From: Isoetes taiwanensis
Taxonomy: Eukaryota > Streptophyta > Lycopodiopsida > Isoetales > Isoetaceae
Reading direction: 5' to 3'
Length of the DNA stretch: 64,000 bases
Assembly: GCA_021234155.1 (NCBI GenBank)
Contig: JAJEKV010000025.1
Span: 5,437,310-5,501,309 of the forward strand
The position numbers and the translations under genes are program-made. The first letter of the stretch is position 1, and the number at the start of each line of letters is the position of its first letter. Below the pieces are notes generated by a model, which worked only from the letters and a program-made list of their open reading frames with translations, was not told where the DNA came from and did not search any database. Below, piece by piece: positions 1 through 64,000 of the stretch.

Positions 1-659
1 AACATGCTATACACATTATCGAGGATACTCGTGCAAATTATCTTTGTTGATTTTTGGTGATATGTGCATCATTTGTAGATGTAGCTGTTAAGCAAAGCTA
101 AGTGTAGATGTGTAGTTGAAGCCCATGCCTAGCATTTACTATGCAACTTAAACATTTCGAGCCGCCCAGCCTTGGTGGCCTAGATCCAACTTAGGCTGTT
201 GGGGTCCCAGCCTGGTATCATAGCCAGTGCCTGGTTCATTGCTAGTTTTGTGTTGCGTGAGCATGTTAAATAGTTAGACTACAAATGTTGCTCCAAGTGT
301 CCGAGTTAAGGCCTGGTCACAAAACAGGATTATGTCTCATGGGTACGCCTTTGGTGTTGCGCTATGACCATTAGCTGTGTCAGCGGTTTGTAGTTTGTGC
401 TGTCATAGTGAGTTACAGTTGGCGCTTATAGTTGCGAGGAGTTACATGTGTGTTCATGTATCATTATTTGACATGTTACCGTGATATTTTGATTATGTTT
501 TGGTACCAGAGATGTTCATTAAATTCAAAAGAGCAAAGACCTTCAAAATTACAATTGGCCAAAGAGCATTTGAAAACTAAACCATGGTATGTAATGAAAT
601 TGAAATACCAATTCATCTTGTTGTATCTACCATGTGAGACCGCAGATGTCTTTGGCTAT
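1..659. other. Spacer, no gene recognised
   Basis: Mixed-composition sequence at the window edge. The short open frame at 432-668 shows no recognisable domain, no splice context and no relation to the decayed coding remnant that follows. I see no promoter or RNA gene. It could be the 5' flank of that remnant. Confidence 0.4.
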
Positions 660-2170
660 TTAAACTAATTTAGAAATATGCATGTAGAATGCTGCAATCT
701 GCAGTGGAGGTATGCTAATCCACAGCCAACCATAGCTTCCGCCAAGACTAAGAAGTATAAGTCACCATCACTGCAATCCATATATTGTGTCCTAAAGAAG
801 GAAAATCAAGAATTTTACAAGAAAGATTGCATTTATGGAGATTGCGGAGTGCGGTGGGTGTCTCGGCTACCTGTGTGTCCCCAGAGTTGTCCAAGAAGGA
901 ATGGTGGAGAGTTGGGAGCACTGGATTACAAAGAGGAAGGAGGTAAGGGATAAAGGGGGAAACCCAAGAAAGTAATCTAGTCATTCTGGAGGAAAACAAA
1001 ATATCCACTGATCGGATGATTGAAGGGCATGAGTAAAATGGCGTTTACTAGGATATGTGACAACCTTTGGGTTACTCAGTAGATTTTGCAAACTTCACAA
1101 TTCGGGCTGGTAGATCAAGTTCAATCATGATCGATGAAGCAATGGCCCCAAATCACATACCATTTGAGCCTCTAATGGACGCCAACACCCATTACTATAT
1201 ATCTCTGATGATACAAAACATGACACACCATGCCTTCAAGATGTACTTATGTGATGCATCACGAATTCAAGCAAAGATGTAGTATGTATCCAAAAGCATT
1301 GGGTATTTCGTATGGAATGCATCCCACCAAAGCCGCCTACCATTCTTATTTTGTGGAAGGCACTCATGAGATACCACTGAGTTTCAGATGTGGGAATTTT
1401 TTCTTGGCCCAATCACGAAAGGGAGCATGATGGAAGGCCGCAGAAAGCTGAAATGGTGGCTAAGGAGTATTTACCATACCCTTGCTCCATCTTCATGTGA
1501 ACAAGAAACCAAGTAAAGGGTCGTTTTGGGAAGTGTGAAAATGTGGATAGAAAGAATGCGCTGGGTGCCGAATCGTGGAGGGGCCGAGGAACATTCATTC
1601 TGCATGCATTTAATCTCTAGCATCTCCTACGCACTGCATATATGCTTATCTTGTTTCTGTGCATATTGCCTTGATGCACAATGGGAGAAGGTGGTCGAAC
1701 AAGGAATATGTAGATGATTGGGAGCTCAGAAGGTATGGAGCCAAGCAAGGCTATACCGATGAACAGCTGCGCAAGATCCTAAAAGAGGAAAGATGCACTG
1801 TGAAGTTGAGTGTGATTTGGTAAGGAAGGAGGATAACTCAATGTCATCTGTGACAAATGGATGAGGACACTGATTTTGGATATTATCGTACCTAAAGAGA
1901 AATATGTGGTCCGTATTGCACTCAGCTCCAAAGTGGAACTATTTCATAAAGGGAAGAAGTTTTAGAGGAACTTACTACAAAAGTCCCAAGATCGCCATGT
2001 TACACTTGCCTCCAACGAGCCAAAGGCATTTGTTTATGCTACCCAAGTTTGCCAGTCAAGACTGATATGGCACAAGCAAAACATATACCAAAGGAAGCCA
2101 GTTTGTTTACAACCGGAAGTCGATGTTGAAAAGATTTTAGACAATCTCCTCGTATATATCGACGGGCAGT
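660..2170 (+). pseudogene. Decayed coding remnant, probably transposon-encoded
   Basis: Plus-strand fragments in different frames have protein-like composition and no single open frame. Around 810-880 a cysteine-bearing stretch reads KKDCIYGDCGV, followed by RLPVCPQ. Around 1195-1430 frame-shifted pieces recall the ISDD...HWVF and HGKG-like parts of large plant transposon proteins that carry the same C-rich segment. Downstream, near 1700-1800, is a charged stretch containing RRYGAKQGYTDEQLRK. The family link is recalled from memory and weak. What is directly visible is several coding-like fragments broken by stops and frameshifts within 1.5 kb. An unrelated dead host gene is possible. Confidence 0.33.
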
Positions 2171-5100
2171 GATTAAATATTTAGTTTACATTGAATGTAG
2201 TTAGTGTTGCCCCAGACTTGAAGCTTTAAGGAAACAAACAGATCAAGGGTCCGACGATCGGTGCGCCTATGAGTGCGTCGTTATTATGTCATTGATGTTT
2301 GTCACCGGTGATCATCAACAAATATTTTGAAGTCACCTTGACTTCTATTGTATCACCGTTTTTCGAATAATAAACAAATATCCCTCGGGCCTCGTTTGAA
2401 AATATCGATTACGGAGGCCATTATCAACGTTTTGATTTGGAAGGCCCTAAGACAAACTCGACAAAACATGAAACACTTATATTACAAAACAGATTGAACA
2501 AATCGATTGTGACATATAAAGTCGTGTCCTAAATAGTAATCGATACAGATCAAAAAGGCCAACCCAAAAGGCCATGCAAATATATGTATTAAAAGCATCT
2601 TTTTCCCCTCGCCTCCTAGTAGAATTCGTGATGTATAGGGAAGGACCCACTACCATATACATGCACCACCTTGTCATACCAGTTTAGGCGATCCCAAGGA
2701 AGTGAACCGTGAACCCTAAAACCAATGAGTTGTTGATTTAGCATCCCACAAGCCCAACCCAAATAAAAGGGCTCACATACAAGCAATTAAAAATTAGTTC
2801 TAGTAAATGGTTAATGTGGGGAAGGCTGGGATGCCTGATGCACACTAGTGTGGCTTAATCTGTCTCGGGACCCATAACTTAGGTTGATTGTTCATGGACC
2901 GCAACCGGAATCCACGAGCCCATCTTTCACAACCCACGTGAAACCATAGCTAATCATTGCTATCCCTTTGCAAAAATTTTCGTGAAACTAGCTAACTTAC
3001 TTAAGCAGTTAATAACATCGTGGAACTTCTATTATGATCACCCATCTACATTAGCGGAAAATCTAGCCCATTTTGTAGCCATAATCTGCGATCATCACTT
3101 GAATATGGTCTACATAAGCTCACACACAAACTTGTTTTACATCACATAAGTTTCTTAAGCATACGGCTACCGCAAGGCTAAGTTTCTGGCATCACTTGCA
3201 TATGGTCATACTGCTTTTAACTTGGGAGCAGAGTGTGTGGGTTTAGGGTTAATTAGAACAACATTAGAACTATTTATGATTCCATAGTTTTAAAATGCTC
3301 ATTGAATCTGCCTTTTGGCACTAGTTAGAGTATCAGCGGCGACCAAATGCACTAGTTTACAGCATCTCAAATGAATCCATAGCCTAGCGCGGCTAATGTG
3401 CTGCCTATATTGAAATCAAGGCACTGTCTACATTGTTTGGGCCAATCTCATAAGTGTTATGCTTAGGGTTATTTTGTAACACATGTGGAACTATTGATGC
3501 TCCATGCCTAGATTCAACGTAAGAACAATCTATGAACATTCTTACCAAAATTCAGTATGCTTGTAATGCTCGTTCGAGGCAAAGACATTAATGGCACCCT
3601 TACAACCGTCTTGAGTATATCGCCATTTTTCGCTACGATTTTCTGCTCCACCACCATCGGGCCTTTTTGTTCTTCCCATTCAGATCAGTCTCCGGCACCT
3701 TCCATCGACATGGCCAGGATTGCGGCTGACGCAGCCAGGAAGGCCGGGATTTTAAATCCTCCGGCCTCCACTCAGAAGAATAAGTACGCAAACGATCTTT
3801 GCCGTTAACCAAAGGAACGTCATCGAAGTCCGCTGTGCTGATCGACCCAGTGTTCTCGCCCCATGAGTTTCGGCAGACCATGCAAACCGATGGACTTTCA
3901 TTCCTCATGGCGTGCATGCCTCCCATCACCAGTCACAATATAATGTCCAGAGTTTGTTTTTGGCCTAGGAGCTCTGAGTTTTGGACTTTCAGCATCCAAC
4001 CTATGTTCCTCCATGGCAAAACTGTAGCAGTTTGTAAAGATAAAACTTCAAATTGATGGTTTTCCCAATAGTGCGATGTGTAATTCTTATGTCCAACCTG
4101 TACTTTGTCCATCTACTTACCAGGAACCATCTCTTTTCCTCGCAAGTCCCACTTAATAACGCCAGCTGGAAATACAAAACCAAAAAGAAGCTGCGAACCG
4201 ATGTACTCAAAACCACAGAGCAACCAAATCATAAACAAAACAAAACACATCTAATTCTGAAATGGACACCACTATCTTCTACCCATTCTAATGCCAAAGG
4301 ATCCCAAGATATGGTAACCGTGAGGCAACTTAGTCTAAAACTTCCCAAGTTCCTCTATGTTTCTGCAAGCTTTTCCACTCTCCCTCTCCTTTCTCCGATT
4401 TTGATCGATTCACCGTTGTAGTCATGCACCCTGCTTTTATGATCGGGCTAAATGAAGAAGCCGATTTTAAACTCCAAAGTCCAAACTGCTTCCATTGTTT
4501 TGGCGCTCAAAAGAAGATCGTTAACTTTCAAACTTGGCGGATGGGGTCTCATTCAAAGGCTCGCCTTCATTCCCTAAGTACCCTGGATCTACCTTCAGCC
4601 AGCCTCACTGGAGCCTCTTCCCGACCGCATGTTCAATAAGGGATAATCACCCCAGTGATCCCACTTTGGTGTTATGCCTCAATGGATCTTCATCGCATTC
4701 CCGAGCCTTTATGGTGTCCAAATACCCCTACTATTTGTCAGACCTCGACCGCTCGGGGACAATATGTTTCAAAAATGAACTACCAACTAGGGATTCAAAC
4801 TTGCCACTGCAAAATTAGATTCATTTAAACCTCCTATGGTTTTTGAGAAATGAATGTCTTTCCACTGCTATTCTCAAAGTAAACAAAACAGGATCAATGT
4901 TTACAGCCTAACCCTTGGTCTCACTCCTTGCTCTCTCCTCAAGTAAAAAGGCCTTTACCATAAATGTTTCTACTATCTTATAAAACCCTAACCGACTTTG
5001 CCCAGTACATGGAGCTGGGCGTAGGTCATCGAGGAGAAAATCTGATGAGGAGCAGATAGTTTCAGTTGAGTTATATGGAGATGAGAGAATTCATGAACAC

Positions 5101-8100
5101 TGTCAAGTTCCTCCCATAATCAATGGTCGATGATGATCGAGACAATGAAATAAGCAAGGCAAGAGAGAAAGTTGATTTGGAAGTATATATACAAGAGAGT
5201 TATGCAAATGATTTACATGTTTTGGTCTGGCAACCCAACCATCATGAAATTCACCGCGAAATATGCGTATGTTCTACACTCATGTATCGGCGGCCGATGC
5301 TTATGGCACCCTTTATACTTGCATGGTTCAAAGCAGATTTTACAGACATTGGGGATAATCTATGGATGGCCGACCCCATGCTCGCGTGGGAACCCCCATC
5401 TCATTCACTCCAATCCTATAACCAATCGTCTACTGAATGGGAGCAAACTCCCATGCGATCCAAAGACCTGCCATTCCCCGATGAGACATGGCATATTGAT
5501 GTGTGAGTTTGAGATTAGTAACTGCTTGGTTTTTGGGTGTCAATGAGACGCTATTTTGACCTTAGATATGGATTACCTTTGAGACCCCGCCCCGCCTAAT
5601 CCTCTCTACAACAACAGACACAGCAGACTCCGCGCTCTACAAGAATTTTGGACAAGACTCATAATATATGATGAACTTTGTGTGTAATTTTGTCCAAACC
5701 GGTAATTTGTCCAGATCTATTAATAATGCATTTACTTAAGGAATCATCTAAAGTCCCATAATGAATACCAAAGGAAATACAAAACTAAATTGAAGCACAA
5801 CCCATGCACTTCCAAACTGTAGGCAGAAAGTAATGAATGCAGCTCAAAAGTATAATTAATTACATTATCAAGATGGGGCAACATGATTCGATCATCACCA
5901 ACCAAGGGAATCAAAACCTCATTATCCATGTTAAATGCAACTGCACGTAAGAGTACTTAAACCTTTCGTGATGGTCCATTGTGGTTGGGATCCCTTGGTC
6001 CAACACTGGGAGGCCTGCCACCCAGTCTCCAACCCAAGGAAAGTGCTGCCCAAATGCACCACCTCACCTGGCCAGATGGGCCGATGTCACCACCAGTCCA
6101 CTTATTCATGTCACCAACCCAAAACCCAGGGTCGGTTCGAATGGCGTCTTGTATCTGTGAGTCAGTGGGTGACCTGTTGAGAAGCCACCACTTTAAATGA
6201 TGTTTGCACAATCCCAGTGCCAAGTAATAGCGAACTTGTCTCTAAGACCTTCAGATCAAACGGTACCACACCTGGCCAATGTTGTCCGATAGTAACTGGC
6301 TCCCACGACTATCATTCCAAAAAACTCCAATGTTTGGGACGAAACCAATATTCGAGATGTCATCGACCATCTTGGAAGGTCAAACAAATAAACCCTCAAG
6401 CTCAAAATTAAAAACCTTACAGGCGCTAGTTTTATTGATTCGCAACATAGAGGGACTCCCAAGTATGTATGTCACCGCCCACGCTATACTATTCTTTAGT
6501 TAGTAGCCACCGCCTCACAGATTGTAGAATCGGGAATGTTAAACACATACAAGTGGAAGTTAAGAGATGGAAATCAGTTAAGTTACCGTGAATATGATTC
6601 CTCCCATCTCGGCCATTGACCGGCCTCGCCTCCTTCAACGTATAAATTTTTTCACAGTGGTACTCAACATTCTTCTTCAAAATTGAACGTGCCATTCGGT
6701 TAGTCCTTCTCCTTACATGGACTGCATCAACTTTTGCTTTTGCTGGGGCCTGTGGGTGATGATGCAAGATTACCAGCCTTGGCTCATGATATGGCCTCCC
6801 ACATGTTTTTATCTCAAACACTTTAAATATTGTAAGGGACAAGAATTCACTTATTGACCTTCCATTTACACCGTGGGAAGTGACATTGTGGCCAACTGCC
6901 CTTCAAGATAAAATGTCATTCTTAACTTCAAACATGCTTCACCTTAATATCGCCTAAGACTTTAACCGCGACATGCGAATCAAGACCGCAAGAATAATTT
7001 TTATAACTGCGACTTATCGTCATAACCGTATGTCATTTTAAACATGCATATAATCTCAACTCATACAAAGAAGACATTACCTCTTTGACATTATTTTCGC
7101 AGAATGACTAACGCCGCCTTGTGTTCTTCAGTCACCAAATCAAAGACTAAACGCCTTGCATACCTTGTTTTCCTCGCAGACATGGATGTTATAAAGCACC
7201 ATTGCAAATCCTCCATCTCGCCCACATGTACAACATTCCTCAATATAAGGTATGATCATTTCAAACTTATCATAAATGTACAAACCAACCATCACAAGAT
7301 TCTATCATTGTGTTCATTTGCACTCTTTCGGTCCGCTCACCAGAGATATCCATGTCATCATATCTTGCTCACAATGGATGCTAAAGATTCTTCCTCGATA
7401 CACTACACACGAGACATATGGTTAAAATGGTTAAAAGAAATGAGGCAAAAAGAGTGATAATGTTCAACTACCCCGAAATGCACAAGACAATGCGATGATA
7501 AGATGCATGCATTCTCAATTGTAGTGTGGAAGCATGCCATCCGCTTTTCAATGATCTCTGTGATAAAATGGGTACTTCTGCTCAATTCAATACTATCCTT
7601 CAGACATTTATAACTATTGCCCTCGCGGGCGTGAGGATCCAAATCAAATGATCGACCATAAATTTGTCTAGCAAGTAACATTCTTTTTAAGACAAGATTT
7701 CATCTTTTTCTCTCATCCAATGTGCTATCCCTAGAAATTGGAAGTAATGTGTGTCAAGTATTTTTGCATCCCTTATACGTGTATAATCACCTCAAAGAAG
7801 TTCTTTTTCTCAGAGGTCAATGACGTGCCTCAATGCCAACCCTTTACAGGTGGGTAAGGTTGCAATTAATGCTTCATATTCTGCCAATGCTCCTCCTCAA
7901 ACCAACCTTGTTTCACGCCAAGGCCTTTGATTTTAAGTCGCTTAAGTCATTGCACTTGCCATTCATTGGTAGGCTTTCCAATGCCAATCCGCTAATCTTA
8001 TCTTCTATCCCTGAAATCCATTCTTTCAACCTGTTGGACATTGTTGTAACATGCATCCTATTTAGACAAAATTGTATATACAAACTGCAACAACAAATGA

Positions 8101-8550
8101 GCATTGTTTGAGTTGAAACGCAACTAATACTAATCAAACTAAAACAAACTGAAACTACCAATTAACCTAACTACTACCAAGAAAACATTCGAATCAGAAT
8201 TCACATCCGCAGAATGACATTCAACTATAACTCAACAAGAGGTTACAACTCGAATCAAGAATCACTACTACACCAGAATGACATATTCGAATCAGAACTC
8301 AAAGTAGTTTCAACTCGAATCAAGAACTCAAAGTTGCCAAATTGAACACCAAACTAGAACTCCACCAGTTCTAAGCACCACTTTGAACTACACGTGCATA
8401 TAAACAACTTCTAACACTAAGCAAAATAAGACTGCATAATTAAACTAACACTTGCCACTCAAATGTCAAATGTAACTAACATGAACACGAGCTCGGAATA
8501 AAACAATGTAAATTTAAACGTATGCAAACGTATTAATGTGACTGGAAACT
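2171..8550. other. Spacer with no supported gene
   Basis: About 6.4 kb of AT-rich sequence whose open frames are all under 130 codons and lack recognisable domains, splice pattern or mutual continuity. Frames at 3557-3929, 5123-5546 and 6489-6842 were read on both strands and match nothing I know. Near 8190-8340 there are short dispersed repeats of a TCGAATCAGAA / TCGAATCAAGAA phrase. No RNA gene or element terminus was seen. Confidence 0.4.
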
Positions 8551-8559
8551 ATCAACTAT

Positions 8560-9085
8560 GGCAAGCGCTAACTTATCTATATACACTCATCAAAACAAGA
8601 AAGATACATCTAAATTACCTTGTGGGATTGTTGTCGGAAGTTGCTCTCTCGCTAGTGTTAGATGTTACATAGGAGCTGGGTGCTCTTGGAGACATATGAC
8701 TTTAGGTACGCTATTCTCCTCCTCTTCATCAATTGTAACGACATCTTGACACTATGACTCATTCTTTTTAGTTCTTGAGGCTGAAGATGCATGCTCATAA
8801 AGCTAAGCCAATCACCGCTCCCCATTGCAATGTAACACAAAGCCATCGCTAAAGCACCTCGAACCGCCATACAAAACTTTATCTCGTTGAATATCTTCTT
8901 GTATAGATCCATAAACTCCTTTTTCTTTTTCTCTTGTAGAAGCTTGTATTTGTAACAAGCTCTACCCTTCACTTTTCTCACCCCCACATCTTAGCATCTG
9001 TGTCATCGACCTTCTCTCGATTTATACAACCTTATAGGTGATCCCTTTCTCTTTCTCCCAATGCTCGCTTATCTTCTTCCATGAA
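8560..9085 (-). pseudogene. Possible decayed coding remnant, lysine-rich
   Basis: The minus strand has a 109-residue open frame ending at 8658, rich in Lys and Met. An overlapping frame upstream begins near 9080 and reads SWKKISEHWEKEKG, which recalls the first helix of trihelix or Myb/SANT-like DNA-binding domains found in plant transcription factors and Harbinger accessory proteins. Frame changes and stops separate the pieces. No element ends were found. The assignment is tentative and the region may be ordinary spacer. Confidence 0.22.
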
Positions 9086-9351
9086 CACGAAAATAAAAAA
9101 ATGAAAAGCACAATTATAAACCACAAACCGACTATCTCTAATATATAATTCTAATAGGGACGATAAGGGAGCAAATTTTAAAAGTAACTTATTTAAAATA
9201 ATTTATGTTCAAGATTGTATACAATGCAAGCTTCAAAATTTTTAGAAGGATATACGTTGTTTCTAGAAGCCGCCGTGGAGTTGTGAACGTCCATCTCTTC
9301 TAGAGGCAACGAGAACCATGGTTCTAGGTACCATGGGTTGGGTTGGCCTCC

Positions 9352-9775
9352 CACGAAACCCTTCCGGGTTTAATGAAACCCTTCCTGGTTTAATGGAAAC
9401 CCCTGAAAGCCAGGGAAACCCTTCCTTCGACCATAAATTTCAAGGAAAATCCTGAAGGGGTTTCCACTAAAAACTTCTAAGGGTTTCCATGGAAAGCGGG
9501 AAGGGTTTCCATGATTGGAAAGGAAGGGTTTCATGGAAAGCCTGGAAGGGTTTCCACAAAAGTATTATTTTTTTAAATATTACACCGTGGAGCCTTTATG
9601 GCTCACGCTTCTTCACACGACGCCTCCTCGACGTTAGGCGACGTCCGTAAGTCGCAATGTCATTTCAAAATTTGTTCAAAATTGTTTTGGGTGGAAACCC
9701 TTCCCAATTTCCTTGCATGATGGAAATTGGGAAGGGTTTCCATAGGAGGAAGGGTTTCCACAATGGGGAAAACAG
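9352..9775. repeat. Cluster of GGAAACCCTTCC motifs in both orientations
   Basis: At least ten near-copies of GAAACCCTTCC or its complement GGAAGGGTTTC occur in about 420 bp. The first three (near 9353, 9375, 9408) are in one orientation. The next five (near 9455-9550) are inverted. Then one copy near 9694 and two inverted copies near 9731-9755 follow. The two orientations face each other, so the transcript or single strand could fold into long imperfect hairpins. The same motif forms a perfect palindrome at 12882-12916. I do not recognise the family. Confidence 0.75.
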
Positions 9776-9967
9776 GTTAGGTTTCCACATGAGGAGGAAA
9801 ATAGGTTAGGTTTTTCCATGCGCTTTAAACCTTCGATGGAGAGGTCGTTGAAGTTGCACTCTATTATGTTGCATCATGGCACTATGCTCTACATAATCTC
9901 TATTGCATAACCTTTGTCTTTGTTAAATATTCTTCCGTCAGACAATTAAAGACAAAAAAAAAAAAAG

Positions 9968-10060
9968 AAACAAACTTAAGTAAATGATAAATGTAACATG
10001 AAAGAACAAACTTAAGTATTTGATAAATGTAAGCAAACTCAAGTACTTGATAAATGTGAC
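9968..10060. repeat. Short tandem repeat, about three units
   Basis: Three imperfect units sharing AACTTAAGTATTTGATAAATGT repeat with a period near 30-36 bp, just left of the MITE. They are probably a local slippage product. No coding potential. Confidence 0.7.
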
Positions 10061-10126
10061 AAGTGTTTTGATACATATGAGTCATAAACCCTTGGCCTTG
10101 TTATGAGAAAGCCACAATGCATACAA

Positions 10127-10134
10127 TAACGCAA
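10127..10134. repeat. Left 8-bp target site duplication (TAACGCAA)
   Basis: TAACGCAA lies directly before the left end of the MITE and recurs exactly at 10679-10686 directly after its right end. An 8-bp duplication is the hallmark of hAT-superfamily insertion. Confidence 0.9.
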
Positions 10135-10678
10135 CAATGTTGTTAAGTACGTCAAAATCCGTACGTTTAAAAAACATTTTTTAAGATTTTTTGAAGATTT
10201 TTAAAATTTTTGAAAAAAATCTTTAAAAATGTATTTCATATAAAATACGTTAAAAATCTTTAAAATCCTTAAAAATCTTTAAAAATCCTTAAAAATCCTT
10301 AGACCTTAGACTGTGATTTTTTTTTTATCCAAATATATGATATTCTTGAACTTATTTATCCTTGTATATAAAATTCTTATACTTCTTAACCTCTATAATA
10401 ATGTTTTTCTGAACTTTCTTAAGAGTTGCATGGCAAAACAGCTATGATATCTTTGTACTTGAACTTAACAGGTTCTAATAGCAACATAAGCTTCTGATTT
10501 CCTTGTTGGCATGCTATGTCTTATTACTTGTAGCAAAAATGTGCATTTTAACAGTAGCAAATATGTCCAATAAAGCAGTGCAAAGAACGTGCAATCAAAT
10601 CATAAAAATCCTTTAAAAAACGTGAGGATTTTTATAAAAGTACTTTAAAAATAAAAAACGGGTTTTTTAACAACATTG
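10135..10678. mobile_element. hAT-type MITE, 544 bp
   Basis: The element begins CAATGTTGTTAA and ends with its exact reverse complement TTAACAACATTG (12-bp perfect terminal inverted repeats). It is bracketed by identical 8-bp duplications TAACGCAA. It is very AT-rich, encodes nothing, and its left third is a run of AAAAATCYTTAAAAATCC-like units that pair with the other half. Size, inverted repeats and 8-bp duplication together indicate a non-autonomous hAT element mobilised in trans. Intact ends and an unmutated duplication suggest insertion is not ancient. Confidence 0.9.
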
Positions 10679-10686
10679 TAACGCAA
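10679..10686. repeat. Right 8-bp target site duplication (TAACGCAA)
   Basis: Exact copy of 10127-10134, directly abutting the right terminal inverted repeat of the MITE. Confidence 0.9.
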
Positions 10687-12880
10687 TAGCAGAGGAGAGA
10701 ACTTGTCGCTCTCCTCGGATCTGCGAGGAAGGGTTAAACCAATTCCATCCAACCTATAAAAGAAAATCATGTGAAGTGGTTAGTATGGATACTTTCCAAG
10801 TCATGTGCAAAAAGAAGAGAAATTAAAGGGTTTATTGTGATGTACCTGAGCAGCACTAGACGAGGCTCCATCAATGTAATCCTTAATAAAGAAACTATTT
10901 GCCAACAAGCGCATGGTCTGTGGAACGTGGCGCGTGGCATGATCCGCCTGGCTCCCTTAACTCCCGCTTACATTCCAGTATGAATAGATTACAAAAACCA
11001 TAAGCGTGTAATTTATTTGAAATACTTGGAGAAAGATCATATTACAAAGAAAACCCTAAACCCTAGCAAATTTTAAGCGCAATGACAACATACAAGAACT
11101 TCCAATCAGACAAATCATAATTGTAAATGAATTGGCTAGTTCACATTTAGTTTGTGATCGGCGGCGCTTAAGATCGCTCAAGGTAGCAATCTATTTAAGT
11201 CGATATAGAAGGCTCGCTTCATGCCCTTTTTTGGTTGCTTCTAAGCTTAATATGTTCAGCCCTTTTTATTTCGCTTAGAGATCACCAATTTAGAATTTTC
11301 TTATTGCCATGACTATTTACATGAGAGAAGAAATAGAGATGTAAAATTGCACTTGGAGTGCTTTGCATTAATATATAAACTTGTTACATGTAAAGTTTTG
11401 ATTTGATCGCCCCAAACCCAAGTGTTTCTAATATTTTTAATGGAAATAAAAACTTCGCCGAGGATTGATGATCTGCCCAATCGATAAATGCGCCCACCTT
11501 CAAGCATTCAAGATGAAAAGGATTCAAAATTTATTCGTTGGAATTAAGCTAATCTTGAAGGAATTAGATGCACTTACTTATCTCCCTAATTGCATCAAAA
11601 ATAGCTATGATGGACTAGATGGAGAAATTTGTCTAACTCGGCAAAGCTCCAAGTCAGTCCAAAGACACGCCCTCGTAAGATTTTAAGCCGCCCTACCCAA
11701 GGTGCCAACATCAAGCACTTTAAAAAGACATTATATATCAAATCTGCCTCCCAATATCAAACTTAAAACAAAACATTATAAATCGAGCATTCTAAATGTA
11801 TTTTACACAGAACACAAAAAAGCATTCTTAAATCGGATTGAAGGGTACAAGGGATCTTATACATTATCTAGAAATTCGTGAAGAGTAGATGAACAAAGAA
11901 GCATAATCCCCGCAAAAAGAGAAAAACAGAGAAACCAAGCAATAAAAAGCGTGTTTTATCAAGCATTTAATTCGGGAGGGAAAAAACAATGGGAAATCTC
12001 ATGTTCGTCAAAGATAATTGTCGCCTTCGCCTTGCTAAGAAAGGCTTCCCTTCCCTGTATTTCCACCGCCACTATGTTAGAATCCGTATGGTCTTGTTAA
12101 ATTTGTAGTAGAAGCCATTAACTTACTCCACCCACATGTAGAAATAGTGATAGAGCTTGCTCACCGGAGTTTGTTTTTGCAACCAAGGTGACAAAACTGT
12201 GGAGGCACGCATGCGCTTTTGTTAAAAAATTCACCCCTATTGAAAACAAATAACGAAGGAAACTCAAAATGTCAATTCTCAGAACTCCATTCAATTTTAT
12301 GCATGTACTCACAAAATTTTATCTACATAGAGGCATATGCTCTCTTACTTATTGGTTCTGATGTAACCCAATTGTTGCTTTCTTAAAGGCCCAAAGATTC
12401 CAAAAATTTTCATCCCACCCTACCCTTTAAGTGTCTCAGATATAGAAATTAAAACCGTGAATACAGATATCCAAATAGAGGTGAATAACTTAATTAATCT
12501 ATCCGTTCCGGTGATTGAATCCAAGTAGAAGGTAGAAAATTTCTTACCTTTTCAAGCCAAACCTAAAACAAGTGGGATTGATGCGCTCAAACTTGTGGAT
12601 TTCTTCAATTAATTAAACGCCTGAATCTTTTTTTCCTTGAATCGCAATGCATGCTAAACACTTCCTTGAATCCTTATAACCGAAACCTTCCTTAATCTTG
12701 AATCGCCAAAAAAAAATCCTAAAGCTTCTTCAAAATAGACGCTTCAAATCACGGAGAAGAGATCGAGAAAGAAAAATATCCTAAAAGCTTTCTTCAAAAA
12801 TAGACGCCAAATTTAATTCTAGTCATTAATTTCGACGGTGGATATCTTCACCCAAAAATTCTACTTTCTCTGAAACCCTT
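10687..12880. other. Spacer, no gene recognised
   Basis: About 2.2 kb of AT-rich sequence. All frames are under 75 codons with no domain. A CCCTAAACCCTA phrase near 11052 is only a short telomere-like word. No element ends or RNA genes were seen. Confidence 0.4.
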
Positions 12881-12881
12881 C

Positions 12882-12916
12882 CAATATGGAAACCCTTCCG
12901 AAGGGTTTCCATATTG
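12882..12916. repeat. Perfect 17-bp-arm palindrome on the GGAAACCCTTC motif
   Basis: CAATATGGAAACCCTTC (12882-12898) and its exact reverse complement (12900-12916) are separated by one base. The core is the motif clustered at 9352-9775, so the two loci belong to one repeat family. Confidence 0.85.
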
Positions 12917-13749
12917 AACCCCTGGCGGGTTCCACTAACTTATTTAATAACCCCAATCGGGGAGATAGTGGTGGAGCGAATCTGCTTACAGGAAGAGCTA
13001 GATTCATCTTTATCTTCGTATAAAAGGAGCAAAGAAGTTTTATCGAATTCAAAGTTAGAGTTGATGTCGTTGTTTATAACTTAGTAGATGGTGAGCGGAA
13101 TTGGTTTGCCGATGGAGGCTGTACTACCCACAACGATTCTCCTTTTTCTAACATCAATAGGATGTTGATCCTTGTTATTCTGGCCATGGCGCCGTGAGTA
13201 AATGTTCCACCTGCACCCATCCCAATAGGAGGAGCCTTGAATCGGCACTCTTATTCATCGGGCCAAGGGAGGTTGAGGGCCAAGCCTTTCTTCGGATTAT
13301 GGTCCAGGGTTGCTTGAAGTTTTGAACTGTGCCGAAACTGGTACAATAGTTTCAACTGTGGTGCGTTTCAATCTTAAAATCAATGAAGATCGAAGCTCTG
13401 CCATTTGTGGAAGCGGAAGAGCTTTTGGGGACCAGACAGCTCATCAACACACCCATTCTGCTGCTCTTTTTATAAGCTTCTTTGGGTGTTGGAAAAGGTT
13501 CAGAAATGCCTTCTGGGCAGAATATATTGTTCAAGTAGATTGTGATTAACGGCAACAGACCCATAAGGCTTCTCAAATTTCCGACACATTGTAGCCTTTT
13601 CTTTGCTGTTCATGAAATTTCCTTTTTAAATTGTATTCGCTCTTTCTAATTCTAGAATCAGGGAAGATGTTAGAGATTGTGGATTTTGTGAAGGTATTGA
13701 TGGCAAACAACGCACCTATGATGACAGAAAATTGATGCACAGTGAAAAC

Positions 13750-13795
13750 GTCTGCTCCTGAAGGGTAATATCTGCTCCTGAAGGCTAATATTTCT
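13750..13795. repeat. Tandem duplication, about 23 bp
   Basis: TCTGCTCCTGAAGGGTAATA is repeated immediately with one substitution (CTGAAGGCTAATA). It is an isolated local duplication. The surrounding 12.9-14.1 kb has only short frames without recognisable domains. Confidence 0.8.
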
Positions 13796-15000
13796 TCGTT
13801 TAAGGACAACGTGAAATTGAAATTGGTTTTTACTGATGATATAATCGAGAGGCTTGAGAAGTTGGAGATTGAGAACTTTTCAACAACAATAGGTAAGCAA
13901 TTTGGATTATTGCAGGTAACTATTATGCACCCGCAGTTGCTAACATTCAGCAGCAATTTTTGAATTTTCTCTAATCAAATATTTAGAACTTCTCTGGGAA
14001 AGTGAAATTTAAAAGAACATCTGAATATAGCATCCGAGATGAATTCTCTTATGAAAAGAAGCATATAACCGAATAGGACTAGATTTCATTTAAAACGCAA
14101 GATACTCATGATCGCAATAAGGTAGGGTGACTGTGGTTTGGTGCCTTTAAGGGCACCAATGCTTATAACTTGCAGCTATTATGTCCAATTGCAAAAAAAA
14201 TTGGATCAACATGTAGGCCAGATGCTAACCTACAAAATGATGCTGGGTTTCATAGCAAGAGGCCCTATAACCTAAGAGCTACAAGTCGCCTAGTGGAGGG
14301 GTTCAGCACCCCACGGTGCCCCCAGACCATGATTGCCCCCCAAATAGCTACCTTCAATGTAGCTTTGGTGACTGCAACACCACATTTGGTGTATGTTAGA
14401 GCATGAAATGGAGATACACAAGAAGACTAATGGACACACTAACAACCTCAAGGTGCTTACTGTCATTCCTCTCTATGTCTTCCATTCTATAGCCAACCGC
14501 CACCAAAGAACCTAGGGTTCGTATAGGGGATGGAAGGAATTGAACCTTCATGGCACAAAATTGCCATTCCCAAACATCCCTCTCGCAACAAACCATGAAA
14601 CAATTGGTAAGGGGAGGGCAAAAAAACCGCAAGCTCTACCACACATAGCATTGGCCACAATTTTGCCTCCAAAACAAAAGGTTGCATAAAGCAAAATGGT
14701 TGTGTGACTTACCTCCATTCATGACAAGTGAACATGTGAATGGCAAGTGAACTTGCAAGAGAAAAACCTAAGTTAATCTCCAAACAAGTTAATACAAGTT
14801 AATAAGAAACAACACACAAACCAAGAAAGGAAATTGGTAAGAAAACACAATTAAAACATCAAAATTCAAGTTAGGATTACAAGTAAAAGGATGTACAAAA
14901 TGGGATGCCCTTTTCTTCGTGAGCATTCTAGTGACTAGCAGCACTATACAAAATGTGGCAGCACTATACAAAATGTGCCAGTGATACAAAATTTGGGAAG

Positions 15001-15429
15001 CTATTCCCAACTCCTCGATTGGTGCATCAATACAAGGAAGTTAGCACCTTTGCATTTTCTAATGCCATGCACCTCTTCATCACTATCATCTACTATTCCC
15101 TCAATTTGCATGTCTTGATCCTTACCAGCACATGCAACAAAAGCCATGACAAGTGTTAGTAAATCACCAAATGGAACTCTTGATTGCAAGTGACCAGGCT
15201 TCACCAATTGACGATGGTATGCACACATCATCTTCTTCATAATTGAAAGGGTCCTGGCTGTCAAGTATAATGTCACATGGAGCCACTTGGCTCCTTCTTT
15301 GCTCATCCCATGGGACATCAACAAAGTCCCCATCCTAAACTCCTCTTGTGCATCATGAAAACCTGCAAAATCAGATATCAAGGCATTTGCAACTTGCACA
15401 TAGCCTTTCTTCTTCATTATCCTTGCCAT
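15001..15429 (-). CDS. ORF of unknown function inside the pogo-like element
   Basis: A 142-codon minus-strand frame lies directly downstream of the transposase remnant and inside the element borders. It is helical and hydrophobic in the middle, with an acidic patch DDSDEEVHG near residue 115. The upstream frame of the transposase tail reads to a stop near 15470, about 40 bp before this one opens. The ORF may therefore be a frameshifted continuation of the transposase C-terminus rather than a separate protein. No domain recognised. Confidence 0.3.
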   Translation of the reverse strand: MARIMKKKGYVQVANALISDFAGFHDAQEEFRMGTLLMSHGMSKEGAKWLHVTLYLTARTLSIMKKMMCAYHRQLVKPGHLQSRVPFGDLLTLVMAFVACAGKDQDMQIEGIVDDSDEEVHGIRKCKGANFLVLMHQSRSWE

Positions 15430-17610
15430 GCACCGCAGATTGCTCTTGCATCTCTAACCTCACTGGTTAGAGTTCTAGGAGCTCAAACATCTCTTCAACA
15501 GTTAGGGCCAGCTTTCCAACCGAGTTATATGCTCTTAATCTCCATGCATCAAATGCCTTCTCATATACAAGCATTGTCGCCTTCTCCGACCTCCTTAGCG
15601 ACCCTTCTTTCCAACCTGCTTGCAAGCTCATCTATCCTTGCCTTCTTCCTCATCTCTATAAGTCTCTTCCTCTGCTCAATTCTCTCAATCTTCATCTTCT
15701 CTAGCTCTTGTTTCCTCCTAAGGGCCTCAACCTTGGCTGCTAGCACATCATCACTTGTGACTAGCGACCCTATAGATTCTAAGAATCAATTGGCAGGCTC
15801 TAGTTTTTCCTTTTCACAGGCAGCTTTTGTGCTTTAGGGTTACGTTGCTAGTGGAGACATGCAAGTGCTTGGTCAGCCTCAAAGGGTCATTCCAGAGAGC
15901 AAACTATTTGCTCAACTTGGCAGCTAGGGGTGGAGGCATAGATTGTCTAGCACAAGGTAAGTGCTCTTGTGCATCGGCACAAAGATTTTTTCAACATGCA
16001 AAGGGAACTTGACCCGCAATGCCAAGCAGCTGGTTTGGCTGCTAACTCTTTCCTCACCTTCTTCTCAACATCTTCCCCATCTTCCTCATCTTCCCTATCA
16101 TCTTCATCAACAATTACACTCTCTCAAAAGTTGGGCTGCCGTGAGGGAGTCAGCCTTAACATGCATGTAATCAAAGGGCCAAATTTCAGTGGCCTCAAAA
16201 CCCGGACTTTATATTCTCGGGTAGAGCAGTAGACATGGCACCGCCCGCACCATGGCAGCCATGTCTTCCTTAATAACTTTCAAAGGATTCGTTACCTTTT
16301 TCCCATTTGTATTAGTTGCAAGGTTGGCGGACTTGGCGAGACTTGAGCTTGGCCTCCTTCTTCAACATGTAATCAGCCCTCATTACTCCTAAATTTGCCT
16401 ACAAATCAACAAGTAGATATTGTTAGTTCACAACTAAATTGATCAAATAAAATGAAATTAAACATGCAACCTTTTAAATGCTCTAAAAGCATGAGACATC
16501 TAAGGGGCTGCAATCTATGGCTAGTGTGAGGAGGCAAACAAAAAGAATATGCAGGCCCATCTCCCTTGCATAACTCAATTACTTCAATGGTGACATGTGA
16601 TCCATGTCCATCACATATGAACAGATAGGTCTCTGTTTAACACACCACGGGCACTTTATACTTGAAGTGAGATGTCAACCACTTATCAAAAAGTTGGTTT
16701 GTCATCCATGCTTTTTTCTGAAATCCCATACTTGCACCAGCCTCACACCTGCTATAAGATCCAAGTTCCTCATTCTTTTGCCCTCACATGCAAAGCATGG
16801 TAGCTTGCCCCTTGTGCATTAATACAACAAACTCATCATCCATTCCCTATCATTAGGGCGGTCTCATTCACAACATGTGAACCTTTGGCAAGCACCTTCA
16901 CACCCTTCCTCTCCCTACTTGTATTCCGGTTTCATCCACATTCCACACCCGATCGGTGTGAGATCAAGCTCACATATACTTTTTGCAATTGGGAATAGAA
17001 GGCCTCAAGGTTTTTTAGTATTCAAAGCCACTTAACTCTTTGCACCTCTACACATTGTGGACTTCTCAATGTTAGTGTAGGATGCCTATGCCCCGAACCT
17101 CCTCCACCATGCTTTTCCTCGGAATTCCATTCTTCCATGGCACACTCCTTGCACTAGTCATCTCACCCCCCTAGCACACAACTCATCTTGTAACACCATG
17201 ACCTGCACCCTATTCATGGCCCATGAGACAAGCTCCTCTTCTTCCTTATCACACAAAACCTTGGCTTTGGACCTTGCTTTTGTGTGCTTCTCCATAATGC
17301 CGGTTTCTAAGGGTGGACTCAGGAATCCCAAAATGCCTTGATGCCTTCTTAAGGAATGAGAGTTCCATCTTCAATAGCTACCGGGCCTCTTCCATAGCTT
17401 CAGGTGTCCATGAACCTCTCCAAAGACCTAATTCTTTTATTTCCAACAAGCTTAGATCTTCTTGGAGCCTCTTCACTCTCAAGATCACAACATTCTCCAA
17501 AATCCTTGCCTTTTCTCCCTTCTTCTAGGGAGCTGGCTCCACTGGTTCTGATCTCACTACTCTTCTTCTCCTCAGATTCCATGACATGCAAGCAAGCAAG
17601 CAATTGGCGG
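15430..17610 (-). pseudogene. pogo-type (DDE_1 superfamily) transposase, broken
   Basis: Transposase of the cut-and-paste pogo/Tigger/jerky group, read on the minus strand in several frames. An N-terminal helix-turn-helix of the Psq type is visible near 17400-17290 (WTPEAMEEAR, then KKASRHFGIPESTLRNR), with an in-frame stop between the two parts. The first catalytic Asp lies in NVDETGIQ (near 16950-16924). The second lies in CDGHGSHV (16615-16592), preceded by AGASMGFQKKAWMTNQLF. The third is preserved in LDVSC just after LPPHTSHRLQP near 16510, but in a shifted frame. A C-terminal acidic stretch (DEDDREDEEDGED, near 16110-16060) and a Lys/Arg/Glu coiled coil (15746-15561) follow. All three catalytic Asp survive, but several stops and frameshifts make it non-functional as read. 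An assembly with base errors is the alternative. Confidence 0.8.
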
Positions 17611-18696
17611 GGGCGATGTTAGATCTTGAGATCATGCATGCAAGCGACCAACCAAATGCGATGGGAATTACACTAAATAGGGGGACTAGAACCATTATCT
17701 TCAATTTGCCTTCAAATCTCCCTCAAAGATGTGATCCAAAATTTGAGGCGCCGGAATTCTTGCGGACCACAAAAAGTAGTTGTTTCTAGGCAGCCACCAT
17801 TTAATCTTGCTAGGGCAGCGCAATATGTCACGTCCACTTTGAATGCCATGGGGAGCAATTGAATAGCAGGGGAGCGATTCAAGTCTCTAGGTGCCAAATC
17901 GTTGGTGCGAGAGGAGAGCCAACATAAACCCTAAGCAGGGGCCTTTTTGTAATGACGGGGACCAATAAAGGGCGGGGGCACCATTTGTGGTCACCCTACC
18001 CATTCTGTCAAGTAAGCATCTTGACCCGTTTGTGTGGTGGCCGTGGCAATCCAGAAAGGCCTTAGAGGTATTCACAGTGTTGTTGTTTTATTTTTGCCTG
18101 GATTGGAGAGTTCTAACTTATTTTACTGGATTGGACAGTCGAAATCAAGTTGTAGTTTGCAATTCTAAGGTAGAAGACGCTTCGCCTGTGAGAGCAAAGA
18201 GGGATTAATATTTTCTTAACTAGATAACCTCAGCGTCTGACATTGACATTTTCGGACTGAAGTTCAGAGGTTTTCCAGACTGTTAGCCAAATACAAGAGA
18301 ATATACAAATACAGATTGGATTCAGACGGGATGTTATCCCATTTCACTACTTTTTCAACTTGAATTGAGAGTTTAGAGATACCCAGTCATATTCTGTTTG
18401 TGCAGTTATGAAGTTCAATGTCATTGGCTCTCGTTTATATGGAGCACAACCATAAATGTTGTTGTCCTTGAATATCAACCTTTTGGAGGATAAATTGCAT
18501 TTGTAGAGCTTTGCTTGTGTCGAATATGCATCTGGTCCAACAAAGTTTTGGCTCCACTCGAGGATCCACTGATTGATTTTGTGGGCTTTATTAGAGAATA
18601 TTTCTCTGAGCTCATGATTTAGATGACATGTGTTGCTGTCACTCCATCAACCATGTCGGTTCTTTCTGTTTTTATATGCATGTTCGTGCAAAATTA

Positions 18697-18771
18697 AGCG
18701 AAGAATACGTTTGATCCGCTAAGGATTCAATTTGCGAAGAATACGTTGGATCCGCTAAGGAGATTCAATTT
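18697..18771. repeat. Tandem duplication, about 36 bp
   Basis: GCGAAGAATACGTTTGATCC followed by GCTAAGGATTCAATTT is repeated at once with two small changes. It lies in the otherwise featureless 18.0-19.6 kb spacer between the pogo-like element and the LTR. Confidence 0.85.
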
Positions 18772-19603
18772 TTAAACAGGTTTGTACTAGCATATCCTCC
18801 TTTTTAATTAGGTTTAGATAGATTTCCTGTGAAAATGATGACTTCTTTTCTATTTCTTAAAGATTCAATTTCTAGAAAACTGTAGGATTTATGTACATTC
18901 ACAGAGAAATGGCAATGGCCGTAGCCTAGGGTTTGAGTCAAATAAACCCTCAAAAATATTCCTATACAGTCTTATTCCGCAGGTCTACTATGTCACGAAA
19001 ATGGTACGACGATTTAAACGCATGACGAACCACATGATTTAAATGCATGACAAGCTACCATAGGAAGATCCATTTGGCAAGAGGTGTGTTGATGACCATG
19101 CATAGTTCTAACTTCATAGACAATAATAGACCAAGATTTTCAACTCTTTGATGGTACAACTTCTATACCTTATTTATTCCAATCATCCCCTTTTGCCCCT
19201 CAATCCATGCACATCGATTGAACAAATATGGAGCAAAAAAGCAGATAGCAACCAAGAACTACATTGAAAAGGTAACCAAAATGTAAACACCACCACCTTT
19301 TGCAGATTGGCCATAGGCAATATATAAATAATCAATAGCATCCCATTACATAAGTACCCACTAAAAAGGACAAACTAGCGGCGGCGACTGCCACCGCGAC
19401 AAATTCTTGTAATAAATAAGTCTAAATAAATAAATTGTTGGGCTATATAATTTTCTCATAATGAGATTATAGCTTCACAATTATATTGATGTAATTGGCA
19501 TTAGTAGTTCATAACTATAATAATATTGAAGTGTTATGGTGCATATGTATTGTGATATGTGATGCAGGTTCACCTTATGTAATGCTGAGGACAGCATTAA
19601 CCC
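18772..19603. other. Spacer ending in a fragment of retrotransposon internal sequence
   Basis: Mostly featureless. The last 50 bp before the LTR read TYR-VML-RTALTQGGENV in one frame, resembling the C-terminal end of Ty3-gypsy-like polyproteins that runs into the polypurine tract. No reverse transcriptase or integrase motif is present upstream, so the rest of any internal region is lost. Confidence 0.35.
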
Positions 19604-19616
19604 AAGGGGGGGAGAA
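19604..19616 (+). promoter_or_regulatory. Polypurine tract before LTR
   Basis: AAGGGGGGGAGAA lies immediately before the TG of the LTR, the position and composition expected of the primer for plus-strand DNA synthesis in LTR retrotransposons. Confidence 0.75.
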
Positions 19617-19847
19617 TGTGACGTTCCCCTAAAATATACGGCATACGTACGTATATTTTACGGCCACGTCACCATACATTTCTACATCCCTAGACATGTA
19701 TACGAACAATGTGGGGGTAATGACTAAGTTATCTATAACTTAGCCAACCTAAGGTAAGAAGCCATTTCCACATGGCCTCACCTTATAGACATACCGCCAC
19801 ATAGACGCACCTATAGGAGCCAAGTGGCACTCGTGTAAACCCTAACA

Positions 19848-19855
19848 TATAAAAG
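19848..19855 (+). promoter_or_regulatory. TATA box of the LTR promoter
   Basis: TATAAAAG lies about 230 bp into the LTR. The related LTR at 29041 has TATATAAAG at 29488-29496 in a matching context followed by AAACCCTAAA, so the box is conserved between copies. Confidence 0.65.
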
Positions 19856-20724
19856 GCTAAACCCTAAACCCTAGCCACTTTTGGCTCCACCAACCTCAGA
19901 CCCACCGATTCGCCATCCCGAGTTCAGGCTTCGAAGACCGCCTTCGGCGGACTGGTTGCAAAGGCAGGTTGCTTGCCGAGAGGGAGAACCAGGGAATTAG
20001 CGGTAACGCGTCAGGGGCAGATATTTCTAATAGATTCCTGTATTGCAGTAGAGCCATTCTAGAACCTATTGTTCTGAACATGAATCCTAATGAATGAACC
20101 CTAACTATAGGTTAGATGCATGTGATTAGGATTAGTTGTTATTCTCTTTTTATTATCAAGATTATGTTGATATGATCTTTGGTTGATCTTATGTTTGCAC
20201 CTCTTGTGTATTGGGAAGGGGTAGAGACCTAGTAGCCATTATTTAAATGATGCTCCTAGTTTAGACCCATTAGTTCCCCATTAATTTGCGGCTGTGCATA
20301 GAGCCCACACGCTCACGGAGGCTATGCGCAGCACCACACAACGGGGTCGATGGCAAAGTGGAGGGAGGACCTTCTTTGAGTGCGGCTCTTGGGGTCCCAT
20401 AGCCGGCTAGGCTCATATAGTCGGTCACTGCGGTGGGCGGGTATGGGTCCTACACTTCCCCGTCAATGGTGTCGCCTGACTCTCAAGAGTTGCAAGTGCG
20501 GCTTGGCTCTTGTTTTGGGGAGTTCGGGGGGGTATGGGCGTGTGTCGCCATGATCCTCTAGCGGCCCATGGAGCCACCGCACTCGAGGGGGAGATGCAAC
20601 CCTTCCTACCTCATCGGACCGGGGAGATGCAACCCCGAGTAGTCTCGTTAGGTGATACCATGGGATTACGTCCGGCCGTTATTCTGATCCATTCGTCGAG
20701 CGATTTAGCCCTATCACCAAAGTA

Positions 20725-21055
20725 TGCACAGGAGGGGCGGATGGAGTGGTCAACCCTAGCCATTGTCTATTGCCAGCCCAAGTCATTGCCATAACTTCTA
20801 TGCCGTTTCTATCCGAGGCCCCAAAATCGGTCGACTCCCCTTGAGTCCCGAGCCACGGGTAGGAGCCTCTATTTGATGTATTTGACGCATTCATTGTACT
20901 GTTGTATTTGATGACATGGTTAGATGGATTATCACTACCCTTCGAGGTAGTTTATTGTTATTGTAGCTAGTGCTTATGTTGTATATTTTTGCTTCCGCTG
21001 ACATAGGGACCCCATAGAGGGCGGGGGCTAATGACACCTCTGTGTCCTCTACTCG
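20725..21055 (+). repeat. Internal LTR duplication, copy A
   Basis: It begins with GGAGGGGCGGATGGAGTGGT and runs through TTCGAGGTAG and CACCTCTGTGTCCTCT. The same order of words recurs about 606 bp downstream at 21330-21650. Confidence 0.75.
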
Positions 21056-21329
21056 ATCGTCCGGACCCCCGGTTGAGTTAAACGAGAGGAGCCCATACGA
21101 CCGGTGCCATTGGATGGGGAAGGTCCTTCGATGTATACGGCGGGCTGTCGTATATAGCGCAAGGAGCGTCACACATTCCCTCGTGGCATTCAATCGGGCA
21201 CGGGTGTGCGAGTGGTTATTGCCCTCGAGCCACCTGTCATTGGCATGATGTCTTTGATTATATAACCCAACTTGCCTGAAGCGACCCCATGGAGTCATGT
21301 TTCTAGCAGTGCTCTTCAACCTATCTGCA

Positions 21330-21650
21330 CAGTCGCCAGGAGGGGCAGATGGAGTGGTCAACTTAGGTATGCCAGCCATGCTATTTCCATGACTCTGTTT
21401 GCAATTATCTGGAAGCTCTAACTATCAATCATACTCCCCATTCAGTCTGAGCATGGATAGGAGCCCTTGTTATGTGTAATTAGCATTGTTCGATGCTATG
21501 TTGATGTGATCGATGGATGGATGGATTAGTGCCACCTTTCGAGGTGGCATCTTTTATTATTGTTATGCTTATATTTGCTTTTGATGCTTGTAGGAACCCA
21601 TAGAGGAAGCGACTGGATGACACCCTTGTGTCCTCTAATCGTATACCTGC
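21330..21650 (+). repeat. Internal LTR duplication, copy B
   Basis: Second copy, with GGAGGGGCAGATGGAGTGGT, TTTCGAGGTGGCATC and CACCCTTGTGTCCTCT. The relative at 30845-31140 holds only one such segment, so the duplication arose in this copy or its lineage. Confidence 0.75.
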
Positions 21651-21742
21651 CTATCCTAGGTAGGAGTCAGACGGAGGGCCTGTTCAACGACATAGCCATC
21701 CGAGGGTGGAAAGTTCTACGACATGATGCAAGAGCATCGCAA

Positions 21743-21754
21743 TGATATTAGAGC
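21743..21754 (+). promoter_or_regulatory. Degenerate primer-binding site (initiator Met tRNA type)
   Basis: TGATATTAGAGC differs from the common plant site TGGTATCAGAGC at two positions, one G to A and one C to T, the changes expected from decay of methylated cytosines. It is followed by leader-like sequence and lies one base after the CA that ends the LTR. Confidence 0.65.
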
Positions 21755-23629
21755 TATGATCTCGGTTGAACGAATTAGGCACTGACCATTATCCTAAATA
21801 GCTAATTGGCATAGTAGAAAAATTGGGGATAAAATCTCAAAATGGACCTCGAAAAGTGGGAAGATTATTATTTTTGGGTTGCCCCTTGCCCCTAGGGGGG
21901 CAAACCCTCGGTTATGTGGGTTTGTGGCATATCCTAGGTATATGCTAGAATATACCTTGGATATGCTGGTGACTGCTCTAAACCTATTTCTCCCTGTAAA
22001 CTGGCGGTCACCTGCGTTGCGGGTAGCTGATGTTTGAACCGGAGCTATTCTTCTGAGCTTGACAAGTCTGCTGGTTTTTTTTTTTTTCTTATAGAGGAAT
22101 GGCTGGAGCAGATACAACCGTAAATTTTGTGCGTCTTATCTTATTTTTGCTCATTGAGAATGTGGCGTATGACACACTTGGTTGCAATTTGTTCTTGCTT
22201 TCTGCAGATCGAAGTGAGAATGAGGGAAGGAAAATGCTTTAATATACACATGTTCTGTGCCAGAAGGCCAGGCCTACTCCTTTCAACCATGTGTGCTCTT
22301 GATGGACTAGGCCTTAGTCACCTAGCATTCATTCTTTGTTGGTCTTTGTTGTTCGGATCCAAGGTTTTGAAGATCCTCAAGCTGGAAAATTTTCTGAAAA
22401 ATGGTGCAGGAATATTTCTGTAAGTTTCCCCTCCAACCGTATTTGGGGGCAGGGTCTTTGGATTATGTGGCTCTAGATCCGTTACCATTAGCAGAAAGAT
22501 TTGTATCATGATCAACTACAAGTCTCTAATTAATGAGTTCTCAAGCAGGTACAAAACTTTTACAAAAGATTAAGCGATTGTTACATGGACAAGATGATAG
22601 AAGGACCTGTCCAACACAAAGCTTATCGGTACCTCGGCATTTTGGTTTTAAGCGTAAGATCCTCGGGTTTGATAATCAACAAGTAGCTCGATGGTATAAT
22701 AATTGGATCAAGAAGCGTGAGGGGCCTGTATTCAACATCCAACCAAATACTTCCAGCTTTTAAGAGAAATCAGTGCCTAGAGTAGACATGAAATGATGTA
22801 GGCAAATAGTTCTTGTGGTTACATGCTTTATAAGGCGCATGTGATCAACCGGGTCATTCTACAAATTGAAAATCTATTAACGTATTATTTAATTTTATGA
22901 CTGGTACCAAGGTATAATATGGCAGCACAAGCTTCTTACATGCTTGCTACCATGTTTTCATGGGCCAGATGTAAGACATTATCTTCAAACAAAGATATAT
23001 GGTGCATGATCATGCCTGTGTGTTCCACTTCATTAGAAGACTAGAAGCTCCATTAATAGAATTTCAGCGTAGAAGTTGTAACCTTGCTTCCCTTCAGAGA
23101 AGGCATGATTGTTCAGAGGAGTTTATATTGGATAAACTAATTCATATGCTTTTTGTGTTTGCAGAACATGTCGTTGTTGATAATAAGAGAAACAACCAAA
23201 AGAGATCAACATGGACATAGATTGGATCTGGACACTTGTATCGAATCCTCTTCAATGCCAGAATCTGTTTCCAATATTTGCCATAAATGCTTTTCTTTCT
23301 ATTATTTGTTTGTTTCTTTTAGTCTACCTGCTTTCATCTGTATTTGCACAAACTCCATGCAATTAAGAGATTGACAAACATGCATTCAAAAGCAGCAAGC
23401 GATCATATCTACATTACTACCAGGAATTGGCCCAAAAATCACGTTCTATCTGTCTGCAGTTCATCATCTTTTTTGAATGAGGCCAATGGTACAGAGTTAC
23501 ACATGATATGGGCCAAGTTGGAGTTTTGCTAGCTAACGGATGAAGAAATGAGAGAGATGGTGAACAATATGTACTTTGGATCAAGAGGCCAAGTTGGTCC
23601 CTTTTCTAACGCCCACTTTATTGGCTCCC
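21755..23629. other. Retroelement leader remnant and spacer
   Basis: The first few hundred bases after the primer-binding site should be the leader of the same retroelement. Around 21950-21970 the word GGATATGCTGG and related ATATCC/GGATAT words recur. From about 22.1 kb on there are only frames under 100 codons. The one at 22533-22763 is basic but unrecognised. No gag or pol motif was seen. Confidence 0.4.
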
Positions 23630-24041
23630 TTTTCAATTTTCTTTCCCCATTCTTATCACAAGGTATATCCAAGATAAAGGTACCTAATTTGTCCTACATG
23701 GGATATGGAAAAGTGATCCAAATTCAAACAAGATCTGAGGGGGCCCAAGGGAAGCCAAAAGAGGGAAGTACGGGGACAAGGGGGCCAAGTGAGGACAAAA
23801 GGGGATCACGAGAAATTGAATCTGCCTTGGAGAAGGTGGATTTTGCTTGGTGGATTTCGAAAAAGGGTTGGCAAAATCGTGCATGTACCTCGAGGATTCA
23901 TCGTAAAGTAGAACATTAAAGTTTAATCGTTTTACTAGGAGGGCAAGGCCGAAGATGTTATATATAAGACCTTCTACTGTTAAAACGAACATTCATTGCA
24001 GGCTCTCCGCTTTCAGGAAGCGTCTTTGAAGAACACAAAGG
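23630..24041. repeat. Left terminal inverted repeat, 412 bp
   Basis: It matches the reverse complement of 25575-25974 over nearly its full length. From TTTTCAATTTTC at the outer end, through AAGGTATATCCAAGATAAAG and GGGGACAAGGGGGCCAAG, to GAACACAAAGG at the inner end. The only substantial difference is a patch near 23880-23930, where the right arm has a small palindrome instead. Confidence 0.9.
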
Positions 24042-24050
24042 TGCAAAGGT

Positions 24051-24051
<1 letters not shown>

Positions 24052-24082
<31 letters not shown>
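24052..24082. repeat. (CA)n microsatellite
   Basis: About 15 uninterrupted CA units directly inside the left inverted repeat. Confidence 0.95.
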
Positions 24083-24085
<3 letters not shown>

Positions 24086-24398
24086 TCTCCTTTCTCAGTA
24101 AGATGCATCATTGCATATCGGACCATGTTAGGGTTTCTTTGTAAATATCTTCCTTTCTTGAGTTGGGGCTCCCTTTAGTTCTCGTGTTGAAGAGCATCAT
24201 AGCATCGTGTTCCATTACGTCAATGTATTGTATTTAATGTACTCGTTGTCTTGTAGGTTCACCAAAACGTGCAAGTGTCCGAACACTAGTCGCCGCCAAC
24301 GTTAAAGTACCGTGTTCATGCTTCTTCCATTTATTTTACTCGTGAACTCGCCCATTGCGCATTAGTTTTTATTTGCCTTCTAAATAGAGTGCAAGACC

Positions 24399-24788
24399 AT
24401 GGCAGAGGCAGACACCGATGATTCAATTAGTGAGATTTCAGATGAAAATGACAGTGAGTATGACGTTCATGACGCTGTGGGCTGCAGCACATCGGAGGAG
24501 GAAACCGAGGAAAATATTTCCAATGTTGGCAGTCCAAGTGCCCATGTTACCTCGAGTATGATTTCCAACCAAGATCCCCAGCAACTTGCACAGGAATTGG
24601 CCGCTCTTTACTCGACCCGCTGCAATGGCTTCGCGCCGTGTCCGGAATGGTTATGCATTCAACCAATCTGCATATGGGTTGATGAGATTGTGCTTAATGG
24701 AACACTATGTTCCCATACCATCAGAAGTAAGTACCCCCGATGCCGCAAAGAAGCGGCCGGGCCCATATCGAGAGCCATATCCGCCTAA
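24399..24788 (+). CDS. Acidic N-terminal ORF of the inverted-repeat element
   Basis: 129 codons from an ATG in a strong context (ACCATGGCA). Residues 1-45 are highly acidic (Asp/Glu/Ser-rich, e.g. SISEISDENDSEYDV), typical of activation-like or unstructured N-termini of plant transposon proteins. A GTAAGT donor lies at 24727, so this may be exon 1 of a gene continuing in the ORF at 24930. None of the AG acceptors I tested keeps both frames open, so the join is unproven. Function unknown. Confidence 0.5.
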   Translation: MAEADTDDSISEISDENDSEYDVHDAVGCSTSEEETEENISNVGSPSAHVTSSMISNQDPQQLAQELAALYSTRCNGFAPCPEWLCIQPICIWVDEIVLNGTLCSHTIRSKYPRCRKEAAGPISRAISA

Positions 24789-24929
24789 TGCAACGGTGGG
24801 CTGCATATTGTGATGAACTTGCATGCGATGCAGACTCTGGCGGTTGGTTGTATAGACGCATAACCGCCCTCACAAGTTAGTGCCTTATGTGGAGCTATGG
24901 AGCCACTTTAGTTGCCGCGGCACACCTAG

Positions 24930-25526
24930 ATGGAACCATCCATCTACGAACCACCGCCACCTCCCAAAAAATTTCGTGAGGAATGGGAAATTGGTGTGCA
25001 CACCCATGGCATTCCGCAAGAGTATATAATGCAGTGCATGGAAGTGTGCACATGCAAAAGCAGCCAAATCATGAAAGATGTTGACTTCAATTACTATGAG
25101 GAGAGCACCATGGGCAGCCTCGAACAAAGGGTGGTTGAGCTTCAAATGGCTTATCGTGTTCGATTAGTCCATTCTCACCAACGTGTGAGGGGTGTAACAG
25201 GTGAGATCGTGGATGACTTCGCCTGCCACAGATGGAGGCAACCGCATAGAAGAGGGACTCGCGGGGATAGGCAGATCAGAAGGTCGCACCGTAGAGGATG
25301 CTTGTTTCTGTTGCGGACTGTGAAACCACATGGAAACAATGCATCATCTGCTGTTGCACGAATATACATACGCACGGAACATACAGGACATGACCCTTTC
25401 ACAAATGCAGAGGACTGGTCAATGCCCGTGCATCCTGAACTACTAGGGGCTGCTGCACAAGAGCTTCGGAGTATCGGGATGACTCGTGCAGTGTGGGACT
25501 TTGCAAGAGCGCTCTGCGAAACATAA
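24930..25526 (+). CDS. Zinc-finger-like DNA-binding ORF of the inverted-repeat element
   Basis: 198 codons, ending 48 bp before the right inverted repeat. Near residues 95-160 it has a C...C...H..H arrangement: FACHRWRQPHRRGTRGD, then RRGCLFLLRTV, then RTEHTGHDP. The spacing and basic linker resemble the WRKY/GCM1/FLYWCH-type finger at the N-terminus of many Mutator- and KDZ-like transposases. A helical tail PVHPELLGAAAQELRSIGM follows. No DDE catalytic motif is present. It may bind the element's own arms. The start codon directly follows CACACCTAG, which could also be a splice acceptor. Confidence 0.55.
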   Translation: MEPSIYEPPPPPKKFREEWEIGVHTHGIPQEYIMQCMEVCTCKSSQIMKDVDFNYYEESTMGSLEQRVVELQMAYRVRLVHSHQRVRGVTGEIVDDFACHRWRQPHRRGTRGDRQIRRSHRRGCLFLLRTVKPHGNNASSAVARIYIRTEHTGHDPFTNAEDWSMPVHPELLGAAAQELRSIGMTRAVWDFARALCET

Positions 25527-25574
25527 AATGATCACCAGCAAAATGAGAAAACAGCTTATTACATTACATGATTA

Positions 25575-25974
25575 CCTTTGTGTTCTTCAAAGGCGCTTCC
25601 TGAAAGCCAAGAGCCTGCAATGAATGTTCGTTTTAACAGGCCGAAGGTCTTCTATATATGACATCTTCGGCCTTGCCCTCCTAGTAAAACGATTCGCTCA
25701 AGCGAATCGTTCTACTTACGTGAACGATTTTGCCAACCCTTTTTCGAAATCCACCAAGCAAAATCCACCTTCTTCAAGGCAGATTCAATTTCTCGTGATC
25801 CCCTTTTGTCCTCACTTGGCCCCCTTGTCCCCGTACTTCCCTCTTTTGGCTTCCCTTGGGCCCCCTCAGATCTTGTTTGAATTTGGATCACTTTTCCATA
25901 TCCCATGTAGGACAAATTAGGTACCTTTATCTTGGATATACCTTGTGATAAGAATGGAGAAAGAAAATTGAAAA
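25575..25974. repeat. Right terminal inverted repeat, 400 bp
   Basis: Reverse complement of the left arm. It contains its own palindrome ACGATTCGCTCAAGCGAATCGT near 25689-25711, absent from the left arm. That marks where the arms have diverged. Confidence 0.9.
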
Positions 25975-26437
25975 AAAGCGAGACATGCAAAATCCACCAA
26001 GCTACAGTATATGATCCCGCGGTACATCTGTCAAGTTTGGCATTTCTCCAGAGCCTAAATTTTGGGAAAGCGTAAGTCGATAATGGTATGGAAAGGCATT
26101 GCATTTTTCCTTCCAGCAGCTTTAGTATAGAATAGAAAGGCTTTGCTTTTCCAGGTCTGAGAAGCACCACTGTTGAACCAACTTGCAGATAAGAAAAGTG
26201 AGAGTTATTTTTAATTCTTTTTCCATTAGCAAGGCTGTAGCATGTGGATAGGGTGCAACAACTACTAGCTACCAAGGATACTTGTCACAACTTTTATTCT
26301 ATATTGCAATATTTGGTGAAACAAAACTCAACAATTTGTACTAAAAGCCATGTCACGATTTCTATATTACAGTGTTGGGACTCAAAGCAACCGTTATGTG
26401 TTTGGAAAAGATTATCAGCACCTTGTTTGGAAAGATA

Positions 26438-27121
26438 CCATATGGCCTCGTCAAAAAAAGGGATAAAAGGAAAAAACATTGTTAGTCATGAACATGAAAA
26501 GGCGCCTGAAGCAGAGGAGCATCAGATTCAAAGGAGTGAAGTGTATTATTTCATCTTGTGAAAAACACTAGGTCTATAAGAAGAAGTGAAGAAGCAGCAA
26601 TTTTTATTGAAAAGGAAACGGAAAAGGCAGGAGTTCCAGTGCATTATCCCCCTGCTCCTCCTCCTTCAGATCTTAAATGTGTTGTTCCATATGGTGCTGC
26701 ACCTGCTCCTTCTCCAAATGCCTAGACAACAATAGGATTATGCGGATGCTTCGAAAATGGTGCATCATGTAAGTTCCCACACATCACATCCTTGCCTTTT
26801 CAACTTTCTAAGTTATACTTAGCACATTTTTCTAACATTCTTTCAGGTTGTATCACATGTTGGCTTCCTTGTATCTCCTTTGGACAGGTTGCACATATCC
26901 TAGACCAAGATGCCATGCGTAAGTATCCTGCTTTGCTTTGTTTTTTCTAGCTGAAATTTTGAATCTCAAGTGCTTAAGTGATTTGTTATACTTTCTCTTG
27001 GTTGTGGTTTGAGATTCCAATTGTTATGTGTAATACTATTTTTTATGTTATAGCCTGCTGTTTGGCTGGATGTCTGGTATGCCTCGTGCATCTACACATG
27101 TGGTTACAGAGGCAAGCTTAG
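26438..27121 (+). pseudogene. PLAC8-family (plant cadmium resistance / cell number regulator type) gene, damaged
   Basis: PLAC8 proteins are small cysteine-rich membrane proteins of the plasma membrane or organelles, linked to metal transport and organ size. Three exons can be read. The first ends at 26768, after PPAPPPSDLKCVVPYG and TIGLCGCFENGAS. The second is 26847-26918 (CITCWLPCISFGQVAHILDQ). The third is 27054-27121, beginning CCLAGCLVCLV. Donors at 26769 and 26919 are both GTAAGT, and the acceptors end in CAG and TAG. Damage: a TAG at 26723-26725 replaces the tryptophan normally just before TGLCGCF, the 5' coding frame is broken upstream of about 26590, and the last exon ends early, lacking the YRxKLRxxYGL segment and C-terminal half. 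A start at 26438 (ATGGCCTCG) is a guess. The tRNA-like insert at 27122 abuts the truncation. Confidence 0.72.
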
Positions 27122-27230
27122 GCAGAAAGATTTTAGAATATGAAATACGGGGACTCGAACCTCTATCAAAATACCTCAATGTCCTAATAAGGCTACTTTA
27201 ACCAATATATCCAGTCAACTAATGTGATTA
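27122..27230 (-). mobile_element. tRNA-derived SINE-like sequence
   Basis: On the minus strand TTGGTTAAAGTAGCC (A-box-like) is followed about 45 bp later by GAGGTTCGAGTCCCCG, a near-perfect RNA polymerase III B box. It is not foldable as an intact tRNA because the anticodon arm is degenerate. It directly follows the shortened last exon of the PLAC8-like gene, so insertion there may have removed the gene's 3' part. A decayed tRNA gene is the alternative. Confidence 0.5.
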
Positions 27231-29040
27231 TCTTTTACCTTGAATCTATGTTTTTTTTTATAACAACCCATTCAATTATTTTAAGGATATATGGTCTATG
27301 GTTTCAGGAATTGTTTTTTTTACATCCATATCAGATCCCCCTGGAACCCCCTATTATTTTGCTACATATTGATGTAGATCAACGCATCTGCACTCTCGTA
27401 GCAAATAGAAACCTCTTTATATAATTATAACATGGCCATTCCCCTCATAAAGAATGCAACATCTTAAATCAGTTTATACATGGAATTCATTAGCTATGAG
27501 GCCCTTGATAAAATATAGTGCAACAACTTAGATAACTTACAGTTATATATTTTAGGCTAGCCATGCTCCATGCCATATTCAAAAGCCCCAAGTTTCTCAT
27601 GGCTCTCTTTGTACCTTTGTGGACTCATCTCAATCTTAGAACATGTCTAGATTTAATCTCATGCCACTATCGATATTAGATCCCTTAAATATGGTTTTTA
27701 TTATTTCATAATAAAAACTCAATTCCTTAGCTAACAATCAATTTGACACAGTTAATATGAGTTCCATCTCCACGAGCCAAGAAATACCAACTTTAAATCT
27801 TTTAGACTTCTTAATCTTAATTACATATTATTCTTTATTACCTGTTATTCAAAGCAATTCAACTTCTTACATATTTTCGTCCTTTGTGTTTTACCCAAAT
27901 CTCTTGCGTCTTCGCCTGTATTTTCTTGGCAAAGGGTCCTTGCTATATCCAAGCCCCTTGGTACTTCCATGTTTTCCCTTTGGACTCCTTGTATATTCGT
28001 TTACACTTATATATCAATGTGTTAAACAAGATAATGGAAAAAAGACACAAATAAGACAAGTGCAAATATAACCAACAAAAAGCAAGCCGTTCCAAATCCA
28101 GTATATCGGAGAAGATTCTCAAGACATCGATTGATCATATTCACAACCAAATCGACCTCAAATCTGCCCTTTCCCTGCAATTTCAACCATGATCCAGCCC
28201 AAACTCGGCATGTTCCCCACAAGATTCATGCTTCTTCTCTTCCTTTCAAGTATCTCAACCATAGTTCAAAAGCTTACACACAAATACTACTACATCATAG
28301 GAAATTTAACCTCTGATCCTTTTTTCAATTCAACTACTAGCATGCTTGAATCTGATCACAGCCTATGAAATCACAAATAGATTGGTGAAAAACCCCACCT
28401 GAAAGAAAACACACGATGTCGATCTTCATGCGATCTCCAAGGCCTTGCATACTCTGTGTCTCCAATCCAATCCTTCTCTGCAAAAACTTGCTCCCAAAAA
28501 GCTCTCTCTCCTATACAAAAGTTTGCTCTTAAAAAACCTCCAAGTTTCCAAAAAGCTTTTCCAAATATCCTTTTTAGCACAACCTTCAAAAATCTATTTC
28601 TAATAAAAGGCAAAACCCTTGCTTATATGAGATCTATATTGTATGCATGTCAAGCATGATACATCCCTTCAAGCACTTAAACTCTTCGTCTCTCGGTCTA
28701 GGTTATTTCACTCTCTCTCAATTTTGACCATTAGTTTTCAAATGAGCTGATATCAATTTCAGATATCTCTCTGGCGCTCCGTATCCGGCACTGTTCTATC
28801 CTTACTTTCTGTAACAGCTACGAAAGAACCTGGCCATCGCATTCGCCAATCGCCATAGTCGCCATTCACCATTCGCCATCTTAGATGCAAAATTGGGTTT
28901 AGGGTTTGGGTCATTACTAGTATGTACTTTCAAATTTGGGCTTCTCCAAGAATTGGGCAGCCACCCAGTTTTGCATGTATATTTAGTACAGTTTAGTGTC
29001 AAAACATAAAGGTAAAATTGGATTAGGCTCTGGGTAATAC
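27231..29040. other. AT-rich spacer
   Basis: 1.8 kb without a supported gene. The longest frames (27757-28071 and the minus frame at 28371-28613) are low-complexity or hydrophobic and lack recognisable motifs. GAATTGGGTTTAGGGTTTGGG near 28890 is only a short telomere-like word. Confidence 0.4.
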
Positions 29041-31140
29041 TGTGATGTTCTAGCATAATATATGCTACAAATACGTATACTATACTGCCATGTCACCGTA
29101 CATGTCACGGAGATGACATGTACAAGAGTAGGACCCAATATTACTGTAGGTATGACTGTGTGTGGCGACCATTATAGGAATTGGTATATTATACTAATGG
29201 TATAATACCACCAACGAACCTTAGATATATTATGTGGGTCACATATAATAGCCCCTGGGGGCAAAGACTCAACATATTATTCTAAAATATTAAGTGAGCC
29301 ATTAAAGCTCACTTGTGTGGTACATGCCTAATTGCATGTGTGACACATGTCAAGCAGAGAGCACCCATTCCAAATGCCTATTAATAGGTACTTGCCATAA
29401 AGGTGCTAGTTGGCCTCACTTGCCATTTCGCAGGTCATCGTTGGGCCAGGTGGCTCAATCGCAGGGCAAGGCCCCATTTTCGAGGCCTATATAAAGGGAG
29501 AGCATAAACCCTAAAACCTTTCTAAATTTTGGGCTAACAGCGTGTTGGGGACCTTCCAGAGGTCAGTTCGGGCACTGGAGGGTAGAAGCCAGCCTCAAAG
29601 CTCGAGCGGAGCTCATGTATATAAGGCGCTGCTCTAGCGCCTTAGCATTTGTAGAGCATCACCATCTCGGGCAGTCACAGTAGCAAAATGGGCGATGGAT
29701 TAGATTGGTAATAGTTTTAGCTTAACAGTAGGAGTTAAGCTAGAAAGCACCTTTGTTTTAGTGTTAGATGATTAGGGCTACTAACGATAAGACTTATTAA
29801 AAGGCAACATTGTTATTTATGTGGGTGCAACACCAACGACCAAGGGGGATGTGACCTTTATTAGAAGGCAACTTTGTTATTTATATGGGTGCAACACCAA
29901 CGACCAAGAGGGAGGCTTCATGAACGACCAAGGGGAATGCGGCATCACCAACCAAAGGGAGCTACTAGTGACTTCAATGACTCCAATGTTTTATCCAGTT
30001 TCTGACCAAAAGCGACCAATTCTTAGTACTTCTGTCACATCGGTTGTCTCTTGATCCCATTCCTATTCTATTACCTTGAGAGCCATTCCTTTGTCTTTTC
30101 AGGTTAACCGAATCCTTAAGCTTTTGAAAATCTAGCTAGTTGGATTACTGATAGATCCTGAGTTCCCATCCCTCAAGCCTAAGCCATGACTTTACGTGTT
30201 TGCTAGAGTTATGCTCTAGTGTTTAATTTGAGTTTCCCTATTCCTTTCATATTCCAAGATTCAGTCTTTCTCGGAGATTCTCTTGCTCAGGATAGCACTG
30301 TTGGGTGGTAAGCTTTGCCCTTAAGGGATGGATTTGTGCCTATTTATTTTATTTCCTGATGATTGTTTTGTAGATACAGCTTGGAGCTACACCTTCGTAT
30401 CATTTGCACCTATTGTGTATCGGGGCAAGGGGGGTAGAGACCTAAGAGCCATGTGTAGTATGATCCTAGTTGTTAAACCTCTGTAATTCCAATTATAATG
30501 TGGCCTGTGCATAGGGAACCCACCTGATTGTGGGCCGAGGGCCTTGACTGGTGTAGAATAGGGGACTTATTCCAATTGCAGAGAGATCCAGGGTGTGCGT
30601 TGTCTATTAAGGATCCAGCAAGCTAGGCCTAATACTTTGCCATTGCGAGAGGGCACTTTATGAGTTTGATGCTAGGTGATGCGTCACCCCAGTGAAGTTA
30701 GGTTGAGTACGAGCGGGGGGACCTCGTCTCTATAGCTGCTTGCAATGGAAAGATGCGTCATCTGACCAGGGGAGATACAACCCTGGAGTATTACGTCTCC
30801 GACGGGCTACAGTAGAGACTAAAACTTTTTAATCTATTTGCAGAGTATGCACAAGAGGGGCATATGCAATGGGCTACCCTTGCCATTGTTCTATGCCAGT
30901 CAACTCGAGTGTTACGACTTCCATCTGCTATTATCTTGAGGCCCAGGCCGTCAATCCTACCTCACAGAGTCTGAGCTTGGATTAGGATCTCCCATGTTAT
31001 GGTATTATAATATTATATCTATGCGGTGATGTATTGTATGCCTCACTCTTTGTGGTGCCTCACCCTTCATGGTGAGCATTTAGTTGATTATTGATGCATG
31101 TTGCTTGTGCTTACATTTATGCACTTCTGCAGTGAGATTG
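29041..31140 (+). mobile_element. Diverged LTR related to the one at 19617
   Basis: It starts TGTGATGTTCTAGC, comparable to TGTGACGTTCCCC. It shares in order TATATAAAG with AAACCCTAAA (29488-29515), GGGGTAGAGACCTAAGAGCC (near 30430), CTGTGCATAGGGAACCCAC (30510) and AGAGGGGCATATGCAATGG (30852). No polypurine tract precedes it and no primer-binding site was found after it, so it is a solo or truncated LTR. The right end is uncertain because reverse transcriptase remnants begin at about 31.2 kb. A 60-bp phrase ATTAGAAGGCAACTTTGTTATTTATATGGGTGCAACACCAACGACC is duplicated near 29800-29910. Confidence 0.62.
29488..29496 (+). promoter_or_regulatory. TATA box of the second LTR
   Basis: TATATAAAG at the position corresponding to TATAAAAG in the LTR at 19617, again followed by an AAACCCTAAA phrase. 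Confidence 0.6.
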
Positions 31141-31207
31141 GTCCCGGGAAACACGGGGAAGACACGTCCTTCTTCCACATCGACTCTGGAGCACCACCAG
31201 TAGCCTG

Positions 31208-32290
31208 ATGCCATGTGGATGGCCTCCTATCGGCCTGCAGGGTCCCAGATCTTATACGATGGGATCAAGATCAGAGCACTGTCCATTTACCCTAGTAGAA
31301 AGAACTAACCCAGCAGAACTTGAAGTTTGGGAAGTAGCACCCACCTACAAATATTTGGAAATGGAGTTTCCTTCTATCATGCATTGGGACACTTCCATCC
31401 GGCTACGAGTGATAGCAGACTGGAAGGCACTATATGCAATGCAGAACAACAATCACAGAGTGAAGATGTATGATTGGGCCCATCAGTCGCACCTGTTCAG
31501 GATCTTAGTGGAGCTCGTCTTCTTACACGGGGTCAAAGTCTGGGGCCTAGTGATGTCCCTCGCTACCTAGAATGACTTGGAGTAGGTGCAAAAAGCCTTC
31601 TTAGCATGGACATTGGGGTTGAAGTCCACGGCCCCATATAAAATCCTGTTGCAGGAGATAGGTTTCTTGCCTCTTCAGAGGGCGGCCCTTAATCGCCACA
31701 TCATCTACATTCATAAGATGGTCAATATGGACAATGCTCGTCATCCTAATGGTTTATGCCGCGGTAATGGAGCCACAATGCCTCAAGGCCTGCTGGAGGG
31801 AAAAGAGAGCTCAGTGGCTGGCTAGATGGAATGTGCAGGAGCGTAGGTGCTTACAGGTGTAAATAGAGGCAGATCACCGTAGCTTGAGACAATACCTTAG
31901 CGCTTGCTTCCTCAGCAAGCTTTGGGATGTCAGCGCCCTTGAACAGTTCAAGACAACACACTACCAGCGCCATATAAATTCCACACTGGAACGAAGCCTA
32001 CAATGCCATCTGCGTACCCATCTGCTTGAAAAGATGTAGACTCATTGCCTTGATTCACACATGTGCAAATCGTCTCCGAATTGAAAATGCAGATGGATTG
32101 GGGAGCCATGCCAGGACAGGTTTTGTCAATGTTGCCAAAGGGAGCCGTTGAGGATGAATGCCATACCCTTCAGAGCTGTCTAGCATATGTTTCAGACATG
32201 TTATGCTAAGTTGGTTAGGCCTGGCTAGCTGATACATGTGATATTGGGCATGACTTTTGCACAGATGCTAGGATCATACCTTCAGGAGGT
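31208..32290 (+). pseudogene. Non-LTR (LINE-like) reverse transcriptase C-terminal remnant
   Basis: Downstream part of the thumb and post-RT region of a LINE-type protein. Visible are APTYKYLEMEF, then a segment containing DWKALYAMQNN, then HLFRILVELVFLHGVKVWG (31.30-31.56 kb). After a stop come VQKAFLAWTLGLKSTAPYKI and LLQEIGFLPLQRAALNR (31.59-31.71 kb). A decayed zinc-knuckle-like stretch (VEDECHTLQSC) follows near 32150. The polymerase palm with the YxDD box is missing, so this is the 3' remnant typical of 5'-truncated LINE copies. It directly follows the diverged LTR. Several stops and frameshifts make it dead. Confidence 0.7.
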
Positions 32291-33702
32291 CATGGATATG
32301 CGAGAACAACTATGCCCTTGGACACACACCTAACATGTATATATCTTTCATGATGTATATTTGTATAGTTTGATTGCATTCTTATTACTGTTACAGTTTT
32401 TCCCTCGAAACCCTTTGGGACAGGGGTCTTTTAATCCAGACAGTAATAAGCATGTTGCGCTTCTTCATTAGGTCCCATAGGCCGATTGTCTCTATGGACA
32501 ATAAAAACCATTCTAATTCTTTTCTTGTAAACTAGTCTTTATCTTCAATCTCAACCCAATCATTAACAATCACTTGGCCATGCCGAAAGCCTGAATGACC
32601 TAAATCCTCCCCCTTTTCCCCTTGTTTTTGTGGATTCTGTAGCTTTGTACCCATTTAATCTACCTCAATGAAGAATCAATCAATTCTTCTTTTAGACTTG
32701 TTTATTGAGCTTATACTTCTTTTGCAAAGCTATGCCTATATCCAAAGTCTGGTTTTACAAACAATGAAATTGCAATTGTTAGACAAGTAGCTCACACACC
32801 ACCTTTGTTTTTGCTTTACCGTCAACAAACCTGCAGAGCTAATCGGAGAAGCCCCCTCCCGGTGTTATTAAAAGAAAATAAAAAAAATTGTTGTTGTGGT
32901 TGTTTATTGATTCCTTTTTTTTTTTTTTACTTTTGGCCAAAAGCCAAAAAGACCACGTCTCCCATAAACAACCACAAGGGTATAAGCATTAATTGTGGCA
33001 AGAGTCTAGTTTCAAATACGTAAACTAAATGGATGCCAAATTGGGCAAACTTGCACATTCTCGATGTCAAAATTGTTCTTTCGTTCACGTTTTCTCAATT
33101 TGATTCGATGCTCTCCCTATTCTAAACAAACAACCTTGCTTTGATTTCACATCACCTAGATTTTTGGCGACTATGGATGCCGACATGCTAATTTGCCTTT
33201 TGATTGTAATCAAAGGTAAAATATCTAGTCCAGATCTTTAGAATACCTGGAATATCAAATAGTGAACCTTATAACCTCCAATTTGACCACATAATTTAAC
33301 CTCCTTCCTATATTGGCTGGTTAAAAAAAGAACAAGATGTCGACGCATCAGAGGGTTGCCTTCTTTGTTTGCAGAGGTTATTATTTGTTCTCACTTCCCT
33401 ATGAGGATTTGGAAGATCATTTGATGCCAACGTCTATTGTATGCTTATGACTTTTCTTACACGTACATGCTCATTTTCTTTGTCAAAATTTCAAATTCAT
33501 CATTACCTGAGATGATTTTGAAGATGTTTGCCAAGATTTAAGATCTATAACCATTTGAATAACATTTTGGTATGTAATATTATATTTGACAAAAGTTTCC
33601 TTTTCAGTACTTTGGTTGTTTTATGCATTTGATCATCTAAGTACTTTAGTTGTTTTATGCATTAGATCATCTAATTAACTAGCTGCAAAATAGTAGCTTG
33701 GC
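32291..33702. other. AT-rich spacer with one tandem duplication
   Basis: No supported gene. At 33609-33674 a 33-bp unit containing TACTTTAGTTGTTTTATGCATT is tandemly duplicated. Two poly-T runs lie near 32918-32930. Confidence 0.4.
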
Positions 33703-33727
33703 AAGTCGTATTTAATTAAAGTGGGAC
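33703..33727 (+). repeat. Left copy of a 25-bp perfect inverted repeat
   Basis: AAGTCGTATTTAATTAAAGT followed by GGGAC. The exact reverse complement lies at 45942-45966, 12.2 kb away. Both copies are preceded on the outer side by TGGCA, with a 2-base difference in spacing. They bracket the CpG-rich palindrome block and the DUF7869-like remnant. Confidence 0.85.
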
Positions 33728-34622
33728 TCATTCCATTCCCATTTTTTTTCGGAACCCGGTTAATTTACATAAAAAGTAGCACCCCGACCCGAAAACTATC
33801 CTTAATTCGAATTTTTGAATAAAACTCTGAATCCGAAGTTAGGCCAGTTGTCTTTCCTGTTTTCCCGTTCGCGAGTCGAGAACAAAAACAATGCAACTGA
33901 AACAAAGGAAATTCATTAAAGTTTGAAACCAAAGATGATGTTGAAAAAGAATTTTTATTAATAAATTGAACGATACAATGTATTTTTACATCTGACGCAG
34001 AGACCATGGCGGTCTTGGTTGCCACTACAGCTTACATCATCTTGGTAGGTGGTCCACCTTAGGGGATTAACTTGTGGCGCTTCTTCATGCCGTCAGAAGC
34101 CTTGGGGCAACCTCAAGAGTGTGGAATGCCTCACGTGGAGGTGCCTCTCTGAGCTACGCCGCCCGACACCACCCGACTTCTCCACTCGCCTCCCGCACCT
34201 TTCATCGAATATGCTCCTTCCCCAACCTCCGTGGATGTTATGCAATGCTTGCAATATGCCTTGAGCTTCCCGGACTTTCTCTTTGTTCTTCGCTCGTTTT
34301 TATCCCTGTGGTGTAGCGAGCAACCTCTCGATTAAAGCAATCTTGTCCCAAAGGCGGCAAGAGTGTAGCGTGGATCGGATCTCGTGCCGAACGGTATTTC
34401 TTCGCCTTGAGCTGGATCAGTATTCGCCTGGAGCGGTCTGCTCGTGATGCCCGAGCGGGATGTGGCCGGTGTCGGATCTGTGCCTAAACCACCTGGAGCA
34501 AGGAGAGTATGATTAACAATTACGGTGCCATTAGTCAAAACGAAGAAAAGAATGTTGAAATCAAATTACAACGGAGAACATTCATTCCATACAACTCCAT
34601 CCAATGACGTGGGAAGTAGTGT

Positions 34623-34877
34623 CTTTCTCGACTCACGAGTCGAGAAAGGCCCATAAAAGTCAAAGTACAACCATTCTCATTAGAATATGGTTGCATCCAA
34701 TCAAACACTAAGCATACAAATGCTTTTGTCAACGAGACAATAAGATGCCTTTCTCGACTCATGCGAGTCGAGAAAGGCCCAGAAACCCAATGTACAAGCA
34801 TTATCATAATAGATTGTACAAGCATTTCATCAACACGACAAGTATGCCTTTCTCGACTCGTGAGTCGAGAAAGGCAT
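34623..34877. repeat. Three TCGACTC palindromes
   Basis: Three short hairpins: CTTTCTCGACTC-AC-GAGTCGAGAAAG at 34623-34648 (12-bp arms), a 14-bp-arm version at 34747-34778 and a 16-bp-arm version at 34844-34877. They are separated by about 100 bp of unrelated sequence. They lie just downstream of the damaged minus-strand gene. Confidence 0.9.
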
Positions 34878-35149
34878 CGAAAACTCAATATACAAGTATA
34901 TTCATTACAAAATGGTCAATACATGTGTTCACGTTCGATTACAATATTCACACAATTTGACTATCTGAAAGCAGGGGTCACTCTTCTTGTTCACCAAAGT
35001 ATTTGTCGTCCATAGCTTTCATGATCGGCTTGCTCTCGGATCGGGTTCCGTGAGGCTCCTGGATAGTTCGTAGCACATCGGGCGACAAGAATGGCAAAGA
35101 GGGATTCCGCCAAGATGTGACAGTCCAAGGACAACCACCTATCCGCCTC

Positions 35150-35660
35150 ATATTTCTTCAGTCGATATGGCTTAGCAATGATTGTATTTTGCGCGCTATG
35201 ATAGCACTTGTAGGCGGAGTCGCCTATGATCGGCGGTTGTGTTTGCCATAGTCCCGAATTGCTCATAAACCCCCGCCCAAAATTTTTTTCACCATTATAG
35301 GCTTCCCTTTGTGATGGTCGGATCGAGGTCCTTCACATGCTCGACCCTTTCGCTTCCCCAAACGAACTTGAACTTCAAAACTGAAATGCCGAGAACACCA
35401 AGAACATTGACAATATTTTTCTTTGCCATACAAGACCATATGCCCACTTCAATCCCCGCCTGCACCATTCAATAATTTCCTTAGCTCTAGGCCCTGAATA
35501 CACTATTTTATGCTCGCTTTCATTGGGATCATGAGGTGTTAATCTCGGGGACGCCTTTTGTCGTGGTATACCGCAGCCTAATACTCCATTGACGCCAAAT
35601 ATTACAAGCTTGGTGGGACCACCGATCCCGCTTGGAGTTTGGCTCACCATATTTCCGGTT
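35150..35660 (-). other. FCP1/NLI-type HAD domain segment
   Basis: Two separate open pieces give adjoining parts of one domain. GPTKLVIFGVNGVL, then SGPRAKEIIEWCRRGLK (recalling RPGAREFLEWC of FCP1-type phosphatases), lies at 35640-35440. GDSAYKCYHSAQNTIIAKPY (the DDSPYK...P.N motif region) lies at 35230-35170. The nucleophile position (DxN/DxD) reads GVN, and the first Asp of DDS reads G, so catalysis is unlikely as written. The two pieces are in different frames. Confidence 0.6.
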
Positions 35661-35801
35661 CATCGGGATCCAAATGGGATCATTATCTTTTCGTGTTCTT
35701 TTCCGGGTGTGAGCGTTGTCTTGTTCGATTGTCTTTGTCCTTTTCATTCTCCTCCTCGCGACGTGAACCGCTGCCCAATGACAATGATCCGAGTCGTTGA
35801 G

Positions 35802-35949
35802 CTGGAATTCTCAAAATGATGACATCCGCCGAAGGGAACGAGTTTTCTCGACTCAAGCGAGTCGAGAATGAAAAGAAAAAGGTATTGAAAGGAACGAGTT
35901 TTCTCGACTCATGAAGTCGAGAAACACCGATAGAGCAAAGTAAACTCAC
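35802..35949 (-). other. Predicted 148-bp intron containing two palindromes
   Basis: Minus-strand donor GAG|GTGAGTTT at 35949 and acceptor AATTCCAG at 35802. The palindromes TTCTCGACTC-AAGC-GAGTCGAGAA (35845-35868) and TTTCTCGACT...AGTCGAGAAA (35900-35924) lie inside, each introduced by GGAACGAGT. The hairpin pair makes up about half of the intron. Confidence 0.55.
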
Positions 35950-37585
35950 CTCAATCTCGTGTTTTCAATAATGTTTTCGCAAAGATTCGTCCAAACCTTC
36001 GACATCCTCGCCTCCGCCGCCTTTGTCTCCCCGCCCTCGCCGCCTTTATCGCTTCCATTTGTCTTCCTCCCCTTGAAATGCTCATGAAGCGTATCCGTGT
36101 ATGACCAATGGTTTCAACCATGTCCTTATTTCCAACCACGGATATAGGTTTCATTCCAAACAAAGATAGCCCCCGAGAGAACAGCCATTCATGTACCACT
36201 CGCATACAATTTGATCTTCCCACCAAGTCGGGTTATGAAGTACTTGATAACTCTTGGCCGGATAGGAATTCTATGTATAGGACCGGTCGCACCATCTTTG
36301 GCTTTACCTTGTCCATCGATGGAACATCCTCCATAAACCCTGCCCCCTTCCGTGGTTCCATCCGCTCTTGAGAGATCATGAACTTGTCGAGATAATGATG
36401 CTCGCTAGACCACCACTTATCCAGGTCGACCACGATCTTGAAATCAAAACCAAAACTATGTTGGCAAAGCTTGGTGCCTTCGGGTAGCCAAGTCTGCACT
36501 CATGATCAAGTTCGTATATGGAGTGCATGATCTTGTTGGTGAAGTTAATATCACCGCCCATTGGGAGACAAAGAAGCTTGTTTGATTGCCCGCATGCAAA
36601 AAGACAAGGAAACCGAAAAGTATCCGTGTCGGTCATGTCCGCATTAACGCCTTGTACCACCGCTCTATGTTAGCTTTGTCATAAAAAGGGTGGGGTCTTC
36701 GATCATATTGATGGCAAATAGTGCCACGGGTCCAAAAAAGCCTGCACCACCAAATCCCTTGTGTCCCAAAGTAACCAAAATGGGGAGCTATCGTCGCCTT
36801 TAAATGGGACCACCCTCAATCCAAGCTTCCTTTTCGCACTGCCATAGCACGCCGTGGAAAGGAAGGGTTTTGACGTTACGCTTGAGCTTGGTGTTGATGT
36901 AGGGTTGACATAGACGGTTCAATTCCTTCATGTCTTCCTCATCAAGGGCAGCCTTTTCCTTGTAATAATCAAAATCATGGTATTCATTAGATGCAACGCT
37001 GCGTAACTCCGCGATGCCTTCTTCTAACGCACGCTGTCGCTTTAGGACTGTGGCATAATCCTTTGCGCCCCGCATTTTAGAACTCCCCGGTCTTCCTTAG
37101 CAGGATTGTTCCCTCCAAGATTTTGCCTTGTAGATCAAGCGCTTTGTCCGTGAGGCCCTCAGTATCCTCTTCATGAACCGCTTGTCAAACAACTTGGGGT
37201 CCGCCCGCTTGGAAATTCTCCATTGCCGCCCTTCAAATTTTGCCTCTTGTCCATTGAGCCCATATGTCGGGCCATTTCTCCCAGCACCGCCTCGCTAAGA
37301 ATGAGGTCATATTGGTCTGAGAGAGACTCCCCGCCTTTCCTTGGTGTTCTCTTCTTCTTCTCCTCTTCTTCCTCCTCTCCCTCGCCATCTTCCTGTCCCT
37401 CCAAAGAAACATATCCGCATAGTTTCTCAAAGGTCTTCCACTTATCCGAGGGAGCCCTGTTTCCTTTAGGACGCCGAGGACAACCCAATGCTTTCCAATC
37501 GCTGCCTAGCGCAGTATGATCCGTCGATAATAAAATGCATTCGCATAATGTACCAATGTCGAGCATGAAAGTATCTACAAACACC

Positions 37586-38028
37586 CTAATAAACAAGAAT
37601 AGTAGCCGGGTTTTCGACTCATGAGTCGAGAAAGTCCCTTGAATGTCTAATTTTCTTTTTACTGGTTTTTTCGACCATGAAGTCGAAAAGCTCTACATCC
37701 TTTGATTTTTTTCATATACCCTGGCTTTCGACTTCGCCAGTCGAGAAACCCCAAAGATAATCGGGTAAATGTTAGATGGCGGGGCTTTTCTCGACTCGCG
37801 AAGTCGAAAAGTCCCTTGAATGTCTAATTTTCTTTTATCAAGCAGGGTTTTCTCGACTCGCGAAGTCGAAAAGCTCCGCATCCTTTGATTTTCTCAGGTT
37901 ATTCGGCTTTCGACTCGCGAGTCGAAACCCCAAAGGATAATCGGCAAATGTTAGGATGGCGTATTTTCGACCGCGAGTCGAATGGAAAGATTCGCAGAGA
38001 GTTATTTACCCACGTGAGCCGCACTCAC
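37586..38028 (-). other. Predicted 443-bp intron packed with palindromes
   Basis: Minus-strand donor AATAGCG|GTGAGTGC at 38028 and acceptor GTTTATTAG at 37586. Exon-like frames lie on both sides (ARPALAQRENTIA upstream, VFVDTFMLDIGTLCE downstream). Almost the whole interval, 37611-37983, is a tandem array carrying seven TCGACTC palindromes. Confidence 0.55.
37611..37983. repeat. 177-bp tandem repeat, two units, each with three palindromes
   Basis: Unit 1 is about 37611-37786 and unit 2 about 37787-37963; a partial third palindrome follows. Each unit has the same order: palindrome, GTCCCTTGAATGTCTAATTT, palindrome, AAGCTC...CATCCTTTGATTTT, palindrome, CCCCAAAGATAATCGG, ATGTTAG-ATGGCG. The phrase GTCCCTTGAATG begins at 37634 and 37811, giving the period of 177. 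The palindrome arms vary (TTTTCGACTC, CTTTCGACTTC, TTTTCTCGACTC) while arm complementarity is mostly kept. Confidence 0.88.
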
Positions 38029-39293
38029 CGCTATTGTGTTCTCGCGTTGGGCTAATGCCGGCCGGGCTTCGTTCTTTGGCGTCTCCAGCCGAAAGAACTC
38101 GCACTCGCTTGGCATATCTATCCTTGATCCTTTTTGCGGCACCTCCTTCTCCGCTCTGCAATACTTGAGCCGCCCACCTTTGAATGCTGACCGCCTACAA
38201 CCCGTAACCTGACTTCTTTTCCCTTCGGATCTTCCTCGGACTTCCAAATTGAACAACTCACCGCCGATCTGCTAAAAAGGTATGACATCCGCAGGCATTG
38301 GATCTGCAACATGATGTCGCACCATCGTTCGTAATCTCCAAAGATGTGTGCCGGATTAAATTCCACAATGGTTGAACAAGACGGCATCTCCCGTGCAAAC
38401 CTTCAAATTGCCTAATGTCCAAAGCCCGCGGCTTTGTGTGATATTCCCAACGGATAATACCGAGCTAGACGCCCCATTTTCTCGTGGCCCCTCTCTCGGA
38501 AATCCTGATCCGATCATCCGATCGAGGTTTGGGGACTCGACCATATCTTTGTCTCCTTCGTCATCCGATTCCTCCCGTGTGGTGTCATCATCCCCATCTT
38601 TGTTTTTGGTGGACTTTTTGTGTATGAACCACAACTTCATTCCCCACCGCAGAGTGTTGTAGAGTCTTCAAAGACAAAAGAGAAGTGAAGCTCCCCGTAT
38701 TGAAATGCTTTTCCCCGACTGAAATCTCCATACCAAGCTCCCCGGATGTTAGGGTTCCGCCTCCTTCATCCCTTCCATCCTTCCACCCAAGGTTCTAACA
38801 ATTTAAAGGCGCCGCCTTTTTTCTAAGTGCCCTTAGCCTTGCTCATGGAAGAGTGAGAATAATTTGAAACCGCTAATTTTTTGTGCGATAGAACTTACTC
38901 TTTTCCTCGGGCAATCCTCGACATGTAGTGTTAAATGCTTCAATCCGGGCGCAGAGATCGGAGAGCACAACACCGATTTTCTTGTACTTGTCTCCTGAGC
39001 TCTTCTTGTCCCTTTGGTGTAGAAACAGATCTTTCTCTTCCCACTTGTCGATACCTCGACATACCACCAAGAATCTGCCAAGTTTCAAGAAGCTCGCTCT
39101 CCAAATCCCTCGATGACAAAGAATGGAGTTCGCCGATCACCAAAGAGTCCGAGGTGAATGCCGCAAGAAGAAAGGATGGATCGCTTAAGGTATTCCGACA
39201 AAAGAAAACCTCGTGAGCTCACCCGGGTTTGTTTGTCTTCTTCTTGCCGCCGGTAGAAGCATCCCTCCGGCGCCGCTTCTTGGACGGAGTCAT

Positions 39294-40195
39294 GTCTATA
39301 TGCCCTCTCATCCTCTTTCGCACCCTCTCAGAAATTAAGTTTCCTCCGCTGGTTGTGAGTTTTAGGACTGCATGTAAAAAGATCGGGCGTGTTCTTTAGT
39401 TTGAACTTAAGGACATGCAATCATTTATGAAAAAAGAAGGCTAAAGGGTACAAAGACGGTCGGCTTTTAGCCCGCCCAAACACTATTTCAAATTTAATCA
39501 CATCAAGGGACTAAGTGAGCGGAGAGCGTAGTTTATCTTCCCCGCGCATTGGGGACCTCGAAGTTCGAGGGGGAGCATCGACCGTTAGCGACTTCCTAAT
39601 GGCGCCACGCGTAAGAAGCTAAACAAAGCTTTGCATATGTGTTTTTCCCCGACCGCCCCTATTGCAAGCGCTTGATTTGATCGATGAGCACGGAGCTAAG
39701 GTAGGAAGCGAGAGGAGCCGCCACACCTGAACTCTACATCGCGGGCATGGAACGGGATACGCGAGAATCGCAAAGGATACAAGTATTAGATGCTAATACA
39801 CTCTTGAAGAGACCGGCGTAAGAAGCAAAGACTCTAGGTGAGGTCATGGATCCGTGATACAAAGGGCTCAAGGAATTACCGCGAAGAGGTGAGTTTCAGA
39901 GATGCCTATGTTATTTCGCTTGTAGAACATGCCGTATGTGTTTAAATAATGGAACCGCCGATAAGCTCGACGGATTCATTGTTTCTTTTGTCGAGCATTT
40001 TTCAACTTCGATAGATGATTTACTCCTAGGGTTGAGAGATGCCTCGGCAAGGAAACAATGGATCGGGGGTAAAGAACAGCCCGCGCTTTAGGTGTGTTTT
40101 TCATGGACTGCTTACTTGGAATGTTGTACATAGATCGTGCTAGGACTAAGGCCCGTGAGATGCGGTTCAAATGCATCCTCTTGTAGTTAGTTTGA
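39294..40195. other. CpG-rich spacer upstream of the damaged gene
   Basis: About 900 bp between the start of the minus-strand gene and the tandem repeat array. It could hold the gene's promoter, but I see no convincing TATA box. Frames are short and lack domains. Confidence 0.35.
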
Positions 40196-40199
40196 GGGG

Positions 40200-41340
40200 C
40201 CACCACTGTCCGGAACCACTCTTCGCAATATTCGAGGAAGATGGTTCAAGGAGAGTGGCTCGCATGTGCTAGAGGCACTTGGGACTAAAAACAGAGAATA
40301 GAAAGTGCAAGCATTTGTAGAGAATGCAAGCCTTGGCTTCCTCTCTCAGGTTTCCCCGTGGTTAGTTGTAGAGGCCTCCCACCGGCCCCGAGCCCCTCCC
40401 CTTCGCAATATTCGACGGGGCATGGTTCAAGGAGAGTGACTCGACCGGGTCGAGGCCACCGCTACCGCATTACCGTGAGAATTGGTCGGTTATGATTCTC
40501 GACTTGCGTAGTCGAAATGCTTGGCTTCGTTTCGATTTTCACCGGCAAGTCGAAATGCCTTGGCCATCCGTAACTCCGCTAGTACACATGGAGTGCCTTG
40601 GTAAGGCATTCCCTACTCGCGAGCCGAGAATGCATACAAGAAGCTCGTGGTTTCCCCCGGTTATAGAGGCCTCCACCCAATCAGAGCCCATCCCCTTTCG
40701 CAATATTCGACGTAAGAAGGTTCAAGGAGATGGTTCTTGATTGGGTAGAGGCCATCATGACCAATACACGTGAGAATTGGGTTGTTAGTTGGCCCCCGCA
40801 GACAAATAAAAAACACTTCCTCTCGCAATGTCCGAGGAAGATAGAAGGAGAGTGTTTAAGACTGCCCCGCAGCCAGCTCTAGAGTGCACTAGAGCTCAAG
40901 GCTTTCACCTCACGAAAGTCGGCAGCAGCTGAACTCGTGCGGGGGTTAGTCGCCGAGGCCTCCACCTAATCGTGAGCCCATCCCCTTCGCAATATTCGGT
41001 TTTAAGATGGTTCAAGGAGACGGGCCTTGATTGGGTAGAGGCCATCGCGTACCACAATAATGAGAATTGGTTATATCAGCTGGCCTCAGACAAAGGCAAA
41101 CCACTTCCCTCGCAATGTCCGAGGAAGATAGAAGGAGAGTGGTTGAGATCGCTCGCAGCCAGCTCTAGAGTGCACTAGAGTTCGCCGACTCACGAAGTCG
41201 AGAAAGCGCCAGCACCTTCGCTGGTTAAGTCGCCGAGGTGCTCCACCCGGGCCGGAGCCAGCCCCTTCGCAATATTCATGAGCATGGTTCGGAGAGAGTG
41301 GCTCGCATCGGGTGGGAGGCACCTCGCGATCGCACAAAGG
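40200..41340. repeat. About 290-bp tandem repeats with palindrome remnants
   Basis: The phrase CTTCGCAATATTCG followed by ATGGTTCAAGGAGA begins near 40222, 40401, 40696, 40985 and 41265, giving spacings of 179, 295, 289 and 280. Two of the longer units also share CTCGCAATGTCCGAGGAAGA (near 40823 and 41112), GCAGCCAGCTCTAGAGTGCA (near 40868 and 41156) and GAGAATTGG. Degraded TCGACTC palindromes occur between units (near 40497, 40605, 41180). It is a diverged satellite-like or spacer-like array without coding potential. Confidence 0.8.
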
Positions 41341-42520
41341 GCCATTAAGTATTACATTCTCACTCACGAAGTCGGTGAAGGCCGCAGCAGGTTCTAAAGA
41401 ATGTGAAGACATTGGGTAGTGCGGTAATTCGGTCAAGAAGTCGAGATCCCTCACTCCGCCAACAAAGTGTACACTCCTCTTCGCTTCGCTCACCTCGCCG
41501 AAGTCGAGAAGAAGGCCCGTATTTCCCCGGATCTGGCAAGTGAAGTATTCTCAACTCGCCACTCCTTCGCATGTCTCCCGCAGTTGGATTTGCCGTGAGT
41601 TAGAAATGGAGATTCTCGTGAAGCAATTCCTATTCCGAAGTTCTTGCCGAGAGAAAGACATTCCTAGTTATTTTCTCATAATGCTCGCAATATCTTACTT
41701 CCTAACACCGCCTCTCGATGATTTCTATCTCTGCTGCTTGCTACTACTCTAACCACTATTCTCACTTGTGCCCGCATAATGTATTCAATTCAACCACAAG
41801 CAAGAAAAAGATAACAAAAACAAAAACAATACAAAGATTAATGAGATTAATGAAAAAACAGAGAACAATGGAGAACAAAGATGAGAACAAAGGAGAACAA
41901 AGAAGATTAAAAAGGGTATGATATTACAAAAACATACCGAAGATTTGTCGGATGAGGAGGAGGCTTCCGAGTTCGCCTCCATGTGGGTATAGTCGCTGAC
42001 AAAGCGTGAATAAGGATTTTGTCTGGTCAGAAATTGTATCGTGGATTAATAAGAGCCTCTAACAAATGTAATATAAGTAAAAATGCACTAAAGGACTTAC
42101 GTAAAAACTAAAAAGCAAAGACTAAAAAGGCCTCACTTTCTTCTCTCAGCGGTAACGCCACGCCGAAACAATGAATCACATGGCAGAACTTCGGCGCCGA
42201 AGCCCCCCGATCCGGTCGACCAAGCCGCCGTCATAAGATGGCCTTGGAATCGCTTCTGCCGATCGATCGCCTCGATCCGTAAAGCTGGCGCTAAGGAAAC
42301 AGGGAGGAAGAGTGATCGAGAAAACAGGGGAGGAAGAATGGTCTGGGGAGAGGAAGAGGGTGCGCTTACTTCGGCCGCACCCTCAACCTCGTAAAAGTGC
42401 AATAATAAAACCATTGTCACGCAGGGCCATGCCCTCCATGACGGGCAAAGTTGATTAGCCGACATGGCCACGGTTTTCACCTCAAGAGGCCCACGCGGCC
42501 ATGACAAAATATGAAAGGGT
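41341..42520. other. CpG-rich spacer, no gene recognised
   Basis: It contains two more partial palindromes (near 41360-41385 and 41485-41510). A purine-rich stretch of GAGAACAAAG-like words lies at 41810-41910. The minus frame at 42133-42507 (124 codons) lacks recognisable motifs. CpG density falls sharply after about 42.5 kb. Confidence 0.35.
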
Positions 42521-42529
42521 AGGTTATAT

Positions 42530-42780
42530 GTTTATATATGTTATCTTATGTATTTAATAAGGTTTCAATGGTTGTATTTAATATGGTTTCAATGGTTGTA
42601 TTTAATATGGTTTCAATGGTTACAATGTTTACATATGGTTTAGAATGAGTGTGGTTGTATGCTTTAATATGGTTATATGATTTTAGTTAATATGGTTGTA
42701 TGATTTTAGTTAATATGGTTGTATGATTTAATATGATTATATTTAATATGTTTGTATGGTTTTATATGGTTCATATGGTC
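42530..42780. repeat. AT-rich short tandem repeats
   Basis: AATATGGTTTCAATGGTTGT-type units of about 26 bp repeat three times (42550-42625). Related ATGGTTGTATGATTTTAGTT units follow (42660-42740). Simple-sequence expansion. Confidence 0.85.
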
Positions 42781-43059
42781 ATATTTGTGGTGTTTGGGGC
42801 TATATGGTTTTAATGTGAGCTTTTTCATTCGTGGAGCATGTGAGATGAGTAAAATGGAGCCGTGGAATTCCAAAGGAGGCCATTGCCCTAGGCTCCAATG
42901 GAGGAAGATGGGTTGCCTTTTGTTGCACCTTGCAAACTGCATCGGTATTTTGCAAGAGGGCATAATAACCGCAGCTGATCCATTTGATAGTGTGAATGAT
43001 GAGAGGTCGGGAGATGAACATCTTGAGTTGGTATCAGAAGCTTCTTATCGAAGTTGATA

Positions 43060-45775
43060 CTATCATGTCCTGTGGAAGCTCTAGTGATTGCATTGTGTGC
43101 TCGTGGTCAGCTGGAGTCCCAAGCTCGCTTGAGATGGCCAATTAGATTTATTACACACAAGAATGGTGATACTCTAGAATGCCCCTCAATCAACTACACA
43201 CCCCAAGGCCCACCCAAGGCCATGTGGAAGATTTGGTGGTCGATGAGCATCCTTTGATCACAAGGAAGAGACGCTTATGTCTTTCATAAAAGGCACCAAA
43301 AGGTGCCCAAGAGGCCTAGAAGTGACAAATATTTAGAAAGGATGGAAAGTATGGCACCAACCAAAGAAAACCCGAGGCAATTAGGGGACAAGAGTGTTGC
43401 AACCTAGATTGCACAAAGGCATTACAATGTGGATGACCTCGCGGGATAAGGTCCCAATACATTGGACAAATTTCAAAAAGATAGGATTAATTTCATTTAC
43501 TCCTTGTGTAGGAATTCCAGCTATGATGAAAACACAGGACGACTGCTATATCAATTGAGGGGAATGAAGGTATGTATGAGAGCATTGAGATGGATTCTTG
43601 GGGTGAGCAAGTCTTCATTTTACGTGATATCGGGAGCAGTGTTAGAAAAGGGCACACTTTGTTCCAACATGGTAATGCACTCACTTTGAAACCTAGAGCA
43701 AATACTCTAAAGGCCATTGCAGCCTTCGAGAGCTTTGTGAGATACATGTCTCAATCTATGCCCCACAAGTCGAGCAGAACGAGCACACGGTGTGCGAGTG
43801 GTGCAAAAGAGTGTTGCCACAACACTATATCCAAAAGGAGTGCCTTTAAGGAGGTCAACTCCATCCTAGAAACCACTGGAGGTAGGCCTCTTTCTCAATC
43901 ACATTTCAGCAAGTTATGGAGCACTCACTTCTGGGACGGAGTGTCCTACAACACATGCCATTCTCAAAGTGCAACACTTGCATTCAACTCAAGGATACAC
44001 TTGCATCAACCGCAATAGAGAAAGAAAGAATGGCAATTAGGGAGCAATTTGCAGATCACCAAAGGGACCAAATATCATGTAGACAGTTGTATTGGCAAAG
44101 GGAGAACATTTTCTCGAGATGCAGCCGGACAAATTTTTGTGTATAATTCATGATAAGATGGACCAACACAAGACTTTCTTGCCAAAGCTAGATCCTTTAC
44201 CCAAGCGTTGTCAAAACGCTTTTCGATGAAAGTAAGTCCGGCGGGTGTATTAACACATGGTCATGGAACTGAAACATATGGTCATTTTGTGCTTGATCTA
44301 TGGAGAGATGATCCAAACTTCCATGTGAGCTCTATTTTCAAGTGCCCGAGAACACTAGAGAAAGGATCGATAGAAGGGAGGAGGTATTCCCCTTCAAAGA
44401 CCCATTTTGAGGCTTTGATGGATGATCAACCGCTTTGTTACCAAAGGCGTATAAAAAAGCTCACATCCAAGGTGTCTAGTGAATCAAGGAGGACTTGGGA
44501 TGATTTCCCCTTACTTGAGAAATCAACTGCCTGAGGAGCTATGTGTTCCAGGCTGGACAACCGCTGGAAAGAAAACAAGAATAGATGGATGTTTGGGGCA
44601 ATGTCATACTTGGACAGCTAGGGGGAGTATTCAAAGTTGTGAAAGTGGGATTCATGATGGTTGGGCATACGCATGATGATATAGATGGATTCTTTGGAAC
44701 TTTCTCCACCAAGCTCAAGAGAGAAAAACGACCACTCTCCCCTCCCCGAACTAATGGATGTGTTTGAGAGTCGCATTGACCCCAACCCAATGGCTTTCTT
44801 GATGGATGAGGTTGCAGATTGGAAATCATTTGTAGAAGGATACTTGCTAGATGGCAAGGACCAGTTGACAGGACACACAAAGCCACTTCAATTCAAGTTT
44901 TGGGTTAGGGATGGAATACCAATCATGCAATATAAGTGGAGACCGTGTGACAAGTTGTGGATGCCTCGTACAAGGTATCGAAGTTGTGGCAAAGGGTGCT
45001 TTAGCAAGTGAAGTTCTCATTCCTAAAGGGCAGCCAAAACCACTACCTCCCTTCAAGACAACAAAGACTCTAGCCAACCGGGTGAAGGGCATCAAGGATT
45101 ACATAACGACCGGGATGATGTTCGAAATGGAAAGCACACCTCCACTCTTAAGAAAAATCAAATGGACTCCCTAATCAAGTACTGGGAGAAAGTTGTGACA
45201 TGCTTAGAAACTGAACAGCCATGTGGGAGGGAGCTAAGAGACGGGTTCTTGCCAGAGTCAAGATGGGAGGGTTCTCAAGGTGCAAGCACGTCTAAGAATG
45301 CTCACTTGGGTCCCAACAAGGGTTCCAAGTGGTTTGTGGGAAGTAAGGCCTCAAAGCCGGCGGTTTGATCTTCCCCGAAAGGGGATCCCTTTGAGGACAT
45401 CAAGGAAGGATACTTTGTGCTAGTAAGGCCTCGATGATGAGGACTGTCCAATATGGTTAGGGGTGGCACTCTCTCGATGTGACCACCACTATGCCCGATG
45501 GAGAGGAGTTAAGGCCCGGATTCCAAATTCAATATTGGGAGCCCATTGGGAGGCACAAGAAGGGCAACTTGAAGGAGCAATACAATCGACTGGGGGAGAA
45601 GAAGTGGAGGGCAATTATGTCACCCTCAAAGGAGGGAATTGGTGGAGTGTGTGGTATGGTCATATCCAAGTTCTCACATTGCAAAAGACAACACACACAA
45701 GATCCCAAGAAAGGAGATGGACAAGGCCATGAGCAACCTCCATGCTATATCATTGTATGAGGGTGCATAATATTG
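43060..45775 (+). pseudogene. Decayed DUF7869-like transposon-associated gene
   Basis: Plus-strand fragments in several frames line up with a family I know as DUF7869-containing proteins: large, multicopy, probably transposon-borne, biochemistry unknown. In order: an HTH-like GMKVCMRALRWILGVSKSSF (43.57-43.62 kb); FSKCNTCIQLKDTL (near 43.95 kb) followed by a charged helix; IIHDKMDQHKTFLPKL (44142-44190); GVLTHGHGTETYGHFVLDLW (near 44.25-44.30 kb); VGHTHDDIDGFFGTFS (near 44660-44707); and a C-terminal piece PGFQIQYWEPIGRHKK (45.52-45.57 kb). The HDxMDQ and GHTHDDID motifs look like metal-binding residues of an RNase H-like fold, by inference. At least five frame changes and stops make it non-functional as read. 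Its 3' end is followed by the right copy of the 25-bp inverted repeat. Confidence 0.68.
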
Positions 45776-45941
45776 AGAAGTTTGAAAACTTTCTCAACTA
45801 GTGGTTTGTAAAATTTATGAGGAAAACAAGTAACCCAATTCTATGTGTGTCATGTGTAATTCTATTCAAGCAATCAATTCAGAAATTTCTTTTATGGTGT
45901 GTGAGTCCCATTTTCAGTCCGAGTCCCAAAATTCAAGATTT

Positions 45942-45966
45942 GTCCCACTTTAATTAAATACGACTT
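45942..45966 (-). repeat. Right copy of a 25-bp perfect inverted repeat
   Basis: Exact reverse complement of 33703-33727. On the outer side both copies continue as TGGCA. No target duplication was found beyond it. Confidence 0.85.
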
Positions 45967-48062
45967 TTGCCATTTCTCCACCCTTTTATATGGTCTTTCA
46001 TTGTATCGAACTGCCCAACAATACTTTCACACATATCCAAAAGACGCATCATAGAACTTACAGAAGGTGCAGATTCTGGCATTGGCTAATTGGACCTCAT
46101 AACAATAATTGTTGTTATTGTTACTGCTGCACACAAGGTCGCCTGCGCATAATGAATTTTGCAATGCTAAATTTGAATAATAAAATGGATATCCTAAAGC
46201 AGGCCAATGACATCTTTGTATTTGGATTTTGACCTTGCTAAGTCACAACAAAAACACCAAGATTTACAAAAGGCATTGGCCTGCTCTATCAGATTCGCCT
46301 CAACTCTTATGTAATTATCTATACAAGAAGTTTATCGCGGCGGCCTTGGGTATTGCTTAATAAGGAATGTGTGATGATTCGAGTTGAATGAATTGAATGT
46401 AGAGGGTATGAACTTGTGTCATTGCATTGAGTTCTCTGCTCCTAAGGTAGATGTATGTTATAAGTTATCTCAATGCATAACAATCTAAGGAACAATTCAA
46501 CAAATCTATATGCAATGTTCTAAAGGGAAAGACTATTTATACAATGTCGGTTTAAACTAGAGTATTTTTTGAACTCAAGTATGCACTAGTAGATTGCATA
46601 GTTAGAAACTTGAAAGAAAGAGGTCGGTTCTTTGATTGTCGAGAATGGAAGCACCATTGCATTGGCTCTGGCCCCTCTCCTAAATGGGCCACCAACATTA
46701 GGTAGCAAGATAACACACAATATAAAAGAGGGCAATTAAACAAACGACAATTACACAACAACAACATGGAGAGAGAGGTGTGCAAAAGCATAGAGTCTAT
46801 GGTGAATGTTTTTGAGATTTATTGACCAACCATCTTCAAAGGTAATTTGAAAAGAAATTAATTCCTACATAAAAGCCATGTAATTCCCAAAGTTATGTTT
46901 AAATAAATGCTTTAGGTAGATGACATGGCAGGAAACAATTGGGTGGGCCAATTTCTTCAAGAGCCTACGTGACGGTTCAGGTCCGAGGGAGCTTAATCTG
47001 ATCAAGTTCAAGGCTTAGGTTTTGGAAGACCCACAAATAGCGCCGATCTGGCGATTTTGGCCCAATGGCTTCCTCTGGAGAATTTAGTAGAAAAATCAAG
47101 TAGCGATCGAGCTAGATGAATAAGCTGCTATGGCCACAAATGTGAAGCCAGAAATTCTCTCATTTTTTTTGTTGAACAGGAGGCAGGGACCTATGGCAAT
47201 AGCAAGAGGCAGGGAGCTATGGCAAGAGGCAGGTTGCTCAATGTGACCTCATCATGGATCTTGATGCTGGCAGAATTTGAAGATTGTGCATTGCCTCTGG
47301 CACCAAAATCTACTGAAATATCATTTGATCTATGCATTAAGCTGAAGCCAGGACCTTGATCTGCGTGATTTCCTTGCCGAAACGATCTGTTGGAACCAAA
47401 TCCAGAAATGAATTGCCCATTTTTTGGGCACCTCTTTGGAGTGCGTGGCGATCAGTGATTTTTTTATTTTATTTTTTTTTTCAAACATGCTATTTTTTGC
47501 CCTCCGAAACACGGAATATCCTAAAAATTAGATGTGTTGCTATTAAAGTTAAAAGGCATCTTGCCTATAAGAATTACATGAGTTAGAAAATAACATATTG
47601 TACTTGTCTCTATGTTAGTTTATACAATTATTTTTTCACTCTTTACACATCTTAACCAATTGCAACTCAAACTAGCCGTATTTATTTTGTTTATTTGCCC
47701 CTAAGTTTTCCAAGAGGATGTGTGTAATCATTTCACATTTTTTTGAAAGTGTTGAATAAGTTGCAACTTTTCTTTTATACTAATTTTTTCATAGACAAAT
47801 AAAGAAACTTACTTCTGATTTTTAGATAGATAGATGATTAGCTTATGGAGCACTATCCCAACCACTGTACAAAGCTAAAGTGGGTCTCTCCCCTACCAAC
47901 TTTACAATGATACATGGCCACTTGCACAACCTGACCTTTGGTATGGCGGTGACCTTTTGGTATGGCAGTTAGGATCCACAGAGAGCCCAAGCATTGTTAA
48001 CTTTTGGTTTTGCATTATTGTTGGACAAAGAATTCTATTGATACAAGTAGATATTATATGAA
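45967..48062. other. AT-rich spacer
   Basis: 2.1 kb without a supported gene. Frames are under 81 codons, with no recognisable domain or RNA gene. The only repetition noted is AGGCAGGGAGCTATGGCAA near 47180-47230. Confidence 0.4.
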
Positions 48063-48092
48063 CTAGTAACGGGTGCCCGGCGTTGCCGGGCA
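48063..48092 (-). mobile_element. Helitron 3' terminus
   Basis: On the minus strand the order is TGCCCGGC-AAC-GCCGGGCA (perfect 8-bp hairpin, 48092-48074), then CCCGTTA, then CTAG (48066-48063), followed by host T. A GC-rich hairpin shortly before CTRR and insertion against T define Helitron 3' ends. The element body should lie to the right on the plus strand. Its 5' TC end was not located. A degenerate relative of this end lies near 48370-48400. Confidence 0.72.
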
Positions 48093-48510
48093 TAAATACG
48101 GTTCTATTCTCGACATATGAAATCGTAAGTATATGTGCATTAGTTGGGCATCGTTACTAAGGAGTTGCTATGTGCATTACGTATTATCGTTAGTTTGATG
48201 CATAAACTTTTCTCATTTTCTTTTTGATATGGGGCAAGACTAATGGGTTTGTAAGAATTAAGTTGTTCCTACTGAAGTACTTGACGTTCCACCACACATT
48301 TAAAAGATTGATTGTATAACTGAAACGATGGAAAGAAAATCTCATGGTAATGTTTATTTTGGTTGTTGAGCGTGGATTTGCTGGGCATAAATAGGGTTCT
48401 ATTGTAGAGACAGAAAGTAGTTAAATATATGTGCATTACTTACGCATCCTTAGCAAGGGGTTATCCAATGCGTTGCGCGTTGTGTTATCATGTTGATTTG
48501 ATGCTTACAA
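48093..48510 (-). repeat. Duplicated sub-terminal Helitron sequence
   Basis: GGGCATAAATACGGTTCTATT with ATATGTGCATTAGTTGGGCATC (48088-48155) recurs about 300 bp on as GGGCATAAATAGGGTTCTATT with ATATGTGCATTACTTACGCATC (48385-48455). It looks like two tandem or nested copies of the same 3' region, the second with a decayed hairpin. Confidence 0.6.
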
Positions 48511-51500
48511 TGTGAACTATTTGTTTGTATGGTAGTTTTTTGTAGTGGTATAATTTACAAATTTTTTTTTTCTTGTTTGGGTGGGGATTAGAAGTTGGTT
48601 TTAAAGCTGAAACATTTGTGAGAGCTGAACTTGATTCCTTATGTTTGTCTTGTTGCATTTCAGATAATTAGTTGGATTTGCAATTTTTGTGTTCAACATA
48701 GTCATGAGCGAGAGGCCAACGTTAAAATTTAAATAATGACACGTGTTCATGTATTTGCAATGCCTTTGTTTTACTTAAATTTATAGTTACCGTAACAAAC
48801 TTCATAATGGCAAGAAATAAATAGCCAATCCAATAGCAAAATGCCCGTATCTGGGGATTATTTAGAGGACTAGATGAAGACCATTTCTTGGGCATTTAAA
48901 GCCATATAAAACAAACCAATATTTTGTACCTCTATGCAGACGTCTATTGGTTTTGTGATGCCACTACAGTTGCCTATGCCATCTAACCTGGCAATGCAAC
49001 TCATTGTCTATCATCTTCCATTATTTTGCTGCACCTACATCTTTCAAATAAGAACCACAGTGACTCATGGGGTCCCAATACTCTATGCAAGCCAACCTTG
49101 AGAACTGCTGCAAGAAATTTTCTTGTAAACTGCCTCTACAACAATGCAGTACCAGGACAGTTGATCCTTTGTAATGATTATAGTTGCTGCAGTTAGCTGA
49201 TCCTTCACAATAAATTTAGTTCTAGTCATTCTATCCACAATGCAAATGCTTGGAAGTACAAACTGGTAAACATATGAGGCAATTGTGAGTAGAAAAGGCT
49301 TCAAATGAATATCTGGCCCCAACTGTTAAAGCTGTAAGCTATCTCCAGTAATATTCTAAGAAACATAACTGTGCACCTTCATGCAAGAGGAAATAGGGAA
49401 ACCATCATAAGAAGAAGGAAAGACAATACAACCACAACCCTTTGCCAAATGATGTGAGCTCTCAGCCAAATGCTCCCCCAATTTATGAGAAGAGAGCCAT
49501 GTGAATGTCATGAAATTTAGATTATCAGAGACAACACAACCTTGGCACCATGGACTCCTTCCTTTAACCTATCATGTTCGAACAAAAGGCTGATTTACAA
49601 TGGTTCTCGAAAACATCGTACCTATATATGATATGGTTCTAATACCTGAGCAAGGGGTTCCCATGTGCTAGAAAATGACATGCCCGGCTCACCAAGTGCA
49701 AACTCGAGGTTCTTGTTTTAGAAATAGCTTCCTTTTTACAGGAGTCTCCAATTTGCAGATTGTGGAGAATTGCAGAACAAACTATGCTCTAGAAGCCTAT
49801 ATGCTCTAGAAGCTTATAAGAGAACATCTTGGTATAATACCAATGTCTTGGAGGACTTTGCAGCCTCTAAGGTCGCTCAAAGTATTCTCCCTTGCTCCCT
49901 CTGCTCAAATTGCTACCTTCTTGTCTTTTCTTAAAGAATGCTGCTAGCTATTATGGATTGACCAGAGCCTCCTCTTCAGCCTCATTGCCAACGAAAAATG
50001 TTAAACCTGCACCGAGGATAGAGAGATTAAATGAAGAATGCAACATCAGAGCTTAAGTTCATTTTCTGACTTTAAATAGCTATGTGCGAGAAGACCTACA
50101 ATGGAAGCCTACCAACCATTTCTGCCCATCCACGTCAAATATCAACAATTCACAACTGTTATTGCCCAAAATCCAAAGTAAACTTGGAGACCTGGCTTTC
50201 TTCGAATAAAACCTCTGCTGCATGAAAATGCAAATTGAATGAGGTAAAGAATTTGCAACCATTCTGTGCATGCTTTAGGGTTTTCCAGGGCATACCATCA
50301 TTCCTACTGCAAGCTCATATTATCCACTGAGGATGCCCATGAATGCATAACATTTATTGATACATTGCCTGTTATAAGATGATGTAAATGGCATGCTTGA
50401 GAAATGTAAATGAAATTTAAACCATGAACCTACCTTAGGCTCTTGTCTCTGTTTTACTTGCAGCAGAATTGAATATGCAAGATAGATCCAATACAAAACA
50501 ATGATGATCTTTTCATTTCCATTGATGGAAGAAAAAAAGATGATCAACTTTTGGTCTGCAAAAGACAAAGCCAATGCTGGAGCTTCAAAAGAATTAGGGG
50601 TCCATAGCCATAATCAAACTATCCAAATACAGGCCCTCTACTGGTATCAGAGGGTTAAAGACTAAGTACCGGCTTTAAAGATGGTTGTCTGCTTGCAATC
50701 CCAACATGGCAAAGATGTCGTTTCAGGATTGCTATTGTGATTAGGCACAAAGAGCATGTGGCAGAATGGATATGCAAAGAAAAGTTGTTGGATCAAATAA
50801 TCTAAAAACTGCTTACAAATTAGAATTCAATGCTAATGATTTCTAATATATTCTATTCTAAAAGCTGCTTACAAATTAGAATCCAATGCTACCTTGGGGA
50901 AATTAAGCAAGTTGTTGATTCTTTTAGTCACTCCCTGCAAGACAAAAGCATCAAGTGCCATCTACACTGTTAGTAAAGCTTTGGCCAACTCAAAAGATCA
51001 CTAAGAAAACAGACATGAATAGACTTATGCTTACAAATTAGGATAAAAGTAAATGACATCTATGCCTAGCACACAGTATAATTTTCAATTCACTTCTATG
51101 TTTCCACCAAATATTCCTTCCTATTATTATACTTAAACCACACAACACCAAGCACAATTTAATGATAAGAAGCAAATAAATCCAACCCTTTATATCACCC
51201 ATTGGCACTCCAGCAAGCAAATAAGGCCATCTCTTTACGCCACTCATTGGCTTTGGACATCAATTGTTCTGCACACATATCCATGTTGCTGTAACTTGCA
51301 GTAGCTTACTGGCCCAGACCAAATGCTTTTCAGAGTGCATGCCAATGCAAATAGGCAGAGAAAAAGAAGGTACATTTGATAACCTGTAATCTTTCTTAGT
51401 ATTCTATTAGAGATCCTTCATTCTAGCTATGAAGAGAAGGTACAACCTATTCTTGACATAAGAAATATGCAGCCAACATATTTAATGGAGCTTGTTCTTG

Positions 51501-51699
51501 GCAGGTGTAATGCGCAATCACCACATATAACATTTCTTAGATCTGCCTGATATACCATTCAAGGAGAAAATGCAGCAAGTGCAAGTAAAGATAGCAGATA
51601 GTAGCAATTATCGATGAGGCCTTTGGAATCTAGTCCATATACATACGTACAGATAAAGTAAGCTGAGAGAGCCAAGTAGTTAGTGCATGGAGATTGAAA
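48511..51699. other. Spacer, no supported gene
   Basis: 3.2 kb. Part may be Helitron body. Frames are all under 85 codons, and none joins to a neighbour with sensible splice signals. A 53-bp tandem duplication around CTGCTTACAAATTAGAATTC lies at 50810-50890, and a short one around TATGCTCTAGAAGC at 49780-49815. Confidence 0.4.
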
Positions 51700-53365
51700 A
51701 TGAAATGCAAAGTACTCAAAAGAAAAAAGAGAAAAAAGCCAAGCATTTTTACAATCCTGAGAATGATAAAGAGAGATGGAAAAATGTCAAAATACCTTGA
51801 TGATAGCATGTAATTTCACTCCAGAAATCCACAAAACTCTATACAATAGAGCAAAAACTCCTCTTTGTTGGATTACCTGCAATAGCTATAGATGAATCAA
51901 ACATAGCAAGAAAGCCAAAGAACTCCTTAACTGGATGAATAACAGACAGCAAAGAAACCCTAGCTCATCCCTAATTTCAAATAAACGTACCTCAAATCCA
52001 TTTGACGCAGATACCGAAAGATATTCTTAGTTCTATATATAACTGCAAGAAATCACCCTGTTGCAAAGCACCATTTCAAATGAAATTGCAAATTAAGGAT
52101 AGCATATACAAATACAAATCAACATAGCAGCAAAACATGGAAGGAAAGGAAAACCAAGATCGCTCTTCCACTTACCCTGAAAATATACTGAACTAAACAA
52201 TAGAGCACCATAGAATTGAAGAGAAAAGAAGAAAACCTGACTGAAGAGCCTGCATGACCCCAAATGGTGCATGTGCCTTGGGATCAAGCAGAAAAGATAG
52301 ATAAAAGAAATCAAATTTCAACCTACCCTAGTTGAAGATCAAGATGCTCTGCCTCTAGAAGACGGTAAGAAGGGCGGGACTAAAACAAAACTGTGGCCTC
52401 CTATCCTAATAGAACTTGAGTAATACATAGACACCATATTAAAAACGCAGAGATGCATAGACAGACAAAATAGATTTTCCCTTGAATATTTGGAGCGCAA
52501 ACCTGTTCTAACCTCAAAAAACCGAAGTAGAAGACATGAGAATCCAAGAGCAATACTTACAATAAGGATATAATACATCTATTTTAAGCATAGCCTCCAA
52601 GATGTAGCGAGGCGTCCATCCTCAAATTATAGATATTCTCCATGCAATGCAGTAGCGCTGCACAAACACCAAAGCGGTGCGCTCAATGTTGCAGAGGGCA
52701 ACCAATAAGCAAATCCATAGAATCACCTCAGCACATCCGGCGAATGCAGCTGGTGGCCATGGCAGTGACATTTCTCTACCATCTCCATTCAAATGAAATC
52801 CGGCATCTCCAACATCCATTTGCCTAACAACAATGTGTGTCGATGCAGTGGACGTACCAAGCGTATTCGATAACATGCAAACAGGTCAAAGTAGTGAGAA
52901 ACCCTCTCATAATCATACAACGAAAAATATTTTAATTTTTAGATAACCGGAAAAAGATTTCAGCATCAAAAAATCCCATAACCTTAGAAAAGTAGTCTGA
53001 AAAAAAAATCTAAAGAATTTTCGGAACCCCGGAAAAACCAAATTTAAACAATAGGATATGTTATTGTCAAAGTATAGAATGAAGTATATGCATTTTTATA
53101 TAAGGGATATAAACTAGACATATTCTTTGCGCCAAGAGAGTGTAATTCTAGAAAGGCATTTACAATGACAAAAGGAAATGTGTTGTTGAATCGAGTTGAA
53201 TAAAGAAAGCTTGAACAATATCAACTTTGAAAATGAATGTAATCCCTTTGCACCAAAAAGACATCCAATATTTTAAGCTGCTTGAAGAGTACTGCACTAC
53301 TCACAACTTGCAATACTACCATCAAGTGTTCAACATTTTTTGAACTCGAAGTAATATGGAAAGGG
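51700..53365. repeat. Segmental tandem duplication, unit 1
   Basis: It shares long collinear blocks with 53510-55240. Examples are GAATGATAAAGAGAGATGGA at 51761 and 53574, the block starting CAATAGCTATAGATGAATCA near 51881 and 53692, CTTGAATATTTGGAGCGCAA, and ACAATGTGTGTCGACGCA/GATGCA. The offset grows from about 1813 to about 1875 bp. It contains no convincing gene. Its composition is like UTR or intron. Confidence 0.85.
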
Positions 53366-53509
53366 AGTTATGAAATGAAATGAAATGAAATTCAAATTGA
53401 TCACGCCCACTTAGGACCTTGAAGGCCATGGAGCGAATACATACAAAATAAATTTTGTTCAAATTTTTAAAACTAGAGAGCGATGTGCTTCTATAGTTTT
53501 CAAATAAAA

Positions 53510-55240
53510 ACCAAATGTCAAAGGGTCCCTCAAAAACAAAAAGAAAAAAATCAACCTCATTTTTACAAAACCCGAATGATAAAGAGAGATGGAAAAAAAA
53601 GTCAAAATACCTTGGTTTAGCATGTAATTTCATGTTCAATCCACAAACCTATACAAAAATCTCAAAAAATCTTCCCTTGTTGGATTACTTCGCAATAGCT
53701 ATAGATGAATCAAACATAGCAAGAAAGCCAAAGAACTCCTTAATTGGATGAATATCCGACAAAGAAAAGAAACCCTAGTTTTCCCTAATTTCAAATAAAC
53801 CAATAAATCCATTTATATCTGAAATGTATTTAAAGATATTCTTACCCTTCTATATATAAGCCGCAAGAAATCACCCTGGTGCAAAATCACCATTTAAATG
53901 AAATTGCAAATTAATGATAGGGATATCCCCCACAAATCAACATAGCAAACAAAACATGGATGGTACCAAAACCAAGATGTTTTCCATTGAGATAGAAAAT
54001 AACTTGGACAAACAATAGAGCACCATAGAATTGAAGATCCTCATAACAAAAAATGTAAGGTCTGATATAAGGCCTCATGACTTCACCCCAAATGGTGCAT
54101 GTGCCTTGGGATCAGCCAGAAAAGATATGGGAAAAGAAATTTAATTTCCAACTACCCTAGTTGAAGAAAAGATTTAATCTGTTTTCTAGAGACCACTTCA
54201 TTAAGAAGGGATGCCGGGCCCCTAAAACAAAACCATACAGGCCTCCTATCCTAATAGAATGTCTTAAACAATACATTTGAGACACCATATCCAAAGAGAC
54301 GAGATGGCATCTAGATAACATGCATAAAATAGATTTTCCCCTTGAATATTTGGAGCGCAAACATTCTTTCCAACCTTGTACCCAAGTGAAAACATGAGAA
54401 TCCAATATTTATAACTTACAACTATCTCCATATAATTTTCTATTTTAAACATAGCCTCCAAGATGTTCCCACAATCCTCAAATTATAGATATTCTTCATG
54501 TGTCTTAGTTCAAAGTGGCCAGGCTATCTACACCAAACCTTCATGTGTCTTATATTGCATGGACAAACCAATTGGGAAATCCATAGAATCACCTCAAGGT
54601 TGGTCAATATGTGGCCATGGCATATTCTATTTTCTACCATCTCCATTCAAATGAAATCGGCCAAGATTGGTTTGTCCATTTGCCTAACAACAATGTGTGT
54701 CGACGCAAAGGGACCGGCCCATTTGCACGCGAGCTTTGTTAACATGCAATTCGAGGCCTAAGTAACACGTGAGAAACCCTCTCATAATCATATAACTTCT
54801 ATTTTGATTTTTATTATGCATTTGGGAAAGATTTTAATCAAAAATGCCAAAACCTTGAAAAAAAACAAAAAAAAAACTAAAAAAAAATTTCTAATCCCAA
54901 AAAACCAAATTTAAACAATTGAATATGTTATTGTATAAGTATATAGAAAAGGCATGCCTATGCATTTTTAAGTATGGAAAAGGGATATCCAAACTTGGAA
55001 GATATTCTTTAAGATGAGAGCCCAACGTGGGCATTTACAATGACAAAACCCCCTCTGTGTTGTTGAATCGAGTTGAATAAAAAGAAAACAAAAAATATCA
55101 AAATAACCGTTATTGAAAATGAATGTAATGACCAAGGATGCACCACAAAGAACATCCAATATTTTAAACCTTGGTCATGTGCTCACAACTTAAAAACCCA
55201 TCAAGGAATCAAAAGGAAAAAGTAATATGGAAAGGGACCC
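53510..55240. repeat. Segmental tandem duplication, unit 2
   Basis: Second copy of the 1.8-kb unit. Between identical blocks it carries many short replaced or inserted stretches. The two copies therefore diverged by small patchy changes rather than single substitutions alone. Confidence 0.85.
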
Positions 55241-55259
55241 TTTGCAAACAAAAACTAAG

Positions 55260-55960
55260 GAGGGTCGAACCCTTGGGAGGTTGGTCAATATGTATGGCAT
55301 ATTCTATTTTATGCCATTGGATGTCTTGATCTCAAACCAAGATTGGTTTGTGGAGTTATAACATGAAACATAACATCCAAACATCCCATTTTCTATGAGC
55401 TTTTGTTAGGATGCAACATACCTAAACAAATGGTGTTATTGAAAGAGTTTCTTTATGCATTTGGGAGGGGTTAATATAAGTGCAAACCCTTGTACAAAAA
55501 CAAAACAAAGACTAAAACAAAGGAAGTAATCCCAAATACTCAAGTAATGTATTGAATATGAACACTTATATAAGTACATAGAAAAGGCATGCCTAAAGGC
55601 ATGTCCAAGTATGGAAAAGGCATGTCCAAACTTGGAAGAGCTAAATTTAGATGAGAGCCCAACGTGGCATCTCAACAAACAAAAAATCCTTATGGTATTG
55701 AGAATAAAAGGATGAACAAAAACATACAATATGTAAAATCCAGACAAAGTCCAAAGATAATGAAATCTTATACACAAAAATGCAATGCTTTGATTAAATG
55801 CAAACATGAATTTTGTCCCAATGGCTTTTTGCAACCTTGGTCATGTGCTTGTTTCCCTTTTGAAAATGAAATCAAAAAGAAAAATCGTTGGAAAGTCCTT
55901 CAAAATACAAAAAATAAGTAGAAGAAGAGTTAATGGAAAATGAAACCAAGTAAAATCTTC
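55260..55960. repeat. Partial third copy of the 1.8-kb unit
   Basis: GGTTGGTCAATATGT..GGCATATTCTATTTT (55280) matches 54598. AAGTACATAGAAAAGGCATG..GAGAGCCCAACGTGGCAT (55577-55665) matches 54938-55030. Internal order is partly rearranged and a GGCATG-based phrase is locally repeated. Confidence 0.65.
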
Positions 55961-56020
55961 ATATTTGGGCCATGGCCATGGAGAAATGGGGCGAATGTAA
56001 AATCTTCATATTTGGCCGTA

Positions 56021-56707
56021 CTAAAATATATCTGCTATCATATTATCTGTAGGACAATACTGTAATACAATTGTCTTTTTCTTGACTTCCAATTCAATGT
56101 AGTGATAATGAATCTCAATATGCTTAGATTCAGAATGGAAAACCTCATCCTTAATCAATGAAATAGCACTTTGATTATCACAATATAAAACTGTTGGGCT
56201 GATCAAAACCTGTTGAAAAGATTGAAGTAGACATCGTAACCATATCAACTCTCTACGTGCCATACTAGCTGCAACATATTCTGCTTCAGTAGTAGACACC
56301 GCAACACAATGTTGTTTCTTACTGTACCAAGTTATCAAAGAATGATCTATAAAGAAACATGCACCACTTGTGGAACGAAAGGTGTCGGGGCAACCTCCCC
56401 AATCAGCATCAGTATAACCAACCAACTTTGAACCATCAGAACCTATATCTTGACGAGCATATGTCAAAGCATAATTTATAGTGCCTTTAAGATAGCGAAG
56501 AACTCGTTTAGCTGCATTCCAATGCTGACGCCCTGGATTAGACATAAATTGTCCCAATGTGTTAACAACATAACTTATATCTGGTCTCGTAGCATGTGCT
56601 AAGTACATTAGAGCACCAACAAGACTTGCATATGGATAGTTAGCCATATCAAGACGCTCGGCTTCTGTTTGAGCACACAACTCAGAAATATATTTTGGTT
56701 GACTCAA
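56021..56707 (-). pseudogene. copia RNase H and connection domain
   Basis: The longest open frame in the window (228 codons). It starts near SQPKYISELC, then ATRPDISYVVNTLGQF and NAAKRVLRYLKGT of the connection. The RNase H catalytic residues follow: Asp in YTDADWGGC, Glu in STTEAEYVAA and Asp in LYCDNQSAIS. It ends HIEIHYHYIELEV and NMIADIF, short of the usual C-terminal end by a few residues. It degrades the RNA strand during reverse transcription in intact elements. Confidence 0.9.
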
Positions 56708-56745
56708 TCTTATGTAACCTTCTTAACACTCTATTTGAAGTCCAA

Positions 56746-56750
56746 GACAA
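56746..56750. repeat. TRIM target site duplication, left (GACAA)
   Basis: GACAA directly before the left LTR. The same five bases lie directly after the right LTR (57205-57209). Confidence 0.9.
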
Positions 56751-57204
56751 TGTAACGTTCCTAACCGACATGCCCTTAGCCAACTGGGCAAAACCGTCTA
56801 GACATTTATGAGTAGTCGCTTCTACCCATTTATGCCGGTGTCTCGGGAACGCCCCATAGGCACATTCAAGGTTTGAATACTCGAGCGGTCTACCATGGGC
56901 CCGTTACAGTCTCTCCCACTAGAACTATGCTCGTCCTCGAGCATCCAAGGCTATACCATGTCACAATGATTACCAAGTCTTTGCAAATTACCCATGCATT
57001 TAGGCACCCGTGGAGACTCGAACTCAAGACCTGCTCTGATACCAACTGTAACGTTCCTAACCGACATGCCCTTAACCAACTGGGCAAAACCGTCTAGACA
57101 TTTATGAGTAGTCGCTTCTACCCATTTATGCCGGTGTCTCGGGAACGCCCCACAGGCACATTCAAGGTTTGAATACTCGAGCGGTCTACCATGGGCCCGT
57201 TACA
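56751..57204 (-). mobile_element. TRIM (miniature LTR retrotransposon), 454 bp, complete
   Basis: Two direct 158-bp LTRs (56751-56908 and 57047-57204) start TGTAACG and end CGTTACA. They differ at only two positions by eye. The 138-bp interior carries, in minus-strand order, a primer-binding site TGGTATCAGAGC (57044-57033, two bases after the LTR) and a polypurine tract GTGGGAGAGAC next to the other LTR. Five-base target duplications GACAA flank it. There is no coding capacity, as expected of a TRIM, which relies on proteins from other elements. It interrupts the copia pol gene, so it is younger. The LTR has a B-box-like GGTTTGAATACTC on the plus strand, of uncertain meaning. Confidence 0.95.
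57033..57044 (-). promoter_or_regulatory. TRIM primer-binding site
   Basis: TGGTATCAGAGC on the minus strand, complementary to the 3' end of initiator methionine tRNA and two bases from the LTR end. Confidence 0.92.
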
Positions 57205-57747
57205 GACAAGATTTGATAGAACTAAGATCAACCATATCAAACGCAGCTCCAAGATTGGCCTTGCACTTATTAAGAAACGGAAGATCATTCGATACTAAAA
57301 TAGTATCATCAATATAAAGTGCAATGAAAGTGAAGACAACACCAACCTTTTTATAATAAAGATTTGCAACAGCAGTAGTGGGTAAGTAACCATCAGAAAT
57401 AAGAAATACATGCATCTTCTTATGCCAAGCACGTAATGCTTGTTTTAAACCATACAGAGCTTTCCTTAATTTGCAAACCAAATTCGCTTGACCTGTAACC
57501 TTATAACCATCAGGTTGTGCCATATAAATATCTTCTGTAAGATCTCCATTTAGAAATGCTGTTTTAACATCCATTTGATGAATATAGAGATTTTTAGAAA
57601 TGCTGTTTTAACATCAATTTGATGAATATAGAGATTATGATTAACTGCAAATGCTAACAAAGCACGCACAGTTGCAATACGCACTACAGGCGAGAATGTT
57701 TCATGATAATCAACTCCAGCAATTTGAGAAAACCCTTTTGCAACCAA
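57200..57747 (-). pseudogene. copia reverse transcriptase fragment
   Basis: It reads [66 protein letters not shown] and LYIDDTILVSND, the last being the YxDD catalytic box. A 43-bp tandem duplication at 57550-57637 repeats the [11 protein letters not shown] coding stretch and shifts the frame. The fragment ends at the TRIM target site. Upstream, at 57764-57958, another frame holds DALNSDEREHWQQAMNAEY and SKGTWDLVPLP, the region that precedes reverse transcriptase. Confidence 0.9.
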
Positions 57748-58261
57748 CCTTGCTTTAAATCCGTCAAAAGTACTTAGTTTTGACTCGAAAAACCCACTTA
57801 CATTTTATAGCTTTACGACCAGAAGGAAGAGGTACTAAATCCCAAGTGCCTTTACTTATCAAAGAATGATATTCAGCATTCATTGCTTGTTGCCAATGTT
57901 CACGTTCATCAGAATTTAGAGCATCATGAATAGTAACAAAGCTCAAGAATGCATACAAAAAGTATAATAATCACGCAAAGTAACTGGAGGACGTCGTCTA
58001 GTAATACGAGTGTCATGAAATTCTTGTTGAGACATAACTCTAGAGGATTGTGCAGAAGTATCTTCAGGTAATATAATATGATGATCATCTAGTGAAATAA
58101 TATTCTCATGTAACTGATCAGATAAATCCGAGATATCATTTAAAGTAGAAGGTTGATGTGACGGTACTTTCTCAATATCACTCTCATTGAAAATATTTGT
58201 ACAAAATACTCACGAAAATTTGATAGAACATCATGATCATTAGATTGAGAAGAAGATTGGA

Positions 58262-58829
58262 TCATAACATTTTAATTAACAACAGTATCTCTATAGCGGC
58301 ATAATACAACCTTTCCAGAAACCAAATCAAATAGTCGATAGGCAGGTGCATTATCACATAACCTAAAAAGACAACCTTTTGAGCAACTGGCTGTAACTTA
58401 GTCTGTTTCTCCTTAGGAATATGAGCATAAGCCTGAGATCCAAATACTTTAAAATGTTCAACTGTAGGCTTTTTTTTTGCCATACCTCAAACGGTGTTAA
58501 ACCATCAACAGAAGAGGAAGATATACAATTCTGAACATAAACTGCTGTACTTGCCGCTTCAGCCCAAAACTTTACATCCAAACCAAGAATGAAGTATTAC
58601 ATCCAAACCAAGAATGAAGTAACATACTTCGAACAACATTTAAAACAGTTCTTTTTTTACGTTCAACAACTCCATTATGTTGTGGTGTATGAGGAACTGT
58701 ATACTCTTGCAAAATACCAACATGAACACAAAAAGAATCAAACTCATTATTTTTGAATTCACCACCATTGTCACGAATACTTTTTAAAGTCTTTTGCTTT
58801 TGTAATTGCAATTCGAGGCCTAGTAACAC
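58262..58829 (-). pseudogene. copia integrase fragment
   Basis: It reads SIRDNGGEFKNNEF (catalytic Asp), then TPQHNGVVERKKRT (catalytic Glu of the DDE triad). After a 24-bp tandem duplication come KFWAEAASTAVYVQN and FKVFGSQAYAHIPKEKQTKL of the C-terminal part. The zinc-binding HHCC domain and the first catalytic Asp are missing. Confidence 0.88.
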
Positions 58830-58920
58830 GCGAGGAAAAGGAAGTCACAGCGATATACTTCTAGCTTGATCTTTCTATTATGCATTTGGGAGGGGTTAAT
58901 ATAAGTGCAAACCCTTGTAC
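58808..58920. repeat. Junction sequence shared with the 1.8-kb unit
   Basis: GCAATTCGAGGCCTAGTAACACG matches 54746-54770. TATTATGCATTTGGGAGGGG through GTGCAAACCCTTGTACA (58876-58920) matches 55446-55495. The copia fragment therefore ends inside another partial copy of the duplicated segment. Confidence 0.75.
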
Positions 58921-59177
58921 ATTATACGAGGTAAACGCTTAAAGCAACCTTTGTCTACACAAAAGGATTAAGATGGATCACCATTGAGAGTATATACCAT
59001 CATAGGTGGTGAGATATCTGCCTTTGGAACTCTTGAAAACTATCTTTTTGTGCTTCCCAACCATAATACAATGATCACCAAAAAACTTGTTAAATCATTC
59101 ATGTCAAAGCTAAGATAAAATAAGATAAAAGAGACCATATGGCAAAGGAAGTCCGTCTAGACATTGACAAGTCCAGT

Positions 59178-60161
59178 TCAATGGAAACCATTGCAACCAT
59201 TGTTGGTCCCATTGCAACCATTGTGGACCAACATTGATTCGCCTTCCCAATTTGACACATCAGTAACTTGCAATGGATGTGCTGCTTTACATTCCTTGAT
59301 ACACTTCATGCATTCTTTCAGGTATAATGAATCTTCATTTGTCATTCTCTTATCACACTGGCCTAGAAGCAAACAAGCAACAACTGTTGTATAGTCTTCC
59401 TGCAAAAGTAGAAATGAAGGTTTAAAAGACAATTTGTTCAAGATTTTCATGCCAAATGAGTGGCATGGATCGGTCTTAGACCACAATTAAAGTAAAGAAA
59501 GTCATAACATCGAATTAAACATGGACAAATGATGTTCAGATTCATAGCTGTCACACAAGCAAAAGTACAAATGAAGGTAAAAAAGACTACTTGTTGGAGT
59601 TTTTTCATGTCATTGAGTGGTATGGATCGGTCTTGACCATGATGAGACTCAAAGAAAGTCATAGACCCAATTGAACATGGCAATTTGATGATGAGATTCA
59701 TAGCTATCACAAATAGTAGCAAATAATTTGTTTGACCTGAATGTGTTATATCCTCGACAAAGAAGATACATGGTTGGTTATACTTACAAAACATGGTAAG
59801 AACAATTACCAAGGTCTTGCTTCCCACAGCTGCAACTGATTCCATTGTACTACAAAAAGCCTTTAAAGCATCTGGTGAAGTTTTGTCATTCTCCAAAATA
59901 CTACGCTTTTTCAATTCGTCAAACCTGTGTCATAGAACAAAGCATGTAAGACAAGGAACACGATTCCAAAAAATGTTGATACCATTGAACTTAAGCAAAT
60001 TTTACAATGACAATCTAAACTTACAAAAGACATGTCATTTGCTGACGACTTTCAGGAGTAAAAAATGCCCTGATGTCTTCTTCCTCTTCTCCAGTCTCTT
60101 CAGTAATCTTTACACCTTCTTCTTCTACTTGTTCCTCACTCATCTCCTCGTCTTTCTCCAT
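59178..60161 (-). CDS. Three-exon gene for a small acidic protein of unknown function
   Basis: Exon 1 is 60161-60025: ATG in good context, then a very acidic leader (EEEGVKITEETGEEEEDIRA) and FFTPESRQQMTC. Donor GTAAGT at 60024. Exon 2 is 59924-59810, after acceptor ACACAG (LFDELKKRSILENDKTSPDA, LKAFCSTMESVAAVGSKTL). Exon 3 is 59399-59178, after acceptor TTTTGCAG (EDYTTVVACLLLGQCDKRMT, then CMKCIKECK, ending NGCNGTNNGCNGFH-stop). Phases agree through all joins and give 157 residues with no stop. The exon 2 donor needed for this is GTAATT. A better-looking GTAAGT 22 bases downstream would create a stop at the junction. The C-terminal NGCNG repeat comes from a CCATTGCAACCATTG duplication. Family not recognised. 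It is the best candidate for an expressed host gene here, possibly still incomplete at the 3' side. Confidence 0.5.
59402..59713 (-). repeat. 156-bp tandem duplication in intron 2
   Basis: GCAAAAGTAGAAATGAAGGT...GGCATGGATCGGTCTT...TTCATAGCTGTCACACA (59402-59557) is followed by a diverged copy GCAAAAGTACAAATGAAGGT...GGTATGGATCGGTCTT...TTCATAGCTATCACAAA (59558-59713). The unit includes the pyrimidine tract next to the splice acceptor of exon 3, so a second, weaker acceptor-like site was created. Confidence 0.85.
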
Positions 60162-60351
60162 TGCAATGGCTATCAAGGTTGGTGGAAATTCAAAACTTCA
60201 CAGCAAAATTAGTTTTTTAAACAAAATTCATATTTTGTACATATAATGCCAACGTTTAGGGTTTAATGGACCTATAGAATAGCTCTCTTAAAACGTACTT
60301 AGTTGCAATCAAGTCTTGCTTGATTAATGAAAGCCACGATCACAAGCTCAA

Positions 60352-60497
60352 ATGCAAAACAAAGCTTGTACACGAAGTCGGATTCTTGAATTAATCTCAC
60401 ATGTAACACCGGGCAACTCTAGAATGCAAAACAAAGCTTGTACACGAAGTCGGATTCTTGAATCAATCTCACAACATGTAACACCGGACAACTCTAG
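60352..60497. repeat. About 72-bp tandem duplication
   Basis: AATGCAAAACAAAGCTTGTACACGAAGTCGGATTCTTGAATYAATCTCAC...CATGTAACACCGGRCAACTCTAGA occurs twice in a row with few differences. It lies about 200-340 bp upstream of the start codon of the three-exon gene, in its probable promoter. Confidence 0.9.
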
Positions 60498-60499
60498 AG

Positions 60500-61003
60500 T
60501 CGATGGTTTGCAAAAAGATATGAAAGCCTAGTATATAAGTGCTGGCTAAAAGAACATTTTGGCCTACCTCTATAGACCGAATCGCTTGAACAGGTAAGCT
60601 ATGTTGGTTTTTTCTTTCTTTTCTCTAACTATATATCTCTCGTCCCTTTTTTTTTTTAGTGATTGGAGCTAGGCATCTCGCCTTGTTTTAGTGCTTGGAG
60701 CTATATTTTTTATTTTATTTTTAGCACTTTGGCACGCGTCTCTTATTTTTTTAGTTGTTGGAGTTATAGTTTTATTCTATTTTTAGTTAGATGTGGATAG
60801 GCAGCATCTGGGCCGTCTGCATAGAAATAAGCCCTAAAATGCTCCGCCGATGCAGATGAACCCTAACCCTAACACTGTTGCGAACAGGGAGCGGCCTACT
60901 AATATCCATCCATTTGTGCGAGGGGGTGTACATAATCGGATTGATGGAAGCGGTGGCGGATGCTGCTTGTTTGATCTGCTCTGATTGCGCCGAAAATTGC
61001 TCT
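60500..61003. other. Spacer, no gene recognised
   Basis: About 500 bp of mixed sequence with poly-T runs near 60640-60700 and an AACCCTAACCCTAA word near 60851. No coding or RNA feature. Confidence 0.4.
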
Positions 61004-61222
61004 TCAATCCCGGAGTTGCAGACTTGAAGCGATGGCGGTAAGGGCTAAATGCAAGTTAAGATCAGAAAGGTAAGCCTTGTACTTCATAGTTATCAAAAAC
61101 CAGCATTTCATTGCTGCCGCTGTTGCTCCGGCAATTGCCTTGGCTGGATCTATTTCAGAAGTAAGCAGATTTAAAACGCCTTCACGGACCCATTTTTGCC
61201 ACTCTCCAATGGGCAGTGGCAA
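61004..61222 (-). CDS. Short open frame, possible exon
   Basis: A minus-strand frame of 72 codons (GEWQKWVREGVLNLLTSE, IDPAKAIAGATAAAMKCWF) ends in TGA. It lacks an ATG at its upstream end, which opens inside the foldback at 61173-61270. It could be a terminal exon or chance. No family recognised. Confidence 0.22.
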   Translation of the reverse strand: MPLPIGEWQKWVREGVLNLLTSEIDPAKAIAGATAAAMKCWFLITMKYKAYLSDLNLHLALTAIASSLQLRD

Positions 61223-61270
61223 AAATCTGTCTGTTGGGAAGTGGTAAAAATGAGTCCGTGAAGACGTTTT
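61173..61270. repeat. 98-bp foldback with 37-bp arms
   Basis: The left arm 61173-61209 (AAAACGCCTTCACGGACCCA...) and right arm 61234-61270 are complementary at about 32 of 37 positions, with a 24-base loop. Most mismatches are C/T or G/A, so G-U pairs would close them in RNA. It could be a tiny foldback element or a hairpin RNA precursor. No target duplication was seen. Confidence 0.85.
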
Positions 61271-63945
61271 ATTGAAGCGTTATGTAAAGGCTTACCCTTT
61301 GAACACATCCAGGATCAGGTACTTCCTATTTTTTTTTTTTGAAAATTGTGTAGATGCTAGATCTTAAGTTTTGCAGTTTTTGAAATGCTTTTTTTGTACG
61401 CAGGCAAGGTTGCATATGTCTGCGCAAATTGCTTTGCTGTTGGCAGATAAATGTTGAGCTTAATTCAGTTGATATCTTTTCTGGCAAGGATGAGGTCTAG
61501 CAATTTCTTAACAGAGGCAAGTCAGCTATATGAGTCCTTGAATCTTTCTTGTACGTGTTGTAAGAATGAGGTAGCTGGATAGAAATTATGAGATGTATAC
61601 AAATCTTTCTTAAGCTACCTCATTCTTACAAAACGTACAGGAAGGATTGCAAAGAGTTTCAGAAGCTTATTTTTTAGGAAGAAAGAATAATGTATCGAAT
61701 ATAGTGACGTTTAAAGTACAAATTAAAGCCTCTTTTGAGACGTTCAAAAAATACGAAAGGCCTTTTTGAGAACTAAGTCAACTAAAAACATTTTGGTAGA
61801 ACTATTAAAGTAATCAACTTCGTCACTAAAGCAATACAACTTTAACAAAGCTCTCTTATGAATCACAATCCTTTCTAGCAAAACCTGAACAAAGCGCTAT
61901 CTTTGTGAATCGAAATCTTCAGGGATCTTGTGAATGGCATAACAGAATTTTTACCAATTTCGATCTTAGATTTTGAAGATGTTAAAGAAAGGGCATCCAT
62001 TAAAGTTGCTTCTACGTGCTCCCTCCATTCTGACAATTGCATAGCTTTGCGTACAATAGCTTTTGGAGGTTATATTTTTTGACACTAGAAAACCCTGCGA
62101 ATTTATCAAATTGGCCCTTTCTGCTTATCCTCGTTTTTATCATTTTATATTTTTTACAAAAATGCCTTAATTGTTGACTTAATTCTCAAAAAAAAAAAAT
62201 CCTTTGTATTTTTTGTTAAAAGTTTTTAACATGGCTTTAATTTGTGATATAAACGTCACTAGAAAATTCTGCAGATTCGTCAAATTGGCTTTTTCTACTT
62301 ACTCGTTCTCGTAATTTATAAAGACTGGTTTTTATAACTGATTCAACCTTTAGCCATTCCCCAAGCATTGCGCATGCTGGGTACGGCCTAGGTCGTTTCC
62401 TGGCCCATAACCTAAAAAAATACTTTAAAAAAATACTTTGGGAAGCATTTTGATCATAGCTACCCGGAACGGGAACGGGAACTTGGACCCAAAATTCGGA
62501 ACGGGAACGGATGGGAACGGGAACGTCCCAATCTTCGAATTTTTGAAAAATTCAAACGGTTTTGGAGTTCCCTTTGCATGTAGATCATCATAGAACACTT
62601 AGAATAGAAAAAAGTGAAATACATAGTGATGTATGAACGTAATAGATAAAACTATTGTTTAATGCTCATTTAAAGTTTGAAAATAACAATTTTAAGTAAA
62701 TAGATAAGCTTCTAGTATCATTATCTAAAACATAATAACATATATAGTAGAAAACACATAACTAGAACTAGAATATAGTAATATAGTAACTAATCCAACT
62801 AGTTCAAGAGTTCCGTTTCCCTTTTTCTGCAACATGCCTCTTTTCTTTTGCCCATGACAAACGTAACTAGCACTAATTGATGAGGTGAATGTACATTATG
62901 TGGATCTAGAAGAGACGGGAAAGAAGCCTCAAATTAACTTGGAATAAGCTTACTCAAATTAACACGAGAAGCTTACTTAAAAACTTGGCAAATCAGATGC
63001 GTATTGGAATAAAATACCAGCAACATGTATCCATATCCATTATCTGTAAGAGCAGGCAGAAGTTAAAGTGGGCAATTGAAATCATGGCATTTTATAGACA
63101 ATATGCATCCATTTATCCTTAGTTATGCATTTAACACTGAAAATGGACATGGCATTTAAGTTGTGTAGGCTTGAAAATTTCGATCAGGTTTTTGATGGCA
63201 TGCCTAAAAGACTTGCAAGAGTTACAATAAATGGTCTTACTCCACATGGATTGTCTCGGATCATTTTTAATGTTAGAGAAGAGAAATCTTCATGAAAAGA
63301 AAACTGAAAGGATTGGGTTTTGTTGCCACAAACCTGTCTGCAATTGTCTGAATCCCTTGGCATTATGCTGGAAACAAGTTGGAAAATTGTCAAGAACAAG
63401 TGGGGAAAGCAAGAGAGAAAGAAACTAACGGTTATATTGAAGGAAATCACTGGTATTTGCTGTATTATGGAAATCGCTGGTATTTTGTAAATGTGCGAGA
63501 AAACCAAGAGAGCAAGAAACTAACTGTTATATAATATATTGAAAGAAACTTTGGACTCACTTTTAGACTTTAGGGAGCAAAGATCCTGCAGTAGACATCA
63601 TAGGATCATAGCAGAGGTCAGACCTGCAGGCTGCAACAGCAGAGGTATTTTTTTTTTTATTGAGAATGACAGATAAAGGAATGAAGCTTATTAGATGCTT
63701 GGGAACTTACCTTCAGATAGTTTGGGCAGATTCGTTTGGGCTCCACCTCACCAATCCGGCAGCATGGTAGAGCTTGGCTGGCTTGGTTTCACGACAGCTT
63801 GGCTGGCTTCAATCCGACAGCAGAGCAGCAGGCAGAGCAATGAGGTGAGTTGAACTTCTGATAGCAGAGCTTGATAGCAGAACTTGATTGTAGCAGAACT
63901 TGATAGCAGAGAGCTCCGATGAGATATGCTTGATAGCAGAGTTGC
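61271..63945. other. AT-rich spacer
   Basis: 2.7 kb with no supported gene. GGAACGGGAACGG words cluster at 62465-62526. A short inverted pair around AGCTACCTCATTCTTACA lies near 61560-61640, and ATTTCGGTAT-like AATCGCTGGTATTT words are duplicated near 63445-63485. Confidence 0.4.
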
Positions 63946-64000
63946 AGACTTCATTCAAGACTTCCAACTTCATTCAAGACTTCCGACTTCATTCAAGAGA
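63946..64000. repeat. 22-bp tandem repeat at the window edge
   Basis: Three units of CTTCATTCAAGACTTCCRACTT reach the end of the window. Just before them TTGATAGCAGAGC-type words repeat four times (63860-63935). Confidence 0.9.

Follow-up and report, generated by a model that had tools for sequence, protein, structure and literature searches.

The window, by which we mean the whole stretch of 64,000 nucleotides of Isoetes taiwanensis DNA that was analysed, holds an entire DNA transposon of 12,264 bp (12.26 kb) at 33703..45966, delimited by a left boundary that its copies have in common and by 25-bp inverted repeats at both ends. The left terminal inverted repeat, AAGTCGTATTTAATTAAAGTGGGAC, lies on the plus strand at 33703..33727, and the right one, its reverse complement, at 45942..45966 on the minus strand; the repeat recurs exactly throughout the genome, with 2,217 exact occurrences (1,102 + 1,115) in the 1,658,258,908 bases and 1,110 contigs searched. 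Just outside the ends, the target-site duplication reads TGGC at 33699..33702 and TTGC at 45967-45970, with three of the four bases matching. In all six of the other copies with both ends read the 4-bp duplication is perfect (ATTG, ATAT, TAAA, GTAA, AAGG and ATTA). Among 20 copies fetched around the best matches to intron B of the gene described below, the left boundary of the element corresponds to 33702 or 33703 in 18, and apart from L015, which has no match left of 34097, all copies extend to the boundary. Since terminal inverted repeats occur together with target duplications of a fixed 4 bp, the element is a cut-and-paste DNA transposon (class II, TIR order), and the suggestion of the sequence-only reading that the gene at this place belongs to a transposon is borne out by both features. 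The element is large and abundant in Isoetes taiwanensis; genome searches with introns A and B gave 687 and 702 first-look candidates respectively, of which 40 each were scored.

Genes of the transposon

The minus-strand gene of the element has three exons. Exon 1 (38014..39293, start codon at 39293 as read from the sequence) is an open frame of 399 aa in copy L009, exon 2 (35950..37574) is seen in copies as overlapping open pieces of 200-292 aa, and exon 3 (34978..35810) runs to the stop at 34978 and encodes, as the C-terminal part, a NIF/FCP1-like phosphatase domain (Pfam PF03031, E 9.1e-11 in a single-copy reading of L016); a comparison of exon 3 with the PDB gave nothing matching at E 0.1. 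In the window copy the reading frames of this gene are broken and its own minus-strand pieces yield no Pfam match over the cut-off; this copy is too altered, and cleaner single copies were therefore used for the Pfam scans. Exon 1 also carries a VVDGQH motif (window 38118-38402, clean copy L009) with weak matches to DGQHR and DUF6551, at E 0.11 each.

The plus-strand gene, with approximate limits 42850..45757, contains the Pfam domain DUF7869, matched at E 2e-37 in copy L064 and 1.1e-23 in copy L062; in the window copy the match (E 7.7e-4) stays under the Pfam cut-off. DNA coding for DUF7869 is extremely abundant genome-wide, with 9,903 first-look candidates and at least 150 over the cut-off (150 of the 150 scored), many of the scored ones with long open frames. 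Abundant as it is here, the domain is named in no paper of the literature searched. Between the two genes, at 40343-41340, lies a longer self-repeating block whose copy number and order differ among elements. In addition, two ends of such a transposon enclose a fragment of a fasciclin domain (L061:7227-7610, E 4.3e-8), which may come from a host gene that was captured.

Introns A and B and the noise among copies

Two introns interrupt the minus-strand gene. Intron A lies at 35811..35949 on the minus strand, with its donor at 35949 and its acceptor at the window equivalent of about 35811, and holds two palindromes. Intron B lies at about 37575..38013 on the same strand and holds up to seven, arranged as a tandem (P a P b P c) x 2 + P. 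The sequence-only reading had placed these introns at 35802-35949 and 37586-38028 with a strong GTGAGT donor each; both introns are supported, while three of these limits move and only one of the two donors stands. For intron A, clean copies show the donor GAG/GTGAGT (a slash marks the splice point) and the acceptor TTTCAG/GG, and the GTGAGT at 35949 was found in all 21 aligned copies. For intron B, the frame-keeping donor in clean copies is TAC/GTAAGG (window equivalent 38013) and the acceptor TTTGTAG/AT (37575); at 38028 the clean copies read GCGAGT, the 'GTGAGT' of the window is absent from the other aligned copies, and it was probably made by a sequencing error.

Read without splicing, clean copies run into a stop no more than three codons past donor B and immediately past donor A, and splicing brings the frame back into the next exon (...NTIAASASY/ILSCSDIGTL... 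for intron B and ...ENPRLR/EFQLNDSGSLSLG... for intron A). These GT-AG sites together with the restored frame support the prediction, drawn from the clean copies, that both introns behave as spliceosomal introns. Nine of the 21 copies, a set that excludes the window, have exact splice sites for intron B, with stops a short way upstream in three of the nine (L017, L020 and L022). Intron A has exact sites in 5 of 21 copies, one of which (L016) has an upstream stop; the window is again excluded, its acceptor reading GAG. The distance between the intron B sites in L017 is 1,650 bp because of a duplication in that copy, in which the duplicated stretch spans intron B through exon 1.

The absence of exact sites from many copies is attributed to sequence noise. 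For window 33700-40400 and copies L009-L028, substitutions at the C/G of CG and CHG sites amount to 12-16%, versus 3.7% at other C/G, and deletions at these sites to 3.2-4.9%, versus 1.7-2.5% elsewhere (19 aligned copies in both cases). Deamination was considered as the source of the copy differences and rejected, because it gives transitions only, yet deletions are raised as well as transversions, which affect 5.0% of cells at the C of CG and 1.5% at other C. The v1 assembly of Isoetes taiwanensis is described in PMC8566536 as made from R9.4.1 nanopore reads, and we infer that the differences are more probably nanopore basecalling error at methylated cytosines than real mutation. The imperfect palindromes, the broken frames and the odd donor of the window may therefore be artefacts, as may unusual splice sites and signs of decay in the repeats of this assembly generally.

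The palindromes and their places in the element

The palindromes of the element derive from one 24-bp sequence, TTTCTCGACTCGCGAGTCGAGAAA, which occurs exactly at 2,686 places in the genome, against 0 for a reversed-pattern control. The window copy contains no exact one, every copy there being slightly altered. The palindromes predicted in both introns were found at 35844-35868 and 35900-35924 in intron A and at 37611..37989 in intron B (starts 37611, 37726, 37787, 37849, 37908 and 37964, with a degenerate one at 37667). They make up roughly 40% of each intron, in agreement with the statement that they fill much of it, and the tandemly duplicated unit of three palindromes, noticed earlier as 177 bp long, indeed measures 177 bp in the window (37611 to 37788) and 181 bp in the clean copy L016. 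Outside the introns, three palindromes lie past the stop codon of the minus-strand gene at 34623..34876 (920-1174 bp from the left end), a weak one near the left end at 33861..33882 (score 16.5 of 26), and others between the genes at 40496..41206 (40496, 40609 and 41181 in the window, with more in clean copies). At score 16 of 26 the window has 15 sites, and the 9.4-9.6 kb fetched for each of the clean copies L011, L016, L019 and L025 have 16, 19, 18 and 19 distinct sites, palindromes or near-copies. Other strong palindromes and repeats of the window, at 9479-9813 and 12880-12918, have a different core (GGAAACCC...GGGTTTCC).

Counted by region over the left 6.7 kb of 21 copies at score 13, there are 74 palindromes in the 1,275-bp left part, 42 in intron A (two in every copy), 134 in intron B (4-7 per copy, with seven in 10 of 21) and 0 in the 1.1 kb upstream; a backwards-read control on the 141,628 bp of these copies gave 0 palindrome-like matches. 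The exons show a single match across the 21 copies, in L017, where it stems from the duplication that takes in the end of intron B, so the coding pieces on both sides are free of palindromes as had been noted. The right-hand 3.3-3.8 kb of L062-L064, with the plus-strand gene, also contain 0. In these copies the palindromes are kept to the non-coding parts of the element, that is, introns, the DNA past the stop codon, the DNA near the left end and that between the genes. Thus the earlier restriction to introns holds as far as the exons are concerned and fails for these other places. Two further ideas of the sequence-only reading are not supported, the insertion of hairpins specifically into introns and a transposon as the maker of its introns. 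The palindrome is a repeat of the transposon's non-coding DNA in general, present also past the stop codon, between the genes, near the left end and in short elements. The splice sites lie tens of bases beyond the palindrome edges, and of the 20 listed palindromes with an exact left end in range, 13 lie 882-1218 bp from that end, where the element has no intron.

Folding of the introns bears on whether the hairpins act in RNA, shaping the introns and the 3' region to the benefit of splicing or stability or as a source of small RNAs. For intron B of L016 the folding energy is -200.7 kcal/mol, versus -111.9 for shuffles (z -15.6), which also fits a structural role, and complementary two-sided changes of pairs among near-copies number 42 of 60 with 30.1 expected, a weak excess and not proof. 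However, strong folding is inevitable for a perfect palindrome, the sequence is fixed and not the pairing alone, the arms show no excess of covariation beyond the core except at one flank position, and palindromes are also present between the genes and in short elements with little else in common with this one. We regard an RNA role as rather improbable.

Relatives bear on another reading, in which the palindrome itself would be a hairpin that moves or makes copies, favours non-coding DNA and lets introns grow in the manner of introners. L065 (76-81% identical) has the same intron B boundaries, with 3-4 palindromes versus 6-7 and with unrelated spacers, which means that palindromes vary inside an older intron; the proposed comparison of paralogs for a varying palindrome number thus turned out positive. 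In L066 (71-77%) two palindromes are kept in intron A and the left trio is partly decayed. Counted among sites with at most 6 mismatches, the cores differ at 0-2 of 24 bases in L065 and at 0-3 in L066, a conservation that is biased upward since an exact palindrome was the means by which both were found. The changing number and spacers in intron B favour a mobile hairpin, and so do the varied surroundings of exact palindromes, with 61 distinct flanks among 114 core matches. On the other hand, around single palindromes neither target duplications nor empty sites were seen, intron A has the same two palindromes in 21 of 21 copies, the offsets from the left end are conserved, and the palindromes sit inside the splice sites and not at them, in one transposon family. 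Accordingly, we give this reading little credence.

The palindrome is tied to the ends of one transposon family. Among 50 of the 2,686 exact places, listed as the first in contig order and thus not at random (clusters on contigs C1-C113), 22 of 34 clusters are situated inside an exact end that faces inward and is no more than 13 kb away, and none of the 34 is near one that faces outward; chance would give 1.7% per end set. The other 12 clusters have no exact end in range, although diverged ends are seen at two of them, C28 and C35:449076. An exact left-type end is present within 13 kb of 20 of the 50 listed palindromes, and all 20 fall at three offsets, 882-1218 bp (13), 2155-2262 bp (3) and 3947-4259 bp (4), which agree with the left trio (920-1174), intron A (2142-2221) and intron B (3908-4279) of the window. 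The terminal repeat and the palindrome share only AGTCG; a link through this motif was discarded as too short, since it could be chance.

The same tie extends to short elements. A sample of 20 exact-palindrome places, again taken from the start of the contig order, comprises 8 that match the element over 447-828 bp and 12 with at most 80 bp in common with it; three of these 12 were widened, and all three revealed an element end, with L060 showing both ends, 3.9 kb apart. Neighbouring exact ends are 3.5-5.8 kb apart in 11 of 28 pairs, 11.0-12.7 kb in 9 and farther in 8, and three of the 13 palindromes at the offset of about 1 kb lie in elements with exact ends 3.9-4.6 kb apart (C1, C6 and C53). 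Judged from their size, the short elements of about 4 kb would be non-autonomous. They share little with the present element beyond the ends, yet the palindrome stays about 1 kb from the left one. This kept offset, together with near-identical cores among unrelated spacers, argues against the view that the palindrome has no function and was spread by slippage and kept uniform by gene conversion in a selfish element. The tandem duplication in intron B and the repeated block at 40343-41340 are what such a process would leave, and we consider this view unlikely.

A putative binding-site array and its comparison with known systems

As a whole, we think it fairly probable that this DNA transposon with two genes carries the palindromes as a repeated cis element specific to its family, with the palindromes serving as putative protein-binding sites. 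The first part of this explanation, a transposon repeat hosted in ordinary introns, is very probably right, with introns A and B as ordinary spliceosomal introns that would have existed before and come to host the sites. The function is more tentative: a site for a transposon-encoded protein has somewhat less than an even chance, and it is the most likely role, ahead in descending order of no function, a role in RNA and a mobile hairpin. The symmetric 24-bp sequence would be a candidate site for a homodimeric protein encoded by the transposon, either the transposase or the minus-strand accessory protein, and the arrays may help assemble or regulate the transposon, like the subterminal motif arrays of En/Spm-type elements. 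Coding selection would exclude the sites from exons, so that they would accumulate in introns, between the genes and in 3' DNA, where they could multiply through tandem duplication. On this site model the introns and spacers of the transposon give space to dozens of identical palindromic sites, which its short derivatives also carry at a constant distance from one end, and the model gives a clear prediction on which protein binds the palindromes.

A more specific version seems highly improbable to us, namely a partition-like system in which the DGQH/ParB-like region of exon 1 binds the roughly 16-19 palindromes as a centromere-like array and the transcription machinery of the host is the target of the FCP1-like phosphatase; if true, the array would mark, pair or compact the transposon. 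The likeness to ParB-parS, an idea of working only, consists in the binding of one protein to a palindrome present in many copies and in the VVDGQH motif, and exon 1 gave no significant ParB match (E 0.1-0.11, far below curated cut-offs).

Introners resemble the present case in that repeated DNA makes up a large share of introns, and some are reported with 4-bp target duplications, while none is reported in land plants in the account of PMC9860276. However, an introner is the intron itself and supplies or recruits the splice sites at its edges, whereas here the splice sites are the gene's own, the palindromes lie inside them, and palindromes are also found outside introns. By these features the palindromes are not introners.

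CACTA (En/Spm) elements are large plant DNA transposons with two functions, whose ends carry a short motif in many copies, to which the element protein TNPA binds. They start with CACTA or CACTG and make a 3-bp target duplication. The present element is likewise a large plant DNA transposon with many copies of a short motif. However, its ends read AAGTCG..., its target duplication is of 4 bp, and its motif is a 24-bp perfect palindrome that occurs in introns too; moreover, Pfam reported no CACTA transposase domain in the pieces scanned. The element thus falls outside CACTA. Superfamilies of the Sola type make a 4-bp target duplication, and it is with Sola1-type and other superfamilies of this kind that the element agrees in the length of its target duplication.
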